Positions 1 through 50,464 of a stretch of DNA of 50,464 bases are shown here, one piece after another. Under the pieces are notes generated by a model, which saw nothing but the letters and a program-made list of their open reading frames with translations, was not told the DNA's origin and did no database searches. The position numbers were made by a program, and so were the translations under genes. The stretch lies in NCBI GenBank assembly GCA_000378865.1, contig KB900444.1, positions 14,230-64,693 on the forward strand, read 5' to 3'. The number at the start of each line of letters is the position of its first letter. The first letter of the stretch is position 1. The DNA comes from an actinobacterium SCGC AAA278-I18. Lineage in GTDB: Bacteria; Actinomycetota; Actinomycetes; Nanopelagicales; Nanopelagicaceae.

Positions 1-58
1 CGTGAAAGAATTTAAATAGCTGGTTACCTAAACCTCCAGTAATTCTAACTTTGATAAT
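1..58 (-). CDS. Partial family GT11 glycosyltransferase (alpha-1,2-fucosyltransferase-like), N-terminus only
   Basis: Only the first ~19 codons are present; the gene runs off the left edge. The minus-strand frame reads IIKVRITGGLGNQLFKFFH. GGLGNQ-x-F near the N-terminus is the signature of GT11 alpha-1,2-fucosyltransferases, which add fucose to surface glycans. The frame is open back to a TAG at 65-67 but has no ATG, GTG or TTG, so the start would be a rare ATT (56-58) or ATC (53-55), just after a G-rich AGGGGG. It is divergent from the GMC oxidoreductase at 100 and fits the polysaccharide setting. Family assignment from so short a piece is tentative. Confidence 0.5.
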   Translation of the reverse strand, partial: MIKVRITGGLGNQLFKFFH

Positions 59-99
59 TGCCCCCTATTCAATAAATATTTTACTAGTATATATACACT

Positions 100-1434
100 A
101 TGAGCGTTCTTAAATTGGCAGATTTTGATGCAATTGTAATAGGCGCGGGACCAGCTGGATTGGCGGCGGTTAACCAATTAATACACGAAGGCAAGAAATC
201 CATTTTAATCAATGCTACAACAGCAAATGGTTACGGGATAGGTGGACTCGCAAATGAATGGCACAATCAATGCGCAGAGCTAGAAGAGGTTGATTTTGAA
301 GGCTTAGATAACTTTTCTTCCTGGCCAATAAGTTATTCAGAATATCGAAAATATACAGAAAAAGCTAAAAAATTATTAGATATAGAAATAAACAAAAATA
401 ACGAAGCTTCTAGCGGACGCAGGTATTTGAGCCAAGATGATATTTTCATCGATGAAGTAGAAACAATAATCTCAAAGAAACAAAGTTGGGAGCAGATATT
501 TTTAAGCACGTTACAAAACCCTTTACTTGCTATTCACAACGGAATTGTAAGTAAAATTATACACAACAATCATCTTATCAACAGCCTAGTGTTAGACGGT
601 ACAGAACAGGCAGTGAATAAAGCTTCTAAAATCTATTTAGCAGCGGGATGTATTGGTAATACTGAAATACTTTCACGTAGTAATTTTATAGAGCTAAATA
701 AATCCAGCACATATTCAAAATATTTAGCAGATCACCCAATGTTCGAAAATATATATTTAAGAGGAGGCAGAAGAAACTCTTTCCAAGAGTTATTTGAGAG
801 GAAAAAAGTTAACAATAAATTTCTACTCAGGAAAAAGAAGTACCGGGTTAGAAAAAATGGTAAAAACCTAGGAGTTTTCGAAATACGTCATTTTTTTACA
901 CATAGATCAATCGACAACAATTCAAGCAATTTATTATTTAACGAATATATAAAGCTCACAATTAATAAATTCAACAACATATTGTTCAAGAGAATAGTTT
1001 TTCGGCCACTTCAAACAAAAGTTTGGATACAACTTGCCCAAGAATTGAACCCTGAATCGCAGATTTATGTAAAAGAAAAATCGACTCATATTTCATGGAA
1101 ACTGAACGAAAAGGACCTTGAAAATTATTTTGAGATTATTAAAACTATAAAATTTCTAACCAAGAAAAATGGATTTTCACTGCACTATGCACGGGAAATT
1201 GAAACTGTTAAAGACTTAGAAAGCACAGTATTACCTGCATTTCACCTTTCTGGGACTACAAGAATGAGTAAATTAGAAACTGATTCAGTAGTTGATAAAA
1301 ATTGCAAGCTTTTAAATATGGAAAATTGTTATATTTTAGGTAGTAGTGTTTTTACTACCCCAGGGTGGGTCAATCCAACCTTATCAATTATGGCTCTATC
1401 AATAAGAACAGTTGAAAAGTCTTGGCGAAATTAA
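100..1434 (+). CDS. GMC-type FAD-dependent oxidoreductase
   Basis: This is a flavin-dependent oxidoreductase of the glucose-methanol-choline type, which oxidises alcohol or sugar hydroxyls. The N-terminal dinucleotide-binding motif GAGPAG is at residues 15-20. The C-terminal GMC domain (about 381-444) shows HLSGTTRMS, then a GSSVF segment and NPTLSIMALS, the usual end of the FAD-binding/active-site region. At 444 residues it is shorter than typical GMC enzymes (500-600), so the substrate domain is reduced. No signal peptide is seen. It sits between glycosyltransferases, so a nucleotide-sugar or glycan substrate is plausible but not shown. Base composition is AT-rich compared with genes after 3.4 kb. 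There is no clear Shine-Dalgarno; TAGTAT/TATATA lies just upstream of the ATG, so the mRNA may be leaderless. Confidence 0.75.
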   Translation: MSVLKLADFDAIVIGAGPAGLAAVNQLIHEGKKSILINATTANGYGIGGLANEWHNQCAELEEVDFEGLDNFSSWPISYSEYRKYTEKAKKLLDIEINKNNEASSGRRYLSQDDIFIDEVETIISKKQSWEQIFLSTLQNPLLAIHNGIVSKIIHNNHLINSLVLDGTEQAVNKASKIYLAAGCIGNTEILSRSNFIELNKSSTYSKYLADHPMFENIYLRGGRRNSFQELFERKKVNNKFLLRKKKYRVRKNGKNLGVFEIRHFFTHRSIDNNSSNLLFNEYIKLTINKFNNILFKRIVFRPLQTKVWIQLAQELNPESQIYVKEKSTHISWKLNEKDLENYFEIIKTIKFLTKKNGFSLHYAREIETVKDLESTVLPAFHLSGTTRMSKLETDSVVDKNCKLLNMENCYILGSSVFTTPGWVNPTLSIMALSIRTVEKSWRN

Positions 1435-1437
1435 AGG

Positions 1438-2337
1438 TTACTTATCTATAAAATTCATAAATTTTATAGATAAAACTCCCAATAAAAATTTAATTTTTTT
1501 AAATTTCAAATCACTGCGAATTAATTTTGAATAAACGTAAAATCTAAATAATCGTTTCTTGGGTAAACCCGAAATTGATTTTCTAATTTTATCTTCTAAA
1601 TTAATATAGCCAAGTTCTAGTATTTGAAATTTTATATGAGTGTTATCAAAGGCGTCACTTTCAACATATAATGTGGCTAGCTCCTGAGCGTATCTATATT
1701 TATTTGATAGTTGACCAGAGTGCTGTCTATAAAAAGTTAACTCATCTTTCAAGTTTACTAATTCCCCTTGCCTAGCAACCCGTTTCCATAAATCAAAATC
1801 TTCACACAAACTAGTTGTACCTATTCTAGCGATCTCTCTGTAACCACCAACTTTGCTTATAGAACTTTTCCGGTACATGACACTGGGGTGGGCAACCAAG
1901 CAAGAAATATTGAATCGTGCATCATTATTTATATTTCCAAGAGGGTATGCCGATTTTCCCAAATTGTTATTATCCTCATCAATATACGTAACTTGACTAC
2001 CAACTACCACCACTTTTGGTGAATTAATTAAGAAGCTATATTGCAATTCAAGTCTATTTTTATAGACCATATCGTCAGAATCTAGGCGAGCGATTAATTC
2101 ATTATTTGCCAGATCTAAACCAGTATTTAATGCACTAACTAAACCTACTCCTTTGTTTTTTATTACTTTTAAATTAAGATCAAAATTCAATTCTTTTAAC
2201 TTAATTAATTGGTTCTCAGAAATACCGTCATCTATAATTAAAACTTCACTTGGTTTAAGTGTCGACTCAGACAAACTTTTTATTGCTTGAGAAAGAAAAG
2301 GTGCATCTCCGCGTACTGGAATTAATACCGATATCAA
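1438..2337 (-). CDS. Family 2 glycosyltransferase
   Basis: This is a GT-A fold glycosyltransferase that moves a sugar from a nucleotide donor to a growing surface glycan. The N-terminus ISVLIPVRG with the following IIDDG matches the GT2 nucleotide-binding region, and ARLDSDD carries the metal-binding DxD. A later EDFDLW supplies the catalytic-base region. I place the start at TTG 2335-2337, preceded by GGAGGG eight bases upstream, giving 299 residues that begin directly at the GT2 fold. The longer frame to ATG 2397 would overlap the divergent gene at 2376 and add an unrelated leader. The gene ends just past the convergent oxidoreductase. Composition is AT-rich. Acceptor and donor are unknown. 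Confidence 0.8.
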   Translation of the reverse strand: MISVLIPVRGDAPFLSQAIKSLSESTLKPSEVLIIDDGISENQLIKLKELNFDLNLKVIKNKGVGLVSALNTGLDLANNELIARLDSDDMVYKNRLELQYSFLINSPKVVVVGSQVTYIDEDNNNLGKSAYPLGNINNDARFNISCLVAHPSVMYRKSSISKVGGYREIARIGTTSLCEDFDLWKRVARQGELVNLKDELTFYRQHSGQLSNKYRYAQELATLYVESDAFDNTHIKFQILELGYINLEDKIRKSISGLPKKRLFRFYVYSKLIRSDLKFKKIKFLLGVLSIKFMNFIDK

Positions 2338-2375
2338 AAGTACCACCCTCCATTTAGTAGTACACTTTATAACAA

Positions 2376-3338
2376 ATGATTCAATCATACGAGCCAATCA
2401 GTGTTTTAATTCCAATAAAAAACGGTTCACAATATTTGGATCAATTTAAAAACACCATGACATCAAACCTTCGAGATTTTGATGAAATTATTGCAGTTAA
2501 TGATGGTTCGACTGATAGTACTTCTGATTTTCTTAATAACTGGAAAGAAAGTTCAAGTAATCTCAAAGTTGTACAAACAAATGGAATCGGCTTGGTTAGT
2601 TCACTAAATTTAGGATTAAAGCATTCAAGTCACAAATGGATAGCACGTTTTGATATTGATGATATCTACGAGAACGATCGTATTAATGTTCAAAGAGAAC
2701 TTATCAAACCAGATACAGTTGCGGTTTTTTCTGATTACGATTTCATTGATGAACATGGCAATAAACATGGATTATTAACAAGTCCTATTCTTCCAAGTCC
2801 AACAGCAATTTCATTAGTGAATAGCGTGCGTACTCCCCATCCTGGAGTGCTTTTTAACAAAGACGCTGTAATTAATGTTGGGGGGTATAGGGAAGAAGAT
2901 TTTCCAGCAGAAGATTTATCACTTTGGTTAAGGCTTGCGAAAATAGGTAAAATTACTTCAGCCCCAAATTGTTTACTTCATTACAGAATCAGAAAAGGTT
3001 CAATTAGCTCGTCAAAGCGAGATCAAGCTCTTAAAAAGAAATATGAAGTGCTTAAGAAAATCTCAATTCAAAAACAAGACTTTATCTATTGCCTGGAGAA
3101 CATAAAGGAAATATTTGAAATTTATGAAAACTACTCAAAGTCAGAGCAAAGAAAAATATTATTGATTCAAGATTTGCTGGTAACCAACCGGTTTTTTAAT
3201 GATAGTACAAAAAACAAATTAAAAATAATCAGTCATGGGATGGCTTTAGCAAGAAATCCTGTAAATATAAAGGAGTTATTTGTCCTTAATCATGAGAAAA
3301 ACAAGCGTTACAAATTGCGGCAAAGTTTTATCGATTAA
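2376..3338 (+). CDS. Family 2 glycosyltransferase
   Basis: A 320-residue GT2 enzyme, evidently related to its divergent neighbour (both share the VLIP start, a GIGLVS/GVGLVS segment and ARxDxDD). The N-terminus reads PISVLIPIKNG, then NDGSTDST for nucleotide binding, and ARFDIDD for the metal-binding DxD. An AEDLSLWLRL segment corresponds to the catalytic acid region. The C-terminal third is lysine-rich and poorly conserved. There is no Shine-Dalgarno before ATG 2376. A TACACT/TTTATAAC stretch immediately upstream could act as a -10 for a near-leaderless message. It is likely part of the same exopolysaccharide or O-antigen-like locus. Specificity cannot be read from sequence. Confidence 0.8.
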   Translation: MIQSYEPISVLIPIKNGSQYLDQFKNTMTSNLRDFDEIIAVNDGSTDSTSDFLNNWKESSSNLKVVQTNGIGLVSSLNLGLKHSSHKWIARFDIDDIYENDRINVQRELIKPDTVAVFSDYDFIDEHGNKHGLLTSPILPSPTAISLVNSVRTPHPGVLFNKDAVINVGGYREEDFPAEDLSLWLRLAKIGKITSAPNCLLHYRIRKGSISSSKRDQALKKKYEVLKKISIQKQDFIYCLENIKEIFEIYENYSKSEQRKILLIQDLLVTNRFFNDSTKNKLKIISHGMALARNPVNIKELFVLNHEKNKRYKLRQSFID

Positions 3339-3366
3339 ATTTGTATGCTACAATTAACTACTTAAC

Positions 3367-3405
3367 TTGCAAGTCTTTCTAAATTTACCAATGAGACTTT
3401 TGCAA
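3367..3405 (+). promoter_or_regulatory. Imperfect inverted repeat upstream of the DEAD-box helicase
   Basis: TTGCAAGTCT (3367-3376) is matched by AGACTTTTGCAA (3394-3405), its reverse complement with two extra T. The loop is 17 bases. It lies 18 bases before the helicase ATG. It could form an RNA hairpin in the 5' leader or be a protein-binding site. Function is not known and a chance occurrence is possible. Confidence 0.25.
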
Positions 3406-3423
3406 TATCTAGATTGGTAGATT

Positions 3424-4722
3424 ATGTCATTTAAAGATTTAAAAGTAAGCCCTGAGCTTATTAAACAATTATCGGCGGCTGATATAAATAAGCCATTTCC
3501 TATTCAAAAAGCAACTCTGCCTAATGCAATCTCCGGTAAGGATATTTTAGGGCGAGGGCAAACTGGTTCGGGTAAAACACTTGCATTTGGCCTTGCACTT
3601 TTAACTAGATTATCTGGGAGACATGCTGCTCCAATGCGGCCGCTTGCACTAGTGCTATCGCCAACTAGAGAGCTGGCAATGCAAATCAATGATGTGGTTG
3701 CACCACTGTCACGATCAGTTAACTTAAACTCACAGGTTGTTGCTGGTGGGCTTTCTTACTCAAAGCAGATCCAAGCTTTAAAACGGGGCGTGCCAATTGT
3801 GGTGGCCACTCCTGGGCGATTAATAGATTTAATACAGAAAAAGCATATTAAGTTAGATGACATTGAGATAACTGTTTTAGATGAAGCAGATCAAATGGCT
3901 GATATGGGCTTTTTACCAGATGTTAAAAGAATCCTTGATTTAACTAAGCCAGGTGGACAAAGAATGTTGTTTAGTGCCACATTAGATAAAGATGTTGATT
4001 CACTTGTTAAAAAGTATTTAAAAAATCCAGTAACCCACTCTTTAGCTAATGAGAAATCAACTGCAGGAAATATGACCCATCACGTTTTGATAATGGAGCA
4101 GTCACAGAAAGATTTAATTACCAACCAAATAGCAGCTCGAAAAGGAAAGAGTATTTTCTTTGTTAGAACTAAACATGGGGCAGATAAATTAGCTAAAAGA
4201 ATGAATGAGGCCGGGGTTAATGTTGGTGCATTACATGGCGGAAAAACTCAAGCACAGCGTTCTAGAGTTCTAGAAGCATTTAAAGCAGGCCATACAAATG
4301 CATTGGTAGCAACCGATGTTGCAGCTCGTGGCATACATGTTGACGACGTGTCACTAGTTGTCCATGTTGATGCACCTGAAAACCACAAAGATTATTTACA
4401 CAGAGCTGGCCGAACTGCCAGAGCTGGCGCAGTGGGAACAGTGGTAACACTTGCAACCCATAAGCAAAGAAAAGGTGTGCATGGATTAGCGGCAAGAGCT
4501 GGCGTGAGATTAAATGAATCAACTGTTAGACCTCTTGATGCTAATTTAATAAAGGTAACTGGGGCGGCAGAGCCATCTGGAATACCGATTGTTACAGCGC
4601 AAGGTGCTAAGAGTGAAGGTGAAGGAAGATCTGGAGGGTATCGAGGTTCAAGATCAAGAGGTGGCGGTAAAAAGAAGAAATCCCGCCCACGTCCGCATGA
4701 GCGTCGCAAACGCCCTCGGTAA
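3424..4722 (+). CDS. DEAD-box ATP-dependent RNA helicase
   Basis: An ATP-dependent RNA helicase that remodels structured RNA, typically in ribosome assembly, mRNA decay or cold adaptation. All core motifs are visible: Q-motif region FPIQ (25-28), motif I GQTGSGKT (45-52), PTRELA (80-85), TPGR (129-132), DEAD (153-156), SAT (184-186), the ATDVAARG motif and HRAGRTAR. The C-terminal tail (about 395-432) is Gly/Arg then Lys/Arg rich, a typical RNA-binding extension of RhlE/CsdA-like proteins. At 432 residues its length is usual for the family. It begins the more GC-balanced part of the window, after the polysaccharide segment. I cannot decide between RhlE and DeaD subfamilies. Confidence 0.93.
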   Translation: MSFKDLKVSPELIKQLSAADINKPFPIQKATLPNAISGKDILGRGQTGSGKTLAFGLALLTRLSGRHAAPMRPLALVLSPTRELAMQINDVVAPLSRSVNLNSQVVAGGLSYSKQIQALKRGVPIVVATPGRLIDLIQKKHIKLDDIEITVLDEADQMADMGFLPDVKRILDLTKPGGQRMLFSATLDKDVDSLVKKYLKNPVTHSLANEKSTAGNMTHHVLIMEQSQKDLITNQIAARKGKSIFFVRTKHGADKLAKRMNEAGVNVGALHGGKTQAQRSRVLEAFKAGHTNALVATDVAARGIHVDDVSLVVHVDAPENHKDYLHRAGRTARAGAVGTVVTLATHKQRKGVHGLAARAGVRLNESTVRPLDANLIKVTGAAEPSGIPIVTAQGAKSEGEGRSGGYRGSRSRGGGKKKKSRPRPHERRKRPR

Positions 4723-4747
4723 TAATATTTAAAAGTTAAGATTTCTT

Positions 4748-7616
<2,869 letters not shown>

Positions 7617-7653
7617 CCCGCTACTAGCGCAATCAAATACAGCGCGCTTACGC

Positions 7654-9336
7654 CTATCTGCGGATTCCCTTTGACTTAAAGCTACTTATGAATTGCTCAG
7701 CCCTAATCGCTGCCCATCCCACTCTAGGTAAATCTGTTGAGCTTGGATAAAGGACATACCTTGTTTGCCACTCAGGTTGGAACTTGGCATTAAATCTGTA
7801 GAGAGATTCAACTGGAAACCAGTTAGATGCAAATCTAATTAAATTACGCATTGTTCTAATTAATGGGCCAGCACTAATTTTGTCAGCTCTTTCAAAAAGG
7901 GAGCGAAACGCAGCAAAATTAAGTGAAATATTTTCAATACCAACTTTTGCAGCAGCCTCAACAGTTGTAACAATCATCAACTCATTTATCCCAGGATCCA
8001 CACCCATTTCTCGTTGCATTCGATCTAATGACCAACCGGTAGTAGCCCAAGGCATAAAGTAAATAAATCCTTTTATTTCTTCCCCCTTTTTAGCAATAGT
8101 GATAATAGTTTCATCATCCTCTGCTAAACCAAATCGATCCATCGACATTGAAAAACCACGTTCGGCTGCGCCATATCGCCACTCCTTCGCTAATTTGATT
8201 AACTCTGCTTGATCATCTAGCGGAACATCCGTCCATTTATATGTCATCGCTGAGTAACCATCACGTTTTGTTCGGTTAACCATATGGCGAATATTTCCCA
8301 TTGGCTTTCCCTCAATAGTGAAATCTTTAACCTTAATAATTGCTTCATCACCAATATCTATTGCCATCATCTTGGCTTGCTCAATCCACACTTGACCACC
8401 TTTTTCAGTTGCTCCCATAACTCCAGGCGTCCAGGCATATTGCTTAGCAATGCTGATAAATTCTCCAATTGCCTCTGGCCATAAACTGTATTCACCAATT
8501 GGATCACCACTTGCCAGCATTACCCCATTAACTACCCGGTATGCGATGGCAGCTTTTTTATTTCTTGACCAGACCACACTCTTGTCATATCTGGTAGCAA
8601 AGTAGGCAACCGAGTCTTGCAATTCATCATGTTTATAAAGTTGTTTGAGAATTATGCGGTCTTCATCAGACATTGCAGTATGTGGCGTTATTTTTCTAAA
8701 AAATAACCAGAGGGGAACTAGGATTGTAAAAATGCCCATCGCCCCCAAAAAAAATGCAGCAAAATCTGATAGTCGCTCTGATTTAAATTGCAAACCTGAA
8801 TCAATACCCAAAAAACCAAATATTACAGTTTTAGAAATTTGTAATAATGATGTGGAACCATAAAACAAATTATCTTTTCGAAGGTATAGTAAAAAAATGC
8901 TTGAGAAAAAAGTTACAATCGTCATTTGTAAAAAAGCGGTAAGTGGACGCCATTTAGTTGAAGGATCTGATTTAGCATAAAACTCTTTACGAAATATTAT
9001 AAGTAGTACTAAAAGTATTAGCTGAGTAATTGATTGTGTTAATGAATTAAAAGAGTTAAGAACTAAGAGTAGAATCGCCAAATTTCTTGCGCGAGATTTT
9101 CTTCGCTTTAATCCTCTAGCAAGGGTAATCATTACCACCCCAGAAAAAATTGCCGAAGCAGCTGCGGTCGCTCTAATAGGTAGCGGAATAAAACTATAAA
9201 AGTAATCAGCCTCTTTACGCAGCGGTGGTAAAAAGACAGCTGCGACCATCACAGCTCCTACTAAATAGGCGAGCCGGCCTAACCAGATTGGCAGGTTAGC
9301 CTTCAATTTGTGCTTAGGAGTTTGCTGAGATGACAT
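7654..9336 (-). CDS. MprF-like phosphatidylglycerol lysyltransferase (DUF2156 domain)
   Basis: A membrane enzyme expected to transfer lysine from lysyl-tRNA to phosphatidylglycerol, reducing the negative surface charge. The N-terminal ~210 residues contain about six hydrophobic segments (for example LAYLVGAVMVAAVFLPPL and FAAFFLGAMGIFTILVPLWLFF). The rest is the cytosolic DUF2156/GNAT-like domain, with the typical run YFATRYDKSVVWS, ASGDPIG, EKGGQVW and ELMIV. At 560 residues it has fewer membrane helices than full MprF (14), resembling the N-terminal part of mycobacterial LysX without the fused lysyl-tRNA synthetase. A separate lysS is at 48100. The start ATG has TAACCT six bases upstream and no Shine-Dalgarno. 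Confidence 0.78.
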   Translation of the reverse strand: MSSQQTPKHKLKANLPIWLGRLAYLVGAVMVAAVFLPPLRKEADYFYSFIPLPIRATAAASAIFSGVVMITLARGLKRRKSRARNLAILLLVLNSFNSLTQSITQLILLVLLIIFRKEFYAKSDPSTKWRPLTAFLQMTIVTFFSSIFLLYLRKDNLFYGSTSLLQISKTVIFGFLGIDSGLQFKSERLSDFAAFFLGAMGIFTILVPLWLFFRKITPHTAMSDEDRIILKQLYKHDELQDSVAYFATRYDKSVVWSRNKKAAIAYRVVNGVMLASGDPIGEYSLWPEAIGEFISIAKQYAWTPGVMGATEKGGQVWIEQAKMMAIDIGDEAIIKVKDFTIEGKPMGNIRHMVNRTKRDGYSAMTYKWTDVPLDDQAELIKLAKEWRYGAAERGFSMSMDRFGLAEDDETIITIAKKGEEIKGFIYFMPWATTGWSLDRMQREMGVDPGINELMIVTTVEAAAKVGIENISLNFAAFRSLFERADKISAGPLIRTMRNLIRFASNWFPVESLYRFNAKFQPEWQTRYVLYPSSTDLPRVGWAAIRAEQFISSFKSKGIRR

Positions 9337-9451
9337 GTAATAAGGTTAGCCCCAAGATAGATCAATCTAAATACCCCACCAAGGTCAGCACAACTTGGTA
9401 CTGTTTGACTCTTCCTAACAGGTGATTACTTCTTAAAATAAAGGAGAAAAG

Positions 9452-10393
9452 TTGTCAGATAACTCAGAGAATGAAGATTTTAACTCTGAAGAGATAATTA
9501 CCGAAGAGATGCTTTGGGAGAGAATTCCTGAGGTACAAGGATTAGATCGAGCAAATACTTACTACGAATTAAGCGCGAGAATTTACGCCCGCGGTCAATA
9601 TGATGAAGCATTAGCATTAGCAGAAACTGCAAGAGATATTTTTTCTGATTTAGGAGCGGTAGCACCGACTGAAGGATTAGCCCAGGCTTACTCAGCAATT
9701 GGTTATAACTTAAATCAATTAAAGCGGATGAATGAGGCCGCTAATGCAATGAGTAAGGCAGTTGACTTGCTTCGAGAAACTAAATCACCAATGGCAATCG
9801 AGCTTGCCTGCACCCTAGGTGAGTGGTGGTTTAACTCCAAAGAGTATGAAAAAACTATTGAGTGCATGAATCAATGTGTGCAGGAGCATTTAGTGGATGG
9901 CAATGATTCAGGAGCTGCTAATGATCTGCATTTAATTGGTTGTGCATACCGAGAGATTAAGAATTATGAGAAATCACTTGAGGCATTTAAAGAATCACGT
10001 GCCTTATTTAAAAAGTTAAAAGAGGTTATTAATGTGGCAAGGTGTGATCAAAAGATTGCGCACTGCTTAACAGAGTTAGGCGATGCTGAGGGCGCCCTAA
10101 TCTCTGCCCAAAAATCATTAGATGTATTTGTTACCGCTCATGATCATAGGCGTGAGACCTACTCATCATTTGAGTTAGGCAAAGCTCAGATTGCATCTGG
10201 CCAATTTGAAGAAGCTCTTATGACTCTTGAGAATGTATTAGAGAATGTGACTGAGTCTGAGTTTAAAGATTTTGAATTTATTATTGATATTGAGCGCAAG
10301 ATTGCAATCACACTTCGCAAATTAGATCGAGATATTGAAGCTGATGAGATTGTCCGCCGCTTAGATGCTGTTGCTGAGGTAATTGACGAGTAA
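9452..10393 (+). CDS. Tetratricopeptide-repeat protein
   Basis: A 313-residue soluble protein built from TPR helical hairpins, a protein-protein interaction scaffold. Repeats are recognisable from about residue 25 to 270 (ANTYYELSARIYARGQYDEAL, then YSAIGYNLNQLKRMNEAANAM, DLHLIGCAYREIKNYEKSLEAF, SSFELGKAQIASGQFEEALM). The N-terminal 20 residues are acidic. No signal peptide or catalytic domain is seen. The start is TTG at 9452, chosen because AAGGAG lies just upstream. It stands alone between the divergent lysyltransferase and the flavin electron-transfer cluster, and its partner is unknown. Confidence 0.8.
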   Translation: MSDNSENEDFNSEEIITEEMLWERIPEVQGLDRANTYYELSARIYARGQYDEALALAETARDIFSDLGAVAPTEGLAQAYSAIGYNLNQLKRMNEAANAMSKAVDLLRETKSPMAIELACTLGEWWFNSKEYEKTIECMNQCVQEHLVDGNDSGAANDLHLIGCAYREIKNYEKSLEAFKESRALFKKLKEVINVARCDQKIAHCLTELGDAEGALISAQKSLDVFVTAHDHRRETYSSFELGKAQIASGQFEEALMTLENVLENVTESEFKDFEFIIDIERKIAITLRKLDRDIEADEIVRRLDAVAEVIDE

Positions 10394-10491
10394 CCAACAA
10401 CGTCTTATTTGAGTACTCTAATGAAGTGATTCAGATGAGCCCTTCAGGTACTTCTCTATTAACTCTCAGGAAATAGAGGTTTGATTCATCA

Positions 10492-11820
10492 ATGAAGATC
10501 GGCCACCGAAAGCCCGCAGATAATGCCTCACTTGTTTTAGGTATTGGCCTTGGCTTAACTCTGGCGTTGCAGGTGGATACGATAACTAAAAATGATGTTA
10601 ATTCTATTTACCCATTAATTACATCTATTTCTAGATTGTGCGCATTAGTTGGAACCTACTTAGCTTTAGTTGGTTTAGTTTTAATCTCTCGTATTGCCTG
10701 GGTTGAGCGTTCTGTTGGTCATGATCGATTAGTTACCTGGCATAGAAAACTTGGGCCCTATTCATTATTTTTAATTAGCTTTCACGTTTTGCTCGTTACC
10801 ATAGGTTATGCAGCTAATGACCAGGTGAGATTAATAGTTGAGCTATGGCGATTAATTACCAAATTCCCATGGATGTTGCCGGCGATGGTCGGATTCATTT
10901 TCTATATTGCAGCTGGAATCTCTTCTTATAAAAAGGTAAGAGCCAAAATGTCTTATGAGACCTGGTGGACAATTCATATTTATACCTACCTAGCAGTTGG
11001 TCTCTCCTTTATGCACCAAGTGATAACCGGGCAGATGTTTCTAGGTCACCCACTCAATAAACTTTATTGGCAGCTTCTATATGTAACAGTGGTATTTGTT
11101 TTAGTTTATTGGCGCTTTGTTATTCCAATTTCTAAATCAATTCGTCATAACCTAAAGGTTGAAAAAGTTGTTATTGAAGGCCCTGGTGTGGTCTCAATTA
11201 TTATGAAGGGCAGAAGGTTAGATAAATTAAAAGCCCAAGGCGGACAATTCTTCGGTTGGCGATTTTTAGCAAGAGGCCAATGGGTTATCTCGCATCCATA
11301 TTCACTATCTGCCCCACCGAGTGATAAGTATTTAAGAGTGACTGTTAAAAGCCTTGGTGATGCATCAAGTGGGGTTGTAAATTTAAAGCGTGGCACCAGA
11401 GTTATTTTTGAAGGTCCATATGGAACATTTGTGGCAAGTAAAGCAAGCAGAGGGCATGTGGTTTTAATTGGTGGCGGTGTGGGTATTACTCCACTTAGAG
11501 CATTGATGGAGGAGTTTGATGAAACTAAAGAGATTGATGTTTTATTTAGAGCCTCAACCCAAGCAGATTTAGTATTAAAGGCTGAGTTAAATGAGATTGC
11601 TAGAAGGCGGGGTGCGCGAGTTCATTACTTAGTTGGGTCTAGAAAAGAACACCCACTTACCTTTGATTACATTAAAAAAATAGTACCTGCTTTTCGAGAT
11701 GCAGATGTTTTTGTTTGCGGGCCAAAGCCAATGGTTGATGCGGTTAAAGAAGCGGTAAAGGATGCTGGAATTCCAAAAGATAGATTCCACGACGAAGCTT
11801 TTGCTTTTCACGGTGAGTAG
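10492..11820 (+). CDS. Ferric-reductase-like transmembrane FAD/NAD(P)H oxidoreductase
   Basis: A membrane flavoprotein that should take electrons from cytosolic NAD(P)H via FAD to heme in the membrane and on to an external acceptor. Residues about 15-220 form a six-helix ferric-reductase-like domain with candidate heme His (HRKLG, SFHVL, WTIHIYTYL, FMHQ). The C-terminal half is an FNR-type module: HPYSLSAPPS for FAD binding, then LIGGGVGITPLRAL for NAD(P)H, and VFVCGPKPMVDAV near the end. It is followed within 16 bp by an FMN-binding secreted protein and then ApbE, so all three probably form one electron-export unit. The start ATG has only a weak, distant GAGG. Confidence 0.85.
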   Translation: MKIGHRKPADNASLVLGIGLGLTLALQVDTITKNDVNSIYPLITSISRLCALVGTYLALVGLVLISRIAWVERSVGHDRLVTWHRKLGPYSLFLISFHVLLVTIGYAANDQVRLIVELWRLITKFPWMLPAMVGFIFYIAAGISSYKKVRAKMSYETWWTIHIYTYLAVGLSFMHQVITGQMFLGHPLNKLYWQLLYVTVVFVLVYWRFVIPISKSIRHNLKVEKVVIEGPGVVSIIMKGRRLDKLKAQGGQFFGWRFLARGQWVISHPYSLSAPPSDKYLRVTVKSLGDASSGVVNLKRGTRVIFEGPYGTFVASKASRGHVVLIGGGVGITPLRALMEEFDETKEIDVLFRASTQADLVLKAELNEIARRRGARVHYLVGSRKEHPLTFDYIKKIVPAFRDADVFVCGPKPMVDAVKEAVKDAGIPKDRFHDEAFAFHGE

Positions 11821-11835
11821 AGAGATAAGCGAAAT

Positions 11836-12435
11836 ATGAAAAAAAGATTCTTTTTAATTACCACTGGAACGATTGGTGGTTTAGGCGCTGTCCTTGCTGT
11901 TACACCACCTCAGTTTGGCGGTGCAGGTGGATTGGCTGCAACTGATCAAGGAAGTACACCAGCGCCAAAGAAAAGTACAGCACCGAGTGCTACCGCAACT
12001 GCGCAACCAAGTGCAACTAAATCAAGTAATCCAAAACCTAGTCAGAGCGCACCTGCTACAAATAACCAAAGCACCCCAACGCCAGATACAACCCCTACTC
12101 CAACTCCAACTCCTAAACCACAAAATGCTGGAGTTAAAACAGTTATTGGAGACCCATTTGAAGCAGATGAGGGTAGAAGGTCATGGGGAACCGTAAGAGT
12201 TAAAGTTACATTTACTGACGGAGCTATCACCAGTATTACTGGAATCCAGTCACCAACAAGCCGAGGACAGATGGCTTTTAATCAACTAGATCCATATATT
12301 GAGGCGCAAAAAATCAATACCGCAACAATTAAATCTAAGAATGCAAACGCACTTCCTTATGTGTCAGGTGCTTCATATACCTGCATTGCTTATTGGGATT
12401 CATTAAAAACAGCGATTGAAAAAGCTGGCTTTTAA
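11836..12435 (+). CDS. Secreted/membrane-anchored FMN-binding domain protein
   Basis: An extracytosolic flavoprotein expected to carry covalently bound FMN. Residues 1-20 are a basic start plus hydrophobic stretch (signal peptide or anchor). Residues about 35-97 are a Pro/Ser/Thr/Ala-rich linker ending in a TP-repeat, typical of a flexible wall-spanning spacer. The rest is an FMN-binding domain like NqrC/RnfG. The flavinylation motif near the C-terminus is PYVSGAS (177-180 is SGAS), where ApbE would attach FMN to Ser180. Ser in place of the commoner Thr is allowed in the family motif. The next gene is the matching ApbE, 10 bp downstream. There is no strong Shine-Dalgarno. Confidence 0.85.
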   Translation: MKKRFFLITTGTIGGLGAVLAVTPPQFGGAGGLAATDQGSTPAPKKSTAPSATATAQPSATKSSNPKPSQSAPATNNQSTPTPDTTPTPTPTPKPQNAGVKTVIGDPFEADEGRRSWGTVRVKVTFTDGAITSITGIQSPTSRGQMAFNQLDPYIEAQKINTATIKSKNANALPYVSGASYTCIAYWDSLKTAIEKAGF

Positions 12436-12445
12436 CTAAAAATTT

Positions 12446-13207
12446 GTGGTTACTTTATCCAGGCAGGTTGAAAGCTGGGGAACAGTAATTTTATTTGAAT
12501 TCTCGTCACAAAAAGTGAGCGAAGAAAAGTTAATTCAAGCATTTATAGAGGCAGAGCAATTTATTTATCATGTTGATGAGGTCTTTTCTACTTATAAAGA
12601 AAAATCAGTAATCTCTCAATTAAAACGGGAGGAAATTGAAATAGCCACTTGCTCAAGTGAGGTGCAAGAGGTTTGGAATTTATGCCAAGAAGTTATGGAA
12701 TTAACTGGTGGAGCGTTTAATCCTTGGCTTAAAGGATTTGATCCATCTGGATTAGTTAAAGGTTGGGCTGCGCAAAAGTGCGGGCAAATATTTGAAAAGC
12801 ATGGAGTTGAAAACTCATTAGTTAATGCTGCTGGTGATCTTGCGCTAAGAGGAGGTTTATTAAAGAATGACGATGTTATTCCATGGGAAATAGGAATCAG
12901 AAACCCGGAGATTAAAAACGAGATTGTGGAGAGCTTTAAAATAAACACTGGTGCGATCGCAACAAGTGGTAGTTATGAAAAAGGTGCTCATATATATGAT
13001 CCATTTACAAATTTAATTGCTATTGGAGCACGGAGTGCAACAGTGATTGGCCCAGATGCTGCAATTGCCGATGCACTTGCTACCGCATTAATGGTTTGCG
13101 GCAAAGATGGTGTTATTTGGTTTAATAAACCAGAGTTAAAGAGTTACTCTGTATTTGTAATCGATCGCAATAGTGATCAATCTTGGAGTATTAAAAGCAG
13201 TTTATAA
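12446..13207 (+). CDS. apbE: FAD:protein FMN transferase
   Basis: ApbE moves the FMN part of FAD onto a Thr or Ser of an extracytosolic FMN-binding protein, here most likely the preceding gene product. Family motifs are present in order: the start region with VDEVFSTYKEKSVISQL, then GGAFNPW, DPSGLVKGWA, NAAGDLALRG, and TSGSYEKGAHIYDP before the Mg-binding DAAIADALATALMVCG. At 253 residues it is at the short end of the family. No clear signal peptide is visible, so it may act in the cytosol or use another export route. The start is GTG 10 bp after the upstream stop, with no Shine-Dalgarno, suggesting translational coupling. Confidence 0.9.
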   Translation: MVTLSRQVESWGTVILFEFSSQKVSEEKLIQAFIEAEQFIYHVDEVFSTYKEKSVISQLKREEIEIATCSSEVQEVWNLCQEVMELTGGAFNPWLKGFDPSGLVKGWAAQKCGQIFEKHGVENSLVNAAGDLALRGGLLKNDDVIPWEIGIRNPEIKNEIVESFKINTGAIATSGSYEKGAHIYDPFTNLIAIGARSATVIGPDAAIADALATALMVCGKDGVIWFNKPELKSYSVFVIDRNSDQSWSIKSSL

Positions 13208-13234
13208 ACCTCCTATAAATTGGGTCACTTGAGG

Positions 13235-13240
13235 TACTCT
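13235..13240 (+). promoter_or_regulatory. Candidate leaderless -10 of the SCO1 gene
   Basis: TACTCT followed by seven bases and the ATG at 13248. No Shine-Dalgarno is present. Confidence 0.4.
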
Positions 13241-13247
13241 TCAAACC

Positions 13248-14063
13248 ATGAAGGTTCAAATCCTGGCCCTAGTGGCTGTTTCAGCCCTATTATCTGGCTG
13301 CTCTGATCCAGATGATGTAACAAGCATGAACCATGGACAGATGAATATGAATTATCAGATGCCAACTCGAGGAGAAGCAACAGCTGCTCCAATGGGTGGA
13401 ACATTTTTAAATGAGCCCCTACCAGCTGATGTTTTAGCTGTTCAGTTAGTTGATCAAAGCAATCACAAATTTAAACTTTCAGATTTAAAAGGTAAGACTC
13501 TAGTAATTACTAACTTCTTAACCTCATGCCAAGAGATCTGCCCAATGACCACAGTTAATATGAGGGATATTGCAGCATCAGTTGATGCAGCGGCACTATC
13601 TAAAGAAATCGAAGTATTAGAGATAACAGTTGATCCAAAGCGAGATATTCCATCCCGGCTTTCTGCATATCAGGATTTATTTAATGATAACCGCTGGAGT
13701 TTAGTAACTGGTGATGCAGTTGGGATTACAAAGATTTGGGATTTCTTTGGTGCCCCAGCAACAAAAGAGATAATGGATGCGTCAGAGTCAATGCCAATGG
13801 ATTGGCAAACGGGTAAGCCAAATACTTACGACATGATGCATGCAGACTTAGTAGTGATTGTTGGACCAGAGGGTAATTGGCTTTGGCTAGATCTTGGCGC
13901 TCCTAAAACTAAATCGGGGGTAGTTCCACCAGTATTAAATAAGTTTTTAAGCGAACAAGGTAAGAAGAATTTAATTTCACCCCAAGAACCAAACTGGACA
14001 GTTGATGCTGTTCTTAGTGCATTAAGTCAGATAACCGGTAAAGATATACCCATAGCTAAGTAA
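13248..14063 (+). CDS. SCO1/SenC/PrrC family copper chaperone (lipoprotein)
   Basis: A thioredoxin-fold copper chaperone that helps build the CuA centre of cytochrome oxidase. The signal peptide ends in a lipobox LSGC with Cys18, so it should be lipid-anchored on the outer face of the membrane. The metal/redox motif is TSCQEICP with Cys94 and Cys98, and MMHAD near residue 200 carries the third copper ligand His. A Met/His-rich stretch (MNHGQMNMNYQM, about 27-38) before the domain may bind copper. It converges on the oxidase operon ctaE-ctaD-ctaC, whose CuA subunit is its expected client. The 271 residues are somewhat longer than average because of that N-terminal region. Confidence 0.9.
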   Translation: MKVQILALVAVSALLSGCSDPDDVTSMNHGQMNMNYQMPTRGEATAAPMGGTFLNEPLPADVLAVQLVDQSNHKFKLSDLKGKTLVITNFLTSCQEICPMTTVNMRDIAASVDAAALSKEIEVLEITVDPKRDIPSRLSAYQDLFNDNRWSLVTGDAVGITKIWDFFGAPATKEIMDASESMPMDWQTGKPNTYDMMHADLVVIVGPEGNWLWLDLGAPKTKSGVVPPVLNKFLSEQGKKNLISPQEPNWTVDAVLSALSQITGKDIPIAK

Positions 14064-14072
14064 TTTTAGGCA

Positions 14073-14669
14073 TTAGATAATTGAGATTGTAATTGCGCAA
14101 ATAACACCAGAGATTGCAATCCAATTAAACCAAGTACTAGCTGTTGCAAGGCGCCAATCTTTTAGCACCGGATCAATCTTCTCTCGCTGATTGCGTAGTG
14201 CAATACCTAAAGCAACAAATGATCCCAAAATATAGTGAAGGAAGTTTGCCCCACCAATTATGAACCAAGATGATGCGTATGCTCCCTCAAATGTTCCAGA
14301 ATCTTCCACAATAAAAGGCATGCTTGCTAATTGTTTCCACTGCAAGTAACCACCGATTAATAACACTACAAAGGTGGCAAAAGGCAGTAATGAAATGCTC
14401 CGATTTGATTGGAATGCACGATGAGTTAGTGCAGCGATAACAAGCGGAATGGTAGTTACCCAACCAGATGAGATTGAGAATGTATGACCATCTTTAGGAA
14501 GCCAACCTTGGTTTAGGTTTAGGTTACGTAGATAGAAGTAGGTAAAAACCATGGCAAATACAAAGGATGCATCAGCCACAATAATTAACCGAACCCCTAA
14601 TCTTTCACGACGACCAACTACAGCTGGTGGGTCATGATGAATAACTGTTCCGTGCGAAGCGCTCATCAA
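14073..14669 (-). CDS. ctaE: Cytochrome c oxidase subunit III
   Basis: Subunit III of the aa3-type heme-copper oxidase, a membrane protein that stabilises the catalytic core. The 198-residue protein has five hydrophobic helices, the usual count for the short actinobacterial form, with RLGVRLIIVADASFVFAMVFTYFYLR, GAYASSWFIIGGANFLHYILGS and a C-terminal STWFNWIAISG helix that resemble COX3. Its ATG overlaps the ctaD stop by 4 bp (ATGA), so it is translationally coupled. The operon order on the minus strand is cupredoxin, ctaC, ctaD, ctaE. Confidence 0.88.
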   Translation of the reverse strand: MMSASHGTVIHHDPPAVVGRRERLGVRLIIVADASFVFAMVFTYFYLRNLNLNQGWLPKDGHTFSISSGWVTTIPLVIAALTHRAFQSNRSISLLPFATFVVLLIGGYLQWKQLASMPFIVEDSGTFEGAYASSWFIIGGANFLHYILGSFVALGIALRNQREKIDPVLKDWRLATASTWFNWIAISGVICAITISII

Positions 14670-16519
14670 TTGCTCCTTCCATATCCGTAGCCATCACTTG
14701 TAACAACAGGAGTTTCATGGAAATTCTCAAGTGGAATTGGATAGGGAACTGTCCACTCCAATGTTTTAGATCCCCAGGGATTTGTCGGTGCAATTTTTCC
14801 ATTGCGCCAAGAGTGAATTACCGCCCAAAGCAAGACCAACATTCCAGTTCCAGTTAGATAAGCACCAATTGTGCTTATTAGATCTGAAGTAGCAAATGTT
14901 TGAGCATAATCTGCAACCCGTCGAGGTTGACCTTGGGAACCTGCTGCGAACATTCCAAGGAATATAAGGTTAAAACCAATCTGCACCATCCAGAATGAGA
15001 TGTAACCAGCACGTTCATGCAACATTCTGCCAGTCATCTTTGGGAACCAGAAGGCAAGACCTGCAATTGCACCAGTTAGCGCTGCTCCCATTAAGGTGTA
15101 GTGAAAGTGTGCAGTAACAAACATAGAGCCATGTAGATAATCATCAGCTGGAACATCAGATAGATAAATTCCAGTTACACCACCGATTAAAAAGTTCCAG
15201 ATAAATGCGTAAACACCCAACATTGGAAGCTTTAACCACGGCTTACCACGCCACAAAGTTCCAAGTAGTACTAAGAATATTAATCCTGTCGGAATTGAGA
15301 TCATCTCAGTTGTAACCATAAATGGACCATTAAGTGAAGGTGACCAACCAGATATATACATATGGTGTGCCCAAACTAAAAAGCTCAATCCAGCGATACC
15401 GGCAAACCCAAGAATTGCTGAGTTAACTGAAAATAACGGCTTGCGTACAAAAACTGGAGCAATTTCTAGTAGCACTGCTACACCCGGAATTAAAATTACA
15501 TAAACCTCTGGGTGACCCATAATCCAAAATAAATGTGCATATAACCAACCACTACCACCAACATTTGCATCATAAAAACCTGTGCCAATAGTTCTATCAA
15601 AGGCTGCCATGATCTGTGATGCCATAAAGGTTGGAAACGCCGGAATAGCCATTGCAACAGAGATTGTGGCACCAATAACAAATATTGGGATACGAGTTAA
15701 ATTCATTCCCTTTGCTCGCATTGTTACAACAGTTGTTGTGATATTTGCACCAGCAATTGCAGAGGAGATCGCAAAGATAATAATTGCAACTATAAATGCA
15801 TTCATTCCTGGACCAGCTTGCACGGAAAGTGGAGCATAAGCTGTCCAACCAGTTGGAATACCACCAAAAAACCATGCACTGCACAAAGTTATGATCGCTG
15901 TAAATAACAACCACCAACTAAGAGCATTAAGCCGTGGGAATGCCATATCTCTAGCACCAATCATGATAGGCAAAATAAAGTTACCAAATGGGCCGGTCGA
16001 TACAACAATTAAGGCAATAATCATTGTTATTCCGTGTAAACCAACTAATGAGTTATATATTTCAGGTGTAACTAATCTTGATCCAGGCTGGATAAGATTA
16101 GTGCGAATCATCATCGCCATAGCGCCACCAACACCAAGCATGGTCATAACACCAACTAAATATTGAATACCAACAACTTTGTGGTCAGTGCAGTATTTAA
16201 AGTAGCGAGATATTCCTTGACCCTCACCAGCCATATATAAATGCTCTTCAGCTGTTAGATCTTTACCTATTAACCAGCGAAACGGTCCAATAAATGCACC
16301 GATTCCAACTAAGAAGCCAATGCACCACGCGAACATTGAAAGGGTAAGAATCTTATTAATTTCGGCAGCTTCATTTATGTCAAACCAGCTTTTTGAAAGC
16401 CAGTACATAACTTCGGCAGAAACAATACCAACAACTAGGCCAGTACCCATATTTAGTTTAGTAATTAAACTCCTTCCAGGTTTTGGCGCAGTTTGAGTTT
16501 TGTTTGCGAATGTTGTCAT
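14666..16519 (-). CDS. ctaD: Cytochrome c oxidase subunit I (aa3-type)
   Basis: The catalytic subunit, reducing O2 to water at a heme a3-CuB centre and pumping protons. Expected ligands are visible: GLHGITM for a heme a His, WIMGHPEVYVILIPG with the CuB His and cross-linked Tyr, the AHHMYISG His pair, and TAHFHYTLMG with the heme a3 and heme a His. The 617 residues include about twelve helices plus an N-terminal extension with two extra hydrophobic segments and a YMAGEGQGISRYFKYCTDHK loop. The start is 4 bp inside the ctaC stop. Together with ctaB (21971) and ctaG (18157) this gives most of an aa3 oxidase; no bc1 genes are in the window. Confidence 0.95.
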   Translation of the reverse strand: MTTFANKTQTAPKPGRSLITKLNMGTGLVVGIVSAEVMYWLSKSWFDINEAAEINKILTLSMFAWCIGFLVGIGAFIGPFRWLIGKDLTAEEHLYMAGEGQGISRYFKYCTDHKVVGIQYLVGVMTMLGVGGAMAMMIRTNLIQPGSRLVTPEIYNSLVGLHGITMIIALIVVSTGPFGNFILPIMIGARDMAFPRLNALSWWLLFTAIITLCSAWFFGGIPTGWTAYAPLSVQAGPGMNAFIVAIIIFAISSAIAGANITTTVVTMRAKGMNLTRIPIFVIGATISVAMAIPAFPTFMASQIMAAFDRTIGTGFYDANVGGSGWLYAHLFWIMGHPEVYVILIPGVAVLLEIAPVFVRKPLFSVNSAILGFAGIAGLSFLVWAHHMYISGWSPSLNGPFMVTTEMISIPTGLIFLVLLGTLWRGKPWLKLPMLGVYAFIWNFLIGGVTGIYLSDVPADDYLHGSMFVTAHFHYTLMGAALTGAIAGLAFWFPKMTGRMLHERAGYISFWMVQIGFNLIFLGMFAAGSQGQPRRVADYAQTFATSDLISTIGAYLTGTGMLVLLWAVIHSWRNGKIAPTNPWGSKTLEWTVPYPIPLENFHETPVVTSDGYGYGRSN

Positions 16520-17301
16520 GCTGTATGGCCTCCTTCAGCTTTTACCCAACTATTGAAGTTAGCTGCGGTCATAATTTCACCTTCAGATTCCATGTAAGCG
16601 TGGTACAAACCGCAAAGTTCGGCACACTTAATATCTATAACACCCAATACATTTGGTGTAGTTCTAGCGGTAGTAACTGCATAACGGTTTGCATCAACCT
16701 TCACACCAAGTTGAACTGGCCAAAATGAGTGGTTGACATCAACGGAGGTAATTCGGAAAACCACCGGACGATCTATAGGTAAATTTAATTTATCTGTAGA
16801 AAATCCATACTCAGGATAATTAAAGTTCCAAACCCACTGTGATCCAGTCACCTCAACTACAATTGCATTTGGCTCATTTTCTGCAGCTTCAGAACTAGCT
16901 ACATTCATCTCTACTAATCCCCATACAATCGCAACTAAACAAAATAATGAAGAGACAACTGTCCAAACCAAAATCACGGGTGTATTTGTTCTAATTGCTG
17001 GACCATCTGGTGGTGGGGTGTCACCTTTATGGCGGTTAAGGAATGTATATAGCGCAATACCTAAAACTAAACCAGCAATTGGCGCAGAGATAACTGTGAA
17101 ATAAACAATTACTTCCTTACCATTTTGCATCTGCTCGCTCATAATCTTTGGCATGAACTTTGGATAGAACGAAAGTCCAAGAAATATAAACAATAAAGTG
17201 AAAAATGAGCCATATAAAAAGGACATCCGAACATCGTGCCGTTTTATGAATTTACGAGTTCGGTCTCCAATTGATGGAGGTAATGAATCAGATGTGATCA
17301 A
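16516..17301 (-). CDS. ctaC: Cytochrome c oxidase subunit II
   Basis: Subunit II carries the binuclear CuA site that accepts electrons from cytochrome c. Two N-terminal helices (about 28-48 and 64-86) plus a third hydrophobic segment near 110-130 precede the cupredoxin domain. CuA ligands are complete: His191 (NHSFWP), Cys226, Glu228, Cys230, His234 and Met237 in CAELCGLYHAYM. It overlaps the upstream cupredoxin gene by 14 bp and ctaD by 4 bp. Unlike many actinobacterial CtaC proteins it shows no lipobox, and the extra third helix is unusual. Confidence 0.93.
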   Translation of the reverse strand: MITSDSLPPSIGDRTRKFIKRHDVRMSFLYGSFFTLLFIFLGLSFYPKFMPKIMSEQMQNGKEVIVYFTVISAPIAGLVLGIALYTFLNRHKGDTPPPDGPAIRTNTPVILVWTVVSSLFCLVAIVWGLVEMNVASSEAAENEPNAIVVEVTGSQWVWNFNYPEYGFSTDKLNLPIDRPVVFRITSVDVNHSFWPVQLGVKVDANRYAVTTARTTPNVLGVIDIKCAELCGLYHAYMESEGEIMTAANFNSWVKAEGGHTA

Positions 17302-18022
17302 CGACGCTCACCTTTCCAGACATGTACCCGTACTTGCTCATTGCTGCACCAAATTTTGCATAGGTACCGTCACCGCAAGGGAATTCGCAGTTCCACACAT
17401 ACTCACCTGCACCACCGGTATAGAAAGAGAAGGTAGTAACAACTGGTGTTGGAAGAGTTCCATCTTCATCAAACTTTTCCATTGCATCGTCAGGTTGTTT
17501 GGAAAGTGGAATATTTACAAATAATGGATCTTGGGTAGATGTTGGTACTCCGTGGATTGTGAAAGTGTGTTGCACCTCTTTCATTCCAAGTAGAGTAACT
17601 TTTTTGCCATCAACATCCATACTTCCGTCAACAGTTCCAATTACTTTGCCAAAAAACGGTGTATTTAAAGATTCTCCACCGTCATAACCTTTAATAGTTA
17701 TTGTTATGAGTGAGTTGGCAGGAAGAATTAAATGATTAGAAGGTCCATAAGTTACATACCCAGGATGACCTCCACCATCAGGGCCATGTGCACCCTCTGA
17801 GCTTTCAGCATCTGCGTACACACTTAATGTTGCAGTGGCATGGGGCATATTTCCTTTAGGTGTATCAATATTGCCGGCCATTGTTGCAACAACAGGATCT
17901 CGCCCGTCATCACTTGCTCCATTTAATGTGTAACCAACTCCAACCACAACACCAATTCCTAATAAAACTGAAAGAGTTGCTGAGAGTAAAACTTTTGAAG
18001 ATCCTTTTACAGCAGATGGCAT
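17288..18022 (-). CDS. Membrane-anchored cupredoxin-like protein of the oxidase operon
   Basis: A 244-residue protein with one N-terminal membrane anchor (about 10-31) and a cupredoxin-like extracytosolic domain. The C-terminal part has CEFPCGDG with Cys212 and Cys216, then Met228 and Met234, and an upstream QHTFTIHG with His152 and His157. This resembles the CuA region of subunit II but lacks the His between the Cys pair and Met, so a full CuA site is unlikely and a mononuclear copper site is more plausible. It is the first gene of the cta operon and overlaps ctaC. It could be an electron donor to CuA or a copper carrier. I do not recognise a named gene. Confidence 0.75.
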   Translation of the reverse strand: MPSAVKGSSKVLLSATLSVLLGIGVVVGVGYTLNGASDDGRDPVVATMAGNIDTPKGNMPHATATLSVYADAESSEGAHGPDGGGHPGYVTYGPSNHLILPANSLITITIKGYDGGESLNTPFFGKVIGTVDGSMDVDGKKVTLLGMKEVQHTFTIHGVPTSTQDPLFVNIPLSKQPDDAMEKFDEDGTLPTPVVTTFSFYTGGAGEYVWNCEFPCGDGTYAKFGAAMSKYGYMSGKVSVVDHI

Positions 18023-18143
18023 CTAGATCTCTCATCTTAAGCGCACTATGCACTTATATAAGATTTTAGGGTAGACCTAGAAGTAATAGAAAGGAATACT
18101 CCACGCAAGGTTATTTAACCTCTAAAGTTGCATCTGAGCGTGC

Positions 18144-18152
18144 GGGGGGGGG
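18144..18152. repeat. G9 homopolymer before ctaG
   Basis: Nine consecutive G on the plus strand, ending four bases before the GTG start of ctaG. It may serve as a crude ribosome-binding sequence. It is a place where length variation or sequencing error is likely. It lies outside the called CDS. Confidence 0.8.
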
Positions 18153-18156
18153 AATT

Positions 18157-18942
18157 GTGCAACTTTCGATACTTTGGGACTTTTACTTCACTCTCTGTAT
18201 TACCACAATCGGCATTTGGTACTGGCTTGAAGACCGCAGTGAAATTGCAAAAATTCGCCAATTCCTTTATTACTTTGCACTTGTACTATTAACAATAGTT
18301 TTAGTTGGTCCAGTTGCACATAATGCAATTAATTATTTTTGGATTCACATGGTACAACATATTTTATTAATGATGTTAATTTCACCATTATTAATTTTAG
18401 GCTCTCCATTTAAACTTTTACTAAACTCTAAATTTTTAGTTTTAAGAAAAATTACCAGAGCATTCATAAAAGTAAAGGTAATTAGAAATTTATTTAAACC
18501 ACAGGTAGGTTTTGCAATTTTTTTAATAGCTTTAATCGGTACTCACTTTTCACCATTAGCTAATGCAGCAATTAATAATCCAAATCTGCACGTGCTTGAG
18601 TTAATGATATTTTTATATGCAGGCCTTATTTATTACTATCCTGTTCTTGAGGGAAATCCCAGACCATTCCCAGTTCCACATCATGTGAGAGTTGGGTCAC
18701 TTTTTGTCATGATGCTGCCAGAGACTATGACTGGATTTTTTCTCTACTCCGGAAATACTCTCTTGCATGACGCCCACCACCATATGGGAATGGATATGAG
18801 TTCCATGATTGATCCACTTAAAGATCAGCATATTGGCGGAGTATTGATGTGGTCGATGGGAATGATCATCGACACAATTTGGATTGTCTTAGCAGCCAGA
18901 GATTGGCTTGCCCACGAGCAAGCTTTAAGTGGTGATAAGTAA
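18157..18942 (+). CDS. ctaG: Cytochrome c oxidase assembly protein, caa3-type CtaG
   Basis: A polytopic membrane protein of the Caa3_CtaG family (PF09678-like), needed for assembly of the oxidase copper centre. The 261 residues form about seven helices. Typical features are HNAINYFWIHMVQHILLMM, SPLLILGSPF, a YYPVLEGNP loop, LPETMTGFFLY and a DAHHHMGM segment followed by DQHIGGVLMWSMG. The His/Met-rich loop may handle copper. The start is GTG 18157, the only usable start in the frame, just after a G9 tract. It is divergent from the cta operon across 134 bp and followed immediately by a small membrane protein. Confidence 0.85.
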   Translation: MQLSILWDFYFTLCITTIGIWYWLEDRSEIAKIRQFLYYFALVLLTIVLVGPVAHNAINYFWIHMVQHILLMMLISPLLILGSPFKLLLNSKFLVLRKITRAFIKVKVIRNLFKPQVGFAIFLIALIGTHFSPLANAAINNPNLHVLELMIFLYAGLIYYYPVLEGNPRPFPVPHHVRVGSLFVMMLPETMTGFFLYSGNTLLHDAHHHMGMDMSSMIDPLKDQHIGGVLMWSMGMIIDTIWIVLAARDWLAHEQALSGDK

Positions 18943-19194
18943 ATGAAAGAGCCGACACCAATTAATGAAGATCCAAAACGAAAATGGGTCTTACTTGGAA
19001 TTCCGTTATGTTTATTTTTAGGATTCATTGAATTACAACGTGCCTTCGGTGGAAATCACAGAAGTTGGGTTTATGTATTTGAGTGGCCATTTTTTGGAAT
19101 ATTTATTTACTATATGTATTGGAAGCTATCTCAACCGATACCTGACTGGGAGAATGAGGATAATAAAAATCCAAAGCGAGAGTTAGAGGAGTAA
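18943..19194 (+). CDS. Small two-helix membrane protein downstream of ctaG
   Basis: An 83-residue protein whose ATG follows the ctaG stop codon directly. It has two hydrophobic segments (about 15-29 and 40-57) and a charged Asn/Glu-rich C-terminal tail. I do not recognise a domain. Tight coupling to ctaG suggests a role in oxidase assembly or as a small accessory subunit, by context only. Confidence 0.7.
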   Translation: MKEPTPINEDPKRKWVLLGIPLCLFLGFIELQRAFGGNHRSWVYVFEWPFFGIFIYYMYWKLSQPIPDWENEDNKNPKRELEE

Positions 19195-19198
19195 CTCT

Positions 19199-19852
19199 CT
19201 AACTTTTTGGGTGGTTTGTTGGGTTTAAATGTTGCATCGCCCAGGCATACATTGCAATAGCGCCAGCAGCTGAAGCGTTCATAGATCTAGTTGATCCATA
19301 TTGAGAAATTGCCAAAACTACTGTGCAGATTGCAACACCCTCATCACTCATACCAGCTCCCTCTTGGCCAAATAACATCACACATTTTTTAGGTAAATCA
19401 GCACTCTCTAATTGTTTAGAAATCGGTAAATTATCTATTCCGATTATTGGCAAATTTTCTTTATCACACCACACTTTAAACTCAGCAATCGTTGCATGAT
19501 GGTGCACAGTTAAATATCTATCGGTAACCATCGCACCTCTGCGGTTCCAATCACGTTTACCCACAATATGCACTGCAGAAACATTAAAGGCATTTGCAGT
19601 TCTAACAATTGATCCAATATTTAAATCATGTTGCCAATTTTCAATTGCAATCTGTAGATCATGTCGCTTGGTATCAAGATCGCCAACAATTGCCGCCAAC
19701 TTCCAATATCTATACTTATCTAAGACATTTCTGCGGTCACCTTGCTCAAGTAACTCAGGATCAAAGTGATTATCAGTTGGCCATGGTTTAGAGTGTGGTC
19801 CTACGCCAACAACCTGGTAAAACTCACCAGGACCGACATTTGATTCAGACAT
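19199..19852 (-). CDS. TrmH/SpoU-family RNA 2'-O-methyltransferase
   Basis: A SAM-dependent ribose methyltransferase of the SPOUT class acting on tRNA or rRNA. The three family motifs are present: NIGSIVRTANAF (motif 1, with catalytic Arg), LFGQEGAGMS (motif 2) and ISQYGSTRSMNASAAGAIAMY (motif 3), forming the trefoil knot and cofactor pocket. The N-terminal ~55 residues are an extra region without a clear RNA-binding domain. At 217 residues its length is normal. The substrate cannot be assigned. The ATG has TAAGGT six bases upstream and no Shine-Dalgarno. It is divergent from the EamA transporter with only 28 bp between starts. Confidence 0.88.
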   Translation of the reverse strand: MSESNVGPGEFYQVVGVGPHSKPWPTDNHFDPELLEQGDRRNVLDKYRYWKLAAIVGDLDTKRHDLQIAIENWQHDLNIGSIVRTANAFNVSAVHIVGKRDWNRRGAMVTDRYLTVHHHATIAEFKVWCDKENLPIIGIDNLPISKQLESADLPKKCVMLFGQEGAGMSDEGVAICTVVLAISQYGSTRSMNASAAGAIAMYAWAMQHLNPTNHPKS

Positions 19853-19858
19853 AAGTAA

Positions 19859-19864
19859 ACCTTA
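19859..19864 (-). promoter_or_regulatory. Candidate leaderless -10 of the TrmH-family gene
   Basis: TAAGGT on the minus strand, six bases before the ATG at 19852, with no Shine-Dalgarno between. It overlaps the region just upstream of the divergent EamA gene. Confidence 0.4.
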
Positions 19865-19880
19865 AGGCTAAGGAGTGATG

Positions 19881-20768
19881 ATGAGAAAATCATGGCTACC
19901 TGCCTATCTTGCATTAGGCGTGGTGTGGGGCTGCTCCTTTATCTTTATAAAACTTGGCCTTGAGTTTTTAACTCCATTTGGGGTGGCTTTTGGCAGATGC
20001 GCATTAGGGGCTATTACATTATTAATTATAGTTAAGATTAAAAAAATTAAACTCCCCAACGATAAAAGTACTTGGCAAAAACTTTGGATACTCTCTATGT
20101 TGTTAAATGTAATTCCAGGCATCTTATTTGCTTATGCCGAAGTGCATGTCACATCAGTTCTTGCTGGAATCATTAATGCCACAACTCCACTCGCTACCTT
20201 AATAGTGATGCTGATTGCTTTTAGAGAAGAGAAATTAAAAGTAGAACAAATAATCGGCTTAATTATCGGCGCAATCGGAGTTATGGTAGTTCTAGGAATC
20301 TGGCAGGGAGTTGGCGAAAATCAGTTAACTGGAGTAATCGCATTACTTATTGCAGTTACCTGCTACGGCATCTCATTTCCCTATACGGTTAGAAATATTA
20401 TTCCACTTGGCTTAAAACCAGAGGCAGCTGCAACTACTCAATTAATAATGGCAGCAATTACCTTATTACCTTTTTATTTGTTTGATGGAATCTCACAGGA
20501 TTATTATCGACCAGCAACCTTCTTGGCAATGTTAGCTCTTGGCATCTTAGGAAGTGGAATTGCATACATTTGGAACTTTTCAATTATTGCTGCCGCAGGC
20601 AGCTCCATCGCAAGTTCAGTCACATATCTCACCCCAGTTGTTGCAATTATTGTTGGATGGGTATTCTTAGGGGAGGCACTCTCCTGGTATGAGCCAGTTG
20701 GTGCATTATTAGTAATTATCGGTGCTGCAATTTCGCAGGGAAGATTTAACCGAAAGGTGCAGATCTAA
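19881..20768 (+). CDS. EamA/DMT-family transporter
   Basis: An inner-membrane exporter of the drug/metabolite transporter superfamily (RhtA/YdcZ-like, ten helices in two EamA repeats). Start region MRKSWLPAYLALGVVWGCSFIFIKLGLE and the second repeat IALLIAVTCYGISFPYTVRN are typical, as is the end TPVVAIIVGWVFLGEALSWYEPVGALLVIIGA. Substrates in the family include amino acids and metabolites; none can be named here. I prefer ATG 19881, five bases after AAGGAG, over the in-frame GTG 19875 or ATG 19878. The stop overlaps the start of the next gene by one base. Confidence 0.85.
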   Translation: MRKSWLPAYLALGVVWGCSFIFIKLGLEFLTPFGVAFGRCALGAITLLIIVKIKKIKLPNDKSTWQKLWILSMLLNVIPGILFAYAEVHVTSVLAGIINATTPLATLIVMLIAFREEKLKVEQIIGLIIGAIGVMVVLGIWQGVGENQLTGVIALLIAVTCYGISFPYTVRNIIPLGLKPEAAATTQLIMAAITLLPFYLFDGISQDYYRPATFLAMLALGILGSGIAYIWNFSIIAAAGSSIASSVTYLTPVVAIIVGWVFLGEALSWYEPVGALLVIIGAAISQGRFNRKVQI

Positions 20769-21931
20769 TGAAGAAAATATCTGTACTTATTTTACTTGCA
20801 TTAACTTTCAATCTCACGCCAGCTAATGCAGTCGACACTTTGCCTCAACCATTTTTTAATTATTTAAGTTCAAAGTATCTAGCAAATCCAGGAATCATTC
20901 TCCTTGATGGATCTTCCAAAGAAATTGTTTATGAAAGCGGATCGACCATACTTCGCTCTCCAGCCTCTGTTCTAAAACTAACATCTGCAACAGCGGTTGC
21001 TATGACATTGGATAGCACCACAGTATTTACTACCAGTCTTTATAAAACTGAAAAAAAAGGTGTATTTGTTATTTTGGGTGACGATGACCCATGGATGACA
21101 TCAAATGCCAAATATAGAGATGCAAATAAACGCGCCTATACACCAACCTTAATAAAGGAAGCTTTTGCCTCTGATAAGAAGCTTAAGCGAATAACTCTGC
21201 TCTATGACGGAATAAATGGCAGCGATATCTATTACGCTAAAAAAGCGCTAGGTCGGCGTGCATCTGTTGTTTACAAAGCACTTGATAAAAATACTGATCC
21301 AAAGTCCTTGATAACAGAAAAGTTAGTTGAGATTAAATCCCCACAATTATCAAAAATGATTAAATTTGCATTGTTATATAGTGACAATGTTTTAACGCAA
21401 CGACTTGCAATGGTAGCAACAGCGAGAAGTGGATACCCAGATAATAAAACTGGATTAAATGACATGATGAATGACAAGTTATTTGCAATGGGTATTAATA
21501 CAACCGGTTTACATCTTGAAGATGGCTCTGGTCTATCTGGGGCAAATCGGATATCAGCAGTGACTCTTTCGCAACTACTTTTAAAGATAAGAAGTGAACC
21601 AAGATTAAAGATGGTCTACGATGCACTTCCAACAAGTGGCGAGTCTGGAACATTAATTGGCAGATTTCACGCAACCGCTCCGCAAGCAGTTGGCTTAGTG
21701 AAAGCAAAGACTGGATCAACTAGACACACTGTTTCACTCGCTGGTTTTGCTACATCTGGTGAGAAAGAGTATGTGTTTGTGGTAATTGCCGATCATGTTG
21801 GCAGAACAAAACGCAGTCAAAATGCAGCAAGAAGTGCAATTGATCGAATGCTTGGAACTATTACAAAACCATCTACTCCAGTGTTGGCAACATCTAGCAT
21901 TACTCCTAATTTAATAACATTTAACCCCTGA
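20768..21931 (+). CDS. PBP4-type D-alanyl-D-alanine carboxypeptidase/endopeptidase
   Basis: A penicillin-binding serine peptidase (S13/DacB type) trimming or cutting peptidoglycan peptides outside the membrane. The N-terminus has a signal peptide ending near PANA (residue 20). Active-site motifs are SVLK (Ser67 to Lys70), YSDN as the SxN motif, and AKTGST as KTG, all in order. At 387 residues it is shorter than E. coli DacB, with a reduced inserted domain between SxxK and SxN. It follows the EamA gene with a 1-bp overlap, probably co-transcribed, although the functions are not obviously linked. Confidence 0.85.
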   Translation: MKKISVLILLALTFNLTPANAVDTLPQPFFNYLSSKYLANPGIILLDGSSKEIVYESGSTILRSPASVLKLTSATAVAMTLDSTTVFTTSLYKTEKKGVFVILGDDDPWMTSNAKYRDANKRAYTPTLIKEAFASDKKLKRITLLYDGINGSDIYYAKKALGRRASVVYKALDKNTDPKSLITEKLVEIKSPQLSKMIKFALLYSDNVLTQRLAMVATARSGYPDNKTGLNDMMNDKLFAMGINTTGLHLEDGSGLSGANRISAVTLSQLLLKIRSEPRLKMVYDALPTSGESGTLIGRFHATAPQAVGLVKAKTGSTRHTVSLAGFATSGEKEYVFVVIADHVGRTKRSQNAARSAIDRMLGTITKPSTPVLATSSITPNLITFNP

Positions 21932-21970
21932 TATTTATTTTATTTAATTAGGCGATAGGCTTATATAACA

Positions 21971-22822
21971 GTGAAAAATTACATAGATCTAATGAAGTTA
22001 CGGGTTGTAGAACTTTTACTTGTGACAACCGTGCCAGCATTATTTCTAGCAAGTGATGGTATACCAAGTATTTCAGTAACCTTTTGGAGCCTATTTGGTG
22101 GCACATTAGCAGCCGGTGGTGCTAATGCTTTTAATATGGTGATTGAATCAGAATCAGATAAATTAATGAAACGAACTTCAAACCGCCCTATTGCAACCGG
22201 GCAGATATCAAAAAAGAGTGGTTTAATATTTGCACTCCTTATCTCTATTATTTCAATATTAATTTTTTACATCTTTACTACTGAACTAGCAGCTCTATTA
22301 ACTGTAATTGCAATTATTTTCTATGTACTTGGCTACACAATTGCTCTTAAAAAACACACTTCACAAAATATTGTCTGGGGTGGTATTGCAGGTTGTATGC
22401 CGGTATTAATTGGTCAGGCTGCAGTCACCAACTCATTAACTATGACTTCTTGGTTATTTTTCCTTGTAATATTTTTTTGGACTCCACCTCACTTTTGGGC
22501 ACTTGCAGTTAGATATAAAGATGATTATGCAGCCGCTGGAATTCCAATGTTGCCGGTAGTTGCTCCAATAAAATCCGTAATAACTCAGATGTGGTTTCAC
22601 TCAGTTGCGATGTCAGTTGTTGCAATACTGGTAATCGTTAACACTAATCTTTCTAGTTGGGCACTTCTAATTACTATATTGCTTATTGCCGGTTGGAAAT
22701 GGCAATTAATAAAATTAAGCAAGCAGCCAAATGAGGAAAATGCCGGGAAGTTATTCCAAGCATCCATCGTTTTTCTCAGCATTTACTCACTTTTACTAGT
22801 TGTTGGTGTATTGCTTAAGTAG
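21971..22822 (+). CDS. ctaB: Protoheme IX farnesyltransferase (heme O synthase)
   Basis: A UbiA-family membrane prenyltransferase that adds a farnesyl group to heme b, the first step to heme a for the aa3 oxidase. About eight or nine helices. Two conserved loops are present: NMVIESESDKLMKRTSNRP (55-72) and YKDDYAAAGIPMLPV. In the first, the usual N-x3-D-x3-D has Glu59 in place of the first Asp while Asp63 is kept. The start is GTG 21971; TAGGCT lies nine bases upstream. ctaA (heme A synthase) is not in the window. At 283 residues the length is slightly short of the common ~300. Confidence 0.9.
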   Translation: MKNYIDLMKLRVVELLLVTTVPALFLASDGIPSISVTFWSLFGGTLAAGGANAFNMVIESESDKLMKRTSNRPIATGQISKKSGLIFALLISIISILIFYIFTTELAALLTVIAIIFYVLGYTIALKKHTSQNIVWGGIAGCMPVLIGQAAVTNSLTMTSWLFFLVIFFWTPPHFWALAVRYKDDYAAAGIPMLPVVAPIKSVITQMWFHSVAMSVVAILVIVNTNLSSWALLITILLIAGWKWQLIKLSKQPNEENAGKLFQASIVFLSIYSLLLVVGVLLK

Positions 22823-22838
22823 TTTTAAGCCAAATTAG

Positions 22839-22854
22839 TGGGATAATTTTCCCA
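22839..22854. promoter_or_regulatory. Palindrome overlapping the ABC exporter start
   Basis: TGGGA (22839-22843), a six-base spacer TAATTT, then TCCCA (22850-22854), a perfect inverted repeat that ends on the A of the ATG at 22854. The AT-rich centre doubles as a -10-like element. A repressor bound here would block both transcription and start-codon access. This is a prediction only. Confidence 0.3.
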
Positions 22855-23759
22855 TGTCCTCCCCTCTAGCACTTGATGTTGCCGATTTATCAAAAAAGTA
22901 CGGCGATCGCATGGCGGTATCCCATGCTAATTTTGAAGTTCCAATGGGAAGTATTTGTGGCTTTGTTGGCCCAAATGGTTCTGGTAAGACAACTACTATC
23001 AAAATGTTACTTGGCTTAATCTCACCAACTACTGGTAGCGGTCATGTATTAGGTGAATCAATTACCCAACCAGAGAAATATTTGCCATATGTCGGCGCCA
23101 TGATTGAAGGACCAGCTTTTTATCCAGCACTGACCGGCTTTCAAAACTTAACTGTACTTGCAAAGCTTGGCGGATTCTCAACCGACTTAATTCAGGGTTT
23201 ATTAGATCTAGTTGGGCTTGGCGATCGAGGTGATTCAAAATATAAAACATACTCACTCGGCATGAAACAAAGATTAGGTATTGCAGCAGCGCTACTACCA
23301 AATCCAAAGTTATTAGTTTTAGATGAACCAACAAATGGATTAGATCCAGCAGGTATTCATGAGGTTCGAAGCCTTCTTCGCAAACTTGCAGATGCTGGCA
23401 CAACTGTTTTCGTCTCATCCCACTTGCTTTCAGAGATAGAAATGATTAGTGATCACTTAGTTATGCTGCGATTAGGAAAAGTTATTTTCTCCGGCAAAAC
23501 AAGTGACTTACTTGCAAAGCAACAACCAGTAATTGTGGCAGTGCCAGAAAAGGTGAGTGATTTAGACAAACTGATGCAGATTGCTGCTGCTGCAGGACAC
23601 AAAGCAATTATTAGTGATAGTGCAGTACATGTAACAGGTACTTCCGATTTTTCAGCCACATTAAACCGGGCAGCTTTTGATGCCGGAATTGTTTTAGCCT
23701 CACTCACACCAGTACGGGCATCTCTTGAAGATACATTCTTTGAAATGACGGGTGAGTAG
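22854..23759 (+). CDS. ABC transporter ATP-binding protein
   Basis: The ATPase of an ABC-2 type exporter (drug, antibiotic or lipid-linked substrate). Motifs in order: Walker A GPNGSGKTT, a Q-loop region with GAMIEGPAFYPALTG, signature YSLGMKQRLGIA, Walker B LLVLDEP with TNGLDPAGI, and the switch His in SSHLLSEIEM. The C-terminal ~85 residues are a variable regulatory domain found in this subfamily (BcrA/CcmA-like). Length 301 is typical. The permease gene starts 2 bp after its stop, so they form one transporter. Confidence 0.92.
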   Translation: MSSPLALDVADLSKKYGDRMAVSHANFEVPMGSICGFVGPNGSGKTTTIKMLLGLISPTTGSGHVLGESITQPEKYLPYVGAMIEGPAFYPALTGFQNLTVLAKLGGFSTDLIQGLLDLVGLGDRGDSKYKTYSLGMKQRLGIAAALLPNPKLLVLDEPTNGLDPAGIHEVRSLLRKLADAGTTVFVSSHLLSEIEMISDHLVMLRLGKVIFSGKTSDLLAKQQPVIVAVPEKVSDLDKLMQIAAAAGHKAIISDSAVHVTGTSDFSATLNRAAFDAGIVLASLTPVRASLEDTFFEMTGE

Positions 23760-23761
23760 TT

Positions 23762-24553
23762 ATGTGGAATGTAATTAGAGCAGAGTTAACTAAATTACGT
23801 AGGCCATCACTTGCATTATCCACACTTCTTGCAGTTACTTTTGTAACCGGATTAATCACATCAGTATTATTTTTATTAGTTGATTCACCCAGTGGTAACG
23901 GTGAGCGGGGCGTAAGAATTGGCCGTGATGTTTTATCACTTGCAAGCGGAGCTTCTTTAAGTTTTAGCAATTCAGCAGGACTACTTGGCATTGTGGCGTT
24001 ATGCATCTTTGCAGCGCAAACAGCACAGGAGTACACCTATGGAACATTGCGCAATTTATTAGTGCGCCAGCCCTCACGTATGAAGATTTTAATTGGGAAG
24101 TTAGCAGCAATGAAATTATTCGCAATTGTTATGGTTGCAGTCTCTGGCCTAGTAGGTATTGCACTCTCTTATTTGTTTGCCGGCATAAAAGATGTTTCAA
24201 CCACTTTATGGAGTACCCCAGAAGCAAGATCTGCTGTGATCAGAGGGTTTATTAATGTTTTAATCGCAACAATTGGCTACGGTATTTTTGGCATGATTTT
24301 AGGATTGCTATTTAGATCACCAATATCTGCAATCTCAATTGGTGTGATCTGGAATTTAATTATCGAAGGCTTACTTTCAGCATTTGTTACAAACATTGAT
24401 CGCTACTTCCCAGGCCAATTACTTTCCACAGTTGCAGTTGGTGGCACCGATAAAATCTCATACCAATACGCCCTGATTACCTCATACAGCTTTTTATTAG
24501 GTGGGCTAGCAGTTGTTGCCTTTTTGTTCAAAAAACGAGATGTGGCAAATTAA
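23762..24553 (+). CDS. ABC-2 type transporter permease
   Basis: The membrane half of the exporter encoded with the preceding ATPase. The 263 residues form six hydrophobic segments, starting MWNVIRAELTKLRRPSLALST, a typical ABC-2 permease opening with a basic elbow helix. QEYTYGTLRNLL is the usual coupling-region sequence that contacts the ATPase. The stop codon is followed immediately by the NlpC/P60 gene, suggesting a common transcript. The substrate is not inferable. Confidence 0.87.
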   Translation: MWNVIRAELTKLRRPSLALSTLLAVTFVTGLITSVLFLLVDSPSGNGERGVRIGRDVLSLASGASLSFSNSAGLLGIVALCIFAAQTAQEYTYGTLRNLLVRQPSRMKILIGKLAAMKLFAIVMVAVSGLVGIALSYLFAGIKDVSTTLWSTPEARSAVIRGFINVLIATIGYGIFGMILGLLFRSPISAISIGVIWNLIIEGLLSAFVTNIDRYFPGQLLSTVAVGGTDKISYQYALITSYSFLLGGLAVVAFLFKKRDVAN

Positions 24554-25747
24554 ATGGTAAAAAAATTAATTGCCGCCTTATTAATCACAACTCTTATTCC
24601 AACTACTGTATTTGCGGCTACCCCAAAGCCAACTCAAGCTCAGATTGATGCCGCTAAGAAGCTTGAGGATGAAAAGAAAGCTGCTGCCGATGCCGCTGCG
24701 GCGAAGCTAAATACTGCCAAGAAAACACTTAAGCAATTATCTGCTATTGCAGAAGCAAAGCGTAAGCAGTATCTAGCTGCGCAAAATGAGTTAAAGCTAA
24801 AAGCTAAAAAAGCAGATCTTGCCATGAAGCATTTACAGATTGCACAAATATCGGTAAGCAATGGTAAAACTGCTATTGGAAAATTAGCGGTTAATGCATA
24901 TGTAATGGGCGGAGGATTTACAAATCTAGATTCATTACTTAAATCAGATGGGCCACAGGATTTAGCAGATCGCCTAACAACCCTAGATGTACTAGGTCAA
25001 AATAATTCAACAGCATTAGAACGCTTTAAATCAGCAGAAAAAATTGCTTCCTCTGCTCAAATAGTTGCCGATACTGCAAAGAAAGCACAGGCTGTTGCAA
25101 CAGTTAAGGTTGCATCTGCTAAAAAAGAGGCAGATGTTGCCCACGCTATGCAACAAGAAGAGGTCGATAAATTACAAGCAGTCCAAGATAAACTAGCAAA
25201 AGAGTTAGCAGTTGCTCAAAAAACTCGGGTAACACTAGAACAACAACGGCAACTTGCATTATTAGAAGAGGCAAATGCAGATCGCGCAGCACTAACACTT
25301 GACCAATCAAAGATCTGGCCAGATATTGGCTTTACCGGTAGAAGTAGTACTAGAGCAACTGAGGCAATGCGAATAGCAGCGGTTGCTTATGCTGCAAAGC
25401 AGGTTCAAGCAGGGAAGAAATATGTATGGGGAAGTGAAGGACCTACAACCTTTGATTGCTCTGGTTTGGTTTATGCCGCATATAAGTCAGCTGGTTTAGC
25501 TTTTCCAAACTGGGATCGACTTAACTCCTCTCTGTATTGGGTAGCAACAAAGCGAGTTCCACTAAGTGAGTTAGTACCCGGTGATCTCCTCTTTTATTCA
25601 TACAAAGGAACAGTTAGCACAATCCACCATATTTCCATCTATGCCGGTGATGGCATGATGTGGGAAGCTCATAGCAAAGATAAAGATTTACTCTATTCAA
25701 GCATCTATAGCGTTAAAGGTTTAATGCCATACGGGGGTCGGGTCTAA
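24554..25747 (+). CDS. Secreted NlpC/P60 peptidoglycan endopeptidase with coiled coil
   Basis: A cell-wall hydrolase that cuts peptide stems, related to the RipA/RipC type used in actinobacterial division. A signal peptide (1-21, ending VFA/A) precedes a long Ala/Lys-rich coiled coil (about 30-240), then a linker and an NlpC/P60 domain (about 275-397). The catalytic Cys302 lies in FDCSGLVYAAY and the His in HHISIYAGDG. The gene begins right after the ABC permease stop. The coiled coil often keeps such enzymes inactive until a membrane partner acts. Whether the neighbouring transporter is that partner is unknown; it is not FtsX-like. Confidence 0.9.
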   Translation: MVKKLIAALLITTLIPTTVFAATPKPTQAQIDAAKKLEDEKKAAADAAAAKLNTAKKTLKQLSAIAEAKRKQYLAAQNELKLKAKKADLAMKHLQIAQISVSNGKTAIGKLAVNAYVMGGGFTNLDSLLKSDGPQDLADRLTTLDVLGQNNSTALERFKSAEKIASSAQIVADTAKKAQAVATVKVASAKKEADVAHAMQQEEVDKLQAVQDKLAKELAVAQKTRVTLEQQRQLALLEEANADRAALTLDQSKIWPDIGFTGRSSTRATEAMRIAAVAYAAKQVQAGKKYVWGSEGPTTFDCSGLVYAAYKSAGLAFPNWDRLNSSLYWVATKRVPLSELVPGDLLFYSYKGTVSTIHHISIYAGDGMMWEAHSKDKDLLYSSIYSVKGLMPYGGRV

Positions 25748-25756
25748 TCTAGGTCA

Positions 25757-26716
25757 GTGAAGATTGAAAACACTCCAGCGCTTTGGCAGATCCGTAAAGC
25801 AGTTAAACCATGGCTGAGTGATTCTGCGCAACCTGTTTTATTTGGGTGTTCAGGTGGTACAGATTCGATGGCATTAGCAGTTGCATTATTTATGGAGAGA
25901 TCAAATACAAAGGTAATTCCAATTGTGATTGACCATGGCTTACAGGACGGTTCAGCGCAAATTACCTCACAAACTATTGATCGGCTTAAACAAATTGGTT
26001 TTACTCAAGTTGAATCTGCTAGAGCGCAGGTAACAATGACAGATGGATTAGAGGCATCTGCCAGACGCGCTCGCTATCAACTATTTAATCAATTTATTGA
26101 TACCTATCAACCAAAGTATTTTTTGCTTGCACACACTCTAAATGATCAAGCAGAAAATGTTTTATTAGGTCTAGCTAGAGGCTCTGGCACCAGGTCACTT
26201 TCTGGCATGGCCGAACAAAGTAATATTTATATTCGCCCATTACTTAAAATTTCACGGGAAATTACTACCGCTGCATGCGATGAGGCTCAGCTTCAGATTT
26301 GGTCGGATCCACATAATGAGGATTTAAGATTTTCCAGAGTTAAAACCCGCTTAAATGTATTACCAACCCTGGAAGCTAATCTTGGCCCAGGTATTACAAA
26401 TGCTTTAGCGCGAAGTGCTGATTTATTACGCGATGATGCAGATGCGTTGGATGGATTTTCGCTTGAATATTTTAATCAAGCAGATCAATCTAATTTAGAT
26501 GTTAAGGATTTAGAGCGGCTTCCTAAGGCGATCAGAACTAGAGTATTACGGCTTGCTATTTATCGGGCTGGAGCGCCAGCTGGTTCACTCTCTGCCGAAC
26601 ATATTGCATCTGCTGAGGCGTTAATCTCTGATTGGCACGGCCAGAAAGAGGTATCACTTCCGGGGAATGTGAAGCTTTTACGAAATTCAGGCAGAATTAC
26701 CCTCTTAGCCCAATAA
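25757..26716 (+). CDS. tilS: tRNA(Ile)-lysidine synthase
   Basis: Converts the wobble cytidine of the CAU-anticodon tRNA-Ile to lysidine so it reads AUA; cytosolic and normally essential. The N-type ATP pyrophosphatase P-loop is FGCSGGTDSMALA (about 29-41). LEASARRARYQLF and LAHTLNDQAENVLLGLARGSG match the tRNA- and ATP-binding regions. At 319 residues it is the short actinobacterial form with no second C-terminal domain. The start is GTG, 10 bp after the previous stop. It is followed by hpt and ftsH, the conserved actinobacterial order. Confidence 0.93.
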   Translation: MKIENTPALWQIRKAVKPWLSDSAQPVLFGCSGGTDSMALAVALFMERSNTKVIPIVIDHGLQDGSAQITSQTIDRLKQIGFTQVESARAQVTMTDGLEASARRARYQLFNQFIDTYQPKYFLLAHTLNDQAENVLLGLARGSGTRSLSGMAEQSNIYIRPLLKISREITTAACDEAQLQIWSDPHNEDLRFSRVKTRLNVLPTLEANLGPGITNALARSADLLRDDADALDGFSLEYFNQADQSNLDVKDLERLPKAIRTRVLRLAIYRAGAPAGSLSAEHIASAEALISDWHGQKEVSLPGNVKLLRNSGRITLLAQ

Positions 26717-26730
26717 TTTAAAGGAGCATT

Positions 26731-27282
26731 GTGGATCTATCAGCACTTGGTAATGACATTGAAAGAGTTGTTGTTAGCGAGGAGCAAATTCAAACTCGAC
26801 TTAAAGAGTTAGCTGCTCAGGTTGAAAAGGATTATAAAGGCAGAGATTTAATTTTAGTAGGGGTATTAAAAGGTGCAGTTATGGCAATGGCAGATTTTTC
26901 TCGCTATCTACAACGCCATGCTGATATGGATTGGATGGCAGTTTCATCATATGGTGCAGGGACTAAATCAAGTGGTGTAGTTAGAATTTTAAAAGATTTA
27001 GATAATGATATTTTAGGAAGAGAAGTTTTAATTATTGAGGATATTTTAGATACCGGCTTAACACTTTCTTGGCTCTCTGAGAATTTATTATCACGTGGAG
27101 CTAAATCAGTTTCAATTTTGACCGTCTTGCGCAAGCCAGATGCAGCAACTGTACAGGTAGAGGCTAAGTATGTTGGCTTTGATATTCCAAGCGAGTTTGT
27201 GGTTGGTTATGGCTTAGATTTCAATCAGAAGTATCGAAATCTGCCATTTATTGGCGTTCTTGCCAAACACCTTTATTCTTAA
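26731..27282 (+). CDS. hpt: Hypoxanthine phosphoribosyltransferase
   Basis: Makes IMP or GMP from hypoxanthine or guanine and PRPP in purine salvage. The 183-residue protein has LVGVLKGAVMAMADFSR, the flexible SSYG loop, and the PRPP-binding VLIIEDILDTGLTL. The end VVGYGLDFNQKYRNLPFIGVL is diagnostic of the family. The start is GTG with AAAGGAG seven bases ahead. It would act on bases brought in by the NCS1 permease at 4748 and complements GuaB1. Confidence 0.95.
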   Translation: MDLSALGNDIERVVVSEEQIQTRLKELAAQVEKDYKGRDLILVGVLKGAVMAMADFSRYLQRHADMDWMAVSSYGAGTKSSGVVRILKDLDNDILGREVLIIEDILDTGLTLSWLSENLLSRGAKSVSILTVLRKPDAATVQVEAKYVGFDIPSEFVVGYGLDFNQKYRNLPFIGVLAKHLYS

Positions 27283-27319
27283 GCCCCTCATTAGTAGCTT
27301 TAAGAAAGTGAAGAAATAA

Positions 27320-29389
27320 GTGGCGCAAAAGAAGCAGATTAAAATTCCAAAATTAAATGGGTTCAAGAGTGGCAAAAAGCCAACTAAACCTTCACCACAA
27401 TTAGTGCGTAGAATTTTACGTGGCCCGTTGTTTTGGATTATTGCAGCTCTTATTGGCGTGAGTATTTTCGGTCAAATTTCAACTAGTGGCAAAGAGTTTA
27501 TAAAGGTCGATACATCTGTTATTTTAAATGAAATATCAAAAGATAATGTGGAATCAGCGATCGTAATTGACCGTAAGCAAAAGGTGCGAGTTGTTTTAAA
27601 AGATGGTGAGTTTGTTGATGGTGCATCTCGTATTGAAGCATCTTATTTAACTGGCCAAGAGCCACTGATAGTTGAGTTATTAACTAGCAACCCACCAGCG
27701 AGTAATTGGAATATTGAGGTTCCAACCCAATCATTTTTTGTCTCATTAATCTTAAGTATTTTGCCAATCTTCTTAATTATTTTCTTACTAATGTTATTTA
27801 TGGGCGGTGGCCAAGGTGGTCGCGTACTCTCCTTTGGTAGGTCACGAGCTAAATTACAAAATAAAGAGAATCCAACTAATACCTTTGCTGATGTAGCAGG
27901 TGCTGATGAAGCAGTTGCAGAATTACGCGAGATAAAAGATTTTCTGGCAAGCCCAGAGAAATACCAAGCAATTGGTGCAAAGATTCCAAAGGGTGTTTTG
28001 TTATACGGTCCACCAGGAACTGGAAAGACATTACTTGCCAGAGCGGTAGCAGGTGAGGCAAAGGTTCCATTTTATTCAATCTCAGGTTCTGAGTTTGTTG
28101 AGATGTTTGTTGGTGTAGGTGCATCAAGAGTTAGGGATTTGTTCGCGCAAGCAAAACAAAATGCACCAGCAATTATTTTCGTCGATGAGATTGATGCAGT
28201 TGGTCGTCAACGTGGCGCCGGCCTTGGTGGTGGAAATGATGAACGAGAGCAAACACTTAATCAATTATTAGTTGAGATGGATGGCTTTGAAGCAAATGGT
28301 CAGGTTATTCTAATTGCTGCTACCAACCGATCAGATGTTTTAGATCCAGCACTTCTTAGACCAGGAAGATTTGATCGCCAAATTCCAGTTGACCGGCCAG
28401 ATCTAAAAGGACGAGCTGCAATTCTTGCTGTGCATGCAAAAAATAAACCAGTAGCAAAAGATGTTGACTTATCCTCATATGCAAAACGCACTCCTGGGTT
28501 TACTGGTGCGGATTTAGCAAATGTATTAAATGAAGCAGCATTACTAGCAGCGCGAGAAGATAGAAAAGTTATTAAGAATTCCGACTTAGATGAAGCAATT
28601 GATCGCGTTATGGCAGGGCCACAAAAGGTTTCTCGCCTTATGACTGAAGAGGAGCGGCGAATTACTGCCTACCATGAAGGCGGACATGCATTAGTTGCGC
28701 ACGCACTTCCGCATACTGATCCAGTTCATAAAATTACGATTATGCCAAGAGGGCGTGCACTTGGTTACACAATGGTCTTACCAGATGAAGATCGCTACGC
28801 GGTTACTCGCAATCAAATGCTAGATCAACTTGCCTACACAATGGGTGGTAGAGCAGCGGAGGAATTAATTTTCCATGATCCAACAACTGGCGCCTCAAAT
28901 GATATTGAAAAAGCTACAAACCTTGCCCGAGCAATGGTTACCCAATATGGAATGACCCAAAGACTTGGCGCAATTAAATTAGGAATTTCAGATTCACAAC
29001 CATTCTTAGGCCGAGATTACGGTCATCAAAGAGATTACTCTGAAAATGTTGCTGCCATTGTTGATAGTGAGATCAGGGAAATGATTGAGAATGCTCACCA
29101 GGAAGCATTTGATATTTTGGTAGCAAACCGAGATATTTTAGATCAATTAGTTGAAGAGTTACTTGAGAATGAAACTTTAAACAAGGAAGAGATTGCCAAA
29201 GCATTTAAGCGAGTTAAGAAGGTTAAGCCAAGACCTGCATGGACTGGTTCTCAAAATAGAACACCTTCAAATCAACCTCCAGTTGCATTAAAGCCAGCGA
29301 AAGTTAAAGTAGCTGAAGAGGACAAAACAGTTAAAAAAGCACCAGTTAAAAAAAGTGCTAAAGATATTAGTAAAGATGTAAATGAGTGA
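27320..29389 (+). CDS. ftsH: ATP-dependent zinc metalloprotease FtsH
   Basis: A hexameric membrane AAA+ protease that removes misfolded or short-lived membrane and soluble proteins. Two N-terminal helices (about 34-50 and 138-160) flank the small extracytosolic domain. Walker A GPPGTGKT starts at residue 230, Walker B is [11 protein letters not shown], and the second-region AAA motif is [20 protein letters not shown]. The zinc site is HEGGH from His452; Gly replaces the usual Ala but HExxH is kept. The C-terminal ~50 residues are Lys/Pro-rich. The start is GTG. It overlaps folE by 8 bp, the classic ftsH-folE arrangement. Confidence 0.97.
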
Positions 29390-30002
29390 GATTAGCTCTG
29401 TTTCAATGGGACCACATGATGGTGGTGCTAAAAAGGAGTTTGATCAAGTGCGGGCAGAAAAAGCGGTAACTGAGTTACTTAACGCCTTAGGGGAAGACCC
29501 AAACCGTGATGGTTTAAAAGATACGCCAAAGCGAGTGGCGAAAGCATTAGCAGAAAACTTTGCAGGCCTTTGGCAAAAGCCAGAGGATGTACTTACTACT
29601 ACCTTTGATATTGGTCATAAAGAGCTAGTTATTGTCAGAGAGATAGCGGTTTTTTCGCACTGTGAACATCACCTAACTCCATTTCATGGCGTAGCACATA
29701 TTGGTTATATACCAGGTGAGAGTGGAAGAATTACTGGAATATCAAAACTTGCACGTCTTGTTGATTTATATGCAAGAAGGCCACAGGTACAAGAGCGGTT
29801 AACCTCACAGATCGCCGATGCATTAGTTGAAATCTTGCAACCTGGTGGTGTAATTGTGATTATTGATTGTGAGCATTTATGTATGTCAATGCGAGGAGTA
29901 AGAAAATCTCAAGCCCGTACTACTACAAGTGCGGTGCGCGGCCAATTATTAAACTCTGCAACTAGAGCTGAAGCAATCTCTTTAATTAATCAAACAAGGT
30001 AG
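29382..30002 (+). CDS. folE: GTP cyclohydrolase I
   Basis: First step of folate synthesis: GTP to 7,8-dihydroneopterin triphosphate. The 206 residues carry the zinc/catalytic segments [13 protein letters not shown] and [12 protein letters not shown], plus the family run [24 protein letters not shown]. The N-terminal ~22 residues are a non-conserved extension. It overlaps ftsH and is followed within 6 bp by folP, forming a folE-folP-folB-folK operon. Confidence 0.97.
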
Positions 30003-30007
30003 TAAAC

Positions 30008-30805
30008 ATGAGCCGCACAGTTGTAATGGGCATATTAAATGTCACCCCAGATTCATTTGCAGATGGTGGCAAGTATTTATCTAAAGCCGATGCAATTACC
30101 CAAGGCAGAAGATTAATCGCAGAGGGTGCTGACATTATTGATGTTGGTGGTGAATCAACTAGGCCAGGAGCTGAGCGAATTAGTGAGGAAGAGGAGTTAG
30201 CCAGAGTAATTCCAGTGATCACAGAGTTAGTAAAAGATGGCGCAGTAGTAAGTGTTGACACGATGCGATCTGAGGTGGCAAAGGCAGCAATTACAGCAGG
30301 TGCTTTATATGTAAATGATGTTAGTGGTGGATTATCTGACCTAAAGATGGCTGCAGTAATTGCCGCAAACCCTAAGATGCAATACATAGTTATGCATTGG
30401 CGAGGGCACTCAAAAGATATGCAAAAACAAGCAGTTTATGAGGATGTAGTTAAAGAGGTTAAAGATGAGTTAGATAAGCGAGTTACTAACTTATTAACTC
30501 AAGGAGTGCTTGCTGAACAAATTATTTTAGATCCAGGCCTTGGCTTTGCAAAAGAGACAGAACATAATTGGCAAATTCTAAAAAATATTGAACGGTTTCA
30601 ACTATTAGGCTATCCACTTCTAGTAGGTGCATCTAGAAAAAGATTTTTAGGTGAGTTAATAAATGCTAAAGATACTGATAGCCGGGAGGCAGCAACTATT
30701 GCTTTAACAACAGAGCTGGCACGGCTTAAGGTTTGGGGTGTGCGAACTCATGGTGTTAAAGCCCATCAAGATGCGATCTCAGTTATTGAGCGGCTACGCG
30801 AATGA
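30008..30805 (+). CDS. folP: Dihydropteroate synthase
   Basis: Joins p-aminobenzoate to dihydropterin pyrophosphate; the sulfonamide target. TIM-barrel motifs: MGILNVTPDSFADGG near the N-terminus, DVGGESTRPGA, the NDVSGG loop, LDPGLGFAKETEHNWQ and LVGASRKRFLG. At 265 residues it is of standard length. It overlaps folB by 4 bp. Confidence 0.97.
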   Translation: MSRTVVMGILNVTPDSFADGGKYLSKADAITQGRRLIAEGADIIDVGGESTRPGAERISEEEELARVIPVITELVKDGAVVSVDTMRSEVAKAAITAGALYVNDVSGGLSDLKMAAVIAANPKMQYIVMHWRGHSKDMQKQAVYEDVVKEVKDELDKRVTNLLTQGVLAEQIILDPGLGFAKETEHNWQILKNIERFQLLGYPLLVGASRKRFLGELINAKDTDSREAATIALTTELARLKVWGVRTHGVKAHQDAISVIERLRE

Positions 30806-31158
30806 GTGATCTAATAAATATAACCGGTATTACCGCCACTGGCTTTCATGGGGTATTGCCTAAAGAGCGAAGTGATGGGCAAAAATTTATCGTTGATGCT
30901 CAATTAAAGGTTAATCTTAAAAATCTAAAAGATAATTTAGGGAAGACAGTTAATTATGCAGCGGTTGCCGAGCTTATAAATGGGCATATTGTTGGAGATC
31001 CAGTTTTATTAATTGAGACACTGGCCGAAAATATTGCAAAATCTATTTTAAAAGAGTTTAAGCGAGTAGGTCAGGTAACAATTACTGTTCACAAACCACA
31101 AGCACCTATTCCAGTTGCATTTAGTGATGTATCGGTTCAAATTGTGTTCAAGCGATGA
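30802..31158 (+). CDS. folB: Dihydroneopterin aldolase
   Basis: Cleaves dihydroneopterin to hydroxymethyl-dihydropterin and glycolaldehyde. The 118-residue protein has GFHGVLPKERSDGQ, where the pterin-binding site lies, the VNYAAVAELI stretch, a LIETLAENIA helix, and VHKPQAPIPVAF with the catalytic Lys. It overlaps its neighbours on both sides by 4 bp (ATGA), so translation is probably coupled. Confidence 0.95.
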   Translation: MSDLINITGITATGFHGVLPKERSDGQKFIVDAQLKVNLKNLKDNLGKTVNYAAVAELINGHIVGDPVLLIETLAENIAKSILKEFKRVGQVTITVHKPQAPIPVAFSDVSVQIVFKR

Positions 31159-31610
31159 AGGCGGTTATCTCACTTGGTTCAAATCTAGAAAACCGAAGGC
31201 TTAATTTAGATATTGCGGTAACAGAGTTAGCAAAGATACTCTCTGGATTAATAGTTTCACCCTATATAGAAACTGAACCGGTAGGTGGGCCTAAGCAGGA
31301 TGATTTTCTAAATGCGGTTGCAATTGGTGAGTGTGAGTTAGAAGCTAATGATCTACTTAAAAAGTTATTAGCGATTGAGGATCAAATTGGCAGGGTAAGA
31401 GATGTGAAGTGGGGACCGCGACTTATTGATTTAGATTTAATTGTTTACGGTGATCAAGTGATTGATTCACCTATTCTTAAATTGCCTCATCCACTGGCAA
31501 AATCAAGAGAGTTTGTTTTAGCGCCCTGGTTTGCTATTGACCCTCAGGCAGTAATTCCAGGTGTGGGTGAGATTAAAACCCTTTTGGCATCTATCACTAG
31601 TAGTAGTTAA
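31155..31610 (+). CDS. folK: 2-amino-4-hydroxy-6-hydroxymethyldihydropteridine pyrophosphokinase
   Basis: Adds pyrophosphate from ATP to hydroxymethyl-dihydropterin, feeding FolP. Signature features in 151 residues: SLGSNLENRR at the start, ETEPVGGPKQDDFLNA, and WGPRLIDLDLIVYGD with the metal-binding Asp pair, then LPHPLAKSREFVLAPW. Last gene of the folate set; panC follows 39 bp later. Confidence 0.95.
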   Translation: MKAVISLGSNLENRRLNLDIAVTELAKILSGLIVSPYIETEPVGGPKQDDFLNAVAIGECELEANDLLKKLLAIEDQIGRVRDVKWGPRLIDLDLIVYGDQVIDSPILKLPHPLAKSREFVLAPWFAIDPQAVIPGVGEIKTLLASITSSS

Positions 31611-31649
31611 ACTTATGACCTAGCCCGGTACCCGGAAAGGACTGGAGCA

Positions 31650-32438
31650 ATGATTGACCTACTTAAATCTGTTGATGATTTAGCGCGCCAAAAATACGAT
31701 GTGCTAGTCCCAACAATGGGCGCACTTCATGCTGGCCATCAATCATTAATTAAGTTAGCCAAATCAAAAAGTGAGAACGTATTAGTTAGTATTTTTGTTA
31801 ATCCACTTCAATTTGAGAATAAAGATGATTTAATAAATTATCCAAAGAGTTTAGAGAAGGATCTAGAGTTAGCTAAGGCCGCAGGTGCAACCGCTGTCTT
31901 TGCACCAAGTGAGTCTGTCATTTATCCCGGCAATATTGAAAAGATTTCTGCTGGCCCAATTGGGGAGTTATATGAAGGAGCTGCAAGGCCGGGCCACTTT
32001 TCTGGCGTACTAACAGTTGTTAAGCGGTTATTTGATTTAGTAAAGCCAAAAGTAGCAGTCTTTGGTGAGAAAGATTTTCAACAATTATTTCTAATTAAGC
32101 AGATGGTTAAACAGTTATCCCTACCAATTGAAATAATTTCTGCCCCAACAATTCGTGATTTAGATCAAGTTGCCGTCTCATCTAGAAACATTAAATTAAA
32201 TGAGAGTGAACGAAACACCTCTCTAGTAATTCCCCAGGCATTAAAAATGGCGACAGTTGAACAGATGAAAAAATTGTTAGCAACTGAGAGCGGATTTAAA
32301 GTTGATTATCTTGAGGTAATTGATGAGAGAACATTTATGCCAGCTGCTGCCGATACTATAAATAAGCGGGTAATTATTGCCGGTTGGGTAAATCAGGTGA
32401 GGTTGCTCGACAATATGCGCATGGGTGTGAATAAATGA
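31650..32438 (+). CDS. panC: Pantothenate synthetase
   Basis: Joins pantoate and beta-alanine with ATP to form pantothenate, the CoA precursor. The 262 residues show VPTMGALHAGHQSLI with the HxGH ATP site, VSIFVNPLQF, GPIGELYEGAARPGHFSGVLTVVKRL and FGEKDFQQLFLI with the KDxQQ motif, and VAVSSRN for KMSKS-like ATP binding. GGAG lies upstream of the ATG. It overlaps nadB by 4 bp. panD, usually next to panC in actinobacteria, is not here. Confidence 0.96.
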   Translation: MIDLLKSVDDLARQKYDVLVPTMGALHAGHQSLIKLAKSKSENVLVSIFVNPLQFENKDDLINYPKSLEKDLELAKAAGATAVFAPSESVIYPGNIEKISAGPIGELYEGAARPGHFSGVLTVVKRLFDLVKPKVAVFGEKDFQQLFLIKQMVKQLSLPIEIISAPTIRDLDQVAVSSRNIKLNESERNTSLVIPQALKMATVEQMKKLLATESGFKVDYLEVIDERTFMPAAADTINKRVIIAGWVNQVRLLDNMRMGVNK

Positions 32439-34039
32439 AACTATTGACTGGCATGCCCGGATGGAGCACAAGCGCTGATGTAATTGTGATTGGTTCTGGA
32501 GTTGCCGGGCTTACTACTGCATTAAATTTAAGATCACATAACTTATCTGTCTTATTAGTTACTAAAGCAAGAATTGATGAGGGCTCAACTAAGTGGGCGC
32601 AAGGTGGTATTGCAGCAGCCTTAGGACCAGGAGATACACCTGATCAACATAAGAAAGACACCTTGGCGGCAGGTGCTGGTTTATGTGACATAAAAGCTGT
32701 TGATGTTTTAGTTTCAGAAGGACCTGAAGCGGTCAGAAAATTAATTGCGCAAGGAGCGGTCTTTGATAAATCAGAGACTGGTGAGATTGCATTAACCCGT
32801 GAAGGTGGACATCTGCGCAATCGAATACTTCATGCTGGCGGTGATGCCACCGGAGCTGAAGTTTCTAGAGCATTACTAGCTGCTGTTAAAGAGGACTCAG
32901 GAATTGAAATTATTGAACACGCTCTTGCAATAGATGCGTTAAAGAGTGCAAGTGGTCGAGTCTGTGGTGTAACACTGCATGTAATTGGCGCAGGTAGTAG
33001 AGATGGTGTTGGCCGAGCAGTTGCTAAAGCGGTAGTTGTAGCAACTGGTGGTCTTGGTCAGGTTTACTCACAAACTACTAACCCAGCTGTCTCAACTGGT
33101 GATGGAGTTGCACTGGCATTACGTGCTGGCGCAAAGGTAGCTGATGTTGAGTTTGTGCAATTTCACCCAACTGTATTATGGCGAGATTTAGCAAACAGAG
33201 GCCAGCAACCATTAATTAGTGAAGCAGTACGCGGTGAGGGCGCAATTTTATTAAATCATAAAAATGAACAATTTATGGTTGGTAAACATCCACAAGCAGA
33301 TTTAGCACCAAGAGATGTTGTGGCAAAGGAAATATTTAATCAGATGCAATTAAGTGGTCAACCACATGTTTGGTTAGATGCAACAAAAATAAATGATTTT
33401 ACTAATAGATTTCCCACAATATATGCCTCCTGTATTGCAAACGGAATAGATCCAACTAAAGAAAAGATTCCAGTATCTCCCGCCTCACACTATGCATCAG
33501 GGGGTGTATTAGTTGATTTGGATGGCCAATCATCTGTACCAGGTCTTTATATATGTGGTGAATCAGCTTGCACAGGCGCTCATGGTGCAAATCGACTTGC
33601 TTCAAACTCATTACTTGAAGGATTAGTTTTTGGTGCACGAATTGCAGATGCATTAGCTAAACAATTGCCAGCTCAGGAAGAGATAGTAGAAGACAAGAGA
33701 GCAATCTTGCTGGATCCTAAAATACTTTTACCCCTGCAAATTGCAATGAGTGAAGGTGCAGGTGTGATGAGATCTGAAAGCTCATTACGCAAGACAATGC
33801 AAACTTTGCAAGAGTTATCAAAGTTAGTAAGTAAAGAGCCAAGAATTGAGGCGTGGGAGGCATCTAACCTGCACCTTCTTGCAACTGCAATTGTGAAATC
33901 TGCTCTGCTTAGAACTGAGTCCCGTGGCTCACATTGGCGAAGTGATTACCCACAATCTTCCGATAGGTGGTTAAGTAGAGTTATTGAAAGTATTGATAAA
34001 GATGGCACATGGCATAGTGATGTGGAGGTGATTAAATGA
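32435..34039 (+). CDS. nadB: L-aspartate oxidase
   Basis: FAD enzyme oxidising L-aspartate to iminoaspartate, the first step of de novo NAD synthesis. The N-terminus has the dinucleotide motif GSGVAGLTTA. Other family marks: STKWAQGGIAAAL, GGHLRNRILHAGGDATG, VQFHPTVL, and SPASHYASGGVLVDLDG followed by GESACTGAHGANRLASNSLLEGLVFG. At 534 residues the length is normal. It overlaps panC and nadC by 4 bp each. nadA (quinolinate synthase), usually adjacent, is not in the window. Confidence 0.96.
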   Translation: MKLLTGMPGWSTSADVIVIGSGVAGLTTALNLRSHNLSVLLVTKARIDEGSTKWAQGGIAAALGPGDTPDQHKKDTLAAGAGLCDIKAVDVLVSEGPEAVRKLIAQGAVFDKSETGEIALTREGGHLRNRILHAGGDATGAEVSRALLAAVKEDSGIEIIEHALAIDALKSASGRVCGVTLHVIGAGSRDGVGRAVAKAVVVATGGLGQVYSQTTNPAVSTGDGVALALRAGAKVADVEFVQFHPTVLWRDLANRGQQPLISEAVRGEGAILLNHKNEQFMVGKHPQADLAPRDVVAKEIFNQMQLSGQPHVWLDATKINDFTNRFPTIYASCIANGIDPTKEKIPVSPASHYASGGVLVDLDGQSSVPGLYICGESACTGAHGANRLASNSLLEGLVFGARIADALAKQLPAQEEIVEDKRAILLDPKILLPLQIAMSEGAGVMRSESSLRKTMQTLQELSKLVSKEPRIEAWEASNLHLLATAIVKSALLRTESRGSHWRSDYPQSSDRWLSRVIESIDKDGTWHSDVEVIK

Positions 34040-34908
34040 ATTTACTACGTGATAATTTAAAAACTTTAGGTCTGTCATCAAATCACATATTTCAGCAGAT
34101 TAAAGATACCATCGGTGAAGATCTAGCAGGGGGTGAGGACATTACCTCTGTTGCCACAATTGCTGATTCACAGGTTATAAGTGCTGATTTTGTTGCCCGC
34201 TCAACTGGAGTTGTTAGTGGGTTGCATGTAGCAGCTGCAGTACTTGAGTACTGCGGAGTTAATCATTATGAGGTCCTAGTCGATGAGGGCGCTAAGGTTT
34301 CAGCTGGCAAGGTGTTAATTACTGCTCAAGGAAATACAAGAAAATTATTATTAGCAGAACGAACTGCGCTTAACTTTCTATCCCATTTAAGCGGTATTTC
34401 AACCCTTACTAGCCAATGGGTTGCAGCTGTTGCTGGTACAAAGTGTGAAATTAGAGATACCCGTAAGACCACGCCAGGACTTCGCCAGTTAGAAAAGTTT
34501 GCAGTTCGCATGGGAGGTGGGACAAACCACCGGGTATCACTATCGGAGGCTGCTCTTATTAAAGATAACCACATTGTGGCAGCTGGCAGTATTACTGCAG
34601 CATTTAAGTTGATTAAAGAGAAGTATCCAAACAAATCAGTTGAGATTGAAATAGATTCAATTAATCAGTTAGCCGAAGTAATCTCACTCAAACCAGATTT
34701 GATTTTATTAGACAATATGAGTGTTGAGCAGTGCAAAGAGGCTGTTTTAAAAACTGCCGGATCGGTAAAACTTGAAGCCTCTGGTGGGCTAGTGATTAGT
34801 AATGCAAAGGCTTATGCAGATACTGGAGTTAATTACCTAGCAGTTGGCGCGCTAACTCATGCTGCTCCAGCTTTTGATATTGGCCTAGATTTTAGAAAGG
34901 GAAAGTAA
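34036..34908 (+). CDS. nadC: Nicotinate-nucleotide pyrophosphorylase (quinolinate phosphoribosyltransferase)
   Basis: Converts quinolinate and PRPP to nicotinate mononucleotide in NAD synthesis. The 290 residues include EDLAGGEDITS, LLAERTALNFLSHLSGISTLT, DTRKTTPGLRQLEKFAVRMGGG with the Arg/Lys substrate pocket, ALIKDNH, and EIDSINQL with the end EASGGL. Its stop overlaps the next ATG by one base. The last 56 bases are repeated in inverted form at the window end (see the 95-bp repeat). In the minus-strand copy they precede intact coaX, which indicates that nadC-coaX is the native order. Confidence 0.96.
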   Translation: MNLLRDNLKTLGLSSNHIFQQIKDTIGEDLAGGEDITSVATIADSQVISADFVARSTGVVSGLHVAAAVLEYCGVNHYEVLVDEGAKVSAGKVLITAQGNTRKLLLAERTALNFLSHLSGISTLTSQWVAAVAGTKCEIRDTRKTTPGLRQLEKFAVRMGGGTNHRVSLSEAALIKDNHIVAAGSITAAFKLIKEKYPNKSVEIEIDSINQLAEVISLKPDLILLDNMSVEQCKEAVLKTAGSVKLEASGGLVISNAKAYADTGVNYLAVGALTHAAPAFDIGLDFRKGK

Positions 34909-34947
34909 TGTTACTTGCAATAGATGTTGGTAATACCAATACCGTAC
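34853..34947 (+). repeat. 95-bp inverted repeat, internal copy (nadC end + coaX start)
   Basis: Identical over 95 bases to the reverse complement of 50370-50464. It spans the last 56 bases of nadC and the first 13 codons of coaX. Identity stops at 34947 (next base C here, T in the other copy). The other copy ends exactly at the window edge. Confidence 0.97.
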
Positions 34948-35339
34948 CGGCATTAGCTAAGTTAGATATTGATGTTAGATCTTTTACCATGCTAGAACTT
35001 AATAGAATTGATAAAGCAATTAGATCTTTGACAAGTGATGTCGCAATTGTTGAGGTAAAGGGTGGAATTAATCGCCCACCACTTGAACTTGCTAATACTA
35101 AAGAGCTTTATGAAAAATTAGAAAAAGTGGCAGCAGATTTAGGACTTGCCCCTATCGGGCAAGCAAGTGTTGGCGGTGCTAGTGATGGAAATCTGGCAGC
35201 AGCAGCTGGCGCTAAAGTATTAGATGGTTTAGGTGCCGTAGGAATGGGTGCACATGCACCAGGGGAATCAATAAAAATATCAACAGTTGAGCCAAGAATT
35301 AAATTAACCACCGCTTTTATTAACGAGTTACTTAAATGA
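34908..35339 (+). CDS. Hybrid ORF: coaX start joined to C-terminal fragment of an M20-family peptidase
   Basis: The first 13 residues (MLLAIDVGNTNTV) equal the start of the CoaX at 49636-50409. From residue 14 the sequence is unrelated to CoaX and matches the end of M20 metallopeptidases of the glutamate-carboxypeptidase type: LDIDVRSF, then EVKGGINRPP, GGASDGNLAAAAGAKVLDGLGAVG and GAHAPGE with the last metal-ligand His. The N-terminal zinc-binding half is absent, so neither enzyme would work. The junction lies at 34947/34948. The M20 part is probably the true 3' end of a gene whose start lies elsewhere; it overlaps the XPB-type helicase by 4 bp as a real operon partner would. As written it should be treated as an artefact or a rearrangement scar, not a gene fusion. 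Confidence 0.85.
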   Translation: MLLAIDVGNTNTVPALAKLDIDVRSFTMLELNRIDKAIRSLTSDVAIVEVKGGINRPPLELANTKELYEKLEKVAADLGLAPIGQASVGGASDGNLAAAAGAKVLDGLGAVGMGAHAPGESIKISTVEPRIKLTTAFINELLK

Positions 35340-36982
35340 GTGATGGACCATTAATTGTTCAAAGTGATAAAACACTTCTTCTAGATATAGACCACATCCT
35401 TTCGGATGAATGCCGCAGAGCGATTGCTGCATTTGCTGAGTTAGAAAAATCACCAGAACATATTCATACCTACCGCCTGACTCCACTTGGACTTTGGAAT
35501 GCAAGGGCTGCTGGACATGACGCTGAGCAGGTTGTTGATGTATTACTTAAGTATTCAAGATATGCGGTCCCACACTCTTTATTAGTTGATATTGCAGAGA
35601 CCATGTCTCGTTACGGAAGATTGCGTCTTGAAGCCCACCCAGTGCATGGTTTGATTTTGGTATCAAATGATCCAGCTGTATTAAAGGAGGTAACCCGGGG
35701 CAAAAAAGTTGCACCAATGCTTGGACTGCAATTAGATCCAGAGACAATTGTGGTTCACCCAGGTCAACGTGGTTTCTTAAAGCAAGCACTCCTTAAATTA
35801 GGGTGGCCCGCTGAGGATTTTGCAGGCTATGTTGATGGTGAGCACCATGAGATTTCATTAAAACAAGAGGGTTGGAAGATTCGTAAGTATCAAGAGTTGG
35901 CAGCTGAAGGTTTCTGGCATGGTGGATCTGGTGTAGTTGTACTGCCATGTGGTGCTGGTAAAACAATAGTTGGCGCAGCAGCTATGGCACATGCCAAAGC
36001 AACTACCTTAATTTTAGTCACTAATACTGTGGCAGCAAGGCAATGGCGAGATGAATTACTTCGCCGAACTGATTTAAATGAGGATGATATTGGTGAATAC
36101 AGCGGGGCTAAAAAAGAGATACGCCCGGTAACAATTGCAACGTATCAAGTAATGACAACTCGTAAAAAAGGTCTTTATGCCCATCTTGATTTATTTGATG
36201 CAATTGATTGGGGATTAATTATTTATGATGAGGTGCATTTACTGCCCGCACCGATCTTTAGATTTACCGCTGATATTCAATCTCGTCGCAGGTTAGGACT
36301 TACTGCAACATTGGTTCGAGAAGATGGCATGGAGGGTGAGGTCTTCTCATTAATTGGTCCAAAGAGATTTGATGTACCGTGGAAAGAGATTGAAGCACAA
36401 GGCTATATTGCACCAGCAGATTGTGTTGAGGTAAGAATTACCTTAACTGATGAAGAGCGTCTTAATTACGCAACAGCTGAGCAGGAAGATCGTTATCGAT
36501 TTTGTGCCACCTCACAAACTAAAAAAGCAGTAGCAATTGCATTAGCAAAAAAACATATAAATGATCAAGTTTTAGTAATTGGTCAATACATTGATCAATT
36601 AGATCAATTATCAGAAGCTTTAGGTGTGCCAGTAATTAAAGGTGATACGCCAATTAAAGAACGAGAGCGACTATATGCACTCTTTCGTAGTGGTGAGATT
36701 AAATGCTTAGTAGTTTCAAAGGTTGCTAACTTCTCAATTGATCTTCCGGAGGCAACGATTGCAATTCAGGTCTCTGGCACATTTGGTTCCCGGCAAGAAG
36801 AGGCACAACGACTTGGTCGAATTCTTCGGCCAAAGGCAGATGGGCGTAGTGCACGTTTTTATTCATTAGTTGCCCGTGACACTATCGACCAAGATTTTGC
36901 TCAAAATCGGCAACGCTTTTTAGCTGAGCAGGGTTACGCCTACCGGATCATTGATGCTGATGAGGTCATAAATAAAATCTAA
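35336..36982 (+). CDS. XPB/Rad25-type DNA repair helicase
   Basis: A superfamily 2 3'-5' DNA helicase like archaeal and mycobacterial XPB, linked to DNA repair. The N-terminal ~190 residues form the XPB-specific damage-recognition-like domain. Motif I is PCGAGKT (about 204-210), motif II DEVH (about 298-301), motif III LTATLVREDG, which includes the XPB-typical RED. Motif VI is EEAQRLGRILRPK. At 548 residues its length matches actinobacterial XPB. The start overlaps the M20 fragment stop, so the two were probably co-transcribed in the native locus. Its convergent neighbour is a glutaredoxin, with a 4-bp overlap. Confidence 0.93.
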   Translation: MSDGPLIVQSDKTLLLDIDHILSDECRRAIAAFAELEKSPEHIHTYRLTPLGLWNARAAGHDAEQVVDVLLKYSRYAVPHSLLVDIAETMSRYGRLRLEAHPVHGLILVSNDPAVLKEVTRGKKVAPMLGLQLDPETIVVHPGQRGFLKQALLKLGWPAEDFAGYVDGEHHEISLKQEGWKIRKYQELAAEGFWHGGSGVVVLPCGAGKTIVGAAAMAHAKATTLILVTNTVAARQWRDELLRRTDLNEDDIGEYSGAKKEIRPVTIATYQVMTTRKKGLYAHLDLFDAIDWGLIIYDEVHLLPAPIFRFTADIQSRRRLGLTATLVREDGMEGEVFSLIGPKRFDVPWKEIEAQGYIAPADCVEVRITLTDEERLNYATAEQEDRYRFCATSQTKKAVAIALAKKHINDQVLVIGQYIDQLDQLSEALGVPVIKGDTPIKERERLYALFRSGEIKCLVVSKVANFSIDLPEATIAIQVSGTFGSRQEEAQRLGRILRPKADGRSARFYSLVARDTIDQDFAQNRQRFLAEQGYAYRIIDADEVINKI

Positions 36983-37215
36983 GATTTAATTGCTTTAGTG
37001 AATCTTTCTAGATCTACCCGCCAATAATCATGAACCTTATTATCTATTAAAATAACTGGCACCTGCTCGCCATACTCTTTCTCTAAATCCTCGTTGATAT
37101 CAATTAACTTAATTTCAAGATTAAAACCTAGATCATCTTTAACTGATTTAATATGGTCAATCGCAATCTCACATAGGTGACACCCGGTGCGAGAATAAAC
37201 CAGTACCTCTTTCAT
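36979..37215 (-). CDS. Glutaredoxin-family small thiol protein
   Basis: A 78-residue thioredoxin-fold protein with an N-terminal CxxC (VYSRTGCHLCEIA, Cys12 and Cys15) and a cis-Pro region VPVILID. It fits the DUF836/glutaredoxin-like group found near hemA/rex in actinobacteria. Role: thiol-disulfide exchange, partner unknown. AGGGG precedes the ATG by 7 bases. The last 4 bp overlap the helicase gene on the other strand. Confidence 0.85.
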   Translation of the reverse strand: MKEVLVYSRTGCHLCEIAIDHIKSVKDDLGFNLEIKLIDINEDLEKEYGEQVPVILIDNKVHDYWRVDLERFTKAIKS

Positions 37216-37328
37216 TAATGGCCCCTAGAACTAATGAGAAGGGGGAGGCATAACAAAGAGAGTATGTAATTTTGCTGAATTGTTGCTGATAACTTCAGAT
37301 CTGGCACTACCCCATCATCTCAGACTGT

Positions 37329-37334
37329 TAGCCT
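37329..37334 (+). promoter_or_regulatory. Candidate leaderless -10 of the secreted protease
   Basis: TAGCCT followed by seven bases and the GTG at 37342. No Shine-Dalgarno is present. Confidence 0.4.
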
Positions 37335-37341
37335 TTAGCCC

Positions 37342-39696
37342 GTGCGTCTTAAATCCATATTACTTTCGATCGGGCTACTTTCTGTATTTCTGGTAAACCC
37401 ACTCTCACTCCCAACAGCTGAAGCTTTAGGAATAAAGGTGGCACCAGCTAATTGGGGATATACCTACGCAAGTAATAAAACTGTTTCTGTTCAGGCAACT
37501 CCTAGGGCGCCCTCGGCAAATATTGAGAAGAAGAGTAATTTTGTTATTAATTTTAATACCGTACCTGCCTTTGCCAAAGTGCCTATCCAAGCTGCTGTTG
37601 ATGTTTGGGCAGAGAACTTTTCATCTGCAGTTCCGGTAAATATAAATATTACTTGGGGCAGAGCTGCAAATTACGGGATTCTGGCTGCTGCTAGTGCAAA
37701 AAGTAACTATGCAAATTTTCCCAATGCTCCAGATAAAACTCTTTACTACTCAGCCGCTCTTGCTAACGCATTAGCTGGTAAAGATTTAGATACAACAAAA
37801 TCGGAAATGGAAATAACAATTACCTCTGATGCACCTTGGTACTACGGAACAGATGGTAAGTGCCCGCTAAAAAGTTTTGATTTAGAGTCGGTTATCTTGC
37901 ATGAAATGGGTCATGGCTTAGGTTTTATCTCTGGAAATTACTATGACGAATTCTCTGGCTTTGGCAGAATTGATCAACCCACAATATTTGATGCATATGT
38001 ACAACTACCTGATGGCAGGCGATTAGCAGATATGCCATCGCCAGCACTGGAGACTGGCAAAGCGCTTACCTCAACATTATTTTGGTCTGGTGATAATGCA
38101 GTTAAAGCAAATAAGGGAGTTAAGCCACTTTTATATTCACCAGCAATTTATGAAGTAGGTTCTTCAATAAGTCATTTAGATGAAAAAACATTTTCACAAT
38201 CTGGTGAGAATGCGGTTATGACACCAAACTTAGATTCTGGTGAAGTCTTTCATTTGCCTGGATCACTGCTACTAGCAATGATCGAAGATATGCGACAAAA
38301 GCCACCTATTGGTCTTGCGTTTGGCTCTCCATTGCCACCTCAAAATGTTAAGGCATTAATAAGTGATAAGAGTGCGATTGTTGAATTTGATCCACCTACT
38401 AATTTTAGGTCTGCTCAAATTTCAAAGTATGAGGTTAAAAATATGCAAACAGAGGAATCTGTTATCGTTACAGAAAGTCCAGCAATATTTACTGGACTAG
38501 TAAATGGAAGTAAGTACACCTTTTCAGTTTCTGCAACAAACACCTTAGGGACATCCAATACCGCTATTTCAAATGCGGTTGTCCCGCAGGCGGTGTGGAA
38601 AAGCACAATAATTGATAAAAGTGCTGATAGTAAATACCTTGCCAGCGGAGTTTACGCTGGCAAACCAGTAATTGCTTACAGCGATAGTAAAAATGGTGAT
38701 TTAAAGCTTGCCACTTATAGCAGTGGTAAGTGGAGTATTACTACAGTTGACGGAAACCAAGTGAGTATTGGTCGGACAAATAATAATGTCTCAGGTTATA
38801 TCTCTATGTGCACATCAGTTGTTGGTAAAACAAATTATTTGCATCTTTTTTATGCAGACCTTGTAGATAAAGATCTTCGATACGCGGTTTATAACGGTAA
38901 GTACTGGCTCTATGAAGTTGTTGATGGTGATGGTGGCGCTATTCAAGATTACAAAGAGTTTCCACGTGTACGAGGTGGCTCTGATGTATCAGTCTCTAGT
39001 GCATGCGCAGTAACTACTGATGGTGTGCAGGTTTTTTACCGTGATGAATCACAGGGAATTTTACTAGGAGCGGTTAAAGATAAAAATGAATGGCGGTATG
39101 AAATTGTTGACGGGGATAAAGATACACAGGAGCGCACTACTGGCGATGTAGGTTTTCATTTAAAAGCAACCACCGTTGGAAAAAAGATTCACTTAATTTA
39201 TGACTCTGTTAGAGGTTTTGATCTTGACCGAAATGTCACTAGGGGCGATATTCGTTATGCCAGTAGGGGTAGTGCGCTTGTTGAGGATTGGGTATATAAA
39301 ACATTAGATGTACCAGCTGAAGGTGTATCGGTTGCTGGTTACGATGTTGGCGTATTTAATAGTAAGCGTAGCATAAACTTTAGTTGGTTCACTGCAAGTG
39401 GTCTCTCATTTCCAAATCCAAATCAGCTACGTTATAAAAATCTTACCGATGTAGTATTCACCGATGTGAGCAGTGCAAATTATGGAAAACCGAATTCGCC
39501 GGTATCGATAGATGAAAAATCAATTCTCTTTAGTTGCCAACTTCGACTTTGCTCAGTTGATAAGGCTGATAAAAAGATTTCTTTAATTTCAAGTGGAAGT
39601 ATCCAAAATGACGGACAAAGTAACTGGATCACTATAAATAAAGTTAGATACGCCGTTGCTGGTATATCTGGAAAATTAACTCTTTTTAAACCTTAA
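37342..39696 (+). CDS. Secreted HExxH metalloprotease with fibronectin III and C-terminal propeller-like region
   Basis: A 784-residue exported protein. A signal peptide (1-28, ending AEA/L) leads to a metalloprotease domain (about 50-330) with HEMGHGLGF, giving two zinc His and the catalytic Glu. A metzincin third ligand would be expected at the eleventh position, but Ser is there. GSSISHLDE followed by VMTP is a conserved pair in secreted HELGHGLGF-type proteases and may supply the third His and a Met turn. A fibronectin III domain follows (about 332-415). The C-terminal ~370 residues hold repeated short beta-strand units of the type SGKWSITTVDG, KYWLYEVVDG and NEWRYEIVDG, probably a beta-propeller for binding. 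Start GTG. The substrate may be external protein. Confidence 0.75.
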   Translation: MRLKSILLSIGLLSVFLVNPLSLPTAEALGIKVAPANWGYTYASNKTVSVQATPRAPSANIEKKSNFVINFNTVPAFAKVPIQAAVDVWAENFSSAVPVNINITWGRAANYGILAAASAKSNYANFPNAPDKTLYYSAALANALAGKDLDTTKSEMEITITSDAPWYYGTDGKCPLKSFDLESVILHEMGHGLGFISGNYYDEFSGFGRIDQPTIFDAYVQLPDGRRLADMPSPALETGKALTSTLFWSGDNAVKANKGVKPLLYSPAIYEVGSSISHLDEKTFSQSGENAVMTPNLDSGEVFHLPGSLLLAMIEDMRQKPPIGLAFGSPLPPQNVKALISDKSAIVEFDPPTNFRSAQISKYEVKNMQTEESVIVTESPAIFTGLVNGSKYTFSVSATNTLGTSNTAISNAVVPQAVWKSTIIDKSADSKYLASGVYAGKPVIAYSDSKNGDLKLATYSSGKWSITTVDGNQVSIGRTNNNVSGYISMCTSVVGKTNYLHLFYADLVDKDLRYAVYNGKYWLYEVVDGDGGAIQDYKEFPRVRGGSDVSVSSACAVTTDGVQVFYRDESQGILLGAVKDKNEWRYEIVDGDKDTQERTTGDVGFHLKATTVGKKIHLIYDSVRGFDLDRNVTRGDIRYASRGSALVEDWVYKTLDVPAEGVSVAGYDVGVFNSKRSINFSWFTASGLSFPNPNQLRYKNLTDVVFTDVSSANYGKPNSPVSIDEKSILFSCQLRLCSVDKADKKISLISSGSIQNDGQSNWITINKVRYAVAGISGKLTLFKP

Positions 39697-39702
39697 CTTA
39701 AA

Positions 39703-39801
39703 TTACTTCGCGTTGCGTCGTTGAATTCTGGTCTTCTTGAGAAGTTTTTTATGCTTCTTCTTTGCCATACGCTTGCGGCGCTTCTTGATTACTGAACCCA
39801 T
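39703..39801 (-). CDS. Ribosomal protein bS22 (AURKAIP1/COX24-domain small basic protein)
   Basis: A 32-residue gene, [20 protein letters not shown] then [12 protein letters not shown]. This matches the tiny actinobacterial protein found at the decoding side of the mycobacterial small ribosomal subunit (bS22, related to mitochondrial mS38). Over half of its residues are Lys or Arg. A good AAAGGAG lies six bases before ATG 39799-39801 and the stop is TAA 39703-39705. It follows the proC/propeller gene pair on the same strand, consistent with the usual actinobacterial proC-bS22 vicinity. It is short enough to be missed by length-filtered gene finding. Confidence 0.9.
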
Positions 39802-39841
39802 TTTGCTCCTTTAGAGATATTTAACTAATGAGAGAAGATTA

Positions 39842-41065
39842 CTAGTTAATCAACACTAAGCCAAAACTTATACCCGAGTCGGTGATTAATACCGTGCCAA
39901 TTTCATTATTGGCAGCAATCGCAACCGCAGGTGAGGTAAGTGAGTAGGAAGTGATCACTTCACCCTTCTTACCTAATTCTAAAACAACTGGGGTGGCACT
40001 CTTTGGCTTCCAAGCAGGCACGCCTTTAATCACACCGGATGAGGTAAAACTTGCCCAGGAATTTTTGCCGGTTGCAACTAGCGCAGCTGATTTAGCTAAG
40101 TACCTCGTGTTCCAAGTTGGCTTACCAAGGGATGAAAACTTTGTAATCGCAGCCTCAGTTTTATTTGAGTATGAAACTTTTCCACCTTGCAATAATCCGG
40201 TATCAATTGAATTCCAGCTTCTGGTAGTACTTTTTAATGTTGCTCTTGCAACTTGTTGTAATGCTCCTGTTGCTGAAATCTTTAGTGAAATAGCATCTAA
40301 CTTGCTAAGTGGTTTAATTTTTAGTAATAATTCCCCACTCACACCAACCGCGGTAATACTGCCATCTTTATTAAGAATTGCTGAATTAATCTGTGTTGAT
40401 TTAACTCCATACTTAATTATCGGCAAGAATGTACCCGTTTTACTTGCACTTAAATAAAATCCTTTGACCTCTTTCTTTTCGTAATAATCTCCAATAATTG
40501 CTACACCCTCGGCTGTGATCAGTAATTGTTTAGGGTTAACAACACTTTCGGCTATGAATTCAAATGTATTTAGTAAGGTGCCAGTACTACTTATCTGCCA
40601 TATTTTAATTCGATTAAGTGGTGTGTTAATTGGTTGGGCTGGATCTAGTGTCACATTGTCCGGATTTAAGACTTTTGTTGGCGTGCTAGATGCGGTTGGT
40701 GTTACCAAAGATGTACTTGCACCTACCACCCAGATGCTGCCATCTATATCTATGGCAACTGAGGATGCTATTTCATTTGCTGCCCCACCAAGACGTAGGT
40801 TCCAAAGTGGTGCACCTTGCGCGGTATATGCTGCAATAAATCCATCACTTAACCCACCAAGTGGTCCATTTATCCATGCTGAGCTAGCAGATTCAGTTGT
40901 GCCAACTAAAACAATACTTACTGGAGTCAAGGCTAGATCACTCACCTGATCTGAGTTTAAATAGGCAAGCTCCACAACTGGCTTTAGATTCTTCATTACT
41001 ACAGCGTTTGCAGAGCTTGGTAATAAGGAAAAAATAAATATGACTACAAGAAAAACTCTTTTCAA
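39842..41065 (-). CDS. Secreted propeller-like protein of unknown function
   Basis: A 407-residue exported protein with a signal peptide ending near SANA (residue 21). The rest is a run of beta-rich repeats with recurring GSIWVVGAS, GVAIIGDYY and GSITAVGVSG elements and GAPLWNLRLGG, resembling SBBP/PQQ-like propeller blades. No catalytic motif is seen. The start is TTG 41065, with AGGAG five bases upstream, and the frame overlaps the proC stop by 4 bp, so it is translated with proC. Ligand and role are unknown. It may be a cell-surface or secreted binding protein. Confidence 0.7.
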   Translation of the reverse strand: MKRVFLVVIFIFSLLPSSANAVVMKNLKPVVELAYLNSDQVSDLALTPVSIVLVGTTESASSAWINGPLGGLSDGFIAAYTAQGAPLWNLRLGGAANEIASSVAIDIDGSIWVVGASTSLVTPTASSTPTKVLNPDNVTLDPAQPINTPLNRIKIWQISSTGTLLNTFEFIAESVVNPKQLLITAEGVAIIGDYYEKKEVKGFYLSASKTGTFLPIIKYGVKSTQINSAILNKDGSITAVGVSGELLLKIKPLSKLDAISLKISATGALQQVARATLKSTTRSWNSIDTGLLQGGKVSYSNKTEAAITKFSSLGKPTWNTRYLAKSAALVATGKNSWASFTSSGVIKGVPAWKPKSATPVVLELGKKGEVITSYSLTSPAVAIAANNEIGTVLITDSGISFGLVLIN

Positions 41066-41874
41066 GCCAACTCCTGTGAACGCTTTCTCGCCGCCGACAT
41101 CGCATCTGTAACAGTTTTTTCTAAATTACTGTCAGAAAATACTTTAAGAGCTGCAGCAGTTGTACCATTTGGACTTGTCACATTTTTTCTAAGAGTTGCA
41201 GCATCTAAGCCACTTTCCTGCAACATTGCTGCCGAACCTACTATGGTGCCAATTGCTAATTGAGTTGCAAGCTCTTGTGATAGACCAAGTTCAGTGGCAC
41301 CTTTAACTATTGCCTCAATAAAATTAAAGAAATAAGCAGGGCCTGATCCACTTAGTGCAGCTACCGCATCTTGTTGTGATTCGGGTATTTCAATAACTAA
41401 TCCAGTTGAAGCTAATAAATTTTTAGTCAGAGTTAAATCATCGTTAGATGCACTAGTGCCAGGTGAAATTGCAGATACTCCTTTACCAATCTGAGCCGGC
41501 GTATTTGGAATCACGCGTACTACTGGATTTTTTTGAGCCAACTTATCTTCAATAAACTTAATTGTTTTCCCAGCAGCAATTGAAATTAGTAAGGCCTCTG
41601 GCTTTAAATTTTTACTTAACTCCTCAAGCGTGCTACCTAAATCCTGTGGTTTAACCGCCAAAAAGATCACATCACAACTCTGGCCAATTTCAGCAATAGA
41701 CCGTAAATTAACTTTATATATTGCAGCTATTTCATCTGCTCGCTCACTGATCTTCTCGCTAACACATATCTGCTCTGCCTTAACTTGACTAAATAACAGG
41801 CTCTTAATTAGCGCAGAGCCCATAACACCAGCACCAATAAAGCCAACACATTTATTAACTACTTCTGGTTTCAT
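41062..41874 (-). CDS. proC: Pyrroline-5-carboxylate reductase
   Basis: Reduces 1-pyrroline-5-carboxylate to proline with NAD(P)H. The 270 residues start with the Rossmann motif GFIGAGVMGSALI. Other family marks are FLAVKPQDL, RVIPNTPAQIGKGVSAI, and ALSGSGPAYFFNFIEA with the C-terminal NVTSPNGTTAAALKVF. TAGGCT lies six bases before the ATG without a Shine-Dalgarno. It is divergent, across 56 bp, from the Cys-rich gene at 41931. Confidence 0.95.
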   Translation of the reverse strand: MKPEVVNKCVGFIGAGVMGSALIKSLLFSQVKAEQICVSEKISERADEIAAIYKVNLRSIAEIGQSCDVIFLAVKPQDLGSTLEELSKNLKPEALLISIAAGKTIKFIEDKLAQKNPVVRVIPNTPAQIGKGVSAISPGTSASNDDLTLTKNLLASTGLVIEIPESQQDAVAALSGSGPAYFFNFIEAIVKGATELGLSQELATQLAIGTIVGSAAMLQESGLDAATLRKNVTSPNGTTAAALKVFSDSNLEKTVTDAMSAARKRSQELA

Positions 41875-41880
41875 ACTTTA

Positions 41881-41886
41881 AGCCTA
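41881..41886 (-). promoter_or_regulatory. Candidate leaderless -10 of proC
   Basis: TAGGCT on the minus strand, six bases before the proC ATG (41872-41874), with no Shine-Dalgarno. Confidence 0.45.
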
Positions 41887-41916
41887 CCCAATTAGTCATT
41901 AACCGCTCTTAACCCT

Positions 41917-41922
41917 TAAACT
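41917..41922 (+). promoter_or_regulatory. Candidate leaderless -10 of the Cys-rich gene
   Basis: TAAACT followed by eight bases and ATG 41931, with no Shine-Dalgarno. It sits back to back with the proC element at 41881-41886. Confidence 0.4.
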
Positions 41923-41930
41923 GCGGCCTT

Positions 41931-42791
41931 ATGGCAACGACAAAAAGTGTGAAATCTAAGTTATCTAAGAATGAGGTCGCCCCTAATTTTGTGCGGGATT
42001 GGGTTGAGTTTGTAAACCCAGAAAATCCTGAGGAGATCTTTAAATGCGATATGACCTGGCTTACCTCATATTGGCAATGTATTTACGGCAATGGCTGCTG
42101 TGGCATTGATGCAGATAAACCAGATGCTGGTTGCTGTTCAGATGGTGCTTACTACACCAGTAAAGATGATGAGGAGCGAACACTAAGGGCTGCTAAAAAA
42201 TTAACTAAGGCAACCTGGCAGTTTTACGATCAAGCTCGTCCTAAGAAATCTGGTGGAAAACTACAAATTAGTGAGATTGGTTTAGATAAAGATCGCAAGA
42301 CTAAAAAGATTAATGATTCTTGTATTTTTCTAAATCGTGTTGGTTATGAGGCTGCTGGCTTTACTGGAAACTCAGGTTGTGCGCTGCATCATTTAGCAGA
42401 AAAAGAGGGTGTGCATGTTGTTGAAACAAAACCTGATATTTGTTGGCAACTACCACTGCGCCGCTCTTGGGAGACTCGTGAATTTGGTGACAAAGAAATA
42501 ACGGTTGTAGTAATTGGTGAGTATGAGAGATTAGCTTGGGGAGAAGGCGGCGCAGATTTTGATTGGTACTGCACAAGTAACTCAGAGGCACACACTGGCA
42601 AAGTTCCGGTTTACAAATCAAGTAAGGTTGAATTGATTGCCATGATGGGTAAGGGTGGGTATAGAGAGCTTGCTAAATTATGTGATAACCGGATGGCAGC
42701 AATTGCAGCAACCCGTAAGGAACAAAAACGACGTGAGTTGCCACTATTTGTAATCCACCCCGCAACAAAGGCTGTGCAAGAGCAGCGATAG
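41931..42791 (+). CDS. Conserved cysteine-rich protein of unknown function next to radA
   Basis: A 286-residue soluble protein without signal peptide. The Cys pattern includes CDMTW, a WQCIYGNGCCGID segment and AGCCSDGAYY in residues about 39-75, then CIFLNR, SGCALHH, DICWQL, WYC and LCDNR. Such clustering suggests a metal site or iron-sulfur cluster, as in YkgJ/DUF3109-like proteins, but I cannot name the family with confidence. It lies 26 bp before radA on the same strand, each with its own TANNNT element, so a link to DNA repair or redox sensing is possible from context only. Confidence 0.7.
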   Translation: MATTKSVKSKLSKNEVAPNFVRDWVEFVNPENPEEIFKCDMTWLTSYWQCIYGNGCCGIDADKPDAGCCSDGAYYTSKDDEERTLRAAKKLTKATWQFYDQARPKKSGGKLQISEIGLDKDRKTKKINDSCIFLNRVGYEAAGFTGNSGCALHHLAEKEGVHVVETKPDICWQLPLRRSWETREFGDKEITVVVIGEYERLAWGEGGADFDWYCTSNSEAHTGKVPVYKSSKVELIAMMGKGGYRELAKLCDNRMAAIAATRKEQKRRELPLFVIHPATKAVQEQR

Positions 42792-42805
42792 TCAGTGGTA
42801 GCCAT

Positions 42806-42811
42806 TAGATT
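42806..42811 (+). promoter_or_regulatory. Candidate leaderless -10 of radA
   Basis: TAGATT followed by six bases and ATG 42818, with no Shine-Dalgarno, although only 26 bp separate it from the previous stop. Confidence 0.4.
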
Positions 42812-42817
42812 ATCGCT

Positions 42818-44188
42818 ATGGCAAAAGCACCAGCTAAAGATCCATTCCGTTGCGTTGAATGCGGTTGGAGTGCCACAAAATGGGTTGGCAGATGTGGTGA
42901 GTGCCAAGCATGGGGAAGTGTTGAAGAGATTGCAGCCCCTAAAAAACTCTCATTAGTCGCAGGCTCTATCACAACTGCTGCTAAACCAATTGGTGATGTT
43001 GATTTAGCAAGTGCAAAGGCAAGAACAAGTGGAGTTGGTGAATTAGATCGAGTTTTAGGTGGTGGCTTAGTACCAGGGGCTGCAATTTTATTAGCGGGTG
43101 AACCTGGTGTTGGTAAATCAACGCTACTTTTAACTGTGGCAGCACAGACTGCTAAGCAAGGTCTACTTGCACTTTATATAAGTGGTGAAGAATCTGCATC
43201 ACAGGTAAGACTTCGGGCGGAACGGCTTAATGCAATTGATAAAAATTTATGGCTTGCTGCTGAATCAGATCTAGGTGCGGTAATTGCTCATATTGATTCA
43301 GTTAAGCCAGATTTACTAGTTATTGATTCAATTCAAACTATATCTAGCACTACGGTAGATGGTTCACCTGGTGGGGTAACTCAGGTGCGAGAAATTGCAG
43401 CTGCGTTAATTCGGATTGCAAAAGAGCGCGCTATTACTTTAGTTTTAGTTGGACATGTAACAAAAGATGGCTCAATTGCCGGTCCTCGCCTGCTTGAACA
43501 TTTAGTTGATGTGGTTCTTAACTTTGAAGGTGAGCGCCACTCCCGCCTGCGATTAATTCGAACAATTAAAAATAGGTTTGGTGCATCTGATGAGGTTGGC
43601 TGTTTTGATTTAAATGACTCAGGAATTATTGGACTTCCAGATCCAACAGGTTTATTTACCTCTCGCCATACCGATCCAGTTCCTGGTACCTGCGTAACTG
43701 TGGCATTAGAGGGGCGCCGTGCATTACTTGCTGAGATCCAATCATTAGTTGGTATAGGTAACTCTGATGGTCGTGATTGGGGAAACTCTCGTCGAGTAAC
43801 TAGTGGGTTAGATAATTCAAGAACTGCTATGACACTTGCAGTATTAGAACTTCGCGCTGGAATTAAAATATCTGGTAGAGATGTTTATGTTGCAACTGTT
43901 GGCGGCATGAAAATTACCGAACCAGCTGCTGATCTTGCAGTTGCACTCTCAGTTGCATCTGCGGCTAAAGGATTAGCACTGCCTGCAGATCTAGTTGCGA
44001 TTGGTGAGGTGGGATTAGCTGGTGAGATCAGAAAGATAACTGGCGCTGCGCAGCGGGTGCAAGAGGCGGCTCGGCTTGGATTTAAGCGAGCAATTGTGCC
44101 AATGGGAAGTGATTTAAAGATTGTGGGAATTGAAATACTTGAGGCGGCTAGGCTAGAACAAGCAATTAGCAAGGTGAAGATTAATTAG
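42818..44188 (+). CDS. radA: DNA repair protein RadA (Sms)
   Basis: A RecA-like hexameric helicase that helps branch migration during recombinational repair. The N-terminal zinc finger uses Cys12, Cys15, Cys26 and Cys29 (CVEC, CGEC). Walker A GEPGVGKS starts near residue 94, the RadA-specific KNRFG near 251, and a C-terminal Lon-protease-like domain (about 290-456) lacks need for catalysis. At 456 residues its length is standard. The gene ends with an 8-bp convergent overlap with the SDR gene. disA, often next to radA, is not in the window. Confidence 0.96.
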   Translation: MAKAPAKDPFRCVECGWSATKWVGRCGECQAWGSVEEIAAPKKLSLVAGSITTAAKPIGDVDLASAKARTSGVGELDRVLGGGLVPGAAILLAGEPGVGKSTLLLTVAAQTAKQGLLALYISGEESASQVRLRAERLNAIDKNLWLAAESDLGAVIAHIDSVKPDLLVIDSIQTISSTTVDGSPGGVTQVREIAAALIRIAKERAITLVLVGHVTKDGSIAGPRLLEHLVDVVLNFEGERHSRLRLIRTIKNRFGASDEVGCFDLNDSGIIGLPDPTGLFTSRHTDPVPGTCVTVALEGRRALLAEIQSLVGIGNSDGRDWGNSRRVTSGLDNSRTAMTLAVLELRAGIKISGRDVYVATVGGMKITEPAADLAVALSVASAAKGLALPADLVAIGEVGLAGEIRKITGAAQRVQEAARLGFKRAIVPMGSDLKIVGIEILEAARLEQAISKVKIN

Positions 44189-44957
44189 TTGGTGGATCTA
44201 CTAAAAATAAAGTGCTAGTAAAACCACCATCAACTGGGATTGCAACCCCAGTTATAAAATTACTATCTGAACCACCTAAAAATCTAGCAATACCGGCAAA
44301 ATCTTCAGGCTCACCCCATCTACCTGCTGGAGTTCTATCCAGTACTTTATTAACAAAATCTGGAAGTGATCTAGTTTGTTCAGTTAATTCGGTTTTAATC
44401 CAGCCAGGTAGCACACTATTTACTTGAATATTATCTCGACCCCATGCATTAGCTAAACTCATAGTAAGTTGGACAACCGCACCCTTAGTTGCTGAATAAA
44501 TTGGTGCAATACCGAAGCCAAATACGCTAGTAAGTGAGCCAATAGTGATTATTTTTCCACCGCCACGTTTTTTCATTGATGGATAAACCGCTTGGCAGCA
44601 ATCAAATACCCCAGTTAAATTAACTTTAATTATTTGATCAACCTCATTAGGTAGGTAGTTTTCTGGGGCTTTACGGATATTTATGCCAGCATTGGCAACT
44701 AAAATATCAACACCGCCAAACTCTTTTTCGGTGTCGATCATTCCTTGATTAATTTGATTTTTATCTGCTACATCAACATTGAAGGCTTTTGCGTTAACAC
44801 CAAGTGATTTTAGTTTCTTAACAGCTGCTTCACTTTTTTCTATATTACGGGCCCAAATTGCAATATCAGCGCCAGCTTGCGCAAGACCGGTAGCAAATCC
44901 CAAACCAATACCACCGTTGCCACCAGTGACAACAGCAACTTTGCCCTTAAGGGACAT
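44181..44957 (-). CDS. Short-chain dehydrogenase/reductase
   Basis: A classical SDR oxidoreductase using NAD(P)H. The cofactor motif is TGGNGGIG (11-18), then NAGINIR, the catalytic Ser region GSLTS, and Tyr154/Lys158 in YSATK. The end PVDGGFTS is typical. Length 258 and the sequence style resemble gluconate 5-dehydrogenase or 3-oxoacyl-ACP reductase-like enzymes, but the substrate cannot be given. Its ATG overlaps the clpC stop by 1 bp, so it is probably on the clpC transcript. Confidence 0.85.
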   Translation of the reverse strand: MSLKGKVAVVTGGNGGIGLGFATGLAQAGADIAIWARNIEKSEAAVKKLKSLGVNAKAFNVDVADKNQINQGMIDTEKEFGGVDILVANAGINIRKAPENYLPNEVDQIIKVNLTGVFDCCQAVYPSMKKRGGGKIITIGSLTSVFGFGIAPIYSATKGAVVQLTMSLANAWGRDNIQVNSVLPGWIKTELTEQTRSLPDFVNKVLDRTPAGRWGEPEDFAGIARFLGGSDSNFITGVAIPVDGGFTSTLFLVDPPTN

Positions 44958-47458
44958 TAGGCAGAGGCTGGGTCGGTTAAATCTTCGAAAGTATCTGGCA
45001 TTGCAGTTTTAGCAGTTCCTTTAAAGGTAAAGGTTGCCTCAGCTGTCTCATCTGAAACATCTACCAAAATAATCTCACCAGCTTTTAAATCACCAAATAA
45101 CATCTTCTCAGATAGCACATCTTCTAATTCACGCTGAATCGTTCTGCGAAGTGGGCGAGCACCAAGTGATTGGTCATAACCACGTTTAGCAAGCAATGCT
45201 TTAGCAGCAGTTGTTAATTCAATTCCCATATCTTTTGCACGCAGACGCTCATCTAAGTGAGCAATCATTAGATCAACAATCTGAACAATCTCAGCCTCAG
45301 TTAACTGATGGAAGACCACAATGTCATCAATACGGTTTAAAAACTCTGGCCGGAAGTGAGTCTTAAGCTCATCCCCTACCTTTGCCTTCATCCGCTCATA
45401 ATTACCGAGCGCATCTGCCACGTTGGCAAAGCCAAGGGATAGTGATTTAGAGATATCACGAGTTCCCAAGTTGGTTGTCATAATAATTATGGTGTTCTTA
45501 AAATCAACTACCCGGCCTTGTGCATCTGTTAGGCGACCATCCTCTAGTACTTGCAGGAGTGAGTTAAAGATATCTGGATGTGCTTTTTCAATCTCATCAA
45601 ATAACACAACTGAGAATGGACGACGACGCACCTTCTCAGTTAATTGACCACCCTCGTCATAACCAACATAACCAGGAGGGGCACCAAATAAACGAGATGC
45701 GGTGTGTTTTTCAGAGTACTCCGACATATCAAGTTGGATCAATGCATCTGCATCTCCAAATAGGAATTGAGCAAGAGTTCTAGAAAGTTCAGTCTTACCA
45801 ACACCAGAAGGACCAGCAAAAATAAATGATCCACCAGGGCGCTTTGGATCCTTAAGTCCAGCACGAGTTCTACGAATTGCTTGAGATAATGCTTTAATCG
45901 CTTGGTCTTGGCCAATTACACGTTTATGTAATTCATCCTCCATGCGAAGCAACCGAGCAGTCTCTGCCTCAGTTAACTTAAATACTGGAATACCGGTTGC
46001 AGTTGATAGCACCTCTGCGATTAATTCCTCATCAACCTCAGCAACTACATCAAGATCGCCAGCCTTCCAATTCTTCTCACGCTCTGACTTTTCAGTAATT
46101 AAATTCTTTTCTTTATCGCGAAGGGATGCTGCCTTCTCAAAATCTTGCCCATCAATTGCTGACTCTTTCTCTTTACGAGCAGCTGCAATCTTGTCATCAA
46201 ACTCACGAATTTCAGGTGGCACAGTCATTCGGCGAATCCGAAGCCGAGAGCCAGCCTCATCAATTAAATCAATTGCTTTATCTGGTAGATGCCGATCTGA
46301 AACATAACGATCAGCAAGAGTTGCTGCTGAAACTAGTGCACCATCAGATATGGAAACCTTATGGTGGCTCTCATAACGATCGCGCAGACCTTTAAGAATT
46401 TCAATTGTGTGGGCAACCGTTGGCTCTGCAACTTGAATTGGTTGAAAACGTCGCTCAAGGGCTGCATCTTTTTCTAAGTGTTTGCGGTACTCATCAATTG
46501 TGGTTGCACCGATTGTCTGTAGCTCACCGCGGGCAAGCATTGGCTTTAAAATCGAAGCTGCGTCAATCGCACCTTCAGCTGCTCCTGCTCCTACTAATGT
46601 GTGAATTTCATCAATAAACAAAATAATATCGCCACGAGTTCTAATCTCCTTTAATACCTTCTTTAATCGCTCTTCAAAATCACCACGATATCTAGAGCCG
46701 GCAACTAGGGCGCCAAGATCTAATGAGTAAAGTTGTTTATCTTTAAGTGTCTCTGGAATATCACCTTTAATAATTGCTTGCGCTAAACCTTCAACAACAG
46801 CAGTCTTACCTACTCCTGGCTCACCAATTAACACTGGATTGTTTTTTGTGCGGCGCGATAGCACCTGCATAACTCGCTCAATCTCTTTCTCGCGACCAAT
46901 TACTGGATCTAACTTTCCTTCACGTGCTGCTTGAGTTAAGTTGCGACCAAATTGATCTAAAACTAAAGATGTTGCTGGTTGACCTTCAGCTGGTCCACCT
47001 GATGTAACCGCCTCTTTACCTTGGTAACCAGATAATAATTGAATAACCTGTTGGCGAACACGAGAAAGATCAGCGCCAAGTTTTACTAATACCTGAGCAG
47101 CCACTCCTTCACCTTCGCGAATTAATCCTAAAAGAATATGTTCAGTTCCGATGTAATTGTGTCCCAATTGCAAAGCCTCACGCAATGAAAGCTCTAAAAC
47201 TTTTTTAGCTCTTGGTGTAAATGGAATATGCCCAGAAGGTGCTTGTTGTCCTTGGCCAATAATCTCTTCAACCTGTGAGCGAACTGCTTCGAGTGAAATG
47301 CCTAGCGACTCAAGTCCTTTAGCGGCAACTCCTTCACCTTCATGAATTAAACCTAAAAGAATATGTTCAGTTCCGATGTAATTATGGTTAAGCATGCGTG
47401 CTTCCTCTTGCGCCAACACAACAACGCGACGAGCACGATCTGTAAACCGTTCAAACAT
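44957..47458 (-). CDS. clpC: ATP-dependent Clp protease ATP-binding subunit ClpC
   Basis: A hexameric AAA+ unfoldase that feeds proteins to ClpP; essential in many actinobacteria. Two Clp N repeats (1-145, each with [13 protein letters not shown]), AAA1 with GEPGVGKT (about 205-212), a UVR middle region around 420-450, and AAA2 with [10 protein letters not shown] followed by a [13 protein letters not shown] pore loop. The C-terminal domain ends near 820 with an acidic tail. At 833 residues the length is usual. It is preceded by 144 bp of apparent regulatory DNA. The ATG has GAAAGG about ten bases upstream. Confidence 0.97.
47103..47158 (-). repeat. Direct repeat within clpC, copy of the Clp N motif (second N repeat)
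   Basis: 56 bases matching 47328-47383 at 53 positions; the last 32 are identical. The spacing of 225 bp (75 codons) equals the period of the two Clp N repeats. It encodes part of GEGVAA and [13 protein letters not shown]. Confidence 0.85.
47328..47383 (-). repeat. Direct repeat within clpC, copy of the Clp N motif (first N repeat)
   Basis: Partner of 47103-47158, in the first Clp N repeat, with three mismatches in 56 bases. Confidence 0.85.
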
Positions 47459-47487
47459 CTGCTGGAACCTTTCTATCTAATGTAAAT

Positions 47488-47493
47488 AGCCTA
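47488..47493 (-). promoter_or_regulatory. Candidate -10 of clpC
   Basis: TAGGCT on the minus strand about 30 bases before the clpC ATG, leaving room for a short leader with GAAAGG. Unlike several neighbours, clpC would have a conventional leadered message. Confidence 0.3.
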
Positions 47494-47557
47494 ATGGCAA
47501 GGGGTGACCTTACGCACTTTAATTTGGCTATGAATAACTCACCTATATATTGGGTGT

Positions 47558-47597
47558 GTTATGCCTTTATAACCCCATAACTAGGGCATTTATGCCC
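47558..47597. promoter_or_regulatory. Cluster of short inverted repeats between argA and clpC
   Basis: GTTAT-gccttt-ATAAC (47558-47573), overlapping TTAT-aacccc-ATAA (47567-47580), and a perfect GGGCAT-tt-ATGCCC (47584-47597). The last lies 5 bases after the argA stop on the minus strand. It has no T-run, so a strong intrinsic terminator is unlikely. These may be operator sites for clpC or a weak attenuator. Confidence 0.35.
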
Positions 47598-47602
47598 AAA
47601 AT

Positions 47603-48100
47603 TTAAAGAATTTTAAGCATTCTGGTGTTGCCCAAGGTGTTTGGCTTCACACTCTCTAAGTCTAAGAACTCAGCGATACCTTCATCGTAAGAGCGCAGCA
47701 GCTGCGCATAAACATCTGGTTCAACTGGTGCACCTTGTATCTCATTAAATCCGTGTGAGCCAAAAAACTTAGTTTCAAAGGTTAAACAAAATAATTTTTT
47801 AACACCAACTATTTTTGCTCTTTCAATAATATTTTCTAATAATGCATGCCCAATGCCTTGGCCATGAAAACTCTTCTTAACTGCCACTGTTCTAACCTCA
47901 GCTAGATCCTCCCATAGAACATGTAATGCGCCACAACCAACTACTTGACCATCGATTACTGCAACTGAAAACTCTTGCGTACTTTCAAATAAAGTAACTG
48001 TTTCTTTAGCAAGTACTCTGCGCTCTTGTGCAAAGCCATCAACAATTTCTCTAATAGTTTTAATATCAGATGTCTTAGCTGGTCTAACAATTACTGACAT
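47603..48100 (-). CDS. argA: Amino-acid N-acetyltransferase (N-acetylglutamate synthase, Rv2747-type)
   Basis: A GNAT-fold enzyme that acetylates glutamate for arginine synthesis, of the short stand-alone actinobacterial type. The 165 residues align by eye with mycobacterial ArgA: VRPAKTSDI at the start, GCGALHVLWEDLAEVRTVAV, the acetyl-CoA loop GQGIGHALL, LTFETKFFGSHGFNEI, and AEFLDLESVKPNTLGNTRML at the end. Its start overlaps the lysS stop by 1 bp, so the two are co-translated. In mycobacteria the lysS-clpC gap holds lsr2; here argA fills it. Confidence 0.85.
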   Translation of the reverse strand: MSVIVRPAKTSDIKTIREIVDGFAQERRVLAKETVTLFESTQEFSVAVIDGQVVGCGALHVLWEDLAEVRTVAVKKSFHGQGIGHALLENIIERAKIVGVKKLFCLTFETKFFGSHGFNEIQGAPVEPDVYAQLLRSYDEGIAEFLDLESVKPNTLGNTRMLKIL

Positions 48101-49596
48101 TATTCATCTCCGGCAGTTGGCTTAACTAATGGAAACAAAATTGTCTCTCTAATTCCTAAACCAGTAAGTGCCATTAATAATCGATCAGCTCCCATACCCA
48201 TTCCACCCATTGGTGGCATGCCATACTCCATAGCTCTTAGAAAATCCTCATCTAGCCCCATCGCCTCAAGATCACCACCTGCACCAAGTTTTGCTTGTGC
48301 AACTAATCGCTCTCGTTGAATAACTGGATCAATTAACTCTGAATACCCAGTCGCAAGTTCAAATCCTTCAATATATAGATCCCACTTCTCGGCAATCCCT
48401 GGAGTTTCCCGATGTGCTCTAACTAGTGGGGATGTATCAATTGGAAATCCTTTTACAAATGTTGGACTAGTTAGTTTTTCAATACCAACATGCTCAAAAA
48501 TAACCTCAGCAACCTTGCCCGCTATCCACTTTGGATCAATCTTTATACCTAATTTAGTAGCAATCTTCTTAAGCTCATCAAGTGATGTTTGTCCGCTGAC
48601 CTTCTCACCCACGCCATCAGATATCGCATCAAATAATGAAATCTCACTCCATTTACCACCAAGATCTACTTGCTTACCGTCATGATGCTTGGCAACATGT
48701 GAACCAAAGACAGCCTTGGTTGCATCTTGTACCAAAGTTCTAGTTAGTTCAGCCATAGTGTTCCAATCACCATAAGCCTCATATGTTTCAATCATTGCAA
48801 ACTCTGGTGAGTGTGAAGAATCCGCACCTTCATTGCGAAAATTGCGGTTTATTTCAAATACCTTTTCTAGACCACCGACTACACATCTTTTTAAATAAAG
48901 CTCTGGGGCAATTCTTAAAAATAGATCCATTTCATATGCATTACTAAAGGTTTTAAATGGTCGGGCAGTTGCTCCACCATGCATTACCTGCAGCATCGGA
49001 GTTTCAACCTCTAAAAACTCACGGCTACTAAATGTATTGCGTAGTGAACGCATTACTGTCGGACGTAATCTGGCATTACTTCTTGCCTCTGGCCTAACAA
49101 TTAAATCCACATATCTCATTCTTACTCGGCTCTCTTCAGAGAGCGGCTTGTGTTCGCCTGGAAGGGGGCGAAGTGCTTTAGCGGCAAGCGCAAATGAGTT
49201 AGCTAAAATTGATAACTCTCCTCGCTTTGATGTAATTACCTCACCAGTTACCGAGACAATGTCACCTAAATCAATCTCAGATTTCCAAATTTCAAGCTGT
49301 GCTTCACCGATTTTATCTAGTGAAAACATTGCTTGTAACTCAGTTCCGTCACCTTCGCGCAGATTTGCAAAACAAAGTTTGCCGGTGTCACGTTTGAAAA
49401 TTACCCGGCCAGTTATAGATTCAATAATTCCAGTTGAAACATCAATTGGTAGATCCTTATGTTTCTGGCGGATCTGTAGAAGTGAAGCAGTTCTAGGAAC
49501 TGAGACTGGATATGGATCAACACCGCGCTTTATGATGCCAGCGCGCTTTTCCCTACGAATCCGAAGTTGTTCCGGTAGGTCATCCTCATCAGCCAT
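48100..49596 (-). CDS. lysS: Lysyl-tRNA synthetase, class II
   Basis: Charges tRNA-Lys with lysine. The N-terminal OB-fold anticodon domain (about 55-150) includes GRVIFKRDTGKLCFANLREGDG. Class II motif 1 is near FLEVETPMLQ, motif 2 is FEINRNFRNEGADSSHSPEF, and motif 3 GGMGMGADRLLMALTG. At 498 residues the length is normal. No Shine-Dalgarno is seen; TAGGAT lies ten bases before the ATG. Upstream is coaX on the same strand. It supplies the lysyl-tRNA that the MprF-like enzyme at 7654 would use. Confidence 0.97.
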   Translation of the reverse strand: MADEDDLPEQLRIRREKRAGIIKRGVDPYPVSVPRTASLLQIRQKHKDLPIDVSTGIIESITGRVIFKRDTGKLCFANLREGDGTELQAMFSLDKIGEAQLEIWKSEIDLGDIVSVTGEVITSKRGELSILANSFALAAKALRPLPGEHKPLSEESRVRMRYVDLIVRPEARSNARLRPTVMRSLRNTFSSREFLEVETPMLQVMHGGATARPFKTFSNAYEMDLFLRIAPELYLKRCVVGGLEKVFEINRNFRNEGADSSHSPEFAMIETYEAYGDWNTMAELTRTLVQDATKAVFGSHVAKHHDGKQVDLGGKWSEISLFDAISDGVGEKVSGQTSLDELKKIATKLGIKIDPKWIAGKVAEVIFEHVGIEKLTSPTFVKGFPIDTSPLVRAHRETPGIAEKWDLYIEGFELATGYSELIDPVIQRERLVAQAKLGAGGDLEAMGLDEDFLRAMEYGMPPMGGMGMGADRLLMALTGLGIRETILFPLVKPTAGDE

Positions 49597-49635
49597 GATG
49601 AGTTAAATCCTACCCGTGCAGGGTGGAGTTATGAA

Positions 49636-50409
49636 TTAATTACGCTCATGTACTAAGCGCAATCCGATTAATGTCAGATCTGGTTCATGGAACTCAATCA
49701 TCTCGCTAATTCCAAGGACAAGCGGTGCAAGGCCACCAGTTGCTATTACACAAACCTCACCAGAGTCTGGATATAGATCAGCTAACTCATCAATAATCCG
49801 ATTTACTAAGCCATCAACCTGACCGGCAAATCCATAGATAGTTCCTGATTGCAACGCCTCAACAGTGTTCTTACCAATTACTGATTCTGGTTTAACCAAC
49901 TCAACTTTGCGAAGTTGGGCAGCACGTGCTGCTAAGGCCTCAACTGAGATCTCAATACCAGGGGCAAGTGCACCTCCTAGGAACTCACCCTTAGGTGAGA
50001 CCACATCTAAATTAGTTGAGGTACCAAAATCAACCACAATTGCTGGACCATCTGAGCCATATAAAGTAAATGCAGCAAGTGAGTTAACAATTCGGTCGGC
50101 GCCTATCTCTTTAGGATTATCAACTAATAATGGAACACCAGTTTTAACCCCTGGCTCAATAATTGTGGTGCGGATGTCACTGAAGTGATCTGCTACTAAC
50201 TTTCTAATCTCTCGCAATACTGCCGGCACAGTTGAACAAATTGCCACACCGGTAATATCAAAGCCATCAACTAATGCTGAGTACTGCAGCCACAATTCAT
50301 CAGCGGTATCTCTTGGGTCAGTCTTTACCCGCCAAGATTGTTCTAACTTATCCTTGTTAAATACACCAAGTACGGTATTGGTATTACCAACATCTATTGC
50401 AAGTAACAT
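49636..50409 (-). CDS. coaX: Type III pantothenate kinase
   Basis: Phosphorylates pantothenate, the first step of CoA synthesis, following PanC. Marks of the ASKHA-fold CoaX family: DVGNTNTVLGVF (phosphate-binding), then CSTVPAV, NPKEIGADRIVNSLAA, IVVDFGTSTNLDVVS and GGALAPGIEISVEALA. At 257 residues it is full length. The start and upstream 55 bases are identical to the nadC-coaX junction at 34853-34947, meaning this copy carries the native upstream nadC end. Its minus-strand orientation relative to nadC at 34036 conflicts with the usual nadC-coaX-lysS order and exposes the rearrangement described in the findings. Confidence 0.95.
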   Translation of the reverse strand: MLLAIDVGNTNTVLGVFNKDKLEQSWRVKTDPRDTADELWLQYSALVDGFDITGVAICSTVPAVLREIRKLVADHFSDIRTTIIEPGVKTGVPLLVDNPKEIGADRIVNSLAAFTLYGSDGPAIVVDFGTSTNLDVVSPKGEFLGGALAPGIEISVEALAARAAQLRKVELVKPESVIGKNTVEALQSGTIYGFAGQVDGLVNRIIDELADLYPDSGEVCVIATGGLAPLVLGISEMIEFHEPDLTLIGLRLVHERN

Positions 50410-50464
50410 TACTTTCCCTTTCTAAAATCTAGGCCAATATCAAAAGCTGGAGCAGCATGAGTTA
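50370..50464 (-). repeat. 95-bp inverted repeat, terminal copy (nadC end + coaX start)
   Basis: Reverse complement of 34853-34947 with no mismatch. Bases 50410-50464 encode the end of nadC on the minus strand. The repeat reaches the last base of the window, so its full extent is unknown. Confidence 0.97.

Follow-up and report, generated by a model that had tools for sequence, protein, structure and literature searches.

A predicted exported zinc protease with a leishmanolysin-like catalytic domain and a C-terminal propeller in the order Nanopelagicales

A 784-residue protein encoded in the stretch of DNA analysed here is the product of a core gene; its architecture, built on a known fold, was encountered in the order Nanopelagicales only. 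The stretch, referred to below as the window, comprises 50,464 nucleotides of contig KB900444.1 (assembly GCA_000378865.1) of the actinobacterium SCGC AAA278-I18. Conserved residues and predicted structures point to one best explanation overall, namely that the protein is probably exported and active as a zinc endopeptidase, with a propeller that attaches to a partner on or close to the cell surface. In the proposed mechanism H187, H191 and H278 would hold the zinc, E188 would serve as the general base, and peptide bonds would be cut in the way usual for metzincins. The propeller, through an invariant stretch in its third blade, would bind one specific partner, which could be a substrate protein or a polymer of the envelope; this binding would keep the enzyme at or near the cell. 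The features of the locus are as follows.

37342..39696, forward strand: gene for the predicted exported metalloprotease, 784 aa, GTG start; orthologues align end to end
37342..37425, forward strand: Sec-type signal peptide by simple rules, residues ~1-28, with an AxA-like site before LGIK
37537..38307, forward strand: metzincin-type zinc-peptidase domain, residues 66-322, from a domain model and a leishmanolysin match
37900..37923, forward strand: HExxHxxG zinc-binding motif with the putative catalytic Glu, residues 187-194, invariant in orthologues
38170..38184, forward strand: SHLDE, residues 277-281, with the putative third zinc ligand H278, from orthologue conservation
38218..38220, forward strand: M293, putative Met-turn methionine, kept in orthologues
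38326..38577, forward strand: fibronectin type III (Fn3) domain, residues 329-412 (PF00041)
38593..39693, forward strand: predicted C-terminal seven-bladed beta-propeller, residues 418-784, from predicted strands and structural matches
39028..39072, forward strand: invariant blade-3 motif QVFYRDESQGILLGA, residues 563-577, the most conserved 15-residue stretch
39842-41065, reverse strand: secreted neighbour, 407 aa, fast-evolving and convergent with the protease; its SBBP propeller-repeat match is below threshold

The first-pass annotation, made from the letters alone, had proposed a large secreted HExxH protease with an Fn3 domain in a streamlined genome, and each part of this description was borne out. 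The reading frame is intact over its 784 codons, with no internal stop. By simple rules the N-terminus is hydrophobic in all 54 full-length sequences (the window protein and its orthologues) and is followed by an AxA-like site in 51 of them, in keeping with secretion. The same rules detected no lipobox, no C-terminal LPxTG and no later transmembrane stretch in any of the 54; since no anchor was found, retention at the surface would have to come from the propeller alone. A single Fn3 domain scores 32.8 bits over residues 332-405, above the Pfam gathering cut-off of 25, and was matched in 53/54 sequences at E<=1. The host assembly totals 944 kb in 54 contigs at an estimated completeness of 76%, and three single-contig genomes of the same genus are 1.2 Mb in size. 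A scan for promoters and terminators gave null results, with 7 promoter-like sites against a shuffle mean of 8.3, and 3 terminator-like sites against a shuffle mean of 2.1 (sd 1.6).

Zinc site and catalytic fold

The family alignment retained 80 loci of at least 434 confirmed from at least 595 candidates. Conservation was read from the 54 full-length sequences and from 133 distinct orthologues; the latter derive from 201 loci collected at E<=1e-60, which gave 172 rows and 136 distinct sequences, less three outgroup rows (L056, L171 and L172). Orthologues of the 133 that fall outside the denominators of 130 and 131 used below have gaps at the positions concerned. The motif HEMGHGLGF occupies residues 187-195, and H187, E188, H191, G192 and G194 are kept in 130/130 distinct orthologues covering the site. 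A mutated HExxH in homologues, which the first-pass annotation had named as grounds for abandoning the assignment, was thus looked for and found in none of these 130.

The metzincin consensus is given as H-E-x-x-H-x-x-G/N-x-x-H/D in PMC11674741, which also treats latency and the Met-turn. The consensus third ligand, a His or Asp three residues past the Gly, is lacking in the protease, as had been remarked at first pass: at the canonical position (residue 197, ten past H187) at least 90% of the 54 sequences have Ser, and a distal invariant His is present instead. This is H278, which together with D280 is kept in 54/54 full-length sequences and 130/130 distinct covering orthologues, and which is the only invariant His in the alignment besides those of HExxH. 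The spacing from H191 to H278 is 83-91 residues (about 86) in the 54 sequences. The segment VMTP lies at residues 292-295, and its methionine, M293, follows H278 by 14-15 residues in the 54; it is kept in 53 of these and in 130/131 distinct covering orthologues, L055 being the single orthologue with Leu at that position. The alignment at HExxH extends to eight more distant homologues from outside the family, and it includes the SHLDE-like region where the printed rows reach it. The earlier suggestion that a distal SHLDE...VMTP pair completes the site therefore holds up well, and the third zinc ligand is most likely supplied by H278. With its HExxHxxG motif and a Met after the putative distal ligand, the sequence carries these metzincin features. 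The Ser at the canonical ligand position and the Leu of L055 might suggest a pseudo-enzyme whose HExxH domain is merely structural, but the four residues that would bind zinc and carry out catalysis are kept throughout the covering orthologues, which makes this explanation very improbable.

In leishmanolysin the third His stands far downstream of HExxHxxG, behind a long insert, and is followed by a Met-turn. The layout of the protease fits this arrangement and, as far as sequence and model can tell, would be that of leishmanolysin-type metzincins. Leishmanolysin (gp63, family M8) shares with it the HExxHxxG motif, the distal third His and the Met, and the long M8 insert has its counterpart in the stretch between H191 and H278. 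The Cys-switch propeptide of M8 is not found here: no Cys precedes residue 66 after the signal peptide in any of the 54 sequences, and this lack of a Cys for a prodomain switch, by which latency would be explained, counts against the preferred explanation. The C-terminal domain and membrane anchor of gp63 are replaced by the Fn3 domain and the propeller.

The catalytic domain was modelled alone (residues 50-326, using 37 of the 54 sequences), because the match lists of the whole model were filled by matches to the propeller and Fn3 domain. The model has a pLDDT of 90.4 and a pTM of 0.89. Among the matches listed, its best structural match by VIA-align was leishmanolysin, 1LML, with a Z of 14.1, aligning at 3.9 A over 184 residues with 17% identity; the aligned range, protein residues ~60-318, spans both halves of the predicted zinc site. 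The other 49 matches listed, which include matrixins, karilysin and snapalysin, have Z of 8.8-9.8. The predicted model thus has the metzincin catalytic fold, as judged by its matches to 1LML, matrixins and snapalysin. Foldseek alone returned nothing significant for the domain, the best match being astacin at E 0.23.

No M8, M10 or NF038122 profile matches the window protein above its curated cut-off. PF01457 (M8) is absent from its Pfam matches and was found in none of eight genomes selected from the family (E<=10), and formal M8 membership was rejected because this profile has no match; since sequence profiles fail to place the protease in M8, we call it leishmanolysin-like rather than a member. 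NF038122 (metallo_LGF) scores 44.6 bits in the window protein against a cut-off of 80; it matches 54/54 sequences at E<=1 (best 3.6e-18), covering the motif region, and has no match above cut-off in 198 genomes of the phylum. A matrixin assignment from the weak PF00413 match was also rejected, as the score of 14.2 bits falls short of the gathering cut-off (24) and the structure is closer to leishmanolysin. The matrixins (M10, including MMPs and karilysin) share the metzincin fold, but their HExxHxxGxxH third ligand is absent here. Matrix metalloproteases join a catalytic metzincin to a downstream propeller by which substrate is recognised. The protease has the same general layout, a catalytic domain and a C-terminal propeller, with seven predicted blades where hemopexin has four.

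The C-terminal propeller

The whole-protein model has a pLDDT of 88.2 and shows 28 predicted strands in residues 420-783, which were read as seven sets of four; the blade count, for which the first-pass annotation had proposed structure prediction, is taken from these strands. That annotation had also described repeated WxYE/TVVDG-like strands of no family that it could name. No Pfam model names the repeat region of the window protein, and the predicted propeller now adds a fold to that description. A repeat profile was built from 15 segments of L197 and L198, one of them an overlapping duplicate. It matches 54/54 sequences with a median E of 9.9e-13 and a worst E of 2.8e-5, against a best E of 0.21 in 216 shuffled controls, and finds three or four blades per printed sequence, mainly the first ones. 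Judged by these matches, the strands are true repeats, and the C-terminus consists of diverged versions of a propeller repeat that other genomes of the phylum also carry. L197 and L198 come from other genomes of the phylum and are apparently exported; by eye, they show seven W-x4-VD...SYYD...LKYA repeats.

The listed structural matches of the C-terminal part are propellers, with Z up to 28.0, and include the bacterial seven-bladed lectins PLL3 (Z 27.2), PHL (26.8) and CV39L (25.9). These matches could be taken to mean that the protein is an adhesin or lectin-like protein whose propeller binds algal, cyanobacterial or particle glycans while the peptidase clips the attachment. The likeness to the PLL/PHL lectins is one of fold: unrelated propellers score as high or higher, so that the fold is silent on the ligand, and a lectin identity for the propeller was rejected on this ground. 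In sequence, the propeller profile matched a single unrelated chain in the PDB at E<=10 and no lectin. In addition, acI cells are free-living plankton, and the adhesin explanation is decidedly unlikely. The binding sites of PHL are treated in PMC5584973.

The most conserved part of the protein lies in blade 3. The stretch QVFYRDESQGILLGA scores 4.10 bits, compared with 3.64 for the active-site stretch 183-197, and Y566, R567, D568, Q571 and G572 are kept in 131/131 distinct covering orthologues. Compared with the generic repeat YYDxxNGDLKYA, blade 3 has an R and a Q at fixed places, and these suggest one specific binding site. The protein as a whole is under purifying selection by pairwise codon comparison, with dN/dS of 0.034-0.137 in eight close pairs that were chosen by hand, with gapped codon columns dropped and two pairs at dS >1.2; the values for blade 3 are 0-0.052, from 38 codons only.

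Distribution and gene neighbourhood

Named relatives in the family alignment are mostly freshwater actinobacterial MAGs, including Nanopelagicales and Nanopelagicaceae bacteria, together with actinobacterium IMCC19121, Candidatus Planktophila versatilis and SCGC AAA044-N04; the name acI/Nanopelagicales is taken from their records. Four MAG records titled Bacteroidetes, Bifidobacterium breve or Streptomycetaceae (L061, L062, L067 and L105) carry the acI gene at 46-69% identity, which suggests that their titles are mislabelled. In the order Nanopelagicales (acI), the peptidase profile matches 237/251 genomes and the propeller profile 234/251; when completeness of at least 90% and contamination of at most 5% are required, the counts are 107/108 and 105/108. 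The gene is present in 16/16 genera, and all genomes in these order-wide searches belong to family f1. One match is found in most genomes; a few genomes have two, perhaps because the gene is split, and G060 has two full-length matches.

Genus g17 accounts for ten of the 12/251 genomes that lack both domains, and g16 for the other two. A clean deletion in G395, with the XPB-like helicase and proC genes abutting, was considered and rejected, as the contig begins inside the N-terminus of the protease by translation and the gene order is altered in its genus. The contigs of G470 and G348 end just after or inside XPB. The remaining nine genomes have no proC match and no full-length XPB match, so that they lack the region as a whole, either because it was not assembled or because it was lost; such a possible loss would fit the clustering of the absences in g17. 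If these absences are true losses, the gene is dispensable there.

Outside the order the domain combination was not encountered in the genomes drawn. Of 246 genomes drawn across the class, 29 have the peptidase, and seven of these lie outside the family; the propeller was found in 22, every one a member of the family. Among 198 genomes drawn across the phylum, a full-length propeller was found in the window's own genome only, with partial matches at E<=0.1 in seven others, two of them strong. The homologue search proposed at first pass thus places the joined peptidase and propeller in Nanopelagicales only, within these draws. The three outgroup rows, from the same class, have a homologous catalytic domain (213-217 bits) with HExxH and the distal HLDE aligned and Fn3 after it. 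They differ in what stands in place of the propeller, which is 14-17 Fn3 stretches in L171 (partial as fetched) and L172, and Fn3 plus a sub-threshold Big_13 match in L056. L171 and L172, of family f14, are very long homologues.

All 49 loci longer than 12 kb carry homologues of the XPB-like helicase and of proC, and 48 of them a homologue of the secreted neighbour; the gene order is the same in the 40 printed loci among them. Median identity to the window is 83.3% for XPB, 50.7% for proC, 49.0% for the protease and 30.5% for the secreted neighbour. It is possible that the secreted neighbour is a partner of the protease. In genus g17 (L205, L223 and L224) the order is rearranged, and the protease adjoins a homologue of the gene at 41931-42791; the secreted neighbour has no match in these three stretches.

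Elsewhere in the window, an exact 68-bp inverted copy is found at 34880-34947 and 50370-50437 (nadC end and coaX start), and is probably an assembly chimera or an inversion joint. The ORF at 34908-35339 is a chimera of the coaX start and the C-terminal part of an M20-type peptidase; L062, L065, L080 and L098 have a full M20 gene at this spot.

Role of the protease

The first-pass annotation had suggested protein use or surface interaction as the role, and both are no more than candidates. The role that we tentatively favour, at somewhat short of even chances, is the degradation or trimming of proteins at the surface or just outside the cell, feeding peptide and amino-acid uptake. According to PMC5574706, transporters for peptides and amino acids are encoded in acI genomes, for which dipeptide use is predicted, and that paper also deals with peptidase-linked nutrients; the transporters and predicted dipeptide use favour nutrition. 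Subtilases (PF00082), common alternative exoproteases and the only protease family surveyed as a competitor, were found in 3/18 chosen genomes, and their small number was counted in favour of the preferred explanation. Against the nutritional role, a gene that serves nutrition ought to differ more from niche to niche than this near-universal one does.

The main alternative is that the protease processes the cell's own surface proteins. As envelope housekeeping, it would trim or shed them with its propeller held on a cell-wall polymer or a self protein. That the gene is near-universal, mostly single and kept in order, that it is convergent with a secreted protein conserved in nearly all of the long loci, and that one invariant blade suggests one constant ligand all speak for this, and near-universality together with a single fixed propeller site favours a housekeeping partner. 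No anchor or wall-binding domain was recognised, however, by Pfam or simple rules, and no candidate substrate was found; the secreted neighbour also evolves far faster than the protease and is without a match in L205 of g17. We regard housekeeping as possible but doubtful. A more specific and rather unlikely version holds that this is an order-defining acI surface protease, a bacterial leishmanolysin-type enzyme that acquired an MMP-like layout and whose function, in the most abundant freshwater bacteria, is core envelope processing and not scavenging. Its asymmetric blade, conserved above the active site, would then recognise a single constant partner on the cell.

No paper evidently about this protease was found among the matches listed from the open-access PMC literature. 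The one paper there that joins Nanopelagicales or Planktophila with the word metalloprotease is PMC7677278, where that word occurs in the reference list only. PMC5301498 describes the first complete acI genomes, and its main text has no word beginning with peptidase, protease, proteolytic, secreted or signal peptide. Peptidases are treated in PMC6411800.

If the protease is the exported zinc endopeptidase that we favour, the bacterial metzincins would gain a leishmanolysin-like branch with an unusual domain combination. The gene also offers a concrete starting point for how the abundant freshwater acI actinobacteria obtain or remodel protein. Because a 784-residue exported protein is near-universal in these pared-down genomes, it is probably basic to the handling of proteins outside the cell or on its surface, and proteolysis in these places probably belongs to the basic biology of the order.
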